DNA of 43,702 nucleotides from a virus, in the IMG/VR virus record IMGVR_UViG_3300043548_000109, positions 1-43,702 of that record. The stretch is one strand, 5' to 3'. Every line of letters starts with the position of its first letter. The stretch's first letter is position 1. A program made the position numbers and the translations under genes. Below are positions 1 through 43,702 of the stretch, in pieces. The notes below the pieces were generated by a model. It saw nothing but the letters and a program-made list of their open reading frames with translations, did not search any database and had not been told where the DNA came from.

Positions 1-127
1 GCGTAAATAACAGCACCGGACTTGGCGTCAATGGCCAAACCCACGTCGCCTACTGCTTCGCCCCAGTAGCCGGGTACTCTAGTTTCGGCAGCTACACCGG
101 CAACGGCAGCTCGGATGGGCCGTTTGT
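1..127. repeat. Terminal direct repeat, left copy (contig circularity)
   Basis: Bases 1-127 are identical to 43576-43702, and the fibre reading frame is continuous across the join. The exact length of 127 nt is typical of a k-mer overlap left when a circular or permuted genome is assembled. It is therefore more likely an assembly overlap than a biological terminal repeat. Confidence 0.95.
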
Positions 128-404
128 TTATACCGGGTTTAGGCCGAGGTGGGTGATGGTGAAGCGTACGGACACATCAACATTCCGATGGGTAGTTTGG
201 GATTCCGCAAGAGACACGTACAATCTAACTACCACCAGCCTTTATCCCAACCTCTCCGATAGCGAGCTAACAGGATTTGATATTGATATTGTAAGCAACG
301 GATTCAAGCTGCGTGATTCAGAGAACACGTTGAATCAGTCAAACGGTGCCTATATCTACGCCGCCTTCGCCGAATCGCCCTTCCAATACGCCCGCGCAAG
401 ATGA
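1..404 (+). CDS. Tail fibre, C-terminal end (continuation of the gene starting at 41553)
   Basis: The frame is open from base 3 to the TGA at 402-404. Because 1-127 repeats 43576-43702 in the same frame, this is the 3' end of the fibre gene that begins at 41553. The joined gene is 2,427 nt and encodes about 808 residues. This part holds the end of a repeated aromatic- and glycine-rich fibre domain, with motifs such as 'HVAYCFAPVAGYSSFG', 'WVVWDSARDTYN' and the final 'YIYAAFAESPFQYARAR'. That pattern is common in C-terminal domains of marine phage fibres that also carry lectin-like or SPRY domains. The likely role is receptor recognition at the virion surface. The apparent start near 150 is an artefact of cutting the circle. 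Confidence 0.9.
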   Translation, partial: VNNSTGLGVNGQTHVAYCFAPVAGYSSFGSYTGNGSSDGPFVYTGFRPRWVMVKRTDTSTFRWVVWDSARDTYNLTTTSLYPNLSDSELTGFDIDIVSNGFKLRDSENTLNQSNGAYIYAAFAESPFQYARAR

Positions 405-451
405 GCACGTGTCAGCGAAACCGCGATTCCTTAACGCGTTGCGCTGAACGT

Positions 452-465
452 GTAAGCTAACTTAC
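452..465. repeat. Short inverted repeat after the fibre gene
   Basis: GTAAG-CTAA-CTTAC forms a 5-bp stem with a 4-nt loop in the gap between the fibre stop (404) and the small gene at 473. There is no T-run, so it is not a convincing terminator. It could be an operator or an mRNA structure over the next start. Confidence 0.3.
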
Positions 466-472
466 CGACTTG

Positions 473-661
473 ATGACGATGACCCAAGATTACGACAAGC
501 CTGCTGTTGAGTATTTCAGCAAGCCGCAGGATTTCGACAAGCCTTCCCCTATGTTTTTCCGTAAGCAGGGCAACCAGTGGACGCCGGTAGATAGTCTCGC
601 GCCCGCTAGTAGTGAACAAGACTTCAATGCCCACCCAGCTAACCTGACACCACGGACCTGA
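473..661 (+). CDS. Small hypothetical protein after the fibre gene
   Basis: A 62-residue polar protein rich in Asp, Pro and aromatic residues, with an imperfect repeat of the form 'DYDKP..EYFSKPQDFDKP'. I do not recognise a family. It has no membrane segment or signal peptide. The ATG codons at 473 and 479 are both possible and neither has a clear Shine-Dalgarno sequence; a TTG at 470 is a further alternative. It sits between the fibre gene and a fibre-companion gene, so a role in fibre assembly is conceivable. That is inference from position only, and the gene itself is moderately uncertain. Confidence 0.4.
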   Translation: MTMTQDYDKPAVEYFSKPQDFDKPSPMFFRKQGNQWTPVDSLAPASSEQDFNAHPANLTPRT

Positions 662-666
662 TCGCC

Positions 667-1140
667 ATGTTCCTCCTCGACGGCCGCCCACTGAGCCCTG
701 ACGTGCCCTTCGAGCACGATGGCATCAGCTATCCCGCCAACTGGCTGCGGCTGGCCAGCACCGAAGAGCGCGAGGCGATCGGCATCACCGAGCAGCCTGA
801 CCCTGCTCCCTACGATCAGCGCTTCTACTGGGGACCGGATCTGCCCAAGGATCACGCGCAGCTGGTGGAGCAGTGGACGCAGCAGACGCGCCACACCGCC
901 AACACGCTGCTGCAGCCGACCGACTGGATCATCATCCGCGAGGCCGACAACGGCGCACCAGCTGACCCTCTGATCAAGACTTGGCGCGAGGACATCCGCC
1001 TCGCCACCGGCACCAAGATCGACGCCATCGCTGCCACCGCCGACACCGCCGAACTGGCGGCCTACATCACCGGCGCCGACTACCCTGCATGGCCGGCTGA
1101 TCCCTACGCGCCGGCACCCGAACCCGAACCTGAAGCCTGA
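667..1140 (+). CDS. Tail-fibre companion / DUF4376-like assembly protein
   Basis: 157 residues. The N-terminal part contains 'MFLLDGRPLSPDVPF' and 'PANWLRLASTEEREAIGI', followed by a 'YDQRFYW' segment and a helical part with 'QPTDWIIIREADNG'. The Pro/Glu-rich C-terminus ends in 'APEPEPEA'. This arrangement matches small proteins found directly after fibre genes in many marine phages (DUF4376-type), which are thought to assist fibre assembly or decorate the fibre. No enzymatic motif is visible. The next gene's ATG overlaps its stop (TGATG at 1138-1142), so the two are probably translated together. Confidence 0.7.
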   Translation: MFLLDGRPLSPDVPFEHDGISYPANWLRLASTEEREAIGITEQPDPAPYDQRFYWGPDLPKDHAQLVEQWTQQTRHTANTLLQPTDWIIIREADNGAPADPLIKTWREDIRLATGTKIDAIAATADTAELAAYITGADYPAWPADPYAPAPEPEPEA

Positions 1141-1292
1141 TGGCCGCCAAAGCCAAGACCGGCACCGCGCGCATCGACCACCAAGCCGGACCACCCAAGC
1201 GCACCCGCCAAGGCCGCTCGCTGCGCACCAAGCTGAGCGGCACCAGCCGTAACCCGCAACGAAAGCGGCGCTATCGCGGGCAGGGCCGTTGA
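1140..1292 (+). CDS. Small basic protein
   Basis: A 50-residue, strongly basic protein that begins 'MAAKAKTGTARIDHQAGPP' and ends 'RKRRYRGQGR'. Its ATG overlaps the upstream TGA (TGATG), which supports real, coupled translation. Lys/Arg-rich proteins of this size with a 'YRGQGR' ending occur next to fibre genes in other marine phages as far as I recall; their function is unknown. The charge suggests nucleic-acid or ribosome binding, but that is inference. Confidence 0.65.
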   Translation: MAAKAKTGTARIDHQAGPPKRTRQGRSLRTKLSGTSRNPQRKRRYRGQGR

Positions 1293-1320
1293 TCGTGTAG
1301 ACCTGCAACGAACACCGCTA

Positions 1321-1357
1321 TCAGGCCTGCCCTTGCCATCAGCTCGGGGAGGCCTGA
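1321..1357. promoter_or_regulatory. 8-bp inverted repeat upstream of the lysis genes
   Basis: TCAGGCCT (1321-1328) and AGGCCTGA (1350-1357) are perfect reverse complements, with an inner CCC/GGG extension. The sequence after it lacks a T-run. It lies between the small basic gene and the first membrane-protein gene, so it may attenuate or separate lysis-gene transcription. Confidence 0.4.
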
Positions 1358-1398
1358 CCTTTGCGCTCGCTACGATGCGATCGAGCGACGGAACCCCG

Positions 1399-1632
1399 AT
1401 GGCGGACGAACCGAAGACCGTTAGCGGCCTGTTCGCTGACTCCCTCCCAGCAGCACTGGCCGCCGGTATGGTCGCCATCGGGGCACTCCTCATCTCGATG
1501 CAGGTGCAGTCCGCACGGATCGAGGCCACGCTGGTGCAGCTGGCCAAGTCCGTCGATGAGATCAAGACCGATGCGCGCGCCGAGCTGGCAGATCTCGATC
1601 GCCGTGTGCGCGCTCTTGAGATCCAACCCTAA
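1399..1632 (+). CDS. Small membrane protein with coiled-coil tail (lysis cassette)
   Basis: 77 residues from the ATG at 1399; an in-frame ATG at 1375 is an alternative start. One hydrophobic segment is predicted at about residues 16-32 ('ALAAGMVAIGALLISM'). A charged helical tail with heptad-like spacing follows ('LVQLAKSVDEIKTDARAELADLDRRV'-type pattern). One membrane helix followed by a coiled coil, immediately upstream of a holin-like gene and the endolysin, fits an accessory lysis protein such as a holin partner or i-spanin-like protein. No lipobox is visible. The exact function is inferred. Confidence 0.6.
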   Translation: MADEPKTVSGLFADSLPAALAAGMVAIGALLISMQVQSARIEATLVQLAKSVDEIKTDARAELADLDRRVRALEIQP

Positions 1633-1647
1633 TCTGAGGGCACAAGC

Positions 1648-1800
1648 ATGGATGCCATGAGCCCCGAGACCATCGCGATCGTCGCGATCATCGTTGCGGC
1701 CGGCAGCGAGCTCATCGCCCTGACGCCGCTCAAGTCCAACAGCTGGATTCAGCTGCTCCTTGCCGCGGCGCGCATGGCCTTCCCAAAGCGCAAGGGCTGA
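1648..1800 (+). CDS. Holin-like small membrane protein
   Basis: 50 residues with a hydrophobic helix at residues 6-23 ('ETIAIVAIIVAAGSELIAL'), a second amphipathic or hydrophobic stretch ('SWIQLLLAAARMAF') and a basic C-terminus 'PKRKG'. A GAGGG Shine-Dalgarno sequence lies 8 nt before the ATG. Size, charge layout and position directly before the endolysin gene agree with a phage holin that permeabilises the inner membrane at lysis. The sequence is too short and divergent to assign to a holin class. Confidence 0.65.
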   Translation: MDAMSPETIAIVAIIVAAGSELIALTPLKSNSWIQLLLAAARMAFPKRKG

Positions 1801-1803
1801 ATC

Positions 1804-2886
1804 ATGGCAAACGCCGCGCCGATCACGATCGAGCAGCTGTTCCGCTTCTACCGGAACCTGCCGCATCAGTCGGCCGCGATTCAGCAGCTCGAGCAGGATC
1901 TCGCCGTGAACGGTTACGCCGCAGCGATGCGCCGCGATCGGGCATGGTTCAACACATGGAGCCAAGACGGCAAGCAGAGCGACCTGGCGGCAGCGCTGAA
2001 GCTGATCAAGGAGTTCGAGGGCTGCCACCTCAGGGCTTACCCGGACCCGCTGAGCGGCGGCGCACCGTGGACGATCGGCTACGGCACGACGCGCTACAGC
2101 GACGGAAGGAGCGTCAGCAAAGGCGACGAGATCAACGCAATCGAGGCTGATCTGCTCCTGCGGCAGGAGGTGGATCGCATCGCCGAAAAGCTGCGGATCA
2201 CGGTTCCCTTCTGGGTGGAAATGACCGACGCGCAAAAGTGCGCGCTGATCTCCTTCGCCTACAACCTCGGCTCGGCGTTCTACGGCGCCAAGGGTTTCGA
2301 GACCATCAGCCGCCGGCTGCGCGAGAAGGACTGGCCGGGTGTGCCCGATGCCCTGCTGCTCTACCGCAACCCCGGCACCAACGTGGAGGCTGGCCTGAAG
2401 CGGCGCCGCATCGCAGAGGGTGACCTGTGGGGCCGCGAGCGGCAGACCACCGGACCCATCTCCGCGATGTTCACGCCGGAGAGCCCGTTCAGTCAGAAGA
2501 TCACGCCGCACATCACCGCGGGTGAGTTTGCGCTCGGCCAGGAGGCACGGCGCTTCGATCACCAGCACCAGTGCGACACGGCGCTGAAGCTGGCGCAGTT
2601 CCTTGAGAAGGTGCGCGCGCAGTTTGGTGGGCGCCCGGTGGTGATTACCTCCGGCTACCGGCCGCCAGCGGTCAACCGCTCGGTCGGTGGCGCCAGCAGC
2701 TCAGAGCACCTTTACTCCGAGATCGGTGTGGGTGCGGTGGACTTCGTGATTGACGGAGCCGACATGATGGCCGTGCAGCGCTGGTGCGATCAGAACTGGC
2801 CGCACTCGCTCGGCTATGGCGCACCGAAGGGCTTCGTCCACCTTGGCATCCGCAAGGGCGGACCTAGTGTGCGCTGGGACTACTGA
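1804..2886 (+). CDS. Endolysin: GH24 muramidase fused to M15 peptidase
   Basis: 360 residues with two cell-wall-degrading domains. Residues about 60-205 match T4-type lysozyme (GH24): Glu72 in 'KEFEGCHLRAYPDP', Asp81 in the same stretch and Thr90 in 'WTIGYGTT' form the usual E-D-T triad. Later come 'ALISFAYNLG' and 'GLKRRRIAEGDLW'. Residues about 230-360 match a D-Ala-D-Ala-type M15 peptidase: 'VITSGYRPPAVNR', then 'SSSEHLY....GAVDF' (zinc His and Asp) and 'GFVHLGI' (second His). One polypeptide thus cuts both the glycan and the peptide stem of peptidoglycan. There is no signal peptide, so export depends on the adjacent holin-like protein. The dual-activity arrangement is uncommon but known in phages. 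Confidence 0.92.
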   Translation: MANAAPITIEQLFRFYRNLPHQSAAIQQLEQDLAVNGYAAAMRRDRAWFNTWSQDGKQSDLAAALKLIKEFEGCHLRAYPDPLSGGAPWTIGYGTTRYSDGRSVSKGDEINAIEADLLLRQEVDRIAEKLRITVPFWVEMTDAQKCALISFAYNLGSAFYGAKGFETISRRLREKDWPGVPDALLLYRNPGTNVEAGLKRRRIAEGDLWGRERQTTGPISAMFTPESPFSQKITPHITAGEFALGQEARRFDHQHQCDTALKLAQFLEKVRAQFGGRPVVITSGYRPPAVNRSVGGASSSEHLYSEIGVGAVDFVIDGADMMAVQRWCDQNWPHSLGYGAPKGFVHLGIRKGGPSVRWDY

Positions 2887-2893
2887 GCAACCT

Positions 2894-3409
2894 GTGCCGC
2901 TGCCTGACTACGAGATCCACCACCTGTGCAAGAAGCACGCGATGGTGATGCCGTTCGATCCTGAGCTGGTGAACCCCGCCAGCATCGACGTGCTGCTGGG
3001 CGATCGGATCATGATCGAGGTGGCGGAGAGCCGCGACCTGCAGATCCATGGCATCGCCGGCCACACGGCAGAGGATCCCTACTGGCTGCAGCCGGGTGAG
3101 TTCTGCCTCGCGGAAACGCGCGAGATCTTCAACCTGCCGGACTGCATCGCTGCGCAGTTCGTGCTCAAGTCCAGCCGCGCACGCGAAGGCCTCGAGCACC
3201 TGCTGGCCGGCTGGTGTGATCCAGGCTGGCATGGCAGCCGCCTCACGCTGGAGCTCAGCAACGCGCGCAAGATGCACCCGGTGGCGATCTGGCCCGGCAT
3301 GAAGATCGGGCAGATGGTGTTCCACAAGATGGAAGGCATTCCCGGCCGCAGCTATGCGGTCACCGGCAGGTACAACGGCGATGTGGCCGTGACCGCGAGC
3401 AAGGGCTAG
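2894..3409 (+). CDS. dcd: dCTP deaminase-like protein (Dcd/dUTPase fold)
   Basis: 171 residues from a GTG at 2894, chosen because homology-like sequence starts here ('PLPDYEIHHLC'); a GTG at 2867 is also in frame. Diagnostic Dcd motifs are 'NPASIDVLLGDRI', the serine/arginine motif 'LKSSRAREGLEH' and 'AGWCDPGWHGSRLTLELSN', where the usual 'DPG' loop and nucleotide-contacting residues are present. Dcd converts dCTP to dUTP in the cytosol for thymidylate synthesis. It directly follows the endolysin gene and is the last gene before a strong terminator. A nucleotide enzyme in a lysis cassette is unusual. The reaction could also be bifunctional deaminase-dUTPase, which cannot be told from sequence by eye. 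Confidence 0.85.
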   Translation: MPLPDYEIHHLCKKHAMVMPFDPELVNPASIDVLLGDRIMIEVAESRDLQIHGIAGHTAEDPYWLQPGEFCLAETREIFNLPDCIAAQFVLKSSRAREGLEHLLAGWCDPGWHGSRLTLELSNARKMHPVAIWPGMKIGQMVFHKMEGIPGRSYAVTGRYNGDVAVTASKG

Positions 3410-3444
3410 GCTGTCACCGGAGAAACTCCTTGTGAGGGCGCGTG

Positions 3445-3470
3445 CCCCGGCCTAGTCAGCCGGGGTTTTT
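3445..3470 (+). terminator. Rho-independent terminator after dcd
   Basis: CCCCGGC (3445-3451), a 7-nt loop, then GCCGGGG (3459-3465), followed immediately by TTTTT and ATTT. A 7-bp GC stem plus T-run makes a strong terminator for the rightward late transcript. The minus-strand gene at 3564-3752 ends just beyond it, so the two transcripts converge here. Confidence 0.92.
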
Positions 3471-3563
3471 ATTTGCGCCGCTACCAGCGCAGCAGCGGCC
3501 GCGGCCGATTCCTCCCGGCTGGCTCGACCGGCCGCTCGAGGCGCCGTCGAGCCCGTTCGCGCA

Positions 3564-3752
3564 CTATTCGCGCATGGGATGGGCAAGCGGTGCCATGCGC
3601 AGCCGGTGGATCCTGATCGGCGCCTCGGCCGGGTCGTCGAGCGGAATCATGGTGTAGTCATCGCAGCCGTGGCGCTCCGCCCAGTGCTGCGCGCCGGTGT
3701 GGGTGGAGAACGGCCCGACGTGCCACGGGCCAACGCGGAGGATGTAAGTCAT
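3564..3752 (-). CDS. Small hypothetical protein
   Basis: 62 residues starting 'MTYILRVGPWHVGPFSTHTG', followed by 'QHWAERHGCDDYTMIPLDDP'. The layout, a short beta-rich start, a 'GPF' turn and a helix with 'A..WA', is one I associate with tiny phage proteins of unknown function. Its ATG overlaps the upstream gene's stop (ATGA, 3749-3752), which supports co-translation. No catalytic or membrane motif is visible. It is the last gene of a short minus-strand group read from the element at 4248-4287. Confidence 0.65.
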   Translation of the reverse strand: MTYILRVGPWHVGPFSTHTGAQHWAERHGCDDYTMIPLDDPAEAPIRIHRLRMAPLAHPMRE

Positions 3753-3919
3753 GGCTTGATAGCTGCGGAGTTATCGCGGAGCTGCTGAAGCTGCTCTTGC
3801 ATCTCTCCGAGAAGGTTGAAGAGGCGCTCAATTCCAACATGCTTCTCGAGGCACACGGCCTCTGCCACCTTTCTGCCGGCTGGCGTGAGAAGGCTGGATT
3901 TCAGGACGCTGCTGTTCAC
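3749..3919 (-). CDS. Small hypothetical protein
   Basis: 56 residues from a GTG at 3919. The longer frame beginning at 3973 would run through the hairpin at 3951-3968, so the internal start is preferred. The sequence has a helical, Gln/Leu-rich end ('LFNLLGEMQEQLQQL') that may form a short coiled coil. The family is not recognised. It overlaps the next gene by ATGA. The start choice is uncertain. Confidence 0.45.
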   Translation of the reverse strand: MNSSVLKSSLLTPAGRKVAEAVCLEKHVGIERLFNLLGEMQEQLQQLRDNSAAIKP

Positions 3920-3950
3920 GTTGACAATGCGGAGTGCTGAAGTTGGCAAA

Positions 3951-3968
3951 GCCCCGCCGGAGCGGGGC
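3951..3968 (-). terminator. Hairpin between minus-strand genes, weak terminator
   Basis: GCCCCGC-loop-GCGGGGC forms a 7-bp GC-rich stem with a 4-nt loop. Read on the minus strand it is followed by TTTGCC, so the T-run is weak. It lies between the genes at 3977-4210 and 3749-3919 and would give partial termination. Confidence 0.55.
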
Positions 3969-3976
3969 GGCACGGG

Positions 3977-4210
3977 TCAGTCGGTGAGCTCGTCCAGCTC
4001 GGTCAACAGCGAGCGGATACTCGCGAGGCGCTCGGCGGTGGTTGCGTGCGGTGTTGGGTCAATAGCAAGCGCGGTGACGTCAACGCCGTCGTTCAGCTCA
4101 ACGGCCAGCGCTTTGCAGCGTTGGATCCGCTGCAGCATCCGGGCTTCGCGAGCGGCGTCTGCTGCGGCGAGCTCATCGAGTTGAGCGGTGAAGAGATCAG
4201 CGAGGCTCAT
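3977..4210 (-). CDS. Small helical hypothetical protein
   Basis: 77 residues, Ala/Leu/Asp-rich and mostly helical: 'MSLADLFTAQLDELAAADAA', then 'LQRIQRCKALAVELNDGV' and a C-terminal helix 'LASIRSLLTELDELTD'. No known family was recognised and no membrane segment or zinc motif is seen. It is the first gene behind the promoter-like element at 4248-4287, 37 nt away. A small regulator or anti-host protein is possible but has no direct support. Confidence 0.6.
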   Translation of the reverse strand: MSLADLFTAQLDELAAADAAREARMLQRIQRCKALAVELNDGVDVTALAIDPTPHATTAERLASIRSLLTELDELTD

Positions 4211-4247
4211 GGTCTAGAGGGCGGTGGGCTGTGTGCCCGATGAGATA

Positions 4248-4287
4248 ACTATACACCACAGACCGCGCACCTAGCCCTGCTGTCACA
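4248..4287 (-). promoter_or_regulatory. Promoter/operator-like element, copy 1
   Basis: Read on the minus strand, this 40-bp element runs from TGTGACAGCAG through GGTGCGCGG to GGTGTATAGT. A closely matching copy of 43 bp lies at 8663-8705 in the same orientation, and each sits just upstream of a leftward gene cluster. TATAGT looks like a -10 box. No good -35 is found 17 nt upstream, so TGTGACA could be an activator or repressor site. The role is inferred from the duplication and position. Confidence 0.6.
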
Positions 4288-4347
4288 ATTCGCAACATAG
4301 CCCGTTCCTGTTCTCCCCGCTACCGTTACCGCAGCGGCGGCCAGCCC

Positions 4348-4533
4348 ATGCGGGCGTTCTACTTAGAGATCACCGCCAAGCTCATCATCCGGTCAGACAC
4401 GGACCCCGACGACCTGCCAGCTGACATCTACAGCCAGCTGGCTGAGTTCATCCCCAGCGACGACGACATCCTCGACATCGAGGTGCACGCCATCCCCCTG
4501 CCGCCGGACATCTGTGGATCGACATCACATTGA
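4348..4533 (+). CDS. Small acidic hypothetical protein
   Basis: 61 residues and strongly acidic in the centre ('RSDTDPDDLPADIYSQL', 'PSDDDILDIEVHAIPL'). The family is not recognised. A small acidic protein could be a DNA mimic, but nothing beyond the charge supports that. The HNH gene begins inside its last codons (4514), so the two are probably co-translated. Its promoter would lie in the divergent gap 4288-4347. Confidence 0.55.
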   Translation: MRAFYLEITAKLIIRSDTDPDDLPADIYSQLAEFIPSDDDILDIEVHAIPLPPDICGSTSH

Positions 4534-4831
4534 TGAGACCCGCCTAGTCACACGTCGATCAGCGCGCGATCAGATCCACCTCGCATGGAACTACCGCTGC
4601 GCTTACTGCGGCGATCCGCTCGGCCGCAGCCCGACGCTCGATCACGTGGTGCCCAAGGTGCACGGCGGGCTCACGGTGCGCGAAAACCTGATCAGCTGCT
4701 GCCTGATGTGCAACAGCCAGAAGGGCCACAAGGAGTGGGTCAGCTGGTACCGCGCCCAGCACTTCTGGACACCACTGGGCGAGTGGGCGATCGCGCGGTG
4801 GGTTGCGGGAGAGGGTAACGTTGGCGCCTAG
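4514..4831 (+). CDS. HNH endonuclease
   Basis: 105 residues from a GTG at 4514. The core is 'CAYCGDPLGRSPTLDHVVP' (zinc Cys29 and Cys32; catalytic Asp-His at 43-44). It continues with 'LTVRENLISCCLMCNSQKG' (Asn58, zinc Cys63 and Cys66, then Asn). This is a standard HNH fold with a CxxC...CxxC zinc site that makes single- or double-strand DNA cuts. Many lambdoid phages carry an HNH near the terminase to aid cos cleavage. This one is far from the terminase, in the early region, so it may instead be a homing-type or anti-host nuclease. Confidence 0.88.
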   Translation: MDRHHIDETRLVTRRSARDQIHLAWNYRCAYCGDPLGRSPTLDHVVPKVHGGLTVRENLISCCLMCNSQKGHKEWVSWYRAQHFWTPLGEWAIARWVAGEGNVGA

Positions 4832-4963
4832 ACCTTCTTCTGGAGAGTCTGGGCGTTCCCGTAGAGGCCGGCTGCGGGCACCAGGTGGGCACCGCGTGAG
4901 GACCCACCACCGGCCACATTATTAAGATATGTTGCAGCGGTCGCAGATGCACCGCCTATCGAC

Positions 4964-4991
4964 TATATTGAATGAGTCGGGAGCGATCCCG
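4964..4991 (+). promoter_or_regulatory. Possible -10 box and 5'-UTR hairpin before 5013
   Basis: TATATT at 4964-4969 in an otherwise GC-rich gap is a candidate -10 box. CGGGA-GCGA-TCCCG (4978-4991) follows, a 5-bp stem closed by a GNRA tetraloop. The ATG of the next gene is at 5013. No clear -35 box is visible. Confidence 0.35.
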
Positions 4992-5012
4992 GCGTCCACC
5001 GCACATAGAAAA

Positions 5013-5201
5013 ATGAATACCCTCTCTGCCGGCCTCGAGGCACTGGCTGACACGCTCCGCTCTGCGGAGGCAGTCGTCGCCGCCTTCCAGACCTTGCGGG
5101 ACACCACCACCGAAGATCGGTGGGAGGAGCTCTGCAGCGATCCGCTGCTAGATGCTCTGCTGAGTGCCTGCACTGATCTGGAGCACCACCTCGAGCGCTG
5201 A
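5013..5201 (+). CDS. Small helical hypothetical protein
   Basis: 62 residues from the ATG at 5013. The longer frame from 4929 is less likely because it would include the candidate promoter. The protein is almost wholly helical with repeated Leu/Ala heptads ('LSAGLEALADTLRSAEAVV', 'LLDALLSACTDLEHHLER'). The family is not recognised. It is followed directly by a strong terminator, so it is probably its own short transcription unit, which is typical of a highly expressed early phage protein. Confidence 0.6.
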   Translation: MNTLSAGLEALADTLRSAEAVVAAFQTLRDTTTEDRWEELCSDPLLDALLSACTDLEHHLER

Positions 5202-5207
5202 TGGACC

Positions 5208-5233
5208 GGCCCGCTTCGGCGGGCCTTTTTTTT
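5208..5233 (+). terminator. Rho-independent terminator after 5013-5201
   Basis: GGCCCGC (5208-5214), UUCG-type tetraloop TTCG, GCGGGCC (5219-5225), then eight T. This is a near-ideal intrinsic terminator for rightward transcription. Confidence 0.95.
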
Positions 5234-5323
5234 GCCTAGCGGTCGGCGCTATCCGTAAGGACGCGCGCGGTGTTGCAGTCGCGGTGGCTGCAGCTGAAAC
5301 CGTATCGGAGGCCGCTTCAATCA

Positions 5324-5398
5324 GCACCCAGGCGGGATTCGAACCCGCATCGTCCTGCAGCGCAGTGACCGCCCTGTCCGATTGGTTCGCACTGGGTG
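5324..5398 (-). tRNA. tRNA-like gene, isotype unassigned (degenerate)
   Basis: On the minus strand a perfect 7-bp acceptor stem (CACCCAG / CTGGGTG) encloses 75 nt. It contains a perfect 5-bp T-arm with a canonical loop, GCGGG-TTCGAAT-CCCGC. CCA is not encoded, as is usual in cyanobacteria. The D-arm is only 3 bp. I cannot draw a normal 5-bp anticodon stem with a 7-nt loop and U33: a CAC anticodon (Val) gives four pairs but an over-long variable loop. It may be a non-standard tRNA, a tRNA-like decoy, a degenerated tRNA or an att remnant. It lies at the distal end of the minus-strand operon. Confidence 0.55.
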
Positions 5399-5435
5399 AG
5401 CCCGATGCCATAGGCAGAGCGGGAACACGATCACG

Positions 5436-5522
5436 CTACGGCAGGATCCTGCTGCACACCCACAGCGCGATCAGGCACGTCGCCCAATACTCCAGCACCA
5501 GCACCAGCACGTCGCGCAGCAT
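5436..5522 (-). CDS. 28-residue membrane peptide
   Basis: A 28-codon frame whose ATG overlaps the upstream gene's stop (TGATG at 5520-5524), following the overlap pattern of the whole operon. Nearly all of it is hydrophobic ('MLRDVLVLVLEYWATCLIAL'), a single membrane helix with an Arg near each end. It is too short to assign to a family. The coupling makes it more credible than its length alone would. Confidence 0.45.
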   Translation of the reverse strand: MLRDVLVLVLEYWATCLIALWVCSRILP

Positions 5523-5695
5523 CAGCGTGCCAGCAGGTGGTCGAGATACAGCTCGGCCTGCCACAGATCGCTTGAGTAGCGGCAGATCCCACCGACGCAG
5601 CTGCGGTAATACAGCTCACCGCCACCATCGGGCTCGAGCGTTTCGATCCATCCGCCGTCACGATCCGTGTGGCTGACCACCTTCGGCTGGCTCAT
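5522..5695 (-). CDS. Small hypothetical protein
   Basis: 57 residues from the ATG at 5695 ('MSQPKVVSHTDRDGGWIETL'), with a beta-rich middle and an aromatic end ('LWQAELYLDHLLAR'). Two Cys in 'SCVGGIC' could bind a metal or pair. The family is not recognised. It overlaps the upstream gene by 38 nt and the downstream peptide by 3 nt in an operon of similar small genes. Confidence 0.6.
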   Translation of the reverse strand: MSQPKVVSHTDRDGGWIETLEPDGGGELYYRSCVGGICRYSSDLWQAELYLDHLLAR

Positions 5696-6005
5696 AGATC
5701 TCGCACCTGGCCGCGTAGCGACCACCGCTCTGCTTCGATTCTGGCAACGACAGTTCGCAGCGCTGCCGGTGGGTGCACCAATGCAGACAGTCCCAACACA
5801 TGCGCTGGCCGCCAGCCGGGCGCAGCTTCACCAGCGCTGCCTCGTAGATCTTCTGCGCCCGCAGAAACGCCTCCTGCAGGTGCATGGTGCCGGTGTCAGC
5901 CTCCAGCTGGTGCTCGGGCTTCGGTCCAAGGATGACCCGTGCGTACCAGTTCCGATCGGAGCGGCTGCACACCAGCAGCAGGCGGCCGGCGTGCAGTCTG
6001 ATCAT
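5658..6005 (-). CDS. Cys-rich hypothetical protein
   Basis: 115 residues from the ATG at 6005, which overlaps the previous stop by ATGA. The N-terminal half is helical ('HLQEAFLRAQKIYEAALVKL'). The C-terminal half has a Cys cluster, 'CWDCLHWCTHRQRCELS', plus 'YAARCEIYEP', which resembles a small zinc-binding or Fe-S-binding domain. No named family was recognised. The longer open frame up to 6311 is only run-through over the upstream genes. A nucleic-acid-binding role is plausible but unproven. Confidence 0.65.
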   Translation of the reverse strand: MIRLHAGRLLLVCSRSDRNWYARVILGPKPEHQLEADTGTMHLQEAFLRAQKIYEAALVKLRPAGGQRMCWDCLHWCTHRQRCELSLPESKQSGGRYAARCEIYEPAEGGQPHGS

Positions 6006-6232
6006 TCTTCCTCGCCGTAAGCCGGCTGATGAAAGATCCGCTCGAGCTGCATCGATGGCGGTTCGATCTCGTTGTTGGTGACGTAGGCCGCCACCGAATC
6101 GTTGAGGTTGGTTGCAGTGAACACGGTCGGCCAAAGCCGCTCCTTCACCACCACCAGACTGGTGCGCGGGCTGCGCACCAGAACCCACAGCGCTGCGCGC
6201 TCCAGCAGGTTCAGACCAGGCAGGTGCATCAT
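6002..6232 (-). CDS. Small hypothetical protein
   Basis: 76 residues with a hydrophobic middle ('LLERAALWVLVRSPRTSLVVV') that reads as buried beta/alpha structure rather than a membrane helix. The acidic C-terminus ends 'PAYGEEE'. Start and stop overlap both neighbours by ATGA. The family is not recognised. Confidence 0.65.
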   Translation of the reverse strand: MMHLPGLNLLERAALWVLVRSPRTSLVVVKERLWPTVFTATNLNDSVAAYVTNNEIEPPSMQLERIFHQPAYGEEE

Positions 6233-6441
6233 CCCTCCAGTTTGCCGAGCAGTCGGCGGAGATACCAGGCCGCCTTGGCCAGCGATACCGCCTCACCCTT
6301 GTGGCGCTCACGCCAGGTGTACTTGATCACGTTGCCCTTGCAGTAGCCGCGAAACTCCTCCGGCGTCAGAGCAGCCTCGATCGCAGCGATGCACTCAATG
6401 CCACCCTGCCGGTAGTGGTCTGGGTTGATCTGATCGTTCAT
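6229..6441 (-). CDS. DUF3310-type protein
   Basis: 70 residues from the ATG at 6441. It matches the compact DUF3310 pattern seen in many phages: 'NPDHYRQGGIECIAAIEA' at the start, 'FRGYCKGNVIKYTWRERHK' in the middle and 'DLAKAAWYLRRLL'-like helix at the end. DUF3310 proteins are sometimes labelled nucleotide kinases, but no P-loop is present here and the function is unknown. It overlaps the next gene by ATGA. Confidence 0.85.
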   Translation of the reverse strand: MNDQINPDHYRQGGIECIAAIEAALTPEEFRGYCKGNVIKYTWRERHKGEAVSLAKAAWYLRRLLGKLEG

Positions 6442-6623
6442 TGCAGCCATCCCCATGCGATGCCTTTGCAGATGCGCCATGCGTGCTTCTTGTCGATCTC
6501 ATACCGGTCGGCCAGCTGCTGGTAGCTGAGCCCGGCAGCGCGAAGCTGGCGCAGTTCGCGCACCAGCTCCTCGCTCAGGATCACGGCGAAGTTCTCCTCA
6601 CCGCGCTTAAACGGCCGGCTCAT
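6438..6623 (-). CDS. Small helix-turn-helix protein
   Basis: 61 residues from the ATG at 6623. The C-terminal part has a resolvase/sigma-like helix-turn-helix: 'ELRQLRAAGLSYQQLADRY' followed by 'IDKKHAWRICKGIAWG'. It is likely a DNA-binding regulator acting on early phage or host promoters. It overlaps both neighbours by 4 nt. The operon contains a second HTH gene (8331-8525) of similar size. Confidence 0.7.
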   Translation of the reverse strand: MSRPFKRGEENFAVILSEELVRELRQLRAAGLSYQQLADRYEIDKKHAWRICKGIAWGWLQ

Positions 6624-6889
6624 CGCCACTTATCCCCGAGCAGCTGCTGGCGGCAGACCTCGATCGCAGCTCTTGCCTGCTTGATGCCAAACACCGAGCC
6701 GGTTTCATCCATCGCACGGCACACCTTGGCGACCAGCTCCTCGTAATCGGTGTCACGGAAGTTGGCAGCCAGGTCGAGCGCAAACTCCTGCCACAGCCCG
6801 GTGTAGGTGCTGCAGGTGCGGCCGCTGCGTTCGTAGAGCGCGTCCATCATGTCGGCGCGCATCTGGTCGAGTTTGACTGCTTCGCTCAT
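6620..6889 (-). CDS. Small helical hypothetical protein
   Basis: 89 residues, predicted all-helical: 'SEAVKLDQMRADMMDALYE', 'TYTGLWQEFALDLAANF', 'YEELVAKVCRAMDETGS', 'KQARAAIEVCRQQLLGDKW'. No motif of a known enzyme or binding domain was recognised. It overlaps the adjacent genes by ATGA on each side. Confidence 0.65.
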   Translation of the reverse strand: MSEAVKLDQMRADMMDALYERSGRTCSTYTGLWQEFALDLAANFRDTDYEELVAKVCRAMDETGSVFGIKQARAAIEVCRQQLLGDKWR

Positions 6890-7083
6890 GGCTCGAGGAG
6901 TTGACGGATGTGGAGCAGCTCAGCGCAGAGCTGCTGGCGGTTGCGGAGCCCAACGGTGCCGCACAGCTGGTCGATGCGGATGTCGATCAGCTGGCGGATC
7001 CGCTGGCGCTCCTCAGTCTGACCAGCCGTGAAGGCGCTGGTGTCGCTGAGCAGCTGCTCAATGCGGTGGCGGATGTCGCTCAA
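6886..7083 (-). CDS. Small helical hypothetical protein (TTG start)
   Basis: 65 residues from a TTG at 7083, preceded by GGAGA and overlapping the upstream TGA (TTGA). The longer frame to 7194 lies over the upstream gene and is rejected. The sequence is helical and heptad-rich ('SDIRHRIEQLLSDTSAF', 'ERQRIRQLIDIRIDQL', 'QQLCAELLHIRQLLEP'), suggesting a coiled-coil dimer. The family is unknown. Confidence 0.6.
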   Translation of the reverse strand: MSDIRHRIEQLLSDTSAFTAGQTEERQRIRQLIDIRIDQLCGTVGLRNRQQLCAELLHIRQLLEP

Positions 7084-7385
7084 ATCTCCGCCTCCTGCTC
7101 GAGCTGCCGCCGGGCATAGTTGCCGATCAGCTCGTGTTCGCACATGTAGGCCAGCACCTCGCGGATCGCGGCGCGGGCTTGCATGTGGCCGCACTCTGGC
7201 TCGCCAACGATGCAGCTATGCACGCGCTCCACCAGCGAACTTCTAATTTGGCGTGGAGTTGGCGTGGAGTTGGCTTCCAGCGCCTCGACCCTGGCGCGGA
7301 GTTCAAGCAGGCAGCGAGCGTCTGCACAATCACTCGCCCATTGGCTTTGCAGCTCCCAATCTTCCGGCTTTGCTTTGCAGTCCAT
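7080..7385 (-). CDS. Hypothetical protein with coiled-coil core
   Basis: 101 residues from the ATG at 7385 ('MDCKAKPEDWELQSQWASD'). A central helix 'DARCLLELRARVEALEANS' is followed by a 'STPTPRQI' stretch encoded by an 11-bp tandem repeat. A second helical part then follows ('MQARAAIREVLAYMCEHEL'). The pattern 'KPEDW..Q..WA..CADARCLLELR.RVEALE' recurs in small cyanophage-type proteins of unknown function. Overlaps with both neighbours support the frame despite the tandem duplication. Confidence 0.7.
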   Translation of the reverse strand: MDCKAKPEDWELQSQWASDCADARCLLELRARVEALEANSTPTPRQIRSSLVERVHSCIVGEPECGHMQARAAIREVLAYMCEHELIGNYARRQLEQEAEI

Positions 7386-7621
7386 CACGCCACCTCCACC
7401 GTGGCACCAGGCCATCGGGCTTGGGCGTATTTCAGTGCGTGCCGCTTGGTCTCGGCGCGGGTGATCCAGGTCATTGGGCGAGCACCTTGTGGGTAGACAA
7501 TCAGCCGGTATTCACGGGTGCGGACCTTCGGCCGCGGCCGGCTGATGCCGTCACCGTGCTTGCTGGTGGTGGGTTCCTCTGCCCATTGCCAAGGCAGCAT
7601 TGCTCCGGTTGTTTCAGCCAT
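7385..7621 (-). CDS. Small hypothetical protein
   Basis: 78 residues starting 'MAETTGAMLPWQWAEEPTT'. The C-terminal part looks like a small alpha/beta unit ('EYRLIVYPQGARPMTWITR' then 'ETKRHALKYAQARWPGATVEV'). The family is not recognised. Its start lies 8 nt inside the upstream gene and its stop touches the next start. Confidence 0.65.
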   Translation of the reverse strand: MAETTGAMLPWQWAEEPTTSKHGDGISRPRPKVRTREYRLIVYPQGARPMTWITRAETKRHALKYAQARWPGATVEVA

Positions 7622-7772
7622 GGGTTTCTTCGGTGTTGAGCCATTCGATCTGCGACCACCACTCGAGCCATGTGTCGGCGGCGATCAGCTTGGCCTCAGT
7701 GAGGCTGGATGCCTCCACGCACTCGAGCACGTTGGCGGCCTTGATCTGGAAGTAGAAGCGGCGGTCAGTCAT
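7614..7772 (-). CDS. 52-residue hypothetical protein
   Basis: An open frame of 52 codons whose ATG at 7772 overlaps the upstream stop by ATGA. The protein, 'MTDRRFYFQIKAANVLECVE' and on to 'AKLIAADTWLEWWSQIEWL', has one beta strand and helices rich in Trp. This 'TEAK..AA..W..WW.QI.W' pattern is one I associate with tiny picocyanophage proteins. It fills what would otherwise be a gap in the operon. Confidence 0.7.
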   Translation of the reverse strand: MTDRRFYFQIKAANVLECVEASSLTEAKLIAADTWLEWWSQIEWLNTEETHG

Positions 7773-8209
7773 GGGATCAGCGGATCAATGGATGCGCTCG
7801 CTTGATCGACCAAAGACAAATACGTATCTTTGTCTAGAGAGCCCTTGGCGGCGTTAACAAAAGCACGCTCCCAGCGGCTGTTTTTTTCGTCAAGAGCTCG
7901 CTTTTTAGATTCCCTAACCTCTTGATGCGTTGCATGGATAAGAGAGACGACTAAGGAGCGCAGCGCGACAATCCGGTCCATTTCTTTGTAGTGCCTAGAC
8001 GATTCGGCATGGGCTTGAGCTGACAGGTCTGATGATGCTTTTTCCAGTTCAGCCTTGATGGTCAAGAGAGTTTCTCTCTCTAGCCCCCACAAATCACTGG
8101 GTGCTGAAAGTCTGCAATCCAGTGATTTGCAATACCAGTACGATGGCCGCTTGGCTGGAATTGTGTATTCGGGCTGATGTGTCCTGATCGTGGCCATGTT
8201 TGTGCTCAT
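7769..8209 (-). CDS. Helical hypothetical protein, AT-richer than its neighbours
   Basis: 146 residues from the ATG at 8209 ('MSTNMATIRTHQPEYTIPA'). An N-terminal segment with Cys residues ('SYWYCKSLDCRLS') leads into a long charged helix ('LLTIKAELEKASSDLSAQA', 'HQEVRESKKRALDEKNSRW') and an Asp/Ser C-terminus. The stretch 7800-8110 is visibly less GC-rich than the flanking genes and uses codons such as TTT, AAA and TCT, suggesting recent acquisition. No family was recognised. Overlaps with both neighbours keep it within the operon. Confidence 0.65.
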   Translation of the reverse strand: MSTNMATIRTHQPEYTIPAKRPSYWYCKSLDCRLSAPSDLWGLERETLLTIKAELEKASSDLSAQAHAESSRHYKEMDRIVALRSLVVSLIHATHQEVRESKKRALDEKNSRWERAFVNAAKGSLDKDTYLSLVDQASASIDPLIP

Positions 8210-8334
8210 GGGCGCACCACCTGCTGCGTGCCGGAGTGGGTGGGGCTGTGATGTGCGCCGGACTCGATGCCGATCATGGCGAACACGCTCGCGGCGATCA
8301 GGCAGCAGATGGCGTTGTTGATGTGGTTGATCAT
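8206..8334 (-). CDS. 42-residue membrane protein
   Basis: 42 residues with start and stop each overlapping a neighbour by ATGA. One hydrophobic segment, 'NAICCLIAASVFAMIGI', is followed by a His/Ser/Gln-rich tail. It is probably an inner-membrane peptide of unknown function. The coupled overlaps are the main evidence that it is real. Confidence 0.55.
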   Translation of the reverse strand: MINHINNAICCLIAASVFAMIGIESGAHHSPTHSGTQQVVRP

Positions 8335-8525
8335 GATGCAAGCGCCACACGGACGCGGTAACGGGTGATGTTGAGGCGGGCGGCGATCTGACGCTGGCTC
8401 AGACCGGTGCGGTGCAGGACGCGAACGCGGCGATCGTCGCTGGCAGTGAGCCAGTCGATCACTGCGACCACAAGCAGCAGCGGCAGGAACAGCTTCCAGA
8501 TCAGCAGCAGGGTGGTGGCGATCAT
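8331..8525 (-). CDS. Membrane-anchored helix-turn-helix protein
   Basis: 64 residues. Residues 4-24 are a membrane helix ('TTLLLIWKLFLPLLLVVAVI'). Residues 30-64 form a resolvase-type HTH ('DRRVRVLHRTGLSQRQIAA' followed by 'RLNITRYRVRVAL'). It would place a DNA-binding head on the cytoplasmic face of the membrane. It is the first gene of the long minus-strand operon, about 140 nt after the promoter-like element. The function is unknown; tethering phage DNA or sensing are possibilities. Confidence 0.7.
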   Translation of the reverse strand: MIATTLLLIWKLFLPLLLVVAVIDWLTASDDRRVRVLHRTGLSQRQIAARLNITRYRVRVALAS

Positions 8526-8662
8526 GGCTGGAGTAGATAGGTGTGCCGGACCAACCGGCGGTGTGGGCTTACTTAGGCCGTGTTGGGCTCGTGGTGTCGC
8601 GTCGTGTACCCGGTTCCGCGGGGGAGATTGTTTAGCGAGGGATCCCCGTCCCTCGTGTCACC
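8526..8662 (-). promoter_or_regulatory. Leader of the minus-strand operon
   Basis: Non-coding stretch between the promoter-like element and the first gene (8525). Read on the minus strand it starts with GAGGGA-CGGGGA-TCCCTC, a 6-bp hairpin, and contains further GC-rich self-complementary segments. No open frame with a good start was seen. It may be a structured 5' UTR. Confidence 0.4.
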
Positions 8663-8705
8663 ACTATACACCGTAGGCCGCGCACCGCGCACCGCTGCTG
8701 TCACA
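8663..8705 (-). promoter_or_regulatory. Promoter/operator-like element, copy 2
   Basis: The 43-bp counterpart of 4248-4287. It shares TGTGACAGCAG at one end and GGTGTATAGT at the other, with the conserved GGTGCGCGG between and a 3-nt length difference. The TGTGACA end overlaps the stop codon of the gene at 8701-8982. It is placed to drive the fourteen-gene operon. Confidence 0.6.
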
Positions 8706-8982
8706 TTCCGTTACGTCCCCACCGGTCGCGCTCCTCCACCGCCTCCACGCGCATCTTGGTGTGCCCTGTGCTCAGCTCCAGCGGCACGCGCAGCACTGGC
8801 TTGTGCAGGTGGGCAGCGCTCCAGCCCACCGCGTAATCAGGCACCGTCACCTCCACCGTGAACCACTTATGGCCGCAGTCGGCGCACTGACGACGGCGCA
8901 CCACCTGGTCCGGCAGTCGGTTGTTTGTGATCGGCACCCGGATGGTCTCGCTACTGCATTTGGGGCATTGCATCGGCAACAT
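8701..8982 (-). CDS. Zinc-ribbon protein (NrdR-like N-terminus)
   Basis: 93 residues from the ATG at 8982; an ATG at 8973 is equally possible. The first 45 residues form a zinc ribbon, 'CPKCSSETIRVPITNN' then 'VVRRRQCADCGHKWFTVEV', with the spacing of the NrdR N-terminal DNA-binding domain. The ATP-cone domain of NrdR is absent. The C-terminal part is unassigned. It probably binds DNA, perhaps as a regulator of host or phage nucleotide genes. It is divergent from the gene at 9005, with a short hairpin (8984-8998) between them. Confidence 0.7.
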   Translation of the reverse strand: MLPMQCPKCSSETIRVPITNNRLPDQVVRRRQCADCGHKWFTVEVTVPDYAVGWSAAHLHKPVLRVPLELSTGHTKMRVEAVEERDRWGRNGM

Positions 8983-9004
8983 GGGGGCAGTTCGCCCCAG
9001 AACA

Positions 9005-9208
9005 ATGAAATTCGGTGAGTGGATGGTGGCGCAGATACCACCCGAAAAACAGTTTTTGATCGAAAAGCAATGCCGCGACATCGAACGCCACCCGCAGGTG
9101 GGGCCGCTCGCGGCAAAGCTCCTCAAGCAGTGCTACCACCAGCAGGAAATGCTCCAAGCCGCGGTCAATGAGATCGCGCGCCTGGAGCTCCTGCTGATGC
9201 AGGCCTAG
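9005..9208 (+). CDS. Small helical hypothetical protein
   Basis: 67 residues from the ATG at 9005 ('MKFGEWMVAQIPPEKQFLI'), then helices 'CRDIERHPQVGPLAAKLLK' and 'QEMLQAAVNEIARLELLLM', the last with coiled-coil heptads. Related-looking proteins with 'HP...AA.L..Q...Q..LL..A...I..LE' occur in other cyanobacterial phages as far as I recall, function unknown. It is a lone plus-strand gene between minus-strand genes and overlaps 9205-9528 by 4 nt at the stops. Confidence 0.6.
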   Translation: MKFGEWMVAQIPPEKQFLIEKQCRDIERHPQVGPLAAKLLKQCYHQQEMLQAAVNEIARLELLLMQA

Positions 9209-9528
9209 AACAGATCGGCCTCGATGTCGATCACCACGCCATCGGTGGCCGCGGCGAGACTTGCAGCTGCGCTCTGAGCGGTGACGGGCGGCACCCAGTC
9301 GCGGGGAGGCTGAGCCACAGCGCTCACATAGGCAAGCCCCTTGCTGCTGGTCTTCTTCCAGCCGCTGATCGGTACCTGGACGCTGCCGTATTGATCTGGC
9401 GTCTGGCTAAGCACGAATGCGCAGAACGCATCGAGCTCCTCCACCTTCACGCTCATCATTCCGCTGAAATCCACCTTGCTCTCAGGCTTGGTGGATTTGA
9501 AAATTGCCAGGTTCAGCTTGAAGCTCAT
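9205..9528 (-). CDS. RecT-associated small protein with SSB-like acidic tip
   Basis: 107 residues. The N-terminal 75 residues look beta-rich ('FKLNLAIFKSTKPESKVDF', 'YGSVQVPISGWKKTSSKGL'). A low-complexity Ala linker follows, and the C-terminus ends 'GVVIDIEADLF', similar to the acidic hydrophobic tip by which SSB proteins recruit partners. It lies two genes downstream of RecT and just after an HTH gene, so it could be a phage single-strand-binding protein or a recombination cofactor. No canonical OB-fold signature could be confirmed by eye. Confidence 0.55.
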   Translation of the reverse strand: MSFKLNLAIFKSTKPESKVDFSGMMSVKVEELDAFCAFVLSQTPDQYGSVQVPISGWKKTSSKGLAYVSAVAQPPRDWVPPVTAQSAAASLAAATDGVVIDIEADLF

Positions 9529-9722
9529 TGCTCTCCGGGGTTGATGGTGTTGGCCTGTTCGTATTGCTCCACCTCGGCCAGGGGGTAGAGCACGAAACCG
9601 GGCGTGCGGAAGTATGCAGGCCCCTTACCGGTCTTGCGCCAGCGCAGCAGCGTGTCACGACTGACACCCCACCGCTCGCATAACTGCGTGGCGGTTAAGT
9701 AGTCAGAAGATCTCATCGTCAT
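9525..9722 (-). CDS. Excisionase/MerR-type helix-turn-helix protein
   Basis: 65 residues from the ATG at 9722; an ATG at 9716 is also possible. It has the winged HTH pattern of small excisionase-like proteins: 'YLTATQLCERWGVSRDTLL' followed by 'RWRKTGKGPAYFRTPGFVL' and 'YPLAEVEQYEQA'. Such proteins bend or mark DNA and often regulate. With no integrase found, a transcriptional role is more likely than excision. The start overlaps the RecT gene by 20 nt. Confidence 0.75.
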   Translation of the reverse strand: MTMRSSDYLTATQLCERWGVSRDTLLRWRKTGKGPAYFRTPGFVLYPLAEVEQYEQANTINPGEQ

Positions 9723-10371
9723 CCGTTGCAGCGGCTGCTGTTTCAGGCTGCAGCTTGGCATTCAAATCGGCCACGCTTGTGGTTGCCGGTGCTGCGCTGA
9801 CCGTTACCGGCTGCACGTCCAACACCTCTTCCTGGCTCTGCATACCGAGCAGCATGTCACTCGCATACAGACGGCCCCAGAAGGCCGCGGCGCGGTAGCG
9901 AATCATCAGCTCCGGCATGGTCTGCCATTTGCTGCCGCTCTTGGTGGCCCATCCTTCCTTCTTCGCCATCGCCATGGTGACAGTTGGGCCTTTCAGCTCT
10001 TGGCTGCTGGCCAGATCGGTGGCGACCGCATAGCAGGCCAGGCCATCGCCTTCACCGTGCATCTCAAACCGCAACGGGCTGAAGCGGCCGCAGCCGTTCA
10101 CCATCGCAATGATGAAGCTGCTGCTCCACGATGGGCGACCGTGGATCACGTGCAGGTGCTGCATGGCAAGAAATGGGCTGATGCCCATGCGGCCTGCAAT
10201 CTCGAGCGCGACGAGGCAGTTGGCAAAGCCCTGCTGCCCTTGGAACTGCGGCGGAATCAGCGTGCTGCTAGCCAGTGCCTTGGCGATCCGTTGCGCATCC
10301 TCGAAAGCCTGGATGCCCGAGAAGACTGAGCCTCCGGGTTGTGTGGTGGTGAGTGCTGTTGATTCAGTCAT
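9703..10371 (-). CDS. recT: RecT-family single-strand annealing protein
   Basis: 222 residues from the ATG at 10371, overlapping the exonuclease stop (TGATG). RecT features are an N-terminal helical part with 'DAQRIAKALASSTLIPPQF', 'NCLVALEIAGRMGISPFLA', 'MQHLHVIHGRPSWSSSFII', and the C-terminal 'MIRYRAAAFWGRLYASDML'. RecT coats single strands and anneals complementary DNA, working with a 5'-3' exonuclease. The C-terminus 'ATDDDEIF' is a strongly acidic tip like that of SSB. Its upstream partner is the PD-(D/E)XK protein, giving a RecE/RecT-like recombination pair. Confidence 0.88.
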   Translation of the reverse strand: MTESTALTTTQPGGSVFSGIQAFEDAQRIAKALASSTLIPPQFQGQQGFANCLVALEIAGRMGISPFLAMQHLHVIHGRPSWSSSFIIAMVNGCGRFSPLRFEMHGEGDGLACYAVATDLASSQELKGPTVTMAMAKKEGWATKSGSKWQTMPELMIRYRAAAFWGRLYASDMLLGMQSQEEVLDVQPVTVSAAPATTSVADLNAKLQPETAAAATDDDEIF

Positions 10372-11207
10372 CAGTACGTCTCGATCTCGGTGATCTGTTG
10401 CTGCGCGCCATTGGCGCCCGTCATCCAACCCGGCAGGCTGATGGTCTCGATCTGATCGCTGTAGCTCGGCCAACTATCAGCAGCACGGCAAACGGCCAGC
10501 TTGCCTAGATCCTTCATGGCCTGTTCATAGCCGCGATCAGTCATCACCTCATCAGCGGCATAAACCGCCACGGCGTAGGGCGCGGTCGATTCCACACAGA
10601 TAAAGATGAACTGATCCGGGCGCTTGCCGGTGGCCTGCTCAACCCCGTTCAGATACCAAGCTGTCTGCACGTGGTAGCGGTAATCAGCGATGCTGCGCAT
10701 GAAGCCGCGTGGGCTGGCGTCACGCGTGGTTTTGAGATCCACCATGATGCTGCCGTCATCGGTCAGCCAATCCGGCCGGCACTTGCACTCCACCCCATAG
10801 GTGGCATCCGTCCACATGTGTGTGGTCTCAGCCTTGCCCGGCAAAGCCAGCAGCATTGCTGCACCGGGATGGCGCATGATGCTGCGGCCCATGGCCATCA
10901 CCACCTCGGCATCGTCGGCGGTGATCACCGTTTTGCCAGCAGCAGCGGCCTCGAATGCTGCATAAGACTCCTTGCCGGCCTTGGTGCGGCGATCCATCGC
11001 AGGCGCTACGGCGATCTCTTCATCCCACCTGCTCAGCTCAAGCACGTGCGTATGCAACGCAGTGCCAAGACGCATGGCAGCAGACGGCTCCGGCGTGATG
11101 CGGTTCGGATCCAGGTAGCGCGACCAATAGTGCAGCGGTGATCGCGCGATGAGATCCAGATGAGACTTTGAGACGGCCGGATGCGCGTGATACGCAGTGT
11201 TGTCCAT
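10371..11207 (-). CDS. RecE-like PD-(D/E)XK exonuclease
   Basis: 278 residues, matching the phage exonuclease family related to the RecE C-terminal domain (DUF3799-type). Visible motifs are 'SKSHLDLIARSPLHYW' near the start, 'MRLGTALHTHVLE', 'GVECKCRPDWL' and the PD-(D/E)XK core 'IMVDLKTTRDASPRGF' (Asp and Lys of D-x-K). These are followed by 'YRYHVQTAWYLNGVEQA'. It would resect double-strand ends so the adjacent RecT can anneal. It is the first gene of the minus-strand group and starts right beside the phased repeats of the divergent control region. Confidence 0.88.
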   Translation of the reverse strand: MDNTAYHAHPAVSKSHLDLIARSPLHYWSRYLDPNRITPEPSAAMRLGTALHTHVLELSRWDEEIAVAPAMDRRTKAGKESYAAFEAAAAGKTVITADDAEVVMAMGRSIMRHPGAAMLLALPGKAETTHMWTDATYGVECKCRPDWLTDDGSIMVDLKTTRDASPRGFMRSIADYRYHVQTAWYLNGVEQATGKRPDQFIFICVESTAPYAVAVYAADEVMTDRGYEQAMKDLGKLAVCRAADSWPSYSDQIETISLPGWMTGANGAQQQITEIETY

Positions 11208-11297
11208 AGTTGCGGGCAGTTGCGGCCAAATACTAGCAGTTGCGGCAGGCTGCGCTACTGTGCCGAGCGCTGGGACACCCAGCCCGATCCTCCGCCT
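11208..11297. promoter_or_regulatory. Divergent control region with three phased AGTTGCGG repeats
   Basis: AGTTGCGG occurs at 11208-11215, 11218-11225 and 11238-11245. The spacings of 10 and 20 bp place all three on the same face of the helix, between the divergent exonuclease and helicase genes. This suggests binding sites for a regulator, perhaps an HTH protein encoded nearby. AAATACTAG (11228-11236) lies between repeats two and three and may be part of a -10 region. Confidence 0.6.
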
Positions 11298-13565
11298 ATG
11301 ACCTACTCAGACTTTCTGGCTTCAAAGTCCACAGCCTGCCCACCAGCAGGATTTGATCCGGCATCCTTCACCGCGCCGCTGTTCCCCTTTCAGCGGGACA
11401 TCGTGACCATGGCCTGCCGTGTTGGCAGGTTCTGCATCTGGGCCGACTGCGGCATGGGCAAAACCGCCATGCAGCTTGAGTGGGCACATCAGGTGCATCA
11501 GCACACTGGCGGCAACGTGCTGGTGCTGGCGCCGCTTGCCGTGGCACATCAGACCGTGCGCGAGGGCAGCAAGTTCGGCATCCCATGCGCGTTCGCTGCC
11601 ACGCAGGCCGAGGTCAAGCCCGGCATCACGATCACCAACTACGAGAAGCTGAGCCACTTCGACCCAGCCGCCTTCGATGGCGTGGTGCTTGATGAAAGCA
11701 GCATCCTCAAGGCATACACCGGCAAGATCCGCAACCAGATCATCGAGTCCTTCGCGCAGACGCCATTCCGGCTGGCTTGCTCAGCCACGCCAGCACCGAA
11801 CGACCACATGGAGCTCGGCAACCATGCCGAGTTCATCGGCGTGATGACCCGCACCGAGATGCTGGCCATGTTCTTCGTGCATGACGGCGGCGACACCGCT
11901 AAGTGGCGGCTCAAAGGTCACGCGCAATCCAAGTTCTGGGAGTGGGTCTGCAGCTGGGCGGTGACCATCCGCAAACCATCGGACCTTGGCTACGACGACG
12001 GCAGCTTCATCCTGCCGGCACTTGAGATCAGTGACTGCACAGTTGAGACGCCACGTGATGCCGCAACTGATGACGCTGGCCAGATGGCGCTGTTCGCCAT
12101 GGAGGCCCGCACATTGAGCGATCAGCGGCAGGTGCGCAAGGCATCGCTCGATCTGCGCGTTGCAGCAGCAGCCACCCTGGCCAACAAAAGCACCGAGCAG
12201 TGGTTGATCTGGTGTGACCTGAATGATGAATCCAAGGCGCTCACTGCTGCCATCCATGGCGCGGTTGAGGTCAGTGGCTCTGATTCAGATGATCACAAGC
12301 AGCAAGCCGCCATCGATTTCCAAGATGGCAACATCCGCGTGCTAGTCAGCAAGCCCAGCATCTTTGGTTTTGGTCTGAACTTTCAGGGCTGCCACAACGT
12401 CGCCTTCGTTGGTCTGTCACACAGCTACGAGGCGTTCTATCAAGCCATCCGCCGCTGCTGGCGCTTCGGCCAACAGCAACCCGTCAATGCTCACATCATC
12501 TACGACGTGGCAGAAGGTCGCGTGATCGACAACATCCGCCGCAAAGAAGCGGACAGCATCGCCATGGCCGAATCAATGGTCACCATCATGAAGCAATCCA
12601 CAATGGAACAACTCAAGAAGATCCAGCGCCAAGTCGCTCCACACATCACTGAGCACAAGACTGGCGACAACTGGGATCTGTACATGGGCGACTGCGTGGA
12701 GAGCATCCGCCAGCTGGACTCTGATTCGATCCACTACAGCATTTTCAGCCCGCCGTTCGCGTCGCTCTACACCTACTCCAACAGCGACCGCGATATGGGC
12801 AACAGCCGCACCGAGCAGGAGTTCTTCGATCACTTCGCATTCCTTGCCAGTGAGCTGCACCGCGTGATGATGCCCGGCCGGCTGATCAGTTTCCATTGCA
12901 TGAATCTGCCCAGCAGCAAAGAACGCGATGGCTTCATCGGCGTGAAAGACTTCCGCGGTGACATGCTGCGCATCTTCCAGGCTGCTGGATTCGTGTTCCA
13001 TAGCGAGGTGTGCATCTGGAAGGATCCCGTGACCGCAATGCAGCGCACCAAAGCAATCGGTTTGCTGCACAAGCAAGTGCGTAAGGACTCTGCGCTCAGC
13101 CGCCAGGGCATCCCTGACTACCTGGTGACCGTGCGCAAGCTGGGCGACAACCCAGAGCCGGTAGCTGGCCCGTTCACTGAGTTTGCCGGTGAAAACCCGC
13201 CAGCCAAAAGCGGCGATCCGATCAAGGACTCGATCAACATCTGGCAGCGCTACGCCAGCCCCGTATGGATGGACATCAATCCATCAGACACGCTGCAATA
13301 CCGCAGCGCACGCGCCAATGAGGATGAACGCCACATCTGCCCGCTGCAACTCGAGGTGATCCGCCGCGGCCTGCAGCTATGGAGCAACCCAGGCGATCTC
13401 GTGCTGAGCCCTTTTGCTGGCATCGGCAGCGAAGGCTACGTCAGCCTTGAGATGGATCGCCGCTTCGTTGGCTTTGAACTGAAGCCCAGCTACTTCAACT
13501 GCGCTGTCAAGAACCTGACCAATGCACAAGCAGCAAAGCAGGCGGAGTTGCTGCCATGCAGCTGA
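11298..13565 (+). CDS. SNF2-type helicase fused to a DNA methyltransferase
   Basis: 755 residues from the ATG at 11298. Residues 20-420 are a SNF2-like SF2 helicase/translocase: Walker A 'ADCGMGKTAM' (49-58), 'VVLDESS' (129-135) in place of DEAH, 'SATPAPND' (162-169) and motif VI 'YQAIRRCWRFGQQQPV' (381-396). Residues 455-745 are an amino-methyltransferase: motif IV 'SIFSPPF' (481-487) and, near the end, motif I 'SPFAGIGSEG' (704-713) followed by 'RRFVGFELKPSYF'. Motif IV before motif I is the beta-class order, giving N6-adenine or N4-cytosine methylation. No nuclease domain is visible. It may modify phage DNA or remodel it during replication. Confidence 0.88.
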   Translation: MTYSDFLASKSTACPPAGFDPASFTAPLFPFQRDIVTMACRVGRFCIWADCGMGKTAMQLEWAHQVHQHTGGNVLVLAPLAVAHQTVREGSKFGIPCAFAATQAEVKPGITITNYEKLSHFDPAAFDGVVLDESSILKAYTGKIRNQIIESFAQTPFRLACSATPAPNDHMELGNHAEFIGVMTRTEMLAMFFVHDGGDTAKWRLKGHAQSKFWEWVCSWAVTIRKPSDLGYDDGSFILPALEISDCTVETPRDAATDDAGQMALFAMEARTLSDQRQVRKASLDLRVAAAATLANKSTEQWLIWCDLNDESKALTAAIHGAVEVSGSDSDDHKQQAAIDFQDGNIRVLVSKPSIFGFGLNFQGCHNVAFVGLSHSYEAFYQAIRRCWRFGQQQPVNAHIIYDVAEGRVIDNIRRKEADSIAMAESMVTIMKQSTMEQLKKIQRQVAPHITEHKTGDNWDLYMGDCVESIRQLDSDSIHYSIFSPPFASLYTYSNSDRDMGNSRTEQEFFDHFAFLASELHRVMMPGRLISFHCMNLPSSKERDGFIGVKDFRGDMLRIFQAAGFVFHSEVCIWKDPVTAMQRTKAIGLLHKQVRKDSALSRQGIPDYLVTVRKLGDNPEPVAGPFTEFAGENPPAKSGDPIKDSINIWQRYASPVWMDINPSDTLQYRSARANEDERHICPLQLEVIRRGLQLWSNPGDLVLSPFAGIGSEGYVSLEMDRRFVGFELKPSYFNCAVKNLTNAQAAKQAELLPCS

Positions 13566-15085
13566 GGTCTTACCAAGACCGCGCCATTGATGATCTGCGC
13601 TCGGCTTATCAGTCGGGCGCCAATGCACCGCTGCTGGTCTTACCAACCGGCGGCGGCAAAACCTGCATCATTGCCGCGATCTCAGCCAATGCCGCAGCAC
13701 GTGGCCGCCACGTCTTGATACTCGTGCATCGCCGTGAACTGATCCACCAGACCAGCAGCAAGCTCGCATGGGTTGGACTTGATCACGGCATCATCGCCGC
13801 AGGCATTCCGCCATCCGATCACGCGGTGCAGATCGCATCCGTGCAAACACTCGCGCGCCGGCTGAGCCGGTTGAACTGGCAGCCGACGCTGATCATCATT
13901 GATGAGGCCCACCACGCCACTGCAGGGCAGTGGGCGCGCATCCTCGATCATTGGCCCGATGCCTACCGCCTTGGTGTCACCGCCACGCCATGCCGTCTCG
14001 ATGGTTGCGGACTGCGCGGGACCTTCGACACCATGGTGCTCGGCCCCAGCGTTGCCGATCTGATCTTCACTGGCTACCTCTCGCCCGCACGGATCTACGC
14101 ACCACCAGTGGTCGCTGATCTGCAGGGCATTCGCAGCCGTGGTGGTGACTACGCCAACGATCAGGCCGCGGCCGCTATGGATCGGCCCACAGTCACCGGC
14201 GATGCCATCAGCCACTACCAGCGTCTAGCAGCAAGCCAGCAGGCCATTGCCTTCTGTTGCAATGTCAAGCACGCAGTATCAGTGTGCGACGCATTTAAGA
14301 CAGCAGGTATTGGCGCGGAACTGCTGCTAGGCAATACTCCATGCCGCGAGCAGGTGGTGGCCGACTTTGCCGCGCATCGCATCCGCGTGCTCGTCACTGT
14401 CGACGTGGTGAGCGAAGGATTCGATGTGCCAGCCGCCAGCTGCGCCATCCTGCTCAGACCCACGCAATCACTCGGCCTTTACCTGCAGCAGGTCGGCCGC
14501 GTCCTGCGTCCAGCGACTGGCAAGGAGCACGCCGTGATCCTCGACCATGTGGGCAACGTCCACCGCCATGGCTTCCCCGATGATCACCGCGACTGGTCGC
14601 TGGACGATCGCCTGAAGCGCAGCCGCGCAGCTGGTGCTGCAGCGCCCACCGTCCGCACCTGCCAAGTCTGCTTCGCGGCCTTCCCACCACAGCCGGCATG
14701 TCCCTGCTGCGGCACACCCGTGCCGATCCAGCCCGCACGCCAGCTGCGCCAGGTGGCCGGTGAGCTGAAGGAACTGAAGCGCGACACACATCAGCTCAAG
14801 GTCGGCATGAAGGTGGGATACAAGCAAGAACCGCCGTATGGGCGCGAAGTCGGACCTCACACAATCAGCGGCATTCAGAATGACATCGCGATCTTCAACG
14901 GTGATCTATTCCACTGGGCACCATTAAGCGCGATGGCACCTTGGCCAGTCGACAGCCAGCATCGACACCGGGAAGTCGGCCGTGCCCGCACGCTGCCCGA
15001 GCTCATGGCCATCGCACGCCAGCGCGGCTACAGCCCCGCATGGGCGTGGAAGGTCCACAATGCGCGGAGCAACGCGCAGCGATGA
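13556..15085 (+). CDS. SF2 DEAH-box helicase
   Basis: 509 residues. The start overlaps the previous gene by 10 nt. Motifs are Q-motif-like 'LRSYQDRAIDDL' (3-14), Walker A 'LPTGGGKTCI' (29-38), 'IIIDEAHHATAGQW' (motif II), 'GVTATPCRLDG' (motif III), 'VLVTVDVVSEGFDVP' (motif V) and 'QQVGRVLRPATGK' (motif VI). A four-Cys zinc knuckle, 'CQVCFAAFPPQPACPCCG', lies near residue 365. This resembles the RadD/SSL2-like branch that acts at branched DNA. It likely assists phage replication or recombination with the neighbouring primase and RecT. The C-terminal 100 residues are unassigned. Confidence 0.9.
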   Translation: MQLRSYQDRAIDDLRSAYQSGANAPLLVLPTGGGKTCIIAAISANAAARGRHVLILVHRRELIHQTSSKLAWVGLDHGIIAAGIPPSDHAVQIASVQTLARRLSRLNWQPTLIIIDEAHHATAGQWARILDHWPDAYRLGVTATPCRLDGCGLRGTFDTMVLGPSVADLIFTGYLSPARIYAPPVVADLQGIRSRGGDYANDQAAAAMDRPTVTGDAISHYQRLAASQQAIAFCCNVKHAVSVCDAFKTAGIGAELLLGNTPCREQVVADFAAHRIRVLVTVDVVSEGFDVPAASCAILLRPTQSLGLYLQQVGRVLRPATGKEHAVILDHVGNVHRHGFPDDHRDWSLDDRLKRSRAAGAAAPTVRTCQVCFAAFPPQPACPCCGTPVPIQPARQLRQVAGELKELKRDTHQLKVGMKVGYKQEPPYGREVGPHTISGIQNDIAIFNGDLFHWAPLSAMAPWPVDSQHRHREVGRARTLPELMAIARQRGYSPAWAWKVHNARSNAQR

Positions 15086-15882
15086 AGCACATCTTCTCCT
15101 GTGGTGGTGGCGTGCAATCCACGGCCTGCCTGGTGCTCGCTGCACAGGGCACCATCCCCTACCGCACCTTCGTCTTCGCCAACGTCGGCGATCAGTCGGA
15201 AGACCCACGAACCCTGGCCTACATCGCCGAGGTGCTGAAGCCCTTCGCCGCGGCTCACGGCATCGAGTGGATCGATGTGCAACGCCGGCGCCGTGATGGC
15301 ACACCCGTTGATCTCTACGCCGAGCTGCAGCGCCCGATCCGCTCCATCGACATTCCCGTGCGCATGTCCAACGGTGCCCCTGGCCGCCGGAACTGCACCG
15401 TCCACTTCAAGATCAAGCCGATCGCGAAATGGATCCGCCGCAACGCACCAGGCTGCACCCTCGGCAAGGGCATCAGCGTGGATGAATATCACCGTGCCAC
15501 ACCATCACGCGAAGACGACGGCTACACCTCCGCCTACCCGCTGATCGAGCTGGGGCACCGCCGAGCTGACTGCCTCGAGATCGTGAAGGCCGCAGGCCTG
15601 CCCCAGCCGCCGAAATCCTCCTGCTGGTTCTGCCCCTACAAGACCACCGAGCAGTGGACCGCCATGCGCCAGCAGCGCCCCGGCCTGTTCGCCAAGGTGG
15701 TGGAGCTGGAGCAGCAGCTGAACAGTAAGCGCTCCACCTTGGAGAAGGATCCGATCTACATCAGCGGCATCGGCTCCAGGCGCAGCCAGCCGATCGACAT
15801 TGCCGTGCCGGATCAGCTCGGGTTGTTCCCTGAGTGGTACGACGAGCAAGATGGCTGCGAGAGCGGCTACTGCATGACATGA
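15082..15882 (+). CDS. PAPS-reductase-like (adenine nucleotide alpha-hydrolase) protein
   Basis: 266 residues from the ATG at 15082 (ATGA overlap). The N-terminal P-loop is of the PP-loop type, 'FSCGGGVQSTACLVLA', binding ATP or PAPS. It also has 'RRNCTVHFKIKPIAKWIRR' and a Cys motif 'SSCWFCPYKTTEQW', which may bind iron-sulfur or zinc. The family is widespread in phages as 'PAPS reductase' but is rarely tested. Related proteins include DndC of DNA phosphorothioation and tRNA-thiolation enzymes. Its place between a helicase and a nuclease suggests nucleic-acid chemistry rather than sulfate assimilation; that is inference. Confidence 0.8.
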   Translation: MKHIFSCGGGVQSTACLVLAAQGTIPYRTFVFANVGDQSEDPRTLAYIAEVLKPFAAAHGIEWIDVQRRRRDGTPVDLYAELQRPIRSIDIPVRMSNGAPGRRNCTVHFKIKPIAKWIRRNAPGCTLGKGISVDEYHRATPSREDDGYTSAYPLIELGHRRADCLEIVKAAGLPQPPKSSCWFCPYKTTEQWTAMRQQRPGLFAKVVELEQQLNSKRSTLEKDPIYISGIGSRRSQPIDIAVPDQLGLFPEWYDEQDGCESGYCMT

Positions 15883-16274
15883 ACGCCGAGACCGACCTGC
15901 AGCAGCGCATCCGTCTCGCGCTCGGTACGCACCCCGATGCCCGACTGTTCCGCAACCAAGTCGGCTCGCTCCCCGATCCACGCACCGGCCGTCTCGTCAC
16001 CTTCGGCCTTGCCCGCGGCTCCGCTGATCTGATCGGCTGGCGCACCGTGACCGTCACCCCCGAGATGGTCGGGCAGCGCATCGCCGTGTTCACGTCGCTG
16101 GAGATCAAGACACCCTCAGGTCGCCTCTCACCTGCTCAGACCCACTGGCTTCATGCCGTCCGCTCAGCTGGTGGCATCGCTGGCGTGGCGCGCAGTGTGC
16201 CGGATGCGTTGCAGATCATCGGATCGCCGCTAGGATCACCCCAGCGATCCCCCAGCGATCCCCATGCAACCTAA
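15879..16274 (+). CDS. VRR-NUC domain nuclease
   Basis: 131 residues from the ATG at 15879 (ATGA overlap). VRR-NUC is a small PD-(D/E)XK fold. Visible are 'ARLFRNQVGS' at 21-30, the catalytic Asp in 'GLARGSADLIGW' (Asp50), 'SLEIKTPSGRLSPAQ' (Glu75-x-Lys77), and the closing helix 'WLHAVRSAGGIAGVARS'. Stand-alone phage VRR-NUC proteins are structure-specific nucleases, likely cutting Holliday junctions or forks. Positioned with helicases and the primase, it probably resolves replication intermediates. Confidence 0.88.
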   Translation: MNAETDLQQRIRLALGTHPDARLFRNQVGSLPDPRTGRLVTFGLARGSADLIGWRTVTVTPEMVGQRIAVFTSLEIKTPSGRLSPAQTHWLHAVRSAGGIAGVARSVPDALQIIGSPLGSPQRSPSDPHAT

Positions 16275-16419
16275 GCGCACACAGCGCCGCACCATCACCC
16301 TTGATCTACCGCCAGAGCAGATCACCTGGCTGGATCAGCAGGCCGCCGGCCTCATCTCACGCTCGGCCTTCGTGCGTCAGCTCATCGCCGCAGCCATGCA
16401 GCAGCAGGCCGCCAAATGA
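16264..16419 (+). CDS. Small ribbon-helix-helix protein
   Basis: 51 residues, starting 11 nt inside the VRR-NUC gene. The pattern is RHH/CopG-like: a basic beta strand 'KRTQRRTITLDLP', a first helix 'PEQITWLDQQAAGL' and a second helix 'SRSAFVRQLIAAAM'. RHH proteins dimerise and bind operators through the strand, so it may autoregulate the operon. The next gene overlaps its stop (ATGA). Confidence 0.7.
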   Translation: MQPKRTQRRTITLDLPPEQITWLDQQAAGLISRSAFVRQLIAAAMQQQAAK

Positions 16420-16769
16420 CCGCCTGTCCCCATTGCCGCCTGCGGGCCGGCCAAGAAGCCGTCAAGCATTGCGAACGCCTGCAGTGCGGCTTGAGCCTGA
16501 CCCTGAAAGGTGCTGATCGCTTCAAACGCAAGATGCACGCTGAGTTGGCTCAGCTCATCACCGCTGATGTGCTTTATCAGGCGTACACCGGCGAGGAAGA
16601 CATCTACAAGCTCGACCAGATCCGCCGCCGCTGGATTGATGATCCGGTCGTTACCAGCAAGGCGCATCAGTGGCCTGAGCGGTTAGAGCAGCTTGCCGCC
16701 AAGCGCCGACAGGAGATTGCAGACAACCGCACAGCAGTTCAGCAGTACACGCTCGGTCTCTTTTCATGA
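16416..16769 (+). CDS. Cys-rich hypothetical protein in the replication operon
   Basis: 117 residues. The N-terminus has 'CPHCRLRAG' and then 'KHCERLQCGLS', four or five Cys that may form a zinc ribbon. The rest is helical ('RKMHAELAQLITADVLYQA', 'LEQLAAKRRQEIADNRTAV'). Phage replication operons often carry a small protein of this kind next to the primase-helicase, perhaps as a loader, but I did not recognise a family. It overlaps both neighbours by 4 nt. Confidence 0.65.
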   Translation: MTACPHCRLRAGQEAVKHCERLQCGLSLTLKGADRFKRKMHAELAQLITADVLYQAYTGEEDIYKLDQIRRRWIDDPVVTSKAHQWPERLEQLAAKRRQEIADNRTAVQQYTLGLFS

Positions 16770-19276
16770 CCCGCATCACAGATCTCGCCAACGGCCACTG
16801 GCCGTCGATCCTTGGCGCCTTGGCAGGCCTCACCGCCGAGCAGCTCACCGACAAGCATCAGCCATGTCCGCTCTGTGGTGGCCGCGATCGCTACCGCTTC
16901 GATGATCAGAACGGCTCCGGCTCTTGGTTCTGCAATCAGTGCGGCGGACCGCAGCAGGCCGGTGGTGCCGGCAATGGCATGGAGCTCCTGCTGCGCCGCA
17001 CCGGCTGGGACTTCCGCACCGCTGCCCAGCGCATCGAGCAGCACCTCGGCATCACGCCGCAGCGCCCAGAGCCACCCACCAAGGGCGCCGAGTCCGTCTG
17101 GCACTACAGCGACACCTTTCTGGTCTGCCGCTTCCCCGGCAAGAAGATCAGACCCCTCCACTGGACCGGCAGCCGCTGGGAGTGGAAGGCGCCGCCAGCA
17201 CCGCGCCCGCTGCTCAACCTCAGCCAGCTGCGCTCACGCACTGGCACCGTCCTAGTGGTCGAAGGTGAGAAGGCTGCTGATGCCGCAGCCAAGCTCTACC
17301 CCAAAGCTGTCGTCACCACCTGGCCGTCAGGCTGCAAGGCGATCGACAAGGCCGACTGGTCGCCTCTCACCGGCCGGCGCGTCATCCTCTGGCCTGATGC
17401 TGATGCCGTAGGCCAGCAGGCCATGGATCGCCTCGCGCAGCTGCTGCTGCGCCTGCCCGTCGATCGGGTGCAAATAGTCGCCAACTATCCGGAATTGCCA
17501 GAAGGTTGGGATCTCGCTGATGCCACATGGAGCGAAGCCGAAGCGCTCGAGCACCTGAAGGCGAACCTGTCGCAACCCCTCGAGCTCGATGAGCTGATCG
17601 CACCCGAACCTGAACCTGAACCAGACCCTGAGCCCGATCTGCCCGATCTCGACGCGAACGGTCATTTCACCTGCCTTGGTTTCGATGGTGATGCCTACTA
17701 CTACCGTCCGCACAACACCGGCCAAGTCGTTCGCCTCACCCGCGCATCACACACCTCAACCAACCTCGTCTCACTCGCTCCGCTCGCCTACTGGGAGCAG
17801 CTCTGCCCCGGCCAGCGCTCCGCCGTGGATTGGACGCAGGCAGCAGCCACCCTTTTCGCCATCAGCGCAGAGCGCGGTTTCTACAACCCCGATCGCATCC
17901 GCGGCCGCGGCGCATGGTGGGACGAAAAGCGCACCATCCTTCACCTCGGTGATGAGCTGGTAGTGGACGGCAAGCGCCATCCAGTGCTGCGCCCCTTCGA
18001 CTCGAAATACCTCTACCAGCGCATGTCGGAGCTGGAAGGTTCCGGCAACGCCAAGCCCCTTTCCGACGCTGAAGCCATCACCATCTGTGAGCTGGCCGAA
18101 CGCTTCCATTGGGAGGTGCCAGCCTCCGGCCTTCTGCTGGCTGGCTGGGTCACGCTCGCTCCGATCTGCGGTGCGCTGCCATGGCGCCCGCACGCATGGC
18201 TCACCGCAGCAGCAGGCTCCGGCAAGTCCGCCATCCTTGATCGCTATGTCGCCGTGCTTCTCGGTGACATGGGGCTGATCGTGGCAGGCAACACCACCGA
18301 AGCAGGCCTGCGCCAAACCCTCCGCTGCGATGCTCTGCCCGTCGTTTTCGATGAGGCCGAGTCCAACGAAAAGGCTGACCAGGTGCGGATGCAGAACATC
18401 CTCGCCTTGGCTCGTGTTGCGTCCAGCGAGTCTCACGCAACCATGCTCAAGGGCAGCCCAGGGGGTGACGTGACCCGATTCAACATCCGCTCGATGTTCC
18501 TCATGTCGTCGATCGCCACAGCTCTCAAGCAAGGCGCCGACCGTTCACGCTTCGCTCAGCTCACCCTGCGCTCACCCAACGAACTGCCCAAGGCCGAACG
18601 CATCAAGCACTGGGAAGCTCTCGATCGTGACCTCGATCGCCACATCACCCACCAGACCGCACAGCGCCTCATCGCACGCACCGTCTCGCTGATCCCGATG
18701 ATCAGAGCCAGCGTTCGCGTCTTCACCAAGGCCGCGGCCGAGCACTTCGATTCACAGCGCCTAGGCGATCAGTACGGCACCCTCCTCGCCGGTGCATGGT
18801 CGCTCATGTCCAGCGAGGTGCCCACACCACAGCAAGCCAAGCAGCTCATCGATCAGAACGACTGGGAGCCCTACAGCCAGACCACCGAGGTGCCTGATGA
18901 GCAGCGCTGCATTCAGCGCATCCTCCAGCACCAGGTCCGCGTTGAGACCGATGAGAAGACCGTCACTCGCACCCTCGGCGAGCTGGTCGAAATCGTCTGC
19001 CATCACCTCAACGATCACGACGTGTCCAGCCGCCACGCTCAGGAGAGCCTCGGACGCCATGGCCTACGGGTCGATGCGGAAGCGGATCAGCTGCTGGTGA
19101 GCAACACCGCAGAGGCCTTGGCCAGCATCCTGCGTGACACGCCGTGGTCGCACAGCTGGGCAACGGTGCTCGGTCGGCTGTCTGGTGCGAGCAAAGCAGG
19201 CGCCACCCGTTTCAGGGGCGCAGGTGCCATCTCCAGGGCGATTGCGTTACGGATTTCGGCTTTGCAACGGGCTTGA
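16766..19276 (+). CDS. Primase-helicase (zinc finger, TOPRIM, AAA+ domain)
   Basis: 836 residues with three domains. The N-terminal zinc-binding domain has 'CPLCGGRDRYRF' (34-45) and 'WFCNQCGG' (54-61). A TOPRIM primase core at about 160-240 has 'VLVVEGEKAADAAAK' (catalytic Glu) and 'VILWPDADAVG' (the D-x-D). An acidic Pro-Glu linker ('EPEPEPDPEPDLPDLD', 281-296) leads to the C-terminal ATPase with Walker A 'AAAGSGKSA' (481-489) and Walker B-like 'LPVVFDEAES' (524-533). It would prime and unwind DNA at the phage origin, as T7 gp4 or P4 alpha do. The candidate origin repeats begin within its last codons. Confidence 0.88.
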   Translation: MTRITDLANGHWPSILGALAGLTAEQLTDKHQPCPLCGGRDRYRFDDQNGSGSWFCNQCGGPQQAGGAGNGMELLLRRTGWDFRTAAQRIEQHLGITPQRPEPPTKGAESVWHYSDTFLVCRFPGKKIRPLHWTGSRWEWKAPPAPRPLLNLSQLRSRTGTVLVVEGEKAADAAAKLYPKAVVTTWPSGCKAIDKADWSPLTGRRVILWPDADAVGQQAMDRLAQLLLRLPVDRVQIVANYPELPEGWDLADATWSEAEALEHLKANLSQPLELDELIAPEPEPEPDPEPDLPDLDANGHFTCLGFDGDAYYYRPHNTGQVVRLTRASHTSTNLVSLAPLAYWEQLCPGQRSAVDWTQAAATLFAISAERGFYNPDRIRGRGAWWDEKRTILHLGDELVVDGKRHPVLRPFDSKYLYQRMSELEGSGNAKPLSDAEAITICELAERFHWEVPASGLLLAGWVTLAPICGALPWRPHAWLTAAAGSGKSAILDRYVAVLLGDMGLIVAGNTTEAGLRQTLRCDALPVVFDEAESNEKADQVRMQNILALARVASSESHATMLKGSPGGDVTRFNIRSMFLMSSIATALKQGADRSRFAQLTLRSPNELPKAERIKHWEALDRDLDRHITHQTAQRLIARTVSLIPMIRASVRVFTKAAAEHFDSQRLGDQYGTLLAGAWSLMSSEVPTPQQAKQLIDQNDWEPYSQTTEVPDEQRCIQRILQHQVRVETDEKTVTRTLGELVEIVCHHLNDHDVSSRHAQESLGRHGLRVDAEADQLLVSNTAEALASILRDTPWSHSWATVLGRLSGASKAGATRFRGAGAISRAIALRISALQRA

Positions 19277-19590
19277 AACGGGGTCTGTTACGGCCGAAAT
19301 CCCTTGCGCTGCAACGGGTTAGCCAAAAGCGTAACGGTGTAACGGTTTTTGGCCAAGACTCTCTCTCTCTCTCGTATAGAGAGGTGTGCGTGAAGACCCC
19401 CCTCTAAACACACACAATAAAATAAATCTATTCATAAAAATAGTGGTTACATGGTTACGCAGCCCCTTAAACCCCTGCACCGCAAGGGGTCTTGATGTAA
19501 CAGCCCCTGTTACGCCGGCGTTACGCCTGTGACAGCCGATCTCACCGCTTCCTACTCGCCTGGCCAAGCTGCCGCCCCTACCCTTGATCC
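19246..19590. promoter_or_regulatory. Candidate replication origin / regulatory region
   Basis: This covers the end of the primase gene and the 314-nt gap that follows. GTTAC(G/A) occurs nine times on either strand: 19246, 19287, 19330, 19339, 19446, 19454, 19496, 19509 and 19520. Two of them form the inverted repeat GTAACAG-ccc-CTGTTAC (19497-19513). An AT-rich tract (about 19403-19443) lies in the middle, after a (CT)n run with a CTCTC/GAGAG hairpin (19369-19383). ACCCCT...AGGGGT near 19470-19490 makes another hairpin. No credible gene is seen. Repeats plus an AT-rich tract next to the primase fit an origin; a late-gene operator is the alternative. Confidence 0.6.
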
Positions 19591-20259
19591 ATGGCAACCC
19601 TCACCCTCGACATCAAGTCAGAGCTGCCCAAGGCCATCAGGTGGACCGACACCATGACTAAGCAGCTGCCGTTTGCCATTGCGCAGGCGCTCAACAGCGT
19701 TGGCTTTGACGCACGCACCGCACTGAAAGGCGCCTCACGCACCTACTTTGATAAGCCCACCCCGTTCATCCAGAACGCATGGCGCGTGGAGAAGGCCAGC
19801 AAGCGCAACCTTGTGGTGACGGTGTTCCCTGAGGCCAAGCGTGAGCCCTACCTGCGCGCCAACATCACTGGCGGCAGACGTGGCACCAAGCCATTTGAGG
19901 CCAAGTTTCTCGGAGAGGCGTCTGGAAGACTCTCAGGCAGCTCCAAGCTCATCCCTGCGGTCATCCGGCGCAACGCACAGGGAAACGTGTCTCTAGCCGC
20001 TCTCAGGCGCCTCTCAGCGCAGATGGGTAAGCCAGGTCGTGGTGGCGTGTTTGTTGGCACCCCATCAGGCGGCAACCGTCCACCAGGCGTCTACCAACGC
20101 GGCACCAAGGGCAGGCTTGTGCCCCTCTTCGTCGCAATCCCCTCAGCCACCTATCGGCCGATCTTCCCCATCAACGACATCGGCACCAAGATCGCCGAGC
20201 GGCGCTTTGGCACTTACCTGCGCACCAGCCTCGAGCGGGCTGTCGCCAGCGCCAAGTAA
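19591..20259 (+). CDS. Tail-completion protein, gpZ-like (tentative)
   Basis: 222 residues, basic. The layout resembles lambda minor tail protein Z: an N-terminal helix 'LPFAIAQALNSVGFDARTA', basic stretches with 'PFIQNAWRVEKASKRNLVV', and a C-terminal 'IFPINDIGTKIAERRFGTY' with a closing helix. Z-like proteins act at head-tail joining or DNA positioning in the tail. Lambda encodes Z between FII and U, but here those two genes overlap and this gene sits before the terminase instead. The assignment rests on general resemblance only. Confidence 0.5.
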   Translation: MATLTLDIKSELPKAIRWTDTMTKQLPFAIAQALNSVGFDARTALKGASRTYFDKPTPFIQNAWRVEKASKRNLVVTVFPEAKREPYLRANITGGRRGTKPFEAKFLGEASGRLSGSSKLIPAVIRRNAQGNVSLAALRRLSAQMGKPGRGGVFVGTPSGGNRPPGVYQRGTKGRLVPLFVAIPSATYRPIFPINDIGTKIAERRFGTYLRTSLERAVASAK

Positions 20260-20502
20260 GCGGCCATCACAGCAGCGTTATGGACTCATCGAGGGGATCG
20301 CTGAGAAGCCCTGCGCCGCAACGGGTTTAAGCGGGTCCCTCCCCCAAAATCTATCGGGGGTGATCGCAAACCCCGCGCTTTTTCTAGCGTCAGGTCTCAT
20401 CGGTCTCTAACGGGACTCAGCGTGAGACAAAAGGCCATAGTCTCCCCACGAGTTAAGCGGTTAACTAGGCTGAGTTAACCAACGCTAGAGCCGAAAACCT
20501 TA
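20260..20502. other. Non-coding region upstream of the terminase; possible cos
   Basis: A 243-nt gap with no credible gene, directly before the Nu1-like gene. GTCTC occurs at 20394, 20403, 20440 and as GAGAC at 20424. GTTAA occurs at 20452, 20460 and 20474. A CCCCC/GGGGG hairpin lies at about 20341-20360. Repeated short sites next to a lambda-type terminase gene would suit a cos region with terminase-binding sites, but the cleavage site itself cannot be read from sequence. Confidence 0.45.
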
Positions 20503-21036
20503 GTGCTCGTCACGTTTTCCGAGTTCGCCGCGCTGAAGGGATGCTCGAAAGCTGCCGTTACTGCAGCGATTCGATCGCGCATCGGTGCGGCTGTTGTGGA
20601 GAAGGACGGCAAGCGCTGGCTGGATCGCGACCAAGCGCTCGAGCTGTGGAACCGGAACACCAAGGCGACGCACAACGCGAAGGTGAGCCAGCCGGATCCG
20701 GTGGAGCCGCGCACGCCCGTGGAGCTGCGCAAGGCGATTGATGCGCTGCCGGATGATGCAATCCCTGAGCTGAACGAAAGCCGGGCAAGGAGGGAGCACT
20801 ATCAAGCGGAGCTGGCAAAGCTGCAGGTGGCGCAGCAGCGCAAGGAGCTGGTGCCGGCTGATGAGGTGAAGAAACAGGCGTTTCAGATTGGACGCAGCGT
20901 GAGAGAGGCGCTGAGCAACCTTGCCGATCGGCTGTCGCACCAGCTGGCGGGTGAGACCGACCCTGCGGTAATCCACCAGCTGCTGAGCGATGAGCACCGT
21001 GATGCGCTGCTGGCGCTGGTGGAGGCAGACCGATGA
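20503..21036 (+). CDS. Terminase small subunit, Nu1-like
   Basis: 177 residues from a GTG at 20503. The N-terminus is a winged HTH as in lambda Nu1: 'LVTFSEFAALKGCSKAAVT' followed by 'AAIRSRIGAAVVEKDGKRW'. The C-terminal half is helical ('ESRARREHYQAELAKLQVA', 'FQIGRSVREALSNLADRLS'), the region that binds the large subunit. It recognises the packaging site and recruits the motor. It overlaps the large-subunit gene by ATGA, as expected for subunits made in proportion. Confidence 0.85.
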   Translation: MLVTFSEFAALKGCSKAAVTAAIRSRIGAAVVEKDGKRWLDRDQALELWNRNTKATHNAKVSQPDPVEPRTPVELRKAIDALPDDAIPELNESRARREHYQAELAKLQVAQQRKELVPADEVKKQAFQIGRSVREALSNLADRLSHQLAGETDPAVIHQLLSDEHRDALLALVEADR

Positions 21037-22907
21037 GCGTCTGGCGCACGGCCTTCATGGACGGGCTGCGGCCGGAGCCGCCGCTGACGGTGAGCGCGTG
21101 GGCGGATAAGCACCGGCGGCTGAGCAGCAAGGCGAGTGCGGAGCCTGGACCGTGGCGCACCAACCGGACGCCGTACCTGCGTGAGCCGATGGACTGCCTG
21201 AGCACCACCAGCACGGTGCAGCGGGTGGTGATGATGTTCGCGGCGCAGACCGGCAAGACGGAGAGCGGCTCTAACTGGCTGGGCTACGTGATCGCGCACG
21301 CACCGGGACCGATGCTGCTGGTGCAGCCGACCGTGGAGATGGCGAAGAGGCTCAGCAAACAGCGTCTCGAGAGTCTCATCAGTGAGACACCGGTGCTGAC
21401 GGAGAAGATTGCGCCGAGCCGCTCGAGGGACTCCGGAAACACGATGTTCGCCAAGGAGTTTCCCGGCGGGATGATGCTGCTGACGGGTGCGAACAGTGCG
21501 ACAGGCCTGAGATCGACTCCGTGCCGCTACATCTTCATGGACGAGATCGACGCCTTCCCGGCTGACGTGGACGGGGAGGGTGATCCGGTGAGCCTGGCGG
21601 AGAAGCGGGCTACCACGTTCGCGCGGCGGAAGATCCTGCTGACCAGCACACCGACCGTGAAAGATTTCTCGCGCATCGAGGCGGAGTATGAGCGCAGCGA
21701 CCAGCGGCGCTTTTTCGTGCCATGCCCGAACTGTGGCGCGATGCAGTGGCTGAAGTGGCCGCAGCTGAAGTGGGAGCACAACGACCCGAGCACGGCGGTC
21801 TACGAGTGCGAGCACTGCCACGAGCGGTTCGCCGAGATCCACAAGCCGGCGATGTTGCGTCAGGGCGAGTGGCGGGCGACGGCGCCGAGCGATGGCAAGA
21901 CGGCAGGGTTCCAGCTGTCGGGGCTCTACAGCCCGCTGGGCTGGCTGAGCTGGGCGGACATGGTGGACGACTTCCTTCGGGCGAAGTCGGATGCACCGAT
22001 GCTGAAGTCGTTTGTGAACACGCGGCTGGCGGAGACGTGGGAGGAGGACTTCGCCAGCAAGGTGAGCGCGAGCACGCTGCTGGAGCGCTGCGAGGCTTAT
22101 GCGGGCGGCAGGCTGCCGGATGGCGTGCTGGCGGTGACGATCGGCGTGGACGTGCAGGGAGGTGGCGGCTCGGCCGGTGACCGGTTGGCGGTGAGCGTGT
22201 GGGGCTGGGGCCGCGGCGAGGAGGGCTGGCTGATCGATCACCAGGAGATCGCGGGCGACCCGTGCCAGGCGGAGGTGTGGAAGCAGCTCGATCTGCTGGT
22301 GCTGCACGAATGGGAGCACGCCGGTGGCGGCAAGCTGCGGGCGGATGTGGTGGCGGTGGACTCCGGCGGCCACGCAACGGCGGAGGTGTACCAGTACGCG
22401 CGGGAGCGCGCTGGTGTGGGCGTGATCGCCATCAAGGGTCAGAGCCAGCGGGGCAAGCCGCCGATCGGCAAGCCGGGCAAGGTGGACATCAACGCCAAGG
22501 GGCAGACGCTGAAGCGCGGCGCGCAGGTGTGGCCGGTGGGTGGCGACACGATCAAGACCACGCTCTTCGGCAGGTTGAAGCACAACGAACCCGGCGAGGG
22601 TTACCTGCACTTCCATGCGCAGACGGGCGGTGAGTATTTCGAGCAGCTGACGGCGGAGAAGCAGGCGCTGCGGTACGTGAAGGGTTTCCCCGTGAGGGAA
22701 TGGGTGAAGAAGCCAAGCGCCCGTAACGAGGCGCTGGATTGCCTGGTGTATGCCTATGCGGGATTAAATCGGCTTTATTCGCGGTATGACCGCAGAACAA
22801 TCTGGGATCAGCTGGAAGCAAGGCTGCAGAAGGCAGCTGATGGTGGCAGCAAGCCGCAGCTAAGATCGGGCAAGGGCAAAGCGCCTTCGTTCGCTACCAG
22901 CTGGTGA
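21033..22907 (+). CDS. Terminase large subunit, lambda gpA-like
   Basis: 624 residues, the usual length for the gpA family. The ATPase motor has Walker A 'AAQTGKTES' (70-78) and Walker B 'YIFMDEID' (166-173). A zinc site follows ('CPNCGAMQWLKW' and 'YECEHCHERF', about 235-270). The C-terminal nuclease domain starts at 'VTIGVDVQGG' (acidic residue), with 'DVVAVDSGGHAT' further on. It cuts concatemers at cos and drives DNA into the prohead. Confidence 0.95.
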   Translation: MSVWRTAFMDGLRPEPPLTVSAWADKHRRLSSKASAEPGPWRTNRTPYLREPMDCLSTTSTVQRVVMMFAAQTGKTESGSNWLGYVIAHAPGPMLLVQPTVEMAKRLSKQRLESLISETPVLTEKIAPSRSRDSGNTMFAKEFPGGMMLLTGANSATGLRSTPCRYIFMDEIDAFPADVDGEGDPVSLAEKRATTFARRKILLTSTPTVKDFSRIEAEYERSDQRRFFVPCPNCGAMQWLKWPQLKWEHNDPSTAVYECEHCHERFAEIHKPAMLRQGEWRATAPSDGKTAGFQLSGLYSPLGWLSWADMVDDFLRAKSDAPMLKSFVNTRLAETWEEDFASKVSASTLLERCEAYAGGRLPDGVLAVTIGVDVQGGGGSAGDRLAVSVWGWGRGEEGWLIDHQEIAGDPCQAEVWKQLDLLVLHEWEHAGGGKLRADVVAVDSGGHATAEVYQYARERAGVGVIAIKGQSQRGKPPIGKPGKVDINAKGQTLKRGAQVWPVGGDTIKTTLFGRLKHNEPGEGYLHFHAQTGGEYFEQLTAEKQALRYVKGFPVREWVKKPSARNEALDCLVYAYAGLNRLYSRYDRRTIWDQLEARLQKAADGGSKPQLRSGKGKAPSFATSW

Positions 22908-22911
22908 GGCC

Positions 22912-23502
22912 GTGAACATCCCCGCGCAAATCAGGGCTGGTGACACGGTGACGTGGCGCGATGAGGCGTCCCGCGACAACCTCGGCGCTGCGATCGACGG
23001 CAGCAACCACGGGCTGACCTACTACCTGCGCACCAACGCGAACCACCAAGGTGCGACGGTGGCCGGCGTGACGGTGGCGGGCACACCGGCGGGCAGCGGG
23101 TGGACGTTCACGATCGCCAAGACCACCACGGACGGCTTCGCCAGCGGGCAGTGGTATTGGCAGGCGGTGGCGACTGCGACGACCGGCGGTGCGGTGACGA
23201 CGATCGGCGCTGGGCAGCTGACGGTGCTGCCGGGGCTGGACTACACCGGCCAGCCGAGCGCGTTCGATGGCCGTTCGCAGGCGCAGAAGGATCTGGATGC
23301 GGTGCAGGCGGCGATCCGCGCGATCGTCTCCGGCGGCGTGGTGCAGGAGTACAAGATCGGCACGCGCAGCCTGAAGAAGTACGAGATGGCGGACCTGATT
23401 CAGCTGGAGAGCAAGCTGAAGGCGGAGGTTAAGCGCGAACAGGCGGCCACAATGGTCGCAAATGGGCTCGGAAGCCCGCACAACCTGTTCGTGAGGTTCT
23501 GA
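22912..23502 (+). CDS. gpW-like head-tail connector with an extra N-terminal domain
   Basis: 196 residues from a GTG at 22912. The last 75 residues match lambda gpW in layout: helix 'AQKDLDAVQAAIRAIVSGG', beta hairpin 'VQEYKIGTRSLKKYEMADL', helix 'IQLESKLKAEVKREQ'. It sits between terminase and portal, exactly the lambda W position. Lambda W is only 68 residues. Here about 115 extra N-terminal residues form a Thr/Gly-rich beta-type domain ('GVTVAGTPAGSGWTFTIAK'). gpW stabilises packaged DNA and builds the connector. The N-terminal domain is of unknown function, perhaps a surface or Ig-like decoration. Confidence 0.7.
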   Translation: MNIPAQIRAGDTVTWRDEASRDNLGAAIDGSNHGLTYYLRTNANHQGATVAGVTVAGTPAGSGWTFTIAKTTTDGFASGQWYWQAVATATTGGAVTTIGAGQLTVLPGLDYTGQPSAFDGRSQAQKDLDAVQAAIRAIVSGGVVQEYKIGTRSLKKYEMADLIQLESKLKAEVKREQAATMVANGLGSPHNLFVRF

Positions 23503-25040
23503 TGGGCGTCCGCAGCGCAATTCTGGGCTGGCTGCAGCGCGGAACACCGGAACTGGTGAAGGCACCGCGGCGGCGGATGTACGAGGGCGCGAAGTTCTCG
23601 CGGCTGACGGCTGACTGGGTGACGGGCAACACCAGCGCCGACAGCGAGGTGTACGGCTCGGCGCAGAAGCTGCGCGATCGAGCACGGCAGCTGTGCCGCG
23701 ACAACGACTACGCCAGGCAGGCGCTGCGTGCCATCGAGGGCAACGTGGTGGGGCAAGGCATCCCGTTTCAGGCGCAGGTGCGGATGCTGCGCGGCGGCCG
23801 GCTGGATGGTGGCATCAACGATCAGATCGAGCAGGCATGGCGCCAGTGGATCAAGGCGCGGCACTGCCATACCGGCGGCAAGTTGACGTTCCACGACATC
23901 GAGCGGCTGGTGGTGCGCGCGTGCGCCGAGTCCGGCGAGGTGTTCGTGCGGCTGGTGAAGCAGCCGTTCGGCGGCAGCAGCGTGCCGCTGGCGATCGAGG
24001 TGCTCGAGGCTGATCTGCTGGATGACGGGCTCAACGGCCGCAGCCAGCAGGGCAATGAAATCAGGATGGGCGTCGAGGTGGACACATGGGGCCGCCCGGT
24101 GGCGTACCACTTCCTCGCCTATCACCCCGGCGATTATCAGTTCAGCAACCAGCAGATCTCGACGCAGCGGCACAAGCGCGTGCCGGCCGAGGAGGTGATC
24201 CACCTCTACCGGATGGAGCGGCCGGGGCAGACACGCGGCGTGACGTGGTTCGCCAGCGCGATCCAGCGGCTGCATCACCTGCAGGGCTACGAGCAGGCCG
24301 AGGTGGTGCGCGCGCGCGCGAGCTCGGCGCTGATGGGCTTCATCACCAGCCCTGAGGGCGAGCTGCAGGGCGATGAGGTGATCAACGGCGAGCGGGTGTC
24401 GAATTTCGAGCCCGGCGTCTTCAAGTACCTGGCGCCCGGCGAGTCGGTGAGCGTGCCGCAGCTGGATGCCCCGGATGGGCAGTTCGAGCCGTTCCTGCGC
24501 GCAATGCTGCGGGCAATGGCGGCCGGTGTCGGCTGCAGCTACGAGACGATCAGCCGCGACTTCAGCCAGACGAACTACAGCAGCTCGAGGCTGAGCCTGC
24601 TGGAGGATCGCGACCACTGGCGCATCCTGCAGAACTGGCTGATCGAGAACCTGCACCAGCGGGTGTTCGATGCCTGGCTCGACATGGCCGTGCTGAGCGG
24701 TGCGCTGCCGCTGCCGAACTACGAGCTGCAGGCCGATCGCTACAAGGCGGTGCGGTGGATGCCGCGCGGCTGGGCATGGGTGGACCCCGCCAAGGAGGTT
24801 GAGGCCTACGCGCTGGCGGTGCGCAACGGCTTCAAGACGCTGAGCGAGGTGGTCGCGGAGCAGGGCGGCGACCTCGAGGAGCTGATGCGCGCACGCCGGC
24901 AGGAGCTGGATGATGCCGAGCAGCTGGACCTGAAGTTCGACACCGACCCGAGCGCCGATGTGGTGCCGGCCGGTAACGCAGCAGTGGCTGACGATAATGG
25001 GACAGACAACCCGGACAACACCGATGGATCTATCGCGTGA
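23502..25040 (+). CDS. Portal protein, lambda gpB-like
   Basis: 512 residues, typical of the lambda-type portal family. Family features are 'RARQLCRDNDYARQALRAI', 'GNVVGQGIPFQAQVRM', 'VIHLYRMERPGQTRGVTWF', 'ARASSALMGFIT' and 'SYETISRDFSQTNYSSSRL'. The portal forms the dodecameric ring at one capsid vertex through which DNA is packaged and ejected. Its start touches the previous stop by one base, and the protease-capsid gene starts inside its last codons. Confidence 0.93.
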   Translation: MGVRSAILGWLQRGTPELVKAPRRRMYEGAKFSRLTADWVTGNTSADSEVYGSAQKLRDRARQLCRDNDYARQALRAIEGNVVGQGIPFQAQVRMLRGGRLDGGINDQIEQAWRQWIKARHCHTGGKLTFHDIERLVVRACAESGEVFVRLVKQPFGGSSVPLAIEVLEADLLDDGLNGRSQQGNEIRMGVEVDTWGRPVAYHFLAYHPGDYQFSNQQISTQRHKRVPAEEVIHLYRMERPGQTRGVTWFASAIQRLHHLQGYEQAEVVRARASSALMGFITSPEGELQGDEVINGERVSNFEPGVFKYLAPGESVSVPQLDAPDGQFEPFLRAMLRAMAAGVGCSYETISRDFSQTNYSSSRLSLLEDRDHWRILQNWLIENLHQRVFDAWLDMAVLSGALPLPNYELQADRYKAVRWMPRGWAWVDPAKEVEAYALAVRNGFKTLSEVVAEQGGDLEELMRARRQELDDAEQLDLKFDTDPSADVVPAGNAAVADDNGTDNPDNTDGSIA

Positions 25041-26820
25041 CCTTGAAGGGCAACTGTTGAAACGCTCTGAGGTTGCTGACTTCACGGTCAGCGAAGACGA
25101 GCGGTCGATTGAGTTCCCCTTTTCGAGCGAGTTTCCTGTCGCTCGCTACTTCGGCAATGAAGTGCTGAGCCACGATGAGCGCAGCGCTGATCTTTCGCGG
25201 CTGAATGATTCTGCACCGCTGCTGTTCAACCACGATCCCGACAAGGTGATCGGTGTTGTTGAGCGCGCGTGGATCGATGGCAAGAAGAAACGCGGCTATG
25301 CCAAGGTGAAGTTCAGCCGTAACGCCTTCGCGCAGGAAGTGCTCGCGGATGTGCGTGACGGCGTGCTGCGCAACGTAAGCTTCGGCTACGCGATCAACGA
25401 CATGGAGCAACGCGGCAGCGGTGATTTCGTCGCTACCAGCTGGGCTCCCTACGAAGTGAGCGTGGTTAGCATACCTGCAGACCCCACTGTGGGTGTGGGT
25501 CGGTCTCTCGAGGCCGATCCTGCGGCCTCCGCCGCATCACCAACCCCCCAACCAGAACCTGAGGTTCCGATGGAAAACACCCCCGACATCTCGGCGGTGC
25601 GGGCTGAAGCGGCTCAAGAGGCTGCCAAGGCTGAGCGCGCCCGTATCTCCGGCATCACTGCTCTGACCGAAAAGCACGGCATGGCTGATCTCGGCCGCCA
25701 GCTGATCGAGGGTGGCCGCAGCCTCGACGAGGCTCGCGCTGCTGTGCTCGAGAAGATCGGCGCCAAGGTTGAGCCCGTGGCTGAGAAGGCCTCCGACGTT
25801 GGCATGACCGAGAAGGAGGTGCGCAGCTTCTCCTTCCAGCGCGCGATCAACGCACTGGCCAACCCCCAGGACCGCAAGCTGTGGGAAGCCGCCGCTTTCG
25901 AGCGTGAGTGCTCCGAGGCTGCTGCCGCCAAGGCCGGCAAGACCGCGCAGGGCATCATGGTGCCCAACGAGGTGCTGCGCCGCGACCTGACCGTGGCATC
26001 GGCCGCTTCGGCTGGTGATCTGGTCGGCACCGACTTCCGCCCCGGCTCCTTCATCGAGCTGCTGCGCAACCGCTCCGCCCTTGCTGGTCTCGGCGTCACC
26101 TCGCTGACCGGCCTCAGCGGCAACGTGGCGATCCCTCGCCAGACCGGCGCTGCAACCGCCTACTGGGTGGCTGAGTCCGGTTCTCCCACCGAGAGCAACC
26201 AGACCGTCGATCAGGTGAACCTGAGCCCCAAGACCGTGGGCGCCTTCACCGACTACAGCCGCCGTCTGATGCTGCAGTCCAGCATCGATGTGGAGCAGAT
26301 GATCCGCCAGGATCTCGCCACCGTGCTGGCACTGGAGATCGACCGCGTGGGTCTCTACGGCCTGGGCAACACCAACCAGCCTCTGGGCATCAAGCTCACC
26401 ACCGGCATCAACACCAAGGACTTCGCCGCCAACACCCCGACTTACGCCGAGGTGGTGGACATGGAGAGCCAGATCGCTGCCGACAACGCCGACATCGGCG
26501 CCATGGCTTACCTGATGAACGCCTCCATGCGCGGCGCTCTGAAGACCAAGGACAAGGGCACCGACACCGGCGCTTACGTGTTCGAGCCCGGCGGCACCGT
26601 GAACGGCTACAACGCCGTGGTGTCCAACCAGGTGGCCTCCGGCGACATCTTCTTCGCCGTGTGGAACCAGCTGATCATGGCAATGTGGTCTGGTCTGGAT
26701 CTCACCGTGGATCCCTACACCCACAGCACCAGCGGCACCGTGCGCGTGGTGGCTCTGCAGGATGTGGACTTTGCAGTCCGTCACCCTGAAGCCTTCTGCC
26801 GCGGCGCAGACACCCTCTGA
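25024..26820 (+). CDS. Prohead protease fused to HK97-fold major capsid protein
   Basis: 598 residues from the ATG at 25024; an ATG at 24997 is also possible. Residues 1-165 are an HK97-type (U35) prohead protease: 'DSAPLLFNHDPDKVIGVVE' (His) and 'LRNVSFGYAI' (Ser), then 'YEVSVVSIPADPTVGVGR'. A Pro/Glu linker leads to a helical scaffold-like delta region (about 185-300). The major capsid fold follows ('NVAIPRQTGAATAYWVAES', 'DLATVLALEIDRVGLYGLG'). One precursor supplies protease, scaffold and shell. An in-frame ATG at 25570 with GAGG upstream could also make capsid without protease. Confidence 0.9.
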   Translation: MDLSRDLEGQLLKRSEVADFTVSEDERSIEFPFSSEFPVARYFGNEVLSHDERSADLSRLNDSAPLLFNHDPDKVIGVVERAWIDGKKKRGYAKVKFSRNAFAQEVLADVRDGVLRNVSFGYAINDMEQRGSGDFVATSWAPYEVSVVSIPADPTVGVGRSLEADPAASAASPTPQPEPEVPMENTPDISAVRAEAAQEAAKAERARISGITALTEKHGMADLGRQLIEGGRSLDEARAAVLEKIGAKVEPVAEKASDVGMTEKEVRSFSFQRAINALANPQDRKLWEAAAFERECSEAAAAKAGKTAQGIMVPNEVLRRDLTVASAASAGDLVGTDFRPGSFIELLRNRSALAGLGVTSLTGLSGNVAIPRQTGAATAYWVAESGSPTESNQTVDQVNLSPKTVGAFTDYSRRLMLQSSIDVEQMIRQDLATVLALEIDRVGLYGLGNTNQPLGIKLTTGINTKDFAANTPTYAEVVDMESQIAADNADIGAMAYLMNASMRGALKTKDKGTDTGAYVFEPGGTVNGYNAVVSNQVASGDIFFAVWNQLIMAMWSGLDLTVDPYTHSTSGTVRVVALQDVDFAVRHPEAFCRGADTL

Positions 26821-26823
26821 TCG

Positions 26824-26865
26824 AAAGGAGGCGGGGCGGCCTAACGGTCGCCCCTACCAACCATG
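26824..26865 (+). promoter_or_regulatory. Hairpin-bridged ribosome binding site of the 72-aa gene
   Basis: A perfect Shine-Dalgarno AAAGGAGG (26824-26831) is followed by a 9-bp hairpin, GGGGCGGCC-TAAC-GGTCGCCCC (26833-26854; one G-U pair), and then the ATG at 26863. The linear spacing is 31 nt, too long for initiation. If the hairpin folds, the spacing becomes 9 nt, which is ideal. The fold would therefore bring the two signals together, as proposed for T4 gene 38. Confidence 0.7.
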
Positions 26866-27081
26866 AAGATCAGAATTGTCCGTAACACTGTTGCAGGTGG
26901 GCAGGCCGTAAAGGCCGGCCAAGTGGTTGAGGCGTCCGACGCTGATGCGCGCTACTTGTTGGCAGTTGGCAAAGCTGAAGCAGTGGCCGAGGCACCTGCT
27001 CCTGAGCCCGAGGTTGAGGCTCCCAAACGCAAACCCCGCACAAAGGTGACCACCGATGGCGATCTACCAGCAGACGCTTGA
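26863..27081 (+). CDS. Small head protein of unknown function
   Basis: 72 residues: a small beta-type start ('MKIRIVRNTVAGGQAVKAG', 'VVEASDADARYLLAVGKAE'), then a Pro/Glu and Lys tail ('APEPEVEAPKRKPRTKVTT'). The position after the capsid gene is where head-completion or decoration genes lie (FI position in lambda). The next gene starts within its last codons. Its ribosome binding site is unusual (see 26824-26865). The function is not established. Confidence 0.7.
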   Translation: MKIRIVRNTVAGGQAVKAGQVVEASDADARYLLAVGKAEAVAEAPAPEPEVEAPKRKPRTKVTTDGDLPADA

Positions 27082-27445
27082 AAAGCTGCAGCACTTCCCG
27101 CTGCATCCCGTTGGCCAAGAGACCGCGACCTTCACCGGCGCGACCACCAACATCGCTGACCTGAAGGACTTTGACGGCGACATCCAGATCATTCTGGATT
27201 CTGGCGCTGCCGCTGCTTCCGGCACCATGACCGGCAAGATCCAGACCAGCGACACCACCACCTCCGGTGACTTCTCTGACGTGACCGGCGGCGGCTTCAC
27301 CGCTGTGGCTCAAGCCGCCAGCAAGCAAGTTCTCACCCTGAACCGCGATGAGCTGAAGCGCTACATCCGCTTCGTCGGCACCATTGCTTCCAGCGGCACC
27401 ACCACCTACTCCGTCAACGGCTACGGCCTGAAGAAGTACGGCTGA
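27056..27445 (+). CDS. Possible head decoration protein
   Basis: 129 residues, beta-rich, with Thr/Ser/Gly repeats ('ATFTGATTNIADLKDFDGD', 'IQIILDSGAAAASGTMTGK', 'ELKRYIRFVGTIASSGTTT') and an ending 'NGYGLKKYG'. The composition and the position right after the capsid suit a decoration protein. No named family was confirmed. Confidence 0.6.
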   Translation: MAIYQQTLEKLQHFPLHPVGQETATFTGATTNIADLKDFDGDIQIILDSGAAAASGTMTGKIQTSDTTTSGDFSDVTGGGFTAVAQAASKQVLTLNRDELKRYIRFVGTIASSGTTTYSVNGYGLKKYG

Positions 27446-27723
27446 TGGCGATCACCGAGGATCTAAACCTGTTCCTCGACGACTTCGGCGTCAGCTGTAC
27501 GGCTGGCGCCGTTTCGGCATTGGGCATCTTGGACATGCCCACGCAGGTGGTTGCAGGCGAGATGGTGCTGAGCACCGACTACACGCTGACGGCCCGTGCG
27601 GCTGATTTCGGCGGGCTCAAGTATGGCGACAGCATCACGGTGGCCACGGTGGCGTACACAGTGCGCGAGACGCGGCTCATTGATGACGGTGCGTTCGTTG
27701 AAATCGGACTGCAGAAAACATGA
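27445..27723 (+). CDS. Head-tail joining protein, gpFII-like
   Basis: 92 residues, beta-rich with a Thr/Val pattern: 'MAITEDLNLFLDDFGVSCT' then 'MPTQVVAGEMVLSTDYTLT', 'YGDSITVATVAYTVRETRL' and 'IDDGAFVEIGLQKT'. Lambda FII and relatives are small proteins of this type that complete the head-tail interface. The order (before the U-like gene, TGATG/ATGA overlaps) agrees. Confidence 0.7.
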   Translation: MAITEDLNLFLDDFGVSCTAGAVSALGILDMPTQVVAGEMVLSTDYTLTARAADFGGLKYGDSITVATVAYTVRETRLIDDGAFVEIGLQKT

Positions 27724-28148
27724 CTACACGCCGCGAGACGATCCTGGCTGCAGTGCGCACAGCACTGACCAACACCACCGGCGTCAGCACCCGGATCTAT
27801 CGCAGCAGGGTGGAGCCAATGGCACGGGCCGAAAGCCCTGCGATTGTGATCGAGCCGGTGAACGATACGGCCGAGCAGAACACCAGCCTGCCTAAGTTGG
27901 ACTGGAGCCTGACGGTGCGGGTGAGCGTGATCGTGCGCGGCACTATCCCCGATCAGCTGGCCGATCCGATTGTTGAAAGCCTGCACAGCAAGCTCATGGC
28001 CGACCTGACGCTCGGCGGTGTTGCGATGGACATCAGGCCGCAGAGTGTGAATTTTGAACTGGTCGAAGCGGACCAGCCAGCTGGTGTGATCAGCTGTGAC
28101 TACCTAATCCGCTATCGCACGGCTAACGCTAACCTCGCAACAGCGTGA
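27720..28148 (+). CDS. Tail terminator, gpU-like
   Basis: 142 residues: an N-terminal helix 'TTRRETILAAVRTALTNTT', then beta strands 'SPAIVIEPVNDTAEQ' and 'LTVRVSVIVRGTIPDQLAD', a helix 'PIVESLHSKLMADLTLG', and an ending beta strand 'CDYLIRYRTANAN'. This alpha-beta layout and the location just before the tail tube fit the ring protein that caps the tail. Its start overlaps the FII-like stop by ATGA. Confidence 0.72.
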   Translation: MTTRRETILAAVRTALTNTTGVSTRIYRSRVEPMARAESPAIVIEPVNDTAEQNTSLPKLDWSLTVRVSVIVRGTIPDQLADPIVESLHSKLMADLTLGGVAMDIRPQSVNFELVEADQPAGVISCDYLIRYRTANANLATA

Positions 28149-28321
28149 TGGCTACGATGGTGGATGAACACTGGGGGCAAGGCGGCACATACCTGCTGAA
28201 CCCCAAAACCGGCAAGCGAAAGCTCATCGAGCGGACGGAGCCGGCCCAACCCTCCCAACCTGACGAGGTAGAGAGCAATGCCGCTCCTGAGTCGCAAACG
28301 CCTGATCCTGGCGAAAACTGA
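28148..28321 (+). CDS. Small acidic protein between tail terminator and tube
   Basis: 57 residues starting 'MATMVDEHWGQGGTYLLNP', then 'KTGKRKLIERTEPAQPSQP' and an acidic end. The ATG overlaps the terminator gene's stop (TGATG) and its end overlaps the tail-tube start by 44 nt. A short 'W..GG.Y..P.TG.R.L.ERT' protein occurs in this position in other siphoviruses as far as I recall; its role is unknown. Confidence 0.6.
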   Translation: MATMVDEHWGQGGTYLLNPKTGKRKLIERTEPAQPSQPDEVESNAAPESQTPDPGEN

Positions 28322-29213
28322 AAGCACCTACGGGACCGACCCGACGCCAACTGGATCGTCTGATGCGATCTTGGTGCGCAACTTGGAAGTTACCCCGTTG
28401 CAGGCTGATGTTGTCACCCGCGACCTGATCCGCCCTTATCTGGGCAACAGTGATCAGCTGCTGGCCAACACGCGCGTCGAGCTGACCTTTGAGGTTGAGC
28501 TGGCCGGCTCTGGCACTGCTGGGACTGCTCCTGCCTACGGCCCAGTGCTGAAAGCTTGCGGCCTGTCTGAGACCGTCGTGGCCACCACCAGTGTGACCTA
28601 TGCGCCGGTGAGCGCCAGCTTCAGCAGCTGCACGATCTATTTTCACAACGACGGCATCCGTCACAAGCTGACCGGCTGCCGCGGCAGCTTCAGCTTGAAC
28701 GCTGAGGTAGGCCAGATCCCGGTGATCAGCTTCACCATGACGGGCATTTACAACGCCCCGACTGATGTGGCTCTGCCTACGCCCACCTACGCGAATCAGG
28801 CTGCACCGCTGATCTTTAAGAACGGCAACACGTCGAACTTCTCGATCTTCAGCTACAGCGGCTGCTTGCAGAGCCTGAGCTTTGATGTCGCCAATGAGGT
28901 GATCTACCGCGAGCTGGTGGGCTGCACCAAAGAGGTGCTGATCACCAACCGCGGCCCCAATGGCACAGCTGTGATCGAGGCGCCGACCATCACGGCTAAA
29001 GACTTCTTCACGATCGCTAACGGTTCGAGCACTGGCTCGATCACTTTCCAGCACGGCGCTACCGCTGGCAACATCGTGACGTTCACCGCAGCTCAGTCGG
29101 ACATCGGCAGCCCGTCCTACACCGATCAGGACGGCATTCAAATGCTGAACCTGCCCTACTTGGCCATTCCGTCCAGCTCGGGCAATGATGAGCTGAGCCT
29201 CGCTTTCACCTGA
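28278..29213 (+). CDS. Major tail tube protein
   Basis: 311 residues, beta-rich throughout: 'RKRLILAKTESTYGTDPTP', 'LIRPYLGNSDQLLANTRVE', 'SVTYAPVSASFSSCTIYFH', 'GCRGSFSLNAEVGQIPVIS', 'YSGCLQSLSFDVANEVIYR'. Length, composition and position (after the U-like gene and before G/GT) fit the major tail protein that polymerises into the tube. The '..GSFSL....G..PVISF..TG.Y' stretch is typical of tail-tube proteins. Confidence 0.87.
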   Translation: MPLLSRKRLILAKTESTYGTDPTPTGSSDAILVRNLEVTPLQADVVTRDLIRPYLGNSDQLLANTRVELTFEVELAGSGTAGTAPAYGPVLKACGLSETVVATTSVTYAPVSASFSSCTIYFHNDGIRHKLTGCRGSFSLNAEVGQIPVISFTMTGIYNAPTDVALPTPTYANQAAPLIFKNGNTSNFSIFSYSGCLQSLSFDVANEVIYRELVGCTKEVLITNRGPNGTAVIEAPTITAKDFFTIANGSSTGSITFQHGATAGNIVTFTAAQSDIGSPSYTDQDGIQMLNLPYLAIPSSSGNDELSLAFT

Positions 29214-29225
29214 TAGGAGCCCCGC

Positions 29226-29585
29226 ATGGCGTTTGTTCTCAAACAGTCCGACACCTACACCTGGCCAGTCGCCTTTGACGTTCCTGTCGATGGCGGCCGC
29301 CACGAACGGCAAACATTCGACGGTGAGTTCAAACGCCTACCCCAAAGCAAGGTCGGCCCCATGGTGGCTGAACTACAGCGGCTAGAAGATCTGGGCGATC
29401 TTGATCGGATCACCGAGATAGCAGCTGGCGTATTGGTTGGCTGGTCTGGCATCAGCGACGATGCTGGCAAGGAAATCCCCTTCAGCCAGAAAGCTTTGGA
29501 TCAGCTGCTCGAGGTGCCCTTCCTCGCAGTTGCCGTTCTCAAGGCTTACATGGACAGTCTGAAGGGAGCCAAGAGAAAAAACTGA
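29226..29585 (+). CDS. Tail assembly chaperone, gpG-like
   Basis: 119 residues with an AGGAG before the ATG. A beta-type start ('FDVPVDGGRHERQTFDGEF') is followed by helices ('VGPMVAELQRLEDLGDLDR', 'AVAVLKAYMDSLKGAKRKN'). It matches the short form of the G/GT tail chaperone, which coats the tape measure during tube assembly. The last codons contain the slippery sequence A AAA AAC, and the long form continues in the -1 frame. Confidence 0.88.
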   Translation: MAFVLKQSDTYTWPVAFDVPVDGGRHERQTFDGEFKRLPQSKVGPMVAELQRLEDLGDLDRITEIAAGVLVGWSGISDDAGKEIPFSQKALDQLLEVPFLAVAVLKAYMDSLKGAKRKN

Positions 29586-29902
29586 CAGAGGCCGCTGAGC
29601 ATTGGGCTGGCGGCGGCGTCATCGACGATACGCAGTCCGACGCAGCGGCCTTTGGTTTGGCATTGCCCGAGCAAACAGTTGAACACTTTGAGGTGTGGGA
29701 GGAGAACTGGCCGGCGGTTGAGATGTTCCTGCGATGCCAGACGCAGTGGCGCACCACGATGAACGGGCTGCTGGGCCTCGATTACGGAGCAGTGGCGTGG
29801 CTCCTTAGACTGTATGAAGTGGAAGACCCGCGCGCGCTGCTGGAGGATCTGCAGGTCATGGAAGCAGCGGCACTGATGTTTTTGCAGGAGCGGAGCGGCT
29901 GA
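29226..29902 (+). CDS. Tail assembly chaperone GT fusion made by -1 frameshift
   Basis: The 0 frame ends at 29585, but the -1 frame is open to 29902 with no start codon near the junction. At 29576-29582 lies A AAA AAC, a canonical heptamer for tandem -1 slippage. The long form would have about 225 residues, with 106 added after the shift: 'LTEAAEHWAGGGVIDDTQS', 'EVWEENWPAVEMFLRCQTQ', 'LEDLQVMEAAALMFLQERS'. The T part recruits tube subunits to the tape measure. The gene order (after the tube, before the tape measure) matches lambda G/T exactly. Confidence 0.85.
29576..29582 (+). promoter_or_regulatory. -1 ribosomal frameshift slippery site
   Basis: A AAA AAC, read in the gpG frame as a|AAA|AAC. 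It lies three nucleotides before the gpG stop codon ends. Lambda uses G GGA AAG at the equivalent place; this heptamer is a different but efficient type. Confidence 0.85.
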
Positions 29903-29903
29903 C

Positions 29904-32258
29904 ATGAACCTCGACGCACTGCTGCGGATTAAGGCGGACGTTCAAGGCGAGAACAACATCCGCCGTCTCGGCAACTCGATGCAAGGCCTGCAGGGGCAGG
30001 TCAAGAACGCCGCCGACCGCTTCTCAAGCTTGAAAGGTGCTGTAGCCGGTTTTGGCGCAGCGATTGCAGGCAGTGCGATCGTTGGCGGATTGTCGGCAAT
30101 CGTCAAGAAATCGATCGATGCTGGCGATGAGCTGTTCAACCTGCAGGCAAAAACAGGTGTTGCCGCCAATGCGCTGATCGGTATCGGTAACGCGGCCAAG
30201 CTGGCCGACGTGGACATGGCGACCCTCGGCAAGGGTTTGACCAAGCTCAACATCAACCTGGTAAGGGCTGCAGAAGGCAACGACGATCTTGCGCGCAAGT
30301 TCCAAGCGCTAGGCGTCAACGTCAAAGACGCAAACGGCCAAGTGGTGCCGGCCGATCAAGCGCTAAAGCAAATTGCCGATCGATTTGCTGACATGCCTGA
30401 CGGCGCGCAAAAGGCTGCAGCTGCCATAGCGCTATTTGGCAAAGCTGGCGCTGATCTGATTCCGTTGCTCAACGAAGGAGCAGCAGCGATGGATGAGTTC
30501 ACCTACAAGGTGAGCGACGACTTTGCGGCTCGCTCGGATCTGTTTAATGACACGATTGCCGAGCTTGGCATCAAAACGCAGGGTTTCGGCCTTGAGCTAA
30601 CTGATGCACTGCTGCCAGCGTTGCAGTCGATCCTTGAGGTGTTTGGCGAGCTGTTCGACACCAAGCAGGATTGGACGGCGCTTTTTGACGTGATCAAGGT
30701 TGGTGTGCGCAGCCTTGCCACGGTGTTGCTGGCAATGGTCAAGCTGGTCGATGAGGCTGTGCGGGTGATTGGTAGCTTTGCCAAGCGCGCACAGCTGGTA
30801 TTTGCGGGCGATTTTGCTGGCGCCAGAGCTGAAGCTGATCGCTTTGGCAGCGACTTCATGCAACGCTTTCAAACCAGCGTTGATCAGTTCCAACGGCTTT
30901 GGACTGACTCAGCCTCGCCTGGCACGGGGATGCGCCGCGGCGGCCGCAACATGGCGCTGGACACAAGCGCTGCCGATCGTGAGCGTGACGCAGCAGCTCG
31001 CAAAGCAGCAGCAGAGGCTAAGCGCGCAGCCAGTGAGCAGGAGCGGCTCGAACAGCGGCGCTATGACCTTGGCCAGCAAGCGCTCGACCTGCAAGAGGAT
31101 CTACGCCGCAAGATTGAGGACGTGAACGCTGCCTATGCAGGCGTTGGACTAACCCCTACGCAAGATCTGCAGCAACAACGCAACGATGCGATCACAGAAA
31201 ACAGCCGGCAGGTAGATGACCTAACTCGCAAGGTGATTCAGCTGGTGCGCGACGTGAGCGCAGCTGGCGGGCAAATTGATGTGAAGCCCTTTGAAAAGCT
31301 GATCAACACGCTGTCAGCCGACAACGTGGCATTGGCTGACAAGGCGTTTACCCAAGGTCTGATCGACCTGCTGCCAGCCTTGCAGGAGTACGACGACAAG
31401 ATCGCGGAGGTGGTCCGCGGCAAGGTGCAATTAACCGAGCTTGAGAGGCTTAATGCGCAGATCAGCCAGCTGCAACTCGACATCCTTGCTCAAAACAACC
31501 CGGTGTTGGCTCAGCAAATTGCACTGCTGCGTGAGCGAGCGGGCGCGTTAGATGCTGCAACCAAGAAGCAAGAAGACAACAGCAAGAGCTTTGGCACGCA
31601 GTTCCGCGACACCTTCAAGCAGGCTTATGATTCGGCCACCAACCTTGGGGCCAACCTTGCAAACATTGCCAGCAACGGCATCGATGGTCTGACGAACGCC
31701 ATCGTGGAATTTGCCTCGACCGGCAAGGCGGCTTTTAAGGAGTTTGCCGCATCGGTGCTGAAAGATCTCGGCGCAATGCTGATTAAGTTCTCGATCTTCA
31801 AGGCTGTCGGCGCCATCTTCCCTGGTCTCAAACTCGGCGGCGCCTTTGCCAATGGCGGCGTCATGACGGCAAGCGGCCCGGCACCGCTCAAGCGCTACAG
31901 CCAGGGCGGTATCGCCAACCGACCGCAGCTGGCGCTCTACGGCGAGGGCAGCAAGCCTGAGGCCTACGTGCCGCTGCCCGATGGCCGCCGCATCCCCGTG
32001 GCGCTGCAGGGGCAGGACAAGATGCGCGAGGCCATGGGTGCCGGGCCGACGCAGGGCATGGGTTCCCCGGTGCTGAACATGAGCTTCCAGAGCACCAACA
32101 TCGGCGGCGTCGAATACGTGAGCCGCGACCAGCTTGAGGCCGCCATGGCCGAAACCCGGCGCGCTGCATCGAAGGAGGGCGCAAAACGTGGCATGACCAT
32201 GACGCTCGATAAACTGCAGCAGAGCCCGTCCACCCGAACCCGTGTGGGGCTGCGCTGA
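29904..32258 (+). CDS. Tape measure protein
   Basis: 784 residues, helical throughout with an N-terminal 'LRIKADVQGENNIRRLGNS' and a hydrophobic stretch 'GAVAGFGAAIAGSAIVGGL'. Long coiled-coil regions run about 350-560 ('REDAAARKAAAEAKRAASE'-type). A C-terminal part has 'FKEFAASVLKDLGAMLIKF', 'GGAFANGGVMTASGPAPLK' and 'EAYVPLPDGRRIPVAL', the usual tape-measure end. Its length sets tail length; by the usual 1.5 A per residue rule the tail would be about 110-120 nm. The start lies one base after the GT stop. Confidence 0.9.
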   Translation: MNLDALLRIKADVQGENNIRRLGNSMQGLQGQVKNAADRFSSLKGAVAGFGAAIAGSAIVGGLSAIVKKSIDAGDELFNLQAKTGVAANALIGIGNAAKLADVDMATLGKGLTKLNINLVRAAEGNDDLARKFQALGVNVKDANGQVVPADQALKQIADRFADMPDGAQKAAAAIALFGKAGADLIPLLNEGAAAMDEFTYKVSDDFAARSDLFNDTIAELGIKTQGFGLELTDALLPALQSILEVFGELFDTKQDWTALFDVIKVGVRSLATVLLAMVKLVDEAVRVIGSFAKRAQLVFAGDFAGARAEADRFGSDFMQRFQTSVDQFQRLWTDSASPGTGMRRGGRNMALDTSAADRERDAAARKAAAEAKRAASEQERLEQRRYDLGQQALDLQEDLRRKIEDVNAAYAGVGLTPTQDLQQQRNDAITENSRQVDDLTRKVIQLVRDVSAAGGQIDVKPFEKLINTLSADNVALADKAFTQGLIDLLPALQEYDDKIAEVVRGKVQLTELERLNAQISQLQLDILAQNNPVLAQQIALLRERAGALDAATKKQEDNSKSFGTQFRDTFKQAYDSATNLGANLANIASNGIDGLTNAIVEFASTGKAAFKEFAASVLKDLGAMLIKFSIFKAVGAIFPGLKLGGAFANGGVMTASGPAPLKRYSQGGIANRPQLALYGEGSKPEAYVPLPDGRRIPVALQGQDKMREAMGAGPTQGMGSPVLNMSFQSTNIGGVEYVSRDQLEAAMAETRRAASKEGAKRGMTMTLDKLQQSPSTRTRVGLR

Positions 32259-32647
32259 TGGCTGAGCAGTTCCCTGGGATCAAGCCGACCACCCGAGCCT
32301 TCAAGCTCGGCAGCTTCCCGGTGAAGACCTACCGGGCGCTGTCGGGTGCGACCGTGAAACGCGCCTTCGGCAACCGCGCCAGCGGCTACGAGCTGCAGCT
32401 CGGCTTCGACAACATTTCCGACGCCACCACTGAGCAGCTGCTGGCGCACTACAACGCCTCCAGCGGCGGCTTTGATCGCTTCACGCTGCCGGCTGACCTG
32501 TTCGCCGGCATGACCACCACGCTGCGCGGCTACATCCAGGCACCGACCAGCATCCGCTGGGAGTATGCCGGGCCGCCTGAGGTGCAATCGGTCTACACCG
32601 GCCGCAGCCGTGTCTCGATCACCCTCATCGGCGAGCTCGACTTCTGA
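32258..32647 (+). CDS. Minor tail protein, gpM position
   Basis: 129 residues, beta-rich ('PTTRAFKLGSFPVKTYRAL', 'YELQLGFDNISDATTEQLL', 'IRWEYAGPPEVQSVYTGRS') and ending 'VSITLIGELDF'. It is the first of four small tail-tip genes after the tape measure and starts one base into that gene's stop. The lambda M slot and general fold type fit a distal-tail/tip assembly protein; sequence identity is not recognisable by eye. Confidence 0.65.
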   Translation: MAEQFPGIKPTTRAFKLGSFPVKTYRALSGATVKRAFGNRASGYELQLGFDNISDATTEQLLAHYNASSGGFDRFTLPADLFAGMTTTLRGYIQAPTSIRWEYAGPPEVQSVYTGRSRVSITLIGELDF

Positions 32648-33111
32648 TGACCGAGATCCGCATCTGTCAGTTCTTCAAGCTGCAGACCACCGATGGGGTC
32701 ACGCACCGCTACCAGAACTACTTCGTGGGGCAGAACGCCAGCCTGCAGAGCGAAAGCTACGCCTTCGCGCCATTTCGCGCCGAGGGTGCGCTGGCCACGC
32801 TGAACGGCGAGAACGCGCAGCTGCAGGTGCTGTTCCCCCATGTGGACTTCGCGCTGGTGCTGGTGGAGCGCGGCAACGGCAACCGGCTCAGCGAGCTGAC
32901 CCTGACAACCGCCTGGCTGAACGCTGCCGGCGCGATCACCAACACCGCCACCGACTACTACATCGGCCTCGGCGCCAGCTTCAGCGAGACCACCATCGAG
33001 CTGCGCTTCCGCTCGGCGATCGACAGCGTGGGCTCAAGCTTTCCCGGCCGCAGCTTCACCCGCGACCTGGTGGGACCGCTGCCGCTCAACTCGGAGCTCT
33101 ACCTGCGATGA
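32647..33111 (+). CDS. Minor tail protein, gpL position
   Basis: 154 residues, beta-rich: 'ICQFFKLQTTDGVTHRYQN', 'ALATLNGENAQLQVLFPHV', 'FALVLVERGNGNRLSELTL', 'YYIGLGASFSETTIELRFR', ending 'LPLNSELYLR'. It overlaps the previous stop by one base and the K-like gene by ATGA. Lambda L is a tip protein with an iron-sulfur cluster. The Cys pattern for that is not seen here (only Cys7), so the analogy is positional. Confidence 0.6.
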   Translation: MTEIRICQFFKLQTTDGVTHRYQNYFVGQNASLQSESYAFAPFRAEGALATLNGENAQLQVLFPHVDFALVLVERGNGNRLSELTLTTAWLNAAGAITNTATDYYIGLGASFSETTIELRFRSAIDSVGSSFPGRSFTRDLVGPLPLNSELYLR

Positions 33112-33485
33112 ATGACCTGGTGGGACTCGGCTACGGCTGGGGTCACCGGCCGGGCGATGGCAGCGGGCTCACCGACTGCTTCCAGCTGGCGTGCGAGGTG
33201 CGCGATCGCCTCGGGCTCACCAGCTACCGCGAGCGCTTCGAGTGGGTCTACAGCGACTGGAACGAAGAAACCTTCCCGCGCTCCATGATCGTGCGCTGGG
33301 TGCTCGAGCACGGCAGCCCGCTGAAGCGCCCGCAGCGCGGCGCGGTGGCACTGCTACCGGCTGGTGGCGGCACCGCACTCGGCACCTGCCTCGGCCGCGC
33401 GCTGCTGTTCATCGGACCGGGGCAGAATGTGGTTCAGGCGCCGCTGACTGATGGCGTGGCGCGCTACTTCTGGATGGATCGATGA
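33108..33485 (+). CDS. NlpC/P60-like tail protein, gpK position
   Basis: 125 residues from the ATG at 33108. 'GWGHRPGDGSGLTDCFQLA' resembles the NlpC/P60 'DC' motif with nucleophile Cys24. In the region where a catalytic His would be expected ('HVG' type), this protein has 'TALGTCLGRALLFIGPGQN' with no His. It may therefore be an inactive structural form or use another residue. Lambda K has the equivalent place in tip assembly. Confidence 0.65.
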   Translation: MNDLVGLGYGWGHRPGDGSGLTDCFQLACEVRDRLGLTSYRERFEWVYSDWNEETFPRSMIVRWVLEHGSPLKRPQRGAVALLPAGGGTALGTCLGRALLFIGPGQNVVQAPLTDGVARYFWMDR

Positions 33486-36400
33486 CGCGCAAGCTGCTGC
33501 CCTACGAGCACGAGCTCATCCAGATCCTCAAGGTCTCAGAAGACGAATACCTCGAGTTTCTGGCGGTGCAGCACGACTTCACGCGATCGCGTGAGGAGAA
33601 GCTGCAGGAACTGCGCGCTGAGCCGATCTCGATCATCCTCGCGGTGGTCGGCATCATCCTGCAGGCGGTCAGCTACCTGCTCGCTCCGAAGCCGGAGATG
33701 GAGCAGAAGAACCAGCGGCAGCGCCGTGATCAGGTGTTCGCCCCGCGGTTTGGTTTCAACTCACAGCAGGAGCTGGCGAAGTACGGCGACCCGGTGAACC
33801 TCGTCTACTGCAACGTGGACGACAACCCGACCGGTGGCGTGCGCGTGGCGAGCTCGCTGGTGTGGTCCGCTGTCCACAGCGAGGGCTCCAGCCAGTTCAT
33901 GCAGATGCTGGTGGTGATCGGCGCCTCCGATATTCAGCGCATTGGCACTGGTCGGATCGCGTTTGGCCAGACCCCGATCCGTCAGCTGGCAGCGGGCAAG
34001 ACCTGGGCGTATTTCGGCGCCAACCGGCCGCTGCAGTTCTCCGACCTGATCCGCGGTGATGACAGCGACCCGACGCGCATCGGCGAGGCCGCCAGCAGCA
34101 TTGCCTACCGGCCAACACTGATCGGCGACAACCATCAGGACGGCTTCAGCCAGGCCTTCTCGCCGAGCACCATGACGCGGTTCGGTGTCTACGCGCCGAT
34201 CCCGATCAACGTGGTCTACATCGACCGCGATGAGGACGGCCGGGAGCAGGATGCACCGCTCGGCATTGAGATCGACGGATTGCAAGGTTACTGGCCGCTC
34301 AACGTGCTGAACGACGCGCGTCCGGTGGTGCCTGTCGGTGAGCGCATGACGCTGATCTTCCGGCAGATCGGATCCGGCGGCAGCGACACTGCACGCGCCG
34401 CCAAGGAGCTGCGCCGCACGCTGTCCAGCTACATCGATGCGGCCAGCACCTACAAGCTCGGCAGCGCAAAGTTCCGCGTGGCAGCACCGATCAAGAACGT
34501 GGAGCTGGAAGACGGCGCCATGCGCGTCTCCATGGAGTGCATCGAGGCCGGCATCTGTCCGATCGAGGACTACAACACCGAGGACTTCAAAAAGAACGGC
34601 CGCGAAGCACAACGCGAGATCGTCGTGCTGGAGGGCGAACTGACTGCTCTCAACGATCAGCTGCTGCGCAATGAGCCGATCCTGCTGCCGGGCACCAGCG
34701 GCATCCAGCAGCGCCTGCAGGAGATCCAGAGCCTCAAGGATCTCATCGATGACCTCACAGACCGGAAGTGGACGACGCAGGAGCTCGACTATCTGCTCGA
34801 CAATGCGGAGCTGTTCGACGATCGCGTGCGCGAGTTTGCCGCGCGTGTGGACAACCTCCGCGACCGCCGCAAGACGCTGCGCGACCTGATTGAGGATGAG
34901 CTCGACAAGCCGAGCGCACAGCGCAATCGCACCCGCATCGCGCAATGGCGCAGCGAACTGGGCGACACGAACCGGCGGCTGAAGAAAGAACAGGCGCGCC
35001 TCGGCAAGGCGTTTGAGCAGTACGGCTTTGCCGATGGCGTCATCCCCGGCCGCGGCAAGACGCTGAAGCAGGAGAAGCGCTGGCTGAACAACCGCGAGCG
35101 TGAGCTCAACTACGAGATCTCGCAGATCACCGCGAACGCCAACAACCTCGATCTGCCTGCCATGGCAGCGCGTGACGCCAGCCTGCGCAGCCAGATTGCA
35201 ACCAAGCAATCGCGGATCGACTACCTCACCCGCTACCTCGAGAACCCGAACAGCTGGAACGACTATTTCAACACCAAGTGCCTGGTGAAGATGGAGGAGG
35301 CCGGCTACGAGACGATCACTGAGTGCCGCGTGGTGGATTTCGCGCTGAAGGCCAAGGTCTTCAAGCGCATCCAGGGCCGTGCCCCGAAGTACGGCAAGGA
35401 GAAGGTTGAGCGGTTCCGCGACAGCGACAACGGCACCAAGGTGCGCGCAGCCTTCTTCTGGCTGCGCTACCGCCGCACCGGCGCAGAGTGGAGCCGGCTG
35501 CCCTACATCTTCGCTGTGCGCCGCGGCGCCGACGTGGACAACTTCATGTCGCTCAAGTTCGTGGCCGGCGACAACATCGGCAACTGGCAGTTCCGCTTCG
35601 ATCCGATCGCCGAGCCAGCCGCCGAGATGCAGTTCCACGGCTTCGCTGACTTCGCCTACATCGAGAACAGCGGCGACGTGCAGATCATCCCCGGACCTGC
35701 TGGCGGCCAGTTCACCTTCCTTGGCAGCATCCGCTCACGGCAAGGTCTGAAGCCACCGATCAACGTCAACCCCTACGAGGTGGACGAATGGGGGCTGTTC
35801 TCCATGCGCTCCGACACGCAGACCAGCTTCAGCTTTGAAGGTGGTCCCGAGTTCTCGATCAGCGCCGTGACCGAGCAGCGCATCGAGGCCTTCAGCAACT
35901 ACCCCAACCTCTACAGCGGCCTGACGCTGCTCGGCTTCAATGCCTACAGCGGCCAAGGCATCCAGGACCTGCGCTCGCTGTCGGTGTTCACGCTGGAGGG
36001 CAAGAAGCTGCGCCGCCTGCGGGATGACGGCACCTACCCCGCGCAGCCGGATGGCTCCAGCAGCTACGCGCCCGATATCTTCCTCGACACGATCCTCGAC
36101 GGCGAGAACGGCATTGGCCGCTTCGCCAAGATCGGCGGCGTCGATCTGCAGGCACTGGCGCTGGCAAAGCGCTTCTGCCGTCAGAACCAGCTGTTCATGG
36201 ATGGCGTGATCGCTGAGCAGGTGCCTTGGCGGCAGTTCTGGGCGGACGTGGCACCGTTCTCGTTGCTTGAGCTTGGCCGGGTCGGTGGCCGCGAAACGCT
36301 GGTGCCGGCCGTTCCCTGCGATGACGCCGGCAACATCACCCGGCAGGTCACCATCTCGGCGCTGTTCAACCAAGGCAACATCCTTGAGGACAGCTATCGC

Positions 36401-37078
36401 GAGGAGTTCCTCGATTTCGGCAGCAGTGTGCAGGATCTGATCGCCTCGGTGATCTACCGCGACACCGAAATTGATGGCGTCTTCCCGCGAAACCGCAGCG
36501 TGGAGGTGAGCCGCGCCGATGCGCTTGAGGCCAACAGCGTGCGGCAGACCTTTGACCTCTCCCAGTACGTCACCAACCGCAGCCAGGCGATCCTGTTCGG
36601 CAAGCTGCTGTGCAACCAGCGGCGCCACATCCGCCGCGCGATCGAGTTCTCCACCTTCCCCACCGACAGCGTGCTGGAGCCCGGCAGCTACATCTACGTG
36701 GCGATCGGCGAGAACCAGTGGGATCAGGTGAGCACCGGCGTGGTGGAAGCCGGCGGTGTGCTCAATACGCCGATCGGGCAGGTGCCGAACGGCAGCGGCC
36801 TGAAGGCGCTGGTCTACCAGTCCGGCAGTGCGGTGGTGACCGTGGACAGCGTGACCGTCACCAACGGCACCGCCGCAGCACTGGCGCCTTATGTCGGTCG
36901 CCTGTTCGTGCTCGGCACCTCGATCACCCGCAAGCGGGTGTTCCGAGTAACTGAGGTGCAAATGGATGAAGACGGGCAGGTTTCGGTGAAGGCCATCGAA
37001 CATCCGTGCGTGCAATCCGGCGCAGAGACCTTGAGCCTGATCGCATCCTTCGCGGATAGTGGCTTCACCATTCGCTAG
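33482..37078 (+). CDS. Tip attachment / central fibre protein, gpJ-like
   Basis: 1,198 residues. The N-terminus has a hydrophobic segment ('ISIILAVVGIILQAVSYLL', 49-67) as in lambda gpI. A gpJ-like front then follows ('FGFNSQQELAKYGDPVNLV', 'GGVRVASSLVWSAVHSEG', 'PIPINVVYIDRDEDG'). Residues about 370-590 are a long, highly charged helical insertion ('LEGELTALNDQLLRNEPIL', 'RRLKKEQARLGKAFEQYGF'). The C-terminal half returns to the J type ('LFMDGVIAEQVPWRQFWAD', 'SQYVTNRSQAILFGKLL'). It probably forms the tail tip and first receptor contact. The helical insertion may give a coiled-coil stalk. Confidence 0.85.
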   Translation: MTRKLLPYEHELIQILKVSEDEYLEFLAVQHDFTRSREEKLQELRAEPISIILAVVGIILQAVSYLLAPKPEMEQKNQRQRRDQVFAPRFGFNSQQELAKYGDPVNLVYCNVDDNPTGGVRVASSLVWSAVHSEGSSQFMQMLVVIGASDIQRIGTGRIAFGQTPIRQLAAGKTWAYFGANRPLQFSDLIRGDDSDPTRIGEAASSIAYRPTLIGDNHQDGFSQAFSPSTMTRFGVYAPIPINVVYIDRDEDGREQDAPLGIEIDGLQGYWPLNVLNDARPVVPVGERMTLIFRQIGSGGSDTARAAKELRRTLSSYIDAASTYKLGSAKFRVAAPIKNVELEDGAMRVSMECIEAGICPIEDYNTEDFKKNGREAQREIVVLEGELTALNDQLLRNEPILLPGTSGIQQRLQEIQSLKDLIDDLTDRKWTTQELDYLLDNAELFDDRVREFAARVDNLRDRRKTLRDLIEDELDKPSAQRNRTRIAQWRSELGDTNRRLKKEQARLGKAFEQYGFADGVIPGRGKTLKQEKRWLNNRERELNYEISQITANANNLDLPAMAARDASLRSQIATKQSRIDYLTRYLENPNSWNDYFNTKCLVKMEEAGYETITECRVVDFALKAKVFKRIQGRAPKYGKEKVERFRDSDNGTKVRAAFFWLRYRRTGAEWSRLPYIFAVRRGADVDNFMSLKFVAGDNIGNWQFRFDPIAEPAAEMQFHGFADFAYIENSGDVQIIPGPAGGQFTFLGSIRSRQGLKPPINVNPYEVDEWGLFSMRSDTQTSFSFEGGPEFSISAVTEQRIEAFSNYPNLYSGLTLLGFNAYSGQGIQDLRSLSVFTLEGKKLRRLRDDGTYPAQPDGSSSYAPDIFLDTILDGENGIGRFAKIGGVDLQALALAKRFCRQNQLFMDGVIAEQVPWRQFWADVAPFSLLELGRVGGRETLVPAVPCDDAGNITRQVTISALFNQGNILEDSYREEFLDFGSSVQDLIASVIYRDTEIDGVFPRNRSVEVSRADALEANSVRQTFDLSQYVTNRSQAILFGKLLCNQRRHIRRAIEFSTFPTDSVLEPGSYIYVAIGENQWDQVSTGVVEAGGVLNTPIGQVPNGSGLKALVYQSGSAVVTVDSVTVTNGTAAALAPYVGRLFVLGTSITRKRVFRVTEVQMDEDGQVSVKAIEHPCVQSGAETLSLIASFADSGFTIR

Positions 37079-37104
37079 CCTGATTTCAGACTGGGCCGCC
37101 GTTC

Positions 37105-37554
37105 ATGGGCTTCTACACAGGCCGCACGGGCAAGCTGGAGTTCTGGGACGGCGCGGCCTACAAACCCGTGGCGAAGATCCGTGACTGGTCAGTGGAGACC
37201 AGCGTGGAGCTGCTGAGCACCACCGCGATCGACAGCACCGCCGCAACCTTCACGCCTGGCCTGAAGTCGGCCAGCGGTTCGGCCACGCTGCTCTACTACC
37301 GCCTCGAGGCCGGCGAGTCGGCCACGCTGGCGCAGTTCACCGCACTGCTCGGCAAGGTGCAGAAGGTGGGCGCCGTCACCGAAACCGATCGCGTGAAACT
37401 GCGCCTGCGTGTCAGCGATGACGCAGCCGATGATCTGGAGTTCTTCGCCTACGTCACCTCCGCGCAGGTTGGCGTCAGCACCGGCGAGCTGGTGACCGTG
37501 CCGATTCAGTTCTCGGTCGATGGCGACTTCCTCGCTGGCGGCGTGATCGCATGA
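37105..37554 (+). CDS. Tail-tube-fold protein downstream of J
   Basis: 149 residues. 'KLEFWDGAAYKPVAKIRDW' and 'SVETSVELLSTTAIDSTAA' lead into 'FTPGLKSASGSATLLYYRL', which is the layout of single-domain tail-tube proteins. The end is 'GELVTVPIQFSVDGDFLAG'. It is a second tube-type protein besides 28278-29213 and lies between the tip and fibre genes, so it is more likely a tip/fibre adaptor than a tube subunit. That is inference. Confidence 0.6.
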   Translation: MGFYTGRTGKLEFWDGAAYKPVAKIRDWSVETSVELLSTTAIDSTAATFTPGLKSASGSATLLYYRLEAGESATLAQFTALLGKVQKVGAVTETDRVKLRLRVSDDAADDLEFFAYVTSAQVGVSTGELVTVPIQFSVDGDFLAGGVIA

Positions 37555-38426
37555 CCTTTTTTCTCGGCACGAAGGGCAACGTCAGGCTGAGGCGTGCCAC
37601 CTCAGTGCTGATCGGTGCGCTGCAGGATCAGATTGATGCTGCCGACGTGAACACCAGCCTGAACCGGCTGAGCTTCGACAGTGCCGGCGAGAACCTGCTG
37701 ACCGGTGATCGCGTGGATATCAGCACCACCGACGCGCGCGGGCTGGTCTGCTTCACCGGCGCGGCATGGAGCAGCGGCACCGTGGAGGCCGGTATCTCGG
37801 CCTACGTGAACGTGAACGCAGCCGGTGGCCTGCGCTTCTTCCGCACCTTCCAGGATGCGGTCAACAACACGCGCGCGAATGAGCTGGCGCTCTACGCCTT
37901 CGCTGGTGAACCGATCCCGATTGAGTGCCGCGTGCGTGACGTGTCCTACAGCGTGCTCGGCAACGTCATCGACTACACGCTGGCCACCGATCGCGAGGCG
38001 ATCGACACCACCAGCCTCAACGACCGTTTCCGCCAGCTCTACAGCGCCGGCATCCTGAGCGGCAGTGGCTCAATCACCTGCGCCTTCGACTACACGACAG
38101 CCGGCACTGTAGAGGCGCCGCTGCTGATGCTGCAGCTGATCCAGCGCCTCGAGCTCGGCAGTGGCTTCGATTGCGCGCTCTACCTCACCGATAAATCCGT
38201 GGATGCAGGCGTTAATAACGTCTTCTACCAATTCGACGCGATGGTGACAAAGGCCGGCGTGGAAGTACGCGCGGGCGATATCATCAACTGCACGATCGAT
38301 TTCGTGACCACGGGAGAGATCAGGCTGCTGATCGGCTCCATCGATGAATATATCCTCAAGGAAGACGACGACCGCATCAACTTGGAGCAGTCGCTCGACT
38401 TCTTGCTGAAGGAAACTGAGGACTAA
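37551..38426 (+). CDS. Tail protein of unknown function
   Basis: 291 residues, overlapping the previous gene by ATGA. It is beta-rich with 'FFLGTKGNVRLRRATSVLI' at the start, 'VDISTTDARGLVCFTGAAW', 'EPIPIECRVRDVSYSVLGN', 'YTLATDREAIDTTSLNDRF' and an acidic end 'EDDDRINLEQSLDFLLKET'. The start resembles the tube-like neighbour (a G-[NK]-[VL]-x-[FL] pattern), so the two may interact. The family is not recognised. Confidence 0.65.
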   Translation: MTFFLGTKGNVRLRRATSVLIGALQDQIDAADVNTSLNRLSFDSAGENLLTGDRVDISTTDARGLVCFTGAAWSSGTVEAGISAYVNVNAAGGLRFFRTFQDAVNNTRANELALYAFAGEPIPIECRVRDVSYSVLGNVIDYTLATDREAIDTTSLNDRFRQLYSAGILSGSGSITCAFDYTTAGTVEAPLLMLQLIQRLELGSGFDCALYLTDKSVDAGVNNVFYQFDAMVTKAGVEVRAGDIINCTIDFVTTGEIRLLIGSIDEYILKEDDDRINLEQSLDFLLKETED

Positions 38427-38463
38427 CATGGGCTCTAGCAGTGGTGCCCTTGGAGGCTGAGCC

Positions 38464-41400
38464 TTGGCTGACCAGCGCATAACCCAGCTCACGGCTCTGC
38501 CGAAGGCATCGGTGGCAGCCACCGACGTGCTGCCCATTGCCGACGTTTCGGCATCGCAGACGAAGAAGGTCACCGCCAAGGATCTGGTGGATGCCGGCCT
38601 TGATCTGGTCGATGCCGCCTCGATCGATCTCGACAAGCTGGATCAGGCCAGCACCACCAAGCTCGGCACCACCGCGCTGGCGAACGATGCCGTCACGGCC
38701 GCGAAGCTTGCCGACAGCAGCTCGGTGGCGATCAGCGCATCGGCGCCCGTTGCTGACAACTTCGACGGCCGCGGCTGGGTCAACACCAGCACCGGCGAGC
38801 TGCAGGTCTACCGCTCCGGCGCCTACAGCGCGATCACCCCGGTGCTCGCGGATGGTTCCGTCACCACCGCCAAGCTGGCGGATGGCGCTGTCACCACTGC
38901 TAAGGCCAGCAACCTCGGCACCGCAGCACTGGCGGATGGTGCCGTCACCTACGCCAAACTGCAGGACGTTTCCGGCACCGACAAGCTGCTCGGCCGCAGC
39001 ACCGCCGGCTCTGGTGACGTTGAGGAGATCACCTGCACCGCTGCAGGACGTGCGCTGCTCGATGATGCTGACGCTGCCGCCCAGCGCACCACGCTCGGCC
39101 TCGGCACGCTCGCCACGCAGTCCGGCACCTTCTCCGGCACCCACAGCGGCACCACATCCGGCACCAACACCGGCGACCAGACCATCACCCTGACGGGTGA
39201 CGTGACTGGCTCCGGCACCGGCTCCTTCGCGGCGACGATCGCCAGCGGTGCTGTCGTTGAGGCAAAGCTCGGCACCAGCGCTGTCACCACCGCCAAGGTG
39301 GCCGACGATGCGATCACGGCCGCGAAGCTGGCGGATCAGTCCGCTGCCGTGGTGGCAGCCTCCACGCCGGCCGGCTCTGGCGCCTTCATCGGCCAGCAGT
39401 GGCTGAACACCAACACCGGCATTGAATACACCTGGGACGGCACCAGCTGGGTGCGCCAGGCATCGCTCGGCACGATCAGCTTCAGCGACAGCACGCCGCT
39501 GTCGTTCTCTGTTGCCTACCCCGACAACTACAGCGCCACCATCACCACCACGCTCGACACGCAGAGCGCGGCGCGTGTGTTCGCTGGTCCGACCACTGGC
39601 GCCGATGCAGCGCCGACCTTCCGCGCGCTGGTGCCCGGCGACCTGCCGGATGCCACCGGCAGCACCAAGGGCATCATCCAGCCCGGCACCGGCCTGTCGG
39701 TCAGCAGCGGCACGCTGAACCACACCAACAGCACCACTGCTGGCACCTACCCCAAGGTGACGGTGGATGCGCAGGGACACGTCACAGCTGGCACCACGCT
39801 GGCGGAATCGGACATTCCCTCGCTGCCGGCCAGCAAGATCACCAGCGGCACCTTCGCGACGGCGCTGATAGCCGACGATGCGGTGACCGGCGCCAAGCTC
39901 GCCAACTACTCCACCGCCAAGTTCGGCGAGGCGCTGCCCACCGCCGATTTCATCGGCCAGATCTTCTTCAACCCGCTGGATGAGGCCTTCTTCCTGTGGG
40001 ATGGCAACGTCTGGCAGCCGCTGGGCATCTCGGCCGGTTCGGTGATCTTCGCCGGCACCTATGACGCCAGCACCAACCAGATCGCCACCGTCACCACCGA
40101 GGGCTCCTCAATCGGCCTCACGGTCGGTAACGCACTGCCGGCCGCCAGCTCAAGCAACAACGGCTACTACGTGGTGGTCTCCACCGGTGGCACCGGCACT
40201 GCACCGGCGCCGACCGTGGCGCTGGCACCGCCTGACCTGATCCTGTCGAACGGCACGATCTGGACCGAGATCGATGTGTCGTCCACGTTCGTGGCGCAGT
40301 CGGCCAACAACGTCAGCTTCACCCCTGGCGCCTCGGTATCTGCCACCAACGTGCAGGCAGCGATCGAGGAGGTGTCGAACGAATGCCGCAACGCCGACAA
40401 CATCACCAGCGGCACGCTGCTGGCCACCAAGGGCGGCACCGGCACCACCAGCTACACGAAGGGTGACCTGCTCGCGGCATCCAGCAGCACCGCGCTGAGC
40501 AAGCTTGGCGTGGGCACGAACGGTCAGGTGCTGCGCGCCAACAGCGCCACCGCTACCGGCCTCGAGTGGGGCGCCGACTACGTGGGCACCGTCACCAGCG
40601 TGTCCGGCTCCGGCGCCATCTCCGTCACCGATGGCACCACCACGCCTGCGATCAGCGTGGCATCGGCGAGCACCAGCGTGGCTGGCGTGGTTCAGCTGAG
40701 CGACAGCACCGGCACCACCAGCTCCGTGCTGGCTGCCACACCCACCGCGGTGAAGGCGGCCTATGACCTGGCTGCAGCTGCCATGCCCAAGGCTGGCGGC
40801 ACCTTCACCGGTGACGTGACGCTCGGCGCCAACGTGGGCGTGGTGTTCGAGGGCAGCACTGACGACGCGAACGAGACGCGCCTGCTGGCGGCTGATCCGA
40901 CCGCGGACCGACTGATCTACCTGCCGAACGCAGACGGCACGCTGGTGCTCTCTGGCGCCATCGTGAACGCCGACATTGCAGCAGGCGCTGCGATCAGCGG
41001 CAGCAAGATCGTGGCCGGCACCACCAGCGTGGTGGGCGTGGTGCAGCTGACGGATTCGACCAGTAGCACCAGCACCTCGACAGCCGCCACTCCAAACGCG
41101 GTCAAATCGGCCTACGACCTGGCGAACGCTGCGCTGCCCAAGACCGGCGGGACGATGACCGGCGCGATCACCTTCGCGGCCGGCCAGACGATCTCGGGCT
41201 ATGCGGCACTGGCAACCGCGCAGAGCTTCACGGCAGCGCAACGCGGCAGCGTGGTGGCGCTCACCGATGGCGCGACGATCACGCCGGACTTCGCGGCTGG
41301 CAACAACTTCAGCGTGACGCTCGGCGGCAACCGGACACTGGCCAACCCGAGCAACATCACGGCCGGCCAGTCGGGCACGATCGTGATCACGCAGGACGGC

Positions 41401-41556
41401 ACCGGTTCGCGGACGCTGGCTTACGGCAGCAACTGGAAGTTCCCCGGCGGCACCGCGCCTACACTCACGACAACGGCCAGCGCAGTGGACGTGATCGCCT
41501 ACTACGTGGAATCGGCCACCCGCATCACCGCTCGCCTGATCTCGGACGTGAAATGA
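38464..41556 (+). CDS. Tail fibre with repeated AKLADG and fibre-repeat motifs
   Basis: 1,030 residues from a TTG at 38464, supported by GGAGG 7 nt upstream. The N-terminus 'ADQRITQLTALPKASVAAT' is of the type that starts marine phage fibres. Repeats of the form 'TTAKLADGAVTTAK' follow. Two copies of a fibre repeat, 'AATPTAVKAAYDLAAAAMP' and 'AATPNAVKSAYDLANAALP' (about residues 740 and 855), each end in 'GGT[FM]TG'. The C-terminal part has 'GGNRTLANPSNITAGQSGT', a common fibre cap. It likely forms a trimeric side or tip fibre that binds the host. It overlaps the next fibre gene by ATGA. Confidence 0.88.
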   Translation: MADQRITQLTALPKASVAATDVLPIADVSASQTKKVTAKDLVDAGLDLVDAASIDLDKLDQASTTKLGTTALANDAVTAAKLADSSSVAISASAPVADNFDGRGWVNTSTGELQVYRSGAYSAITPVLADGSVTTAKLADGAVTTAKASNLGTAALADGAVTYAKLQDVSGTDKLLGRSTAGSGDVEEITCTAAGRALLDDADAAAQRTTLGLGTLATQSGTFSGTHSGTTSGTNTGDQTITLTGDVTGSGTGSFAATIASGAVVEAKLGTSAVTTAKVADDAITAAKLADQSAAVVAASTPAGSGAFIGQQWLNTNTGIEYTWDGTSWVRQASLGTISFSDSTPLSFSVAYPDNYSATITTTLDTQSAARVFAGPTTGADAAPTFRALVPGDLPDATGSTKGIIQPGTGLSVSSGTLNHTNSTTAGTYPKVTVDAQGHVTAGTTLAESDIPSLPASKITSGTFATALIADDAVTGAKLANYSTAKFGEALPTADFIGQIFFNPLDEAFFLWDGNVWQPLGISAGSVIFAGTYDASTNQIATVTTEGSSIGLTVGNALPAASSSNNGYYVVVSTGGTGTAPAPTVALAPPDLILSNGTIWTEIDVSSTFVAQSANNVSFTPGASVSATNVQAAIEEVSNECRNADNITSGTLLATKGGTGTTSYTKGDLLAASSSTALSKLGVGTNGQVLRANSATATGLEWGADYVGTVTSVSGSGAISVTDGTTTPAISVASASTSVAGVVQLSDSTGTTSSVLAATPTAVKAAYDLAAAAMPKAGGTFTGDVTLGANVGVVFEGSTDDANETRLLAADPTADRLIYLPNADGTLVLSGAIVNADIAAGAAISGSKIVAGTTSVVGVVQLTDSTSSTSTSTAATPNAVKSAYDLANAALPKTGGTMTGAITFAAGQTISGYAALATAQSFTAAQRGSVVALTDGATITPDFAAGNNFSVTLGGNRTLANPSNITAGQSGTIVITQDGTGSRTLAYGSNWKFPGGTAPTLTTTASAVDVIAYYVESATRITARLISDVK

Positions 41557-43702
41557 GCGTGCTCAACAACAGCCTGCTGCTTGGTGCTCCTGCTGGTGCC
41601 GGTGGGTATTCCATCAGCCGTTCGCTGCGGTTCAACTCAGCCGACTCGGCCTTTTTTAGTCGCACCCCCGCATCAGCCGGCAACCGCAAGACGTGGACCT
41701 GGGCGGGCTGGGTGAAGAGAAGTGGCTTGTCTGCTGCTGGCTACAACCACTTGTTCTCAACTGGAACCGTCTTGTCTGAGGCAGGGTATTTCGGTATCTC
41801 ATTCTGGGAAGACAAGTTAGATGTAACAACCGGCGCCGCCGACCTCAGGAAAACGGCTGCTGTCTATAGAGACACCTCCGCCTGGTATCACATTGTTGTT
41901 GCTGTTGATACAACTCAGGCAACCGCCGCAAATCGAGTTAAGGTTTACGTCAACGGGGTTGAAGTCACTGCTTTCTCTACAAATGCAAACCCTACTCAGA
42001 ACGCGGATCTTGCGGTAAACAATACCGGCGCACATGCTCTCGGAAGAAACTCCTACAACAGCTCTGACTATTTCAACGGCCTCCTAGCCGACATCCACTT
42101 CATCGACGGCCAAGCCCTAGACCCTACCAGCTTCGGTGAGTTCTCCGCCACCACCGGCGTGTGGGTGCCTAAAGCGTATACGGGCAGCTACGGCACAAAT
42201 GGTTTCAAACTCAACTTCTCGGATAACAGCACCGCCGCCGCATTAGGGACGGACACTTCTGGGCAGGGGAACACGTGGACCGTCAACAACCTATCCGTCA
42301 CCGCTGGTGCAGGCAACGACAGCCTCGTAGACGTTCCCACTAATGGCAGCGAGGTTGATACGGGAAGTGGGGGGCAGGTGCGGGGGAATTACTGCACTTG
42401 GAATCCGCTGGACAAAGGCAGCAATGTAACTCTCACCAACGGCAATCTAGACGTTTCCACAAACTCAACCTGGAACTCAGTCAGGGCAACTTTCGGCATT
42501 ACGTCTGGCAAGTGGTACTGGGAATACACCATGACCGCCGCCGGGTACACAATGGTTGGCGTAGGTACTCGTGTCATTGATCTTGCTGGATACATTGGCC
42601 AGAGTTCTGCAAGTTACGCCTACTATTCATTGAACGGCAATAAATGGAACAGCGGCTCAGCAGCAAGCTACGGCAATTCCTTCACTACTAACGACGTGGT
42701 TGGCGTCGCTTTTGATGCAGATGCTGGCAAGATCTGGTTTTCTAAAAACGGCACTTGGCAGGCCAGTGGTGATCCCGCTGCAGGCACAAATGCTGCGTAC
42801 ACCAGCATCCCAAGCAGCACTTACTTCCCCACCATTTCGCAAGACAACTCTCTACCTGCTTCCACTGGTGGAACACTGAACGCAGGCGCTCGTAGTTTTG
42901 CCTACACCGCCCCAAGCGGCTTCAAGGCGCTCTGCACGGCAAACCTGCCCGCCCCAGTAGTCACGAAGGCTAATCAGTTTTTCGATGTAGCTCTGTGGTC
43001 GGGAGATGGAACCTCAGGGCGATCCATAGTTCTACCTGGCGAGTTAAGTCCAGACTTTGTTTGGACGAAAATGCGTAATGCTGTTAACCAGCATCTGCTT
43101 TACGACGCCGTTCGTGGCGCCACGATTGCGCTTGCAACTGACAATACGAACGCTGAAACAACGCGCTCGACCACAATCACGTCGTTTAACTCGAATGGTT
43201 TTACGACCGGATCAAGCGCCGATACGAACGGAAGCGGCAATACTTATGTCGCCTGGTGCTGGGACGCAGGCTCAACAACAGTCACGAACACACAAGGCTC
43301 CATCACTTCTAGTGTGAGGGCTAATCCCAGTGCGGGGTTCAGTGTGGCCACCTATACGGGTAATCTTTCATCCGCCGGCGTGTCGACAGTTGGTCACGGA
43401 CTTGGTGTTGCACCGCATCTTGTGATTACTAAGCGCCGTGACGGGGCATCAAATTGGTGCGTTCAACATATTTCTACGTCGTCTGCATCCCAGATTCTTT
43501 TCCTGGATACAACCGACGCTCAGTTCAACACATCTGGCAATGGAACTCTGTCCCGGCCAACGTCTTCCGTTTTTAGCGTAAATAACAGCACCGGACTTGG
43601 CGTCAATGGCCAAACCCACGTCGCCTACTGCTTCGCCCCAGTAGCCGGGTACTCTAGTTTCGGCAGCTACACCGGCAACGGCAGCTCGGATGGGCCGTTT
43701 GT
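41553..43702 (+). CDS. Tail fibre with lectin-like and SPRY domains (cut by the window end)
   Basis: Open from the ATG at 41553 (ATGA overlap) to the window end. It continues at 1-404, about 808 residues in all. The order appears to be a concanavalin/LamG-like domain ('TWTWAGWVKRSGLSAAGYN', 'AWYHIVVAVDTTQATAANR', 'VKVYVNGVEVTAFS', 'DYFNGLLADIHFIDGQAL'). A SPRY-like domain follows ('GKWYWEYTMTAAGYTMVGV', 'VVGVAFDADAGKIWFSKNG'). The repeated C-terminal fibre domain then runs past the join ('FSVATYTGNLSSAGVSTVG', 'GLGVAPHLVITKRRDGASN'). Such lectin and SPRY modules bind carbohydrate or protein receptors. Confidence 0.9.
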   Translation, partial: MSVLNNSLLLGAPAGAGGYSISRSLRFNSADSAFFSRTPASAGNRKTWTWAGWVKRSGLSAAGYNHLFSTGTVLSEAGYFGISFWEDKLDVTTGAADLRKTAAVYRDTSAWYHIVVAVDTTQATAANRVKVYVNGVEVTAFSTNANPTQNADLAVNNTGAHALGRNSYNSSDYFNGLLADIHFIDGQALDPTSFGEFSATTGVWVPKAYTGSYGTNGFKLNFSDNSTAAALGTDTSGQGNTWTVNNLSVTAGAGNDSLVDVPTNGSEVDTGSGGQVRGNYCTWNPLDKGSNVTLTNGNLDVSTNSTWNSVRATFGITSGKWYWEYTMTAAGYTMVGVGTRVIDLAGYIGQSSASYAYYSLNGNKWNSGSAASYGNSFTTNDVVGVAFDADAGKIWFSKNGTWQASGDPAAGTNAAYTSIPSSTYFPTISQDNSLPASTGGTLNAGARSFAYTAPSGFKALCTANLPAPVVTKANQFFDVALWSGDGTSGRSIVLPGELSPDFVWTKMRNAVNQHLLYDAVRGATIALATDNTNAETTRSTTITSFNSNGFTTGSSADTNGSGNTYVAWCWDAGSTTVTNTQGSITSSVRANPSAGFSVATYTGNLSSAGVSTVGHGLGVAPHLVITKRRDGASNWCVQHISTSSASQILFLDTTDAQFNTSGNGTLSRPTSSVFSVNNSTGLGVNGQTHVAYCFAPVAGYSSFGSYTGNGSSDGPF
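43576..43702. repeat. Terminal direct repeat, right copy
   Basis: Identical to 1-127. Removing one copy gives a circular genome of 43,575 bp with an intact fibre gene. Confidence 0.95.

Follow-up and report, generated by a model that had tools for sequence, protein, structure and literature searches.

The start codon of the gene that follows the major capsid gene in this phage is probably served by a hairpin-accommodated (split) ribosome-binding site (RBS) of the T4 gene 25/38 type, which would have evolved around a post-capsid hairpin. This reading draws on the geometry of the site and its conservation among relatives, on covariation of the stem, and on the wide occurrence of similar hairpins after capsid genes. 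Since the geometry is that of the split RBSs of T4 genes 25 and 38, the site would be a new case of an already known class. The window, i.e., the whole stretch of DNA that was analyzed, is a 43.7-kb virus record with a GC content of 59-66%, and its nearest named relatives over the junction stretch are the Synechococcus siphophages S-LBS1, S-CBS3, and S-CBS1.

Direct reading of the sequence confirmed that the Shine-Dalgarno (SD) sequence lies 31 nt from the ATG when the RNA is unfolded, as reported in the initial annotation. Positions 26833-26854 form, by sequence and by fold (about -19 kcal/mol), the 9-bp stem and 4-nt loop that had been proposed, with one G-U among the nine pairs, and folding of this hairpin indeed cuts the gap to 1 + 8 = 9 nt (Table 1). 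The strength of the SD/anti-SD duplex was reached by only 0.25% of random 15-mers of the window, and no other copy of the element was found in the virus record beyond this single match.

Table 1. Features of the junction between the capsid gene and the next gene, in coordinates of the window.
Feature	Position	Strand	Basis or remark
Fused prohead protease/major capsid protein gene	24958..26820	+	Longest ORF; true start may be internal
Capsid gene stop codon TGA	26818-26820	+	
Strong SD AAAGGAGG	26824..26831	+	Sequence; duplex with ACCUCCUUU -11.9 kcal/mol
Single C between SD and stem	26832	+	Sequence
Hairpin 5' arm GGGGCGGCC	26833..26841	+	Fold, covariation
Hairpin loop UAAC	26842..26845	+	Sequence
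Hairpin 3' arm GGUCGCCCC	26846..26854	+	Fold, covariation
8-nt stem-ATG spacer UACCAACC	26855..26862	+	No SD, no U-tract
72-aa downstream gene	26863..27081	+	ATG is the bridged start codon

The genes around the junction are arranged in the order portal, fused protease/major capsid, 72-aa protein, 129-aa protein (phrog_5707), head-tail attachment protein, and tail terminator. The capsid gene matched Phage_capsid (4.5e-45) and Peptidase_S78 (3.4e-10) in Pfam, and phrog_617, a major head protein family (3e-185), in PHROG. The label of "head gene" given earlier to the 72-aa product was a guess from its position, and its PHROG matches were to families of unknown function (phrog_2616, 3e-09), together with a weak head-tail connector match. 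The ATG at 26863 is taken as the correct start codon because homologous proteins align from its Met. A start codon close to the GGAGG, which would have weakened the proposal, was looked for and is absent: no ATG, GTG, TTG, or CTG was found between the GGAGG and position 26862, and the in-frame stretch 5' of the ATG contains no other usable start before a stop codon.

The same junction was compared in 92 distinct cases, many of them from close relatives, so that the counts are not independent events; most were collected by capsid-protein homology searches and a few (e.g., L133 and L198) by motif scans. The hairpin was present in 31 of them, with a distance from stem to ATG of 8 nt (n = 25), 7 nt (n = 4), or 9 nt (n = 2), and the length of this spacer was held at 7-9 nt across the hairpin-bearing relatives while its sequence varied. 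An SD (duplex of -3 kcal/mol or stronger) was found just 5' of the stem in 27 of these 31 junctions; 19 of the 27 reached -9 kcal/mol or stronger, a level met by 1.2% of background 15-mers. A favorable SD duplex between stem and ATG was found in none of the 31. In L022 and L011, the stretch 5' of the stem is shorter, yet a GGAG core persists at 1-2 nt from it. A recognizable SD is missing from four junctions (L032, L070, L074, and L373), although hairpin and spacing are preserved there. The loop is not conserved in the family, in which UAAC, UAGC, UGAG, UUCG, GUAA, and GUAACA were all observed. Among distant members, L231 combines an SD, a hairpin, a T6 run, and an ATG 9 nt beyond the stem, the ATG of L232 lies 33 nt past the stem, and L236 and L386 carry a purine-rich SD 3' of the hairpin.

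The hairpin was absent in the other 61 junctions, where the next gene begins at the stop codon of the capsid gene (TGATG, n = 21) or 2 nt after it (n = 40). The hairpin is likewise missing from S-LBS1, S-CBS1, and S-CBS3. Relatives lacking the stem, which had been named beforehand as a finding that would speak against the site, thus do exist, but they use this stop/start-adjacent arrangement instead and have no distant SD.

Compensatory changes in the stem, expected from the initial annotation if the structure is functional, were found in relatives and were two-sided in five of the nine pairs, for example in L013 (GGGCCGG/CCGGCCC) and L023 (GGGGCUGG/CCAGCCCC). Standard pairs were formed by 98% of the stem cells in 28 distinct junctions, versus 21-62% when the partner was slid, and the covariation score was reached by none of 500 shuffles. 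In the alignment used, MAFFT placed L074 and the loop of L032 wrongly, an error that biases against the covariation count and not for it. It is therefore very improbable that the hairpin is a coincidental structure in a GC-rich genome: the composition of the window and the presence elsewhere of some equally stable simple hairpins would agree with such an origin, which is refuted by compensatory changes across relatives that were found by protein similarity.

Folding models were used to estimate access of the ribosome to the site. The isolated hairpin has a free energy of -18.8 kcal/mol; only one other simple hairpin on the + strand of the window is more stable. The 101-nt region around the junction folds with a z-score of -2.73. 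The modeled cost of opening the SD, spacer, and start was 13.7 kcal/mol with the hairpin kept versus 35.4 kcal/mol with the hairpin melted, suggesting that the 30S subunit would accommodate the hairpin. For hairpins upstream of an SD, accommodation by the 30S subunit has been measured, with only 1-3 bp predicted to open (PMC3936740). With a ribosome placed on the capsid stop codon, the modeled mean opening cost fell from 11.3 to 6.2 kcal/mol, which would fit translational coupling. Against a split RBS, the SD of the window is partly paired to the spacer in the models (unpaired probability of 0.29), several kcal/mol are predicted to be needed to open the start region even if the hairpin stays folded, and the use of SD sequences by cyanobacteria is a matter of debate (PMC6847405).

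An outer helix enclosing the SD, the hairpin, and the start was also considered. It pairs UCUGAUC (26816-26822), which holds the capsid stop codon, with GAUCAGA (26868-26874), which corresponds to codons 2-4 of the next gene, and has 7 bp in the window. We do not claim this helix, because the mean of the relatives was hardly above that of shuffles (6.0 versus 5.2 bp) and because the opening cost was no higher than in codon-shuffled controls (11.3 versus 10.6 kcal/mol).

That the hairpin is an ordinary intrinsic terminator separating the capsid gene from the tail-proximal genes appears improbable, even though the stem is followed by T4-T6 runs in L010, L011, L016, L070, L092, L373, L231, and L236. 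In the window, only one of the eight bases after the stem is a T and a terminator scan did not return this hairpin, so that a terminator was rejected there, and most SD-bearing relatives are also devoid of a U-tract. Of the junctions without a recognizable SD, L070, L373, and L032 carry 3-5 T at or beyond the end of the stem, a pattern that would fit an evolutionary alternation between terminator-like and split-RBS states.

Similar hairpins were surveyed with a motif-based sample, in which the exact motif GGGGCGGYYTAACGGYYGCCCC was found in 42 viral contigs and a relaxed form with free stem bases in 113. Ninety of 91 analyzed hairpins were fully paired, though two stem pairs were unconstrained in the pattern, and 85 of the 91 follow a gene stop. 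The genes that precede the hairpin in clusters with no relation to the window encode major head proteins (PHROG 371, 283, 10, 1328, 9953, 1357, and 4523) or virion structural proteins, with a minority encoding RNR, MazG-like, or major tail proteins. Among named phages, the hairpin lies directly 3' of the major capsid gene in Octadecabacter DB virus 2, one gene after the major head protein in Rhizobium phage RHph_N2, after CoaB in the filamentous Pseudomonas phage 36-2, and after the gene for an ssDNA-binding protein in Pseudoalteromonas phage PY6. A control pattern with a UUCG loop behaved in the same way as UAAC, and homologous capsid genes are followed by either UAAC or UUCG hairpins (L124/L445 and L139/L420), indicating that GC-rich tetraloop hairpins after capsid genes are common and that no particular loop sequence is essential to the pattern. 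Among these unrelated phages, 14-80 nt mostly separate the stem from the next ATG, which usually has an SD of its own; the family of the window is unusual in that its RBS straddles the hairpin.

GC-rich 9-bp UAAC hairpins were seen in unrelated phages at L102, L104, L106, L119, L124, L156, L170, L183, L186, and other loci, and these, like the UUCG control set, lie a few nucleotides after the stop of major capsid or virion structural genes. Post-capsid UAAC/UUCG hairpins are possibly a general post-capsid RNA element. It is also conceivable, though less likely than not, that tailed phages in general use such GC-rich hairpins, with UAAC- or UUCG-type loops and immediately 3' of the major capsid gene, as a regulatory element that many unrelated capsid families have evolved or exchanged.

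Searches against Rfam gave no known family at gathering score, and this identity was rejected: the best match was ncS025 (13.4 bits versus a threshold of 46, E 9.3), and no match was obtained for the hairpins from 14 loci, both related and unrelated. A role of UAAC as a specific protein-binding loop, such as the loop carried by the T4 gp43 operator (PMC3014915), was dismissed as unnecessary, since the loop varies freely within the family and UUCG replaces UAAC after homologous capsid genes. The exact 22-nt hairpin was also present in 14 bacterial genome contigs (L142-L155), mostly away from capsid genes; some of these copies are accompanied by T-runs and resemble ordinary terminators. In one Bacteroidetes assembly (UBA955), two contigs carry the hairpin with near-identical flanks (L143:35-56 and L144:125-146), possibly as a repeated element. 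Separately, the virion structural gene upstream of the hairpin in L104 is itself preceded, at a distance of about 1.3 kb, by a group I intron (5324-5583; Rfam RF00028, 76 bits).

The frequency of such hairpins raises the question of whether the one in the window is only a post-capsid RNA element, a 3'-end protector or weak terminator that raises capsid over downstream mRNA, with the next gene translated by reinitiation or without an SD and with a dispensable GGAGG. The recurrence of this kind of hairpin, with UAAC or UUCG loops, after major head genes of many PHROG families agrees with it, as do the four junctions that keep the hairpin without an SD, the starts at or beside the capsid stop in hairpin-free relatives, the strong terminator that directly follows the major capsid gene in T7 and LUZ100 (PMC10134795), and the stabilization of upstream operon genes by 3' hairpins (malE-malF type; PMC5927463). 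However, it leaves unexplained why the stem-ATG distance is fixed at 7-9 nt, why most junctions have a strong SD 1-2 nt 5' of the stem, and why no SD follows the stem, in contrast to the hairpins behind unrelated capsid genes. We thus consider this explanation possible but rather unlikely.

The proposal that translation of the downstream gene depends on RNA structure, made in the initial annotation, stands in part: the restored spacing, the covariation, and the constancy of the 7-9 nt argue for it, while the four of 31 junctions without an SD count against it. The further suggestion made there, that the structure perhaps lowers the amount of this protein relative to the capsid protein, is not supported by these comparisons. 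The four SD-less junctions suggest that the hairpin probably has a second role, and, together with the unrelated post-capsid hairpins that lie outside RBSs, they make SD bridging unlikely to be its only or original role. We infer that this family built its RBS into a post-capsid hairpin, either a terminator or an element of the mRNA 3' end. Under the split RBS that we favor, the 30S subunit would pair with AAAGGAGG just 5' of the hairpin, which would be kept folded and not melted, and the fold would place the ATG, 8 nt past the stem, at 9 nt from the SD, a normal spacing. Ribosomes that complete the capsid gene, a few nucleotides upstream, probably feed the site and open the surrounding structure. 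The hairpin itself probably descends from a post-capsid hairpin and may still act as a leaky terminator or as a protector of the mRNA 3' end.

On a capsid tree of 76 rows, the hairpin and no-hairpin labels need six changes, three of which are required by branches with good support, and the deepest split has hairpins on either side. The capsid of L009 is 98% identical to that of the window, but at its junction the hairpin is missing, stop and start overlap as TGATG, and the downstream N-terminus differs. The difference between this junction (after position 5263 of L009) and that of the window (26820) suggests that the junction is also a place of exchange, and it resembles a recombination point.

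To our knowledge, few split ribosome-binding sites are known. The present family would add a second case, from phages unrelated to T4, in which covariation and a spacing of about 8 nt extend over many relatives, and would thereby supply a natural data set on accommodation by the 30S subunit of a hairpin between SD and AUG. It also offers an evolutionary contrast, as the stop/start-adjacent arrangement is found in close relatives whose capsid gene is almost identical. Such starts will be missed or assigned wrongly by gene callers whose search for an SD extends to about 15 nt. Moreover, the GC-rich tetraloop hairpins found after many unrelated major capsid genes raise the testable question of how phages set capsid stoichiometry.

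Several known systems share features with this junction. Like the terminator of T7 and LUZ100, the element is a GC-rich hairpin directly after the capsid gene; unlike it, the hairpin of the window has no U-tract, the next ATG lies 8 nt beyond the stem, and an SD precedes the stem. As in operons of the malE-malF type, a stable hairpin follows a highly expressed gene, a likeness that rests on position and structure, but here the hairpin is inside the RBS of the next gene. The split RBSs treated in a review of T4 are those of T4 and its close kin, including the proven cases of gene 25, where the spacing is cut from 27 to 11 nt (Nivinskas 1999; Malys and Nivinskas 2009; reviewed in PMC3014915), and gene 38, where a hairpin cuts the SD-AUG spacing from 22 to 5 nt (PMC3014915). 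As for gene 25, the SD is too far from the AUG, a hairpin lies between them, folding restores the spacing (31 to 9 nt here), and the site is intercistronic, kept in near relatives, and absent in farther ones. The phage and host are, however, unrelated to those of T4, the present case is known from sequence and folding models, and its stem is GC-rich with UAAC-, UUCG-, or GUAA-type loops and resembles post-capsid hairpins. Gene 38 likewise has a hairpin that shortens the SD-AUG spacing, but differs in gene, phage, and stem. Several features expected of a split RBS were found in the window and its family, in which 27 of the 31 hairpin junctions also keep the SD: an SD at an unworkable distance when unfolded, with no alternative SD or start, a stable intervening hairpin, a folded spacing within about 5-11 nt, a structure conserved by compensatory change, and a spacing conserved in relatives.
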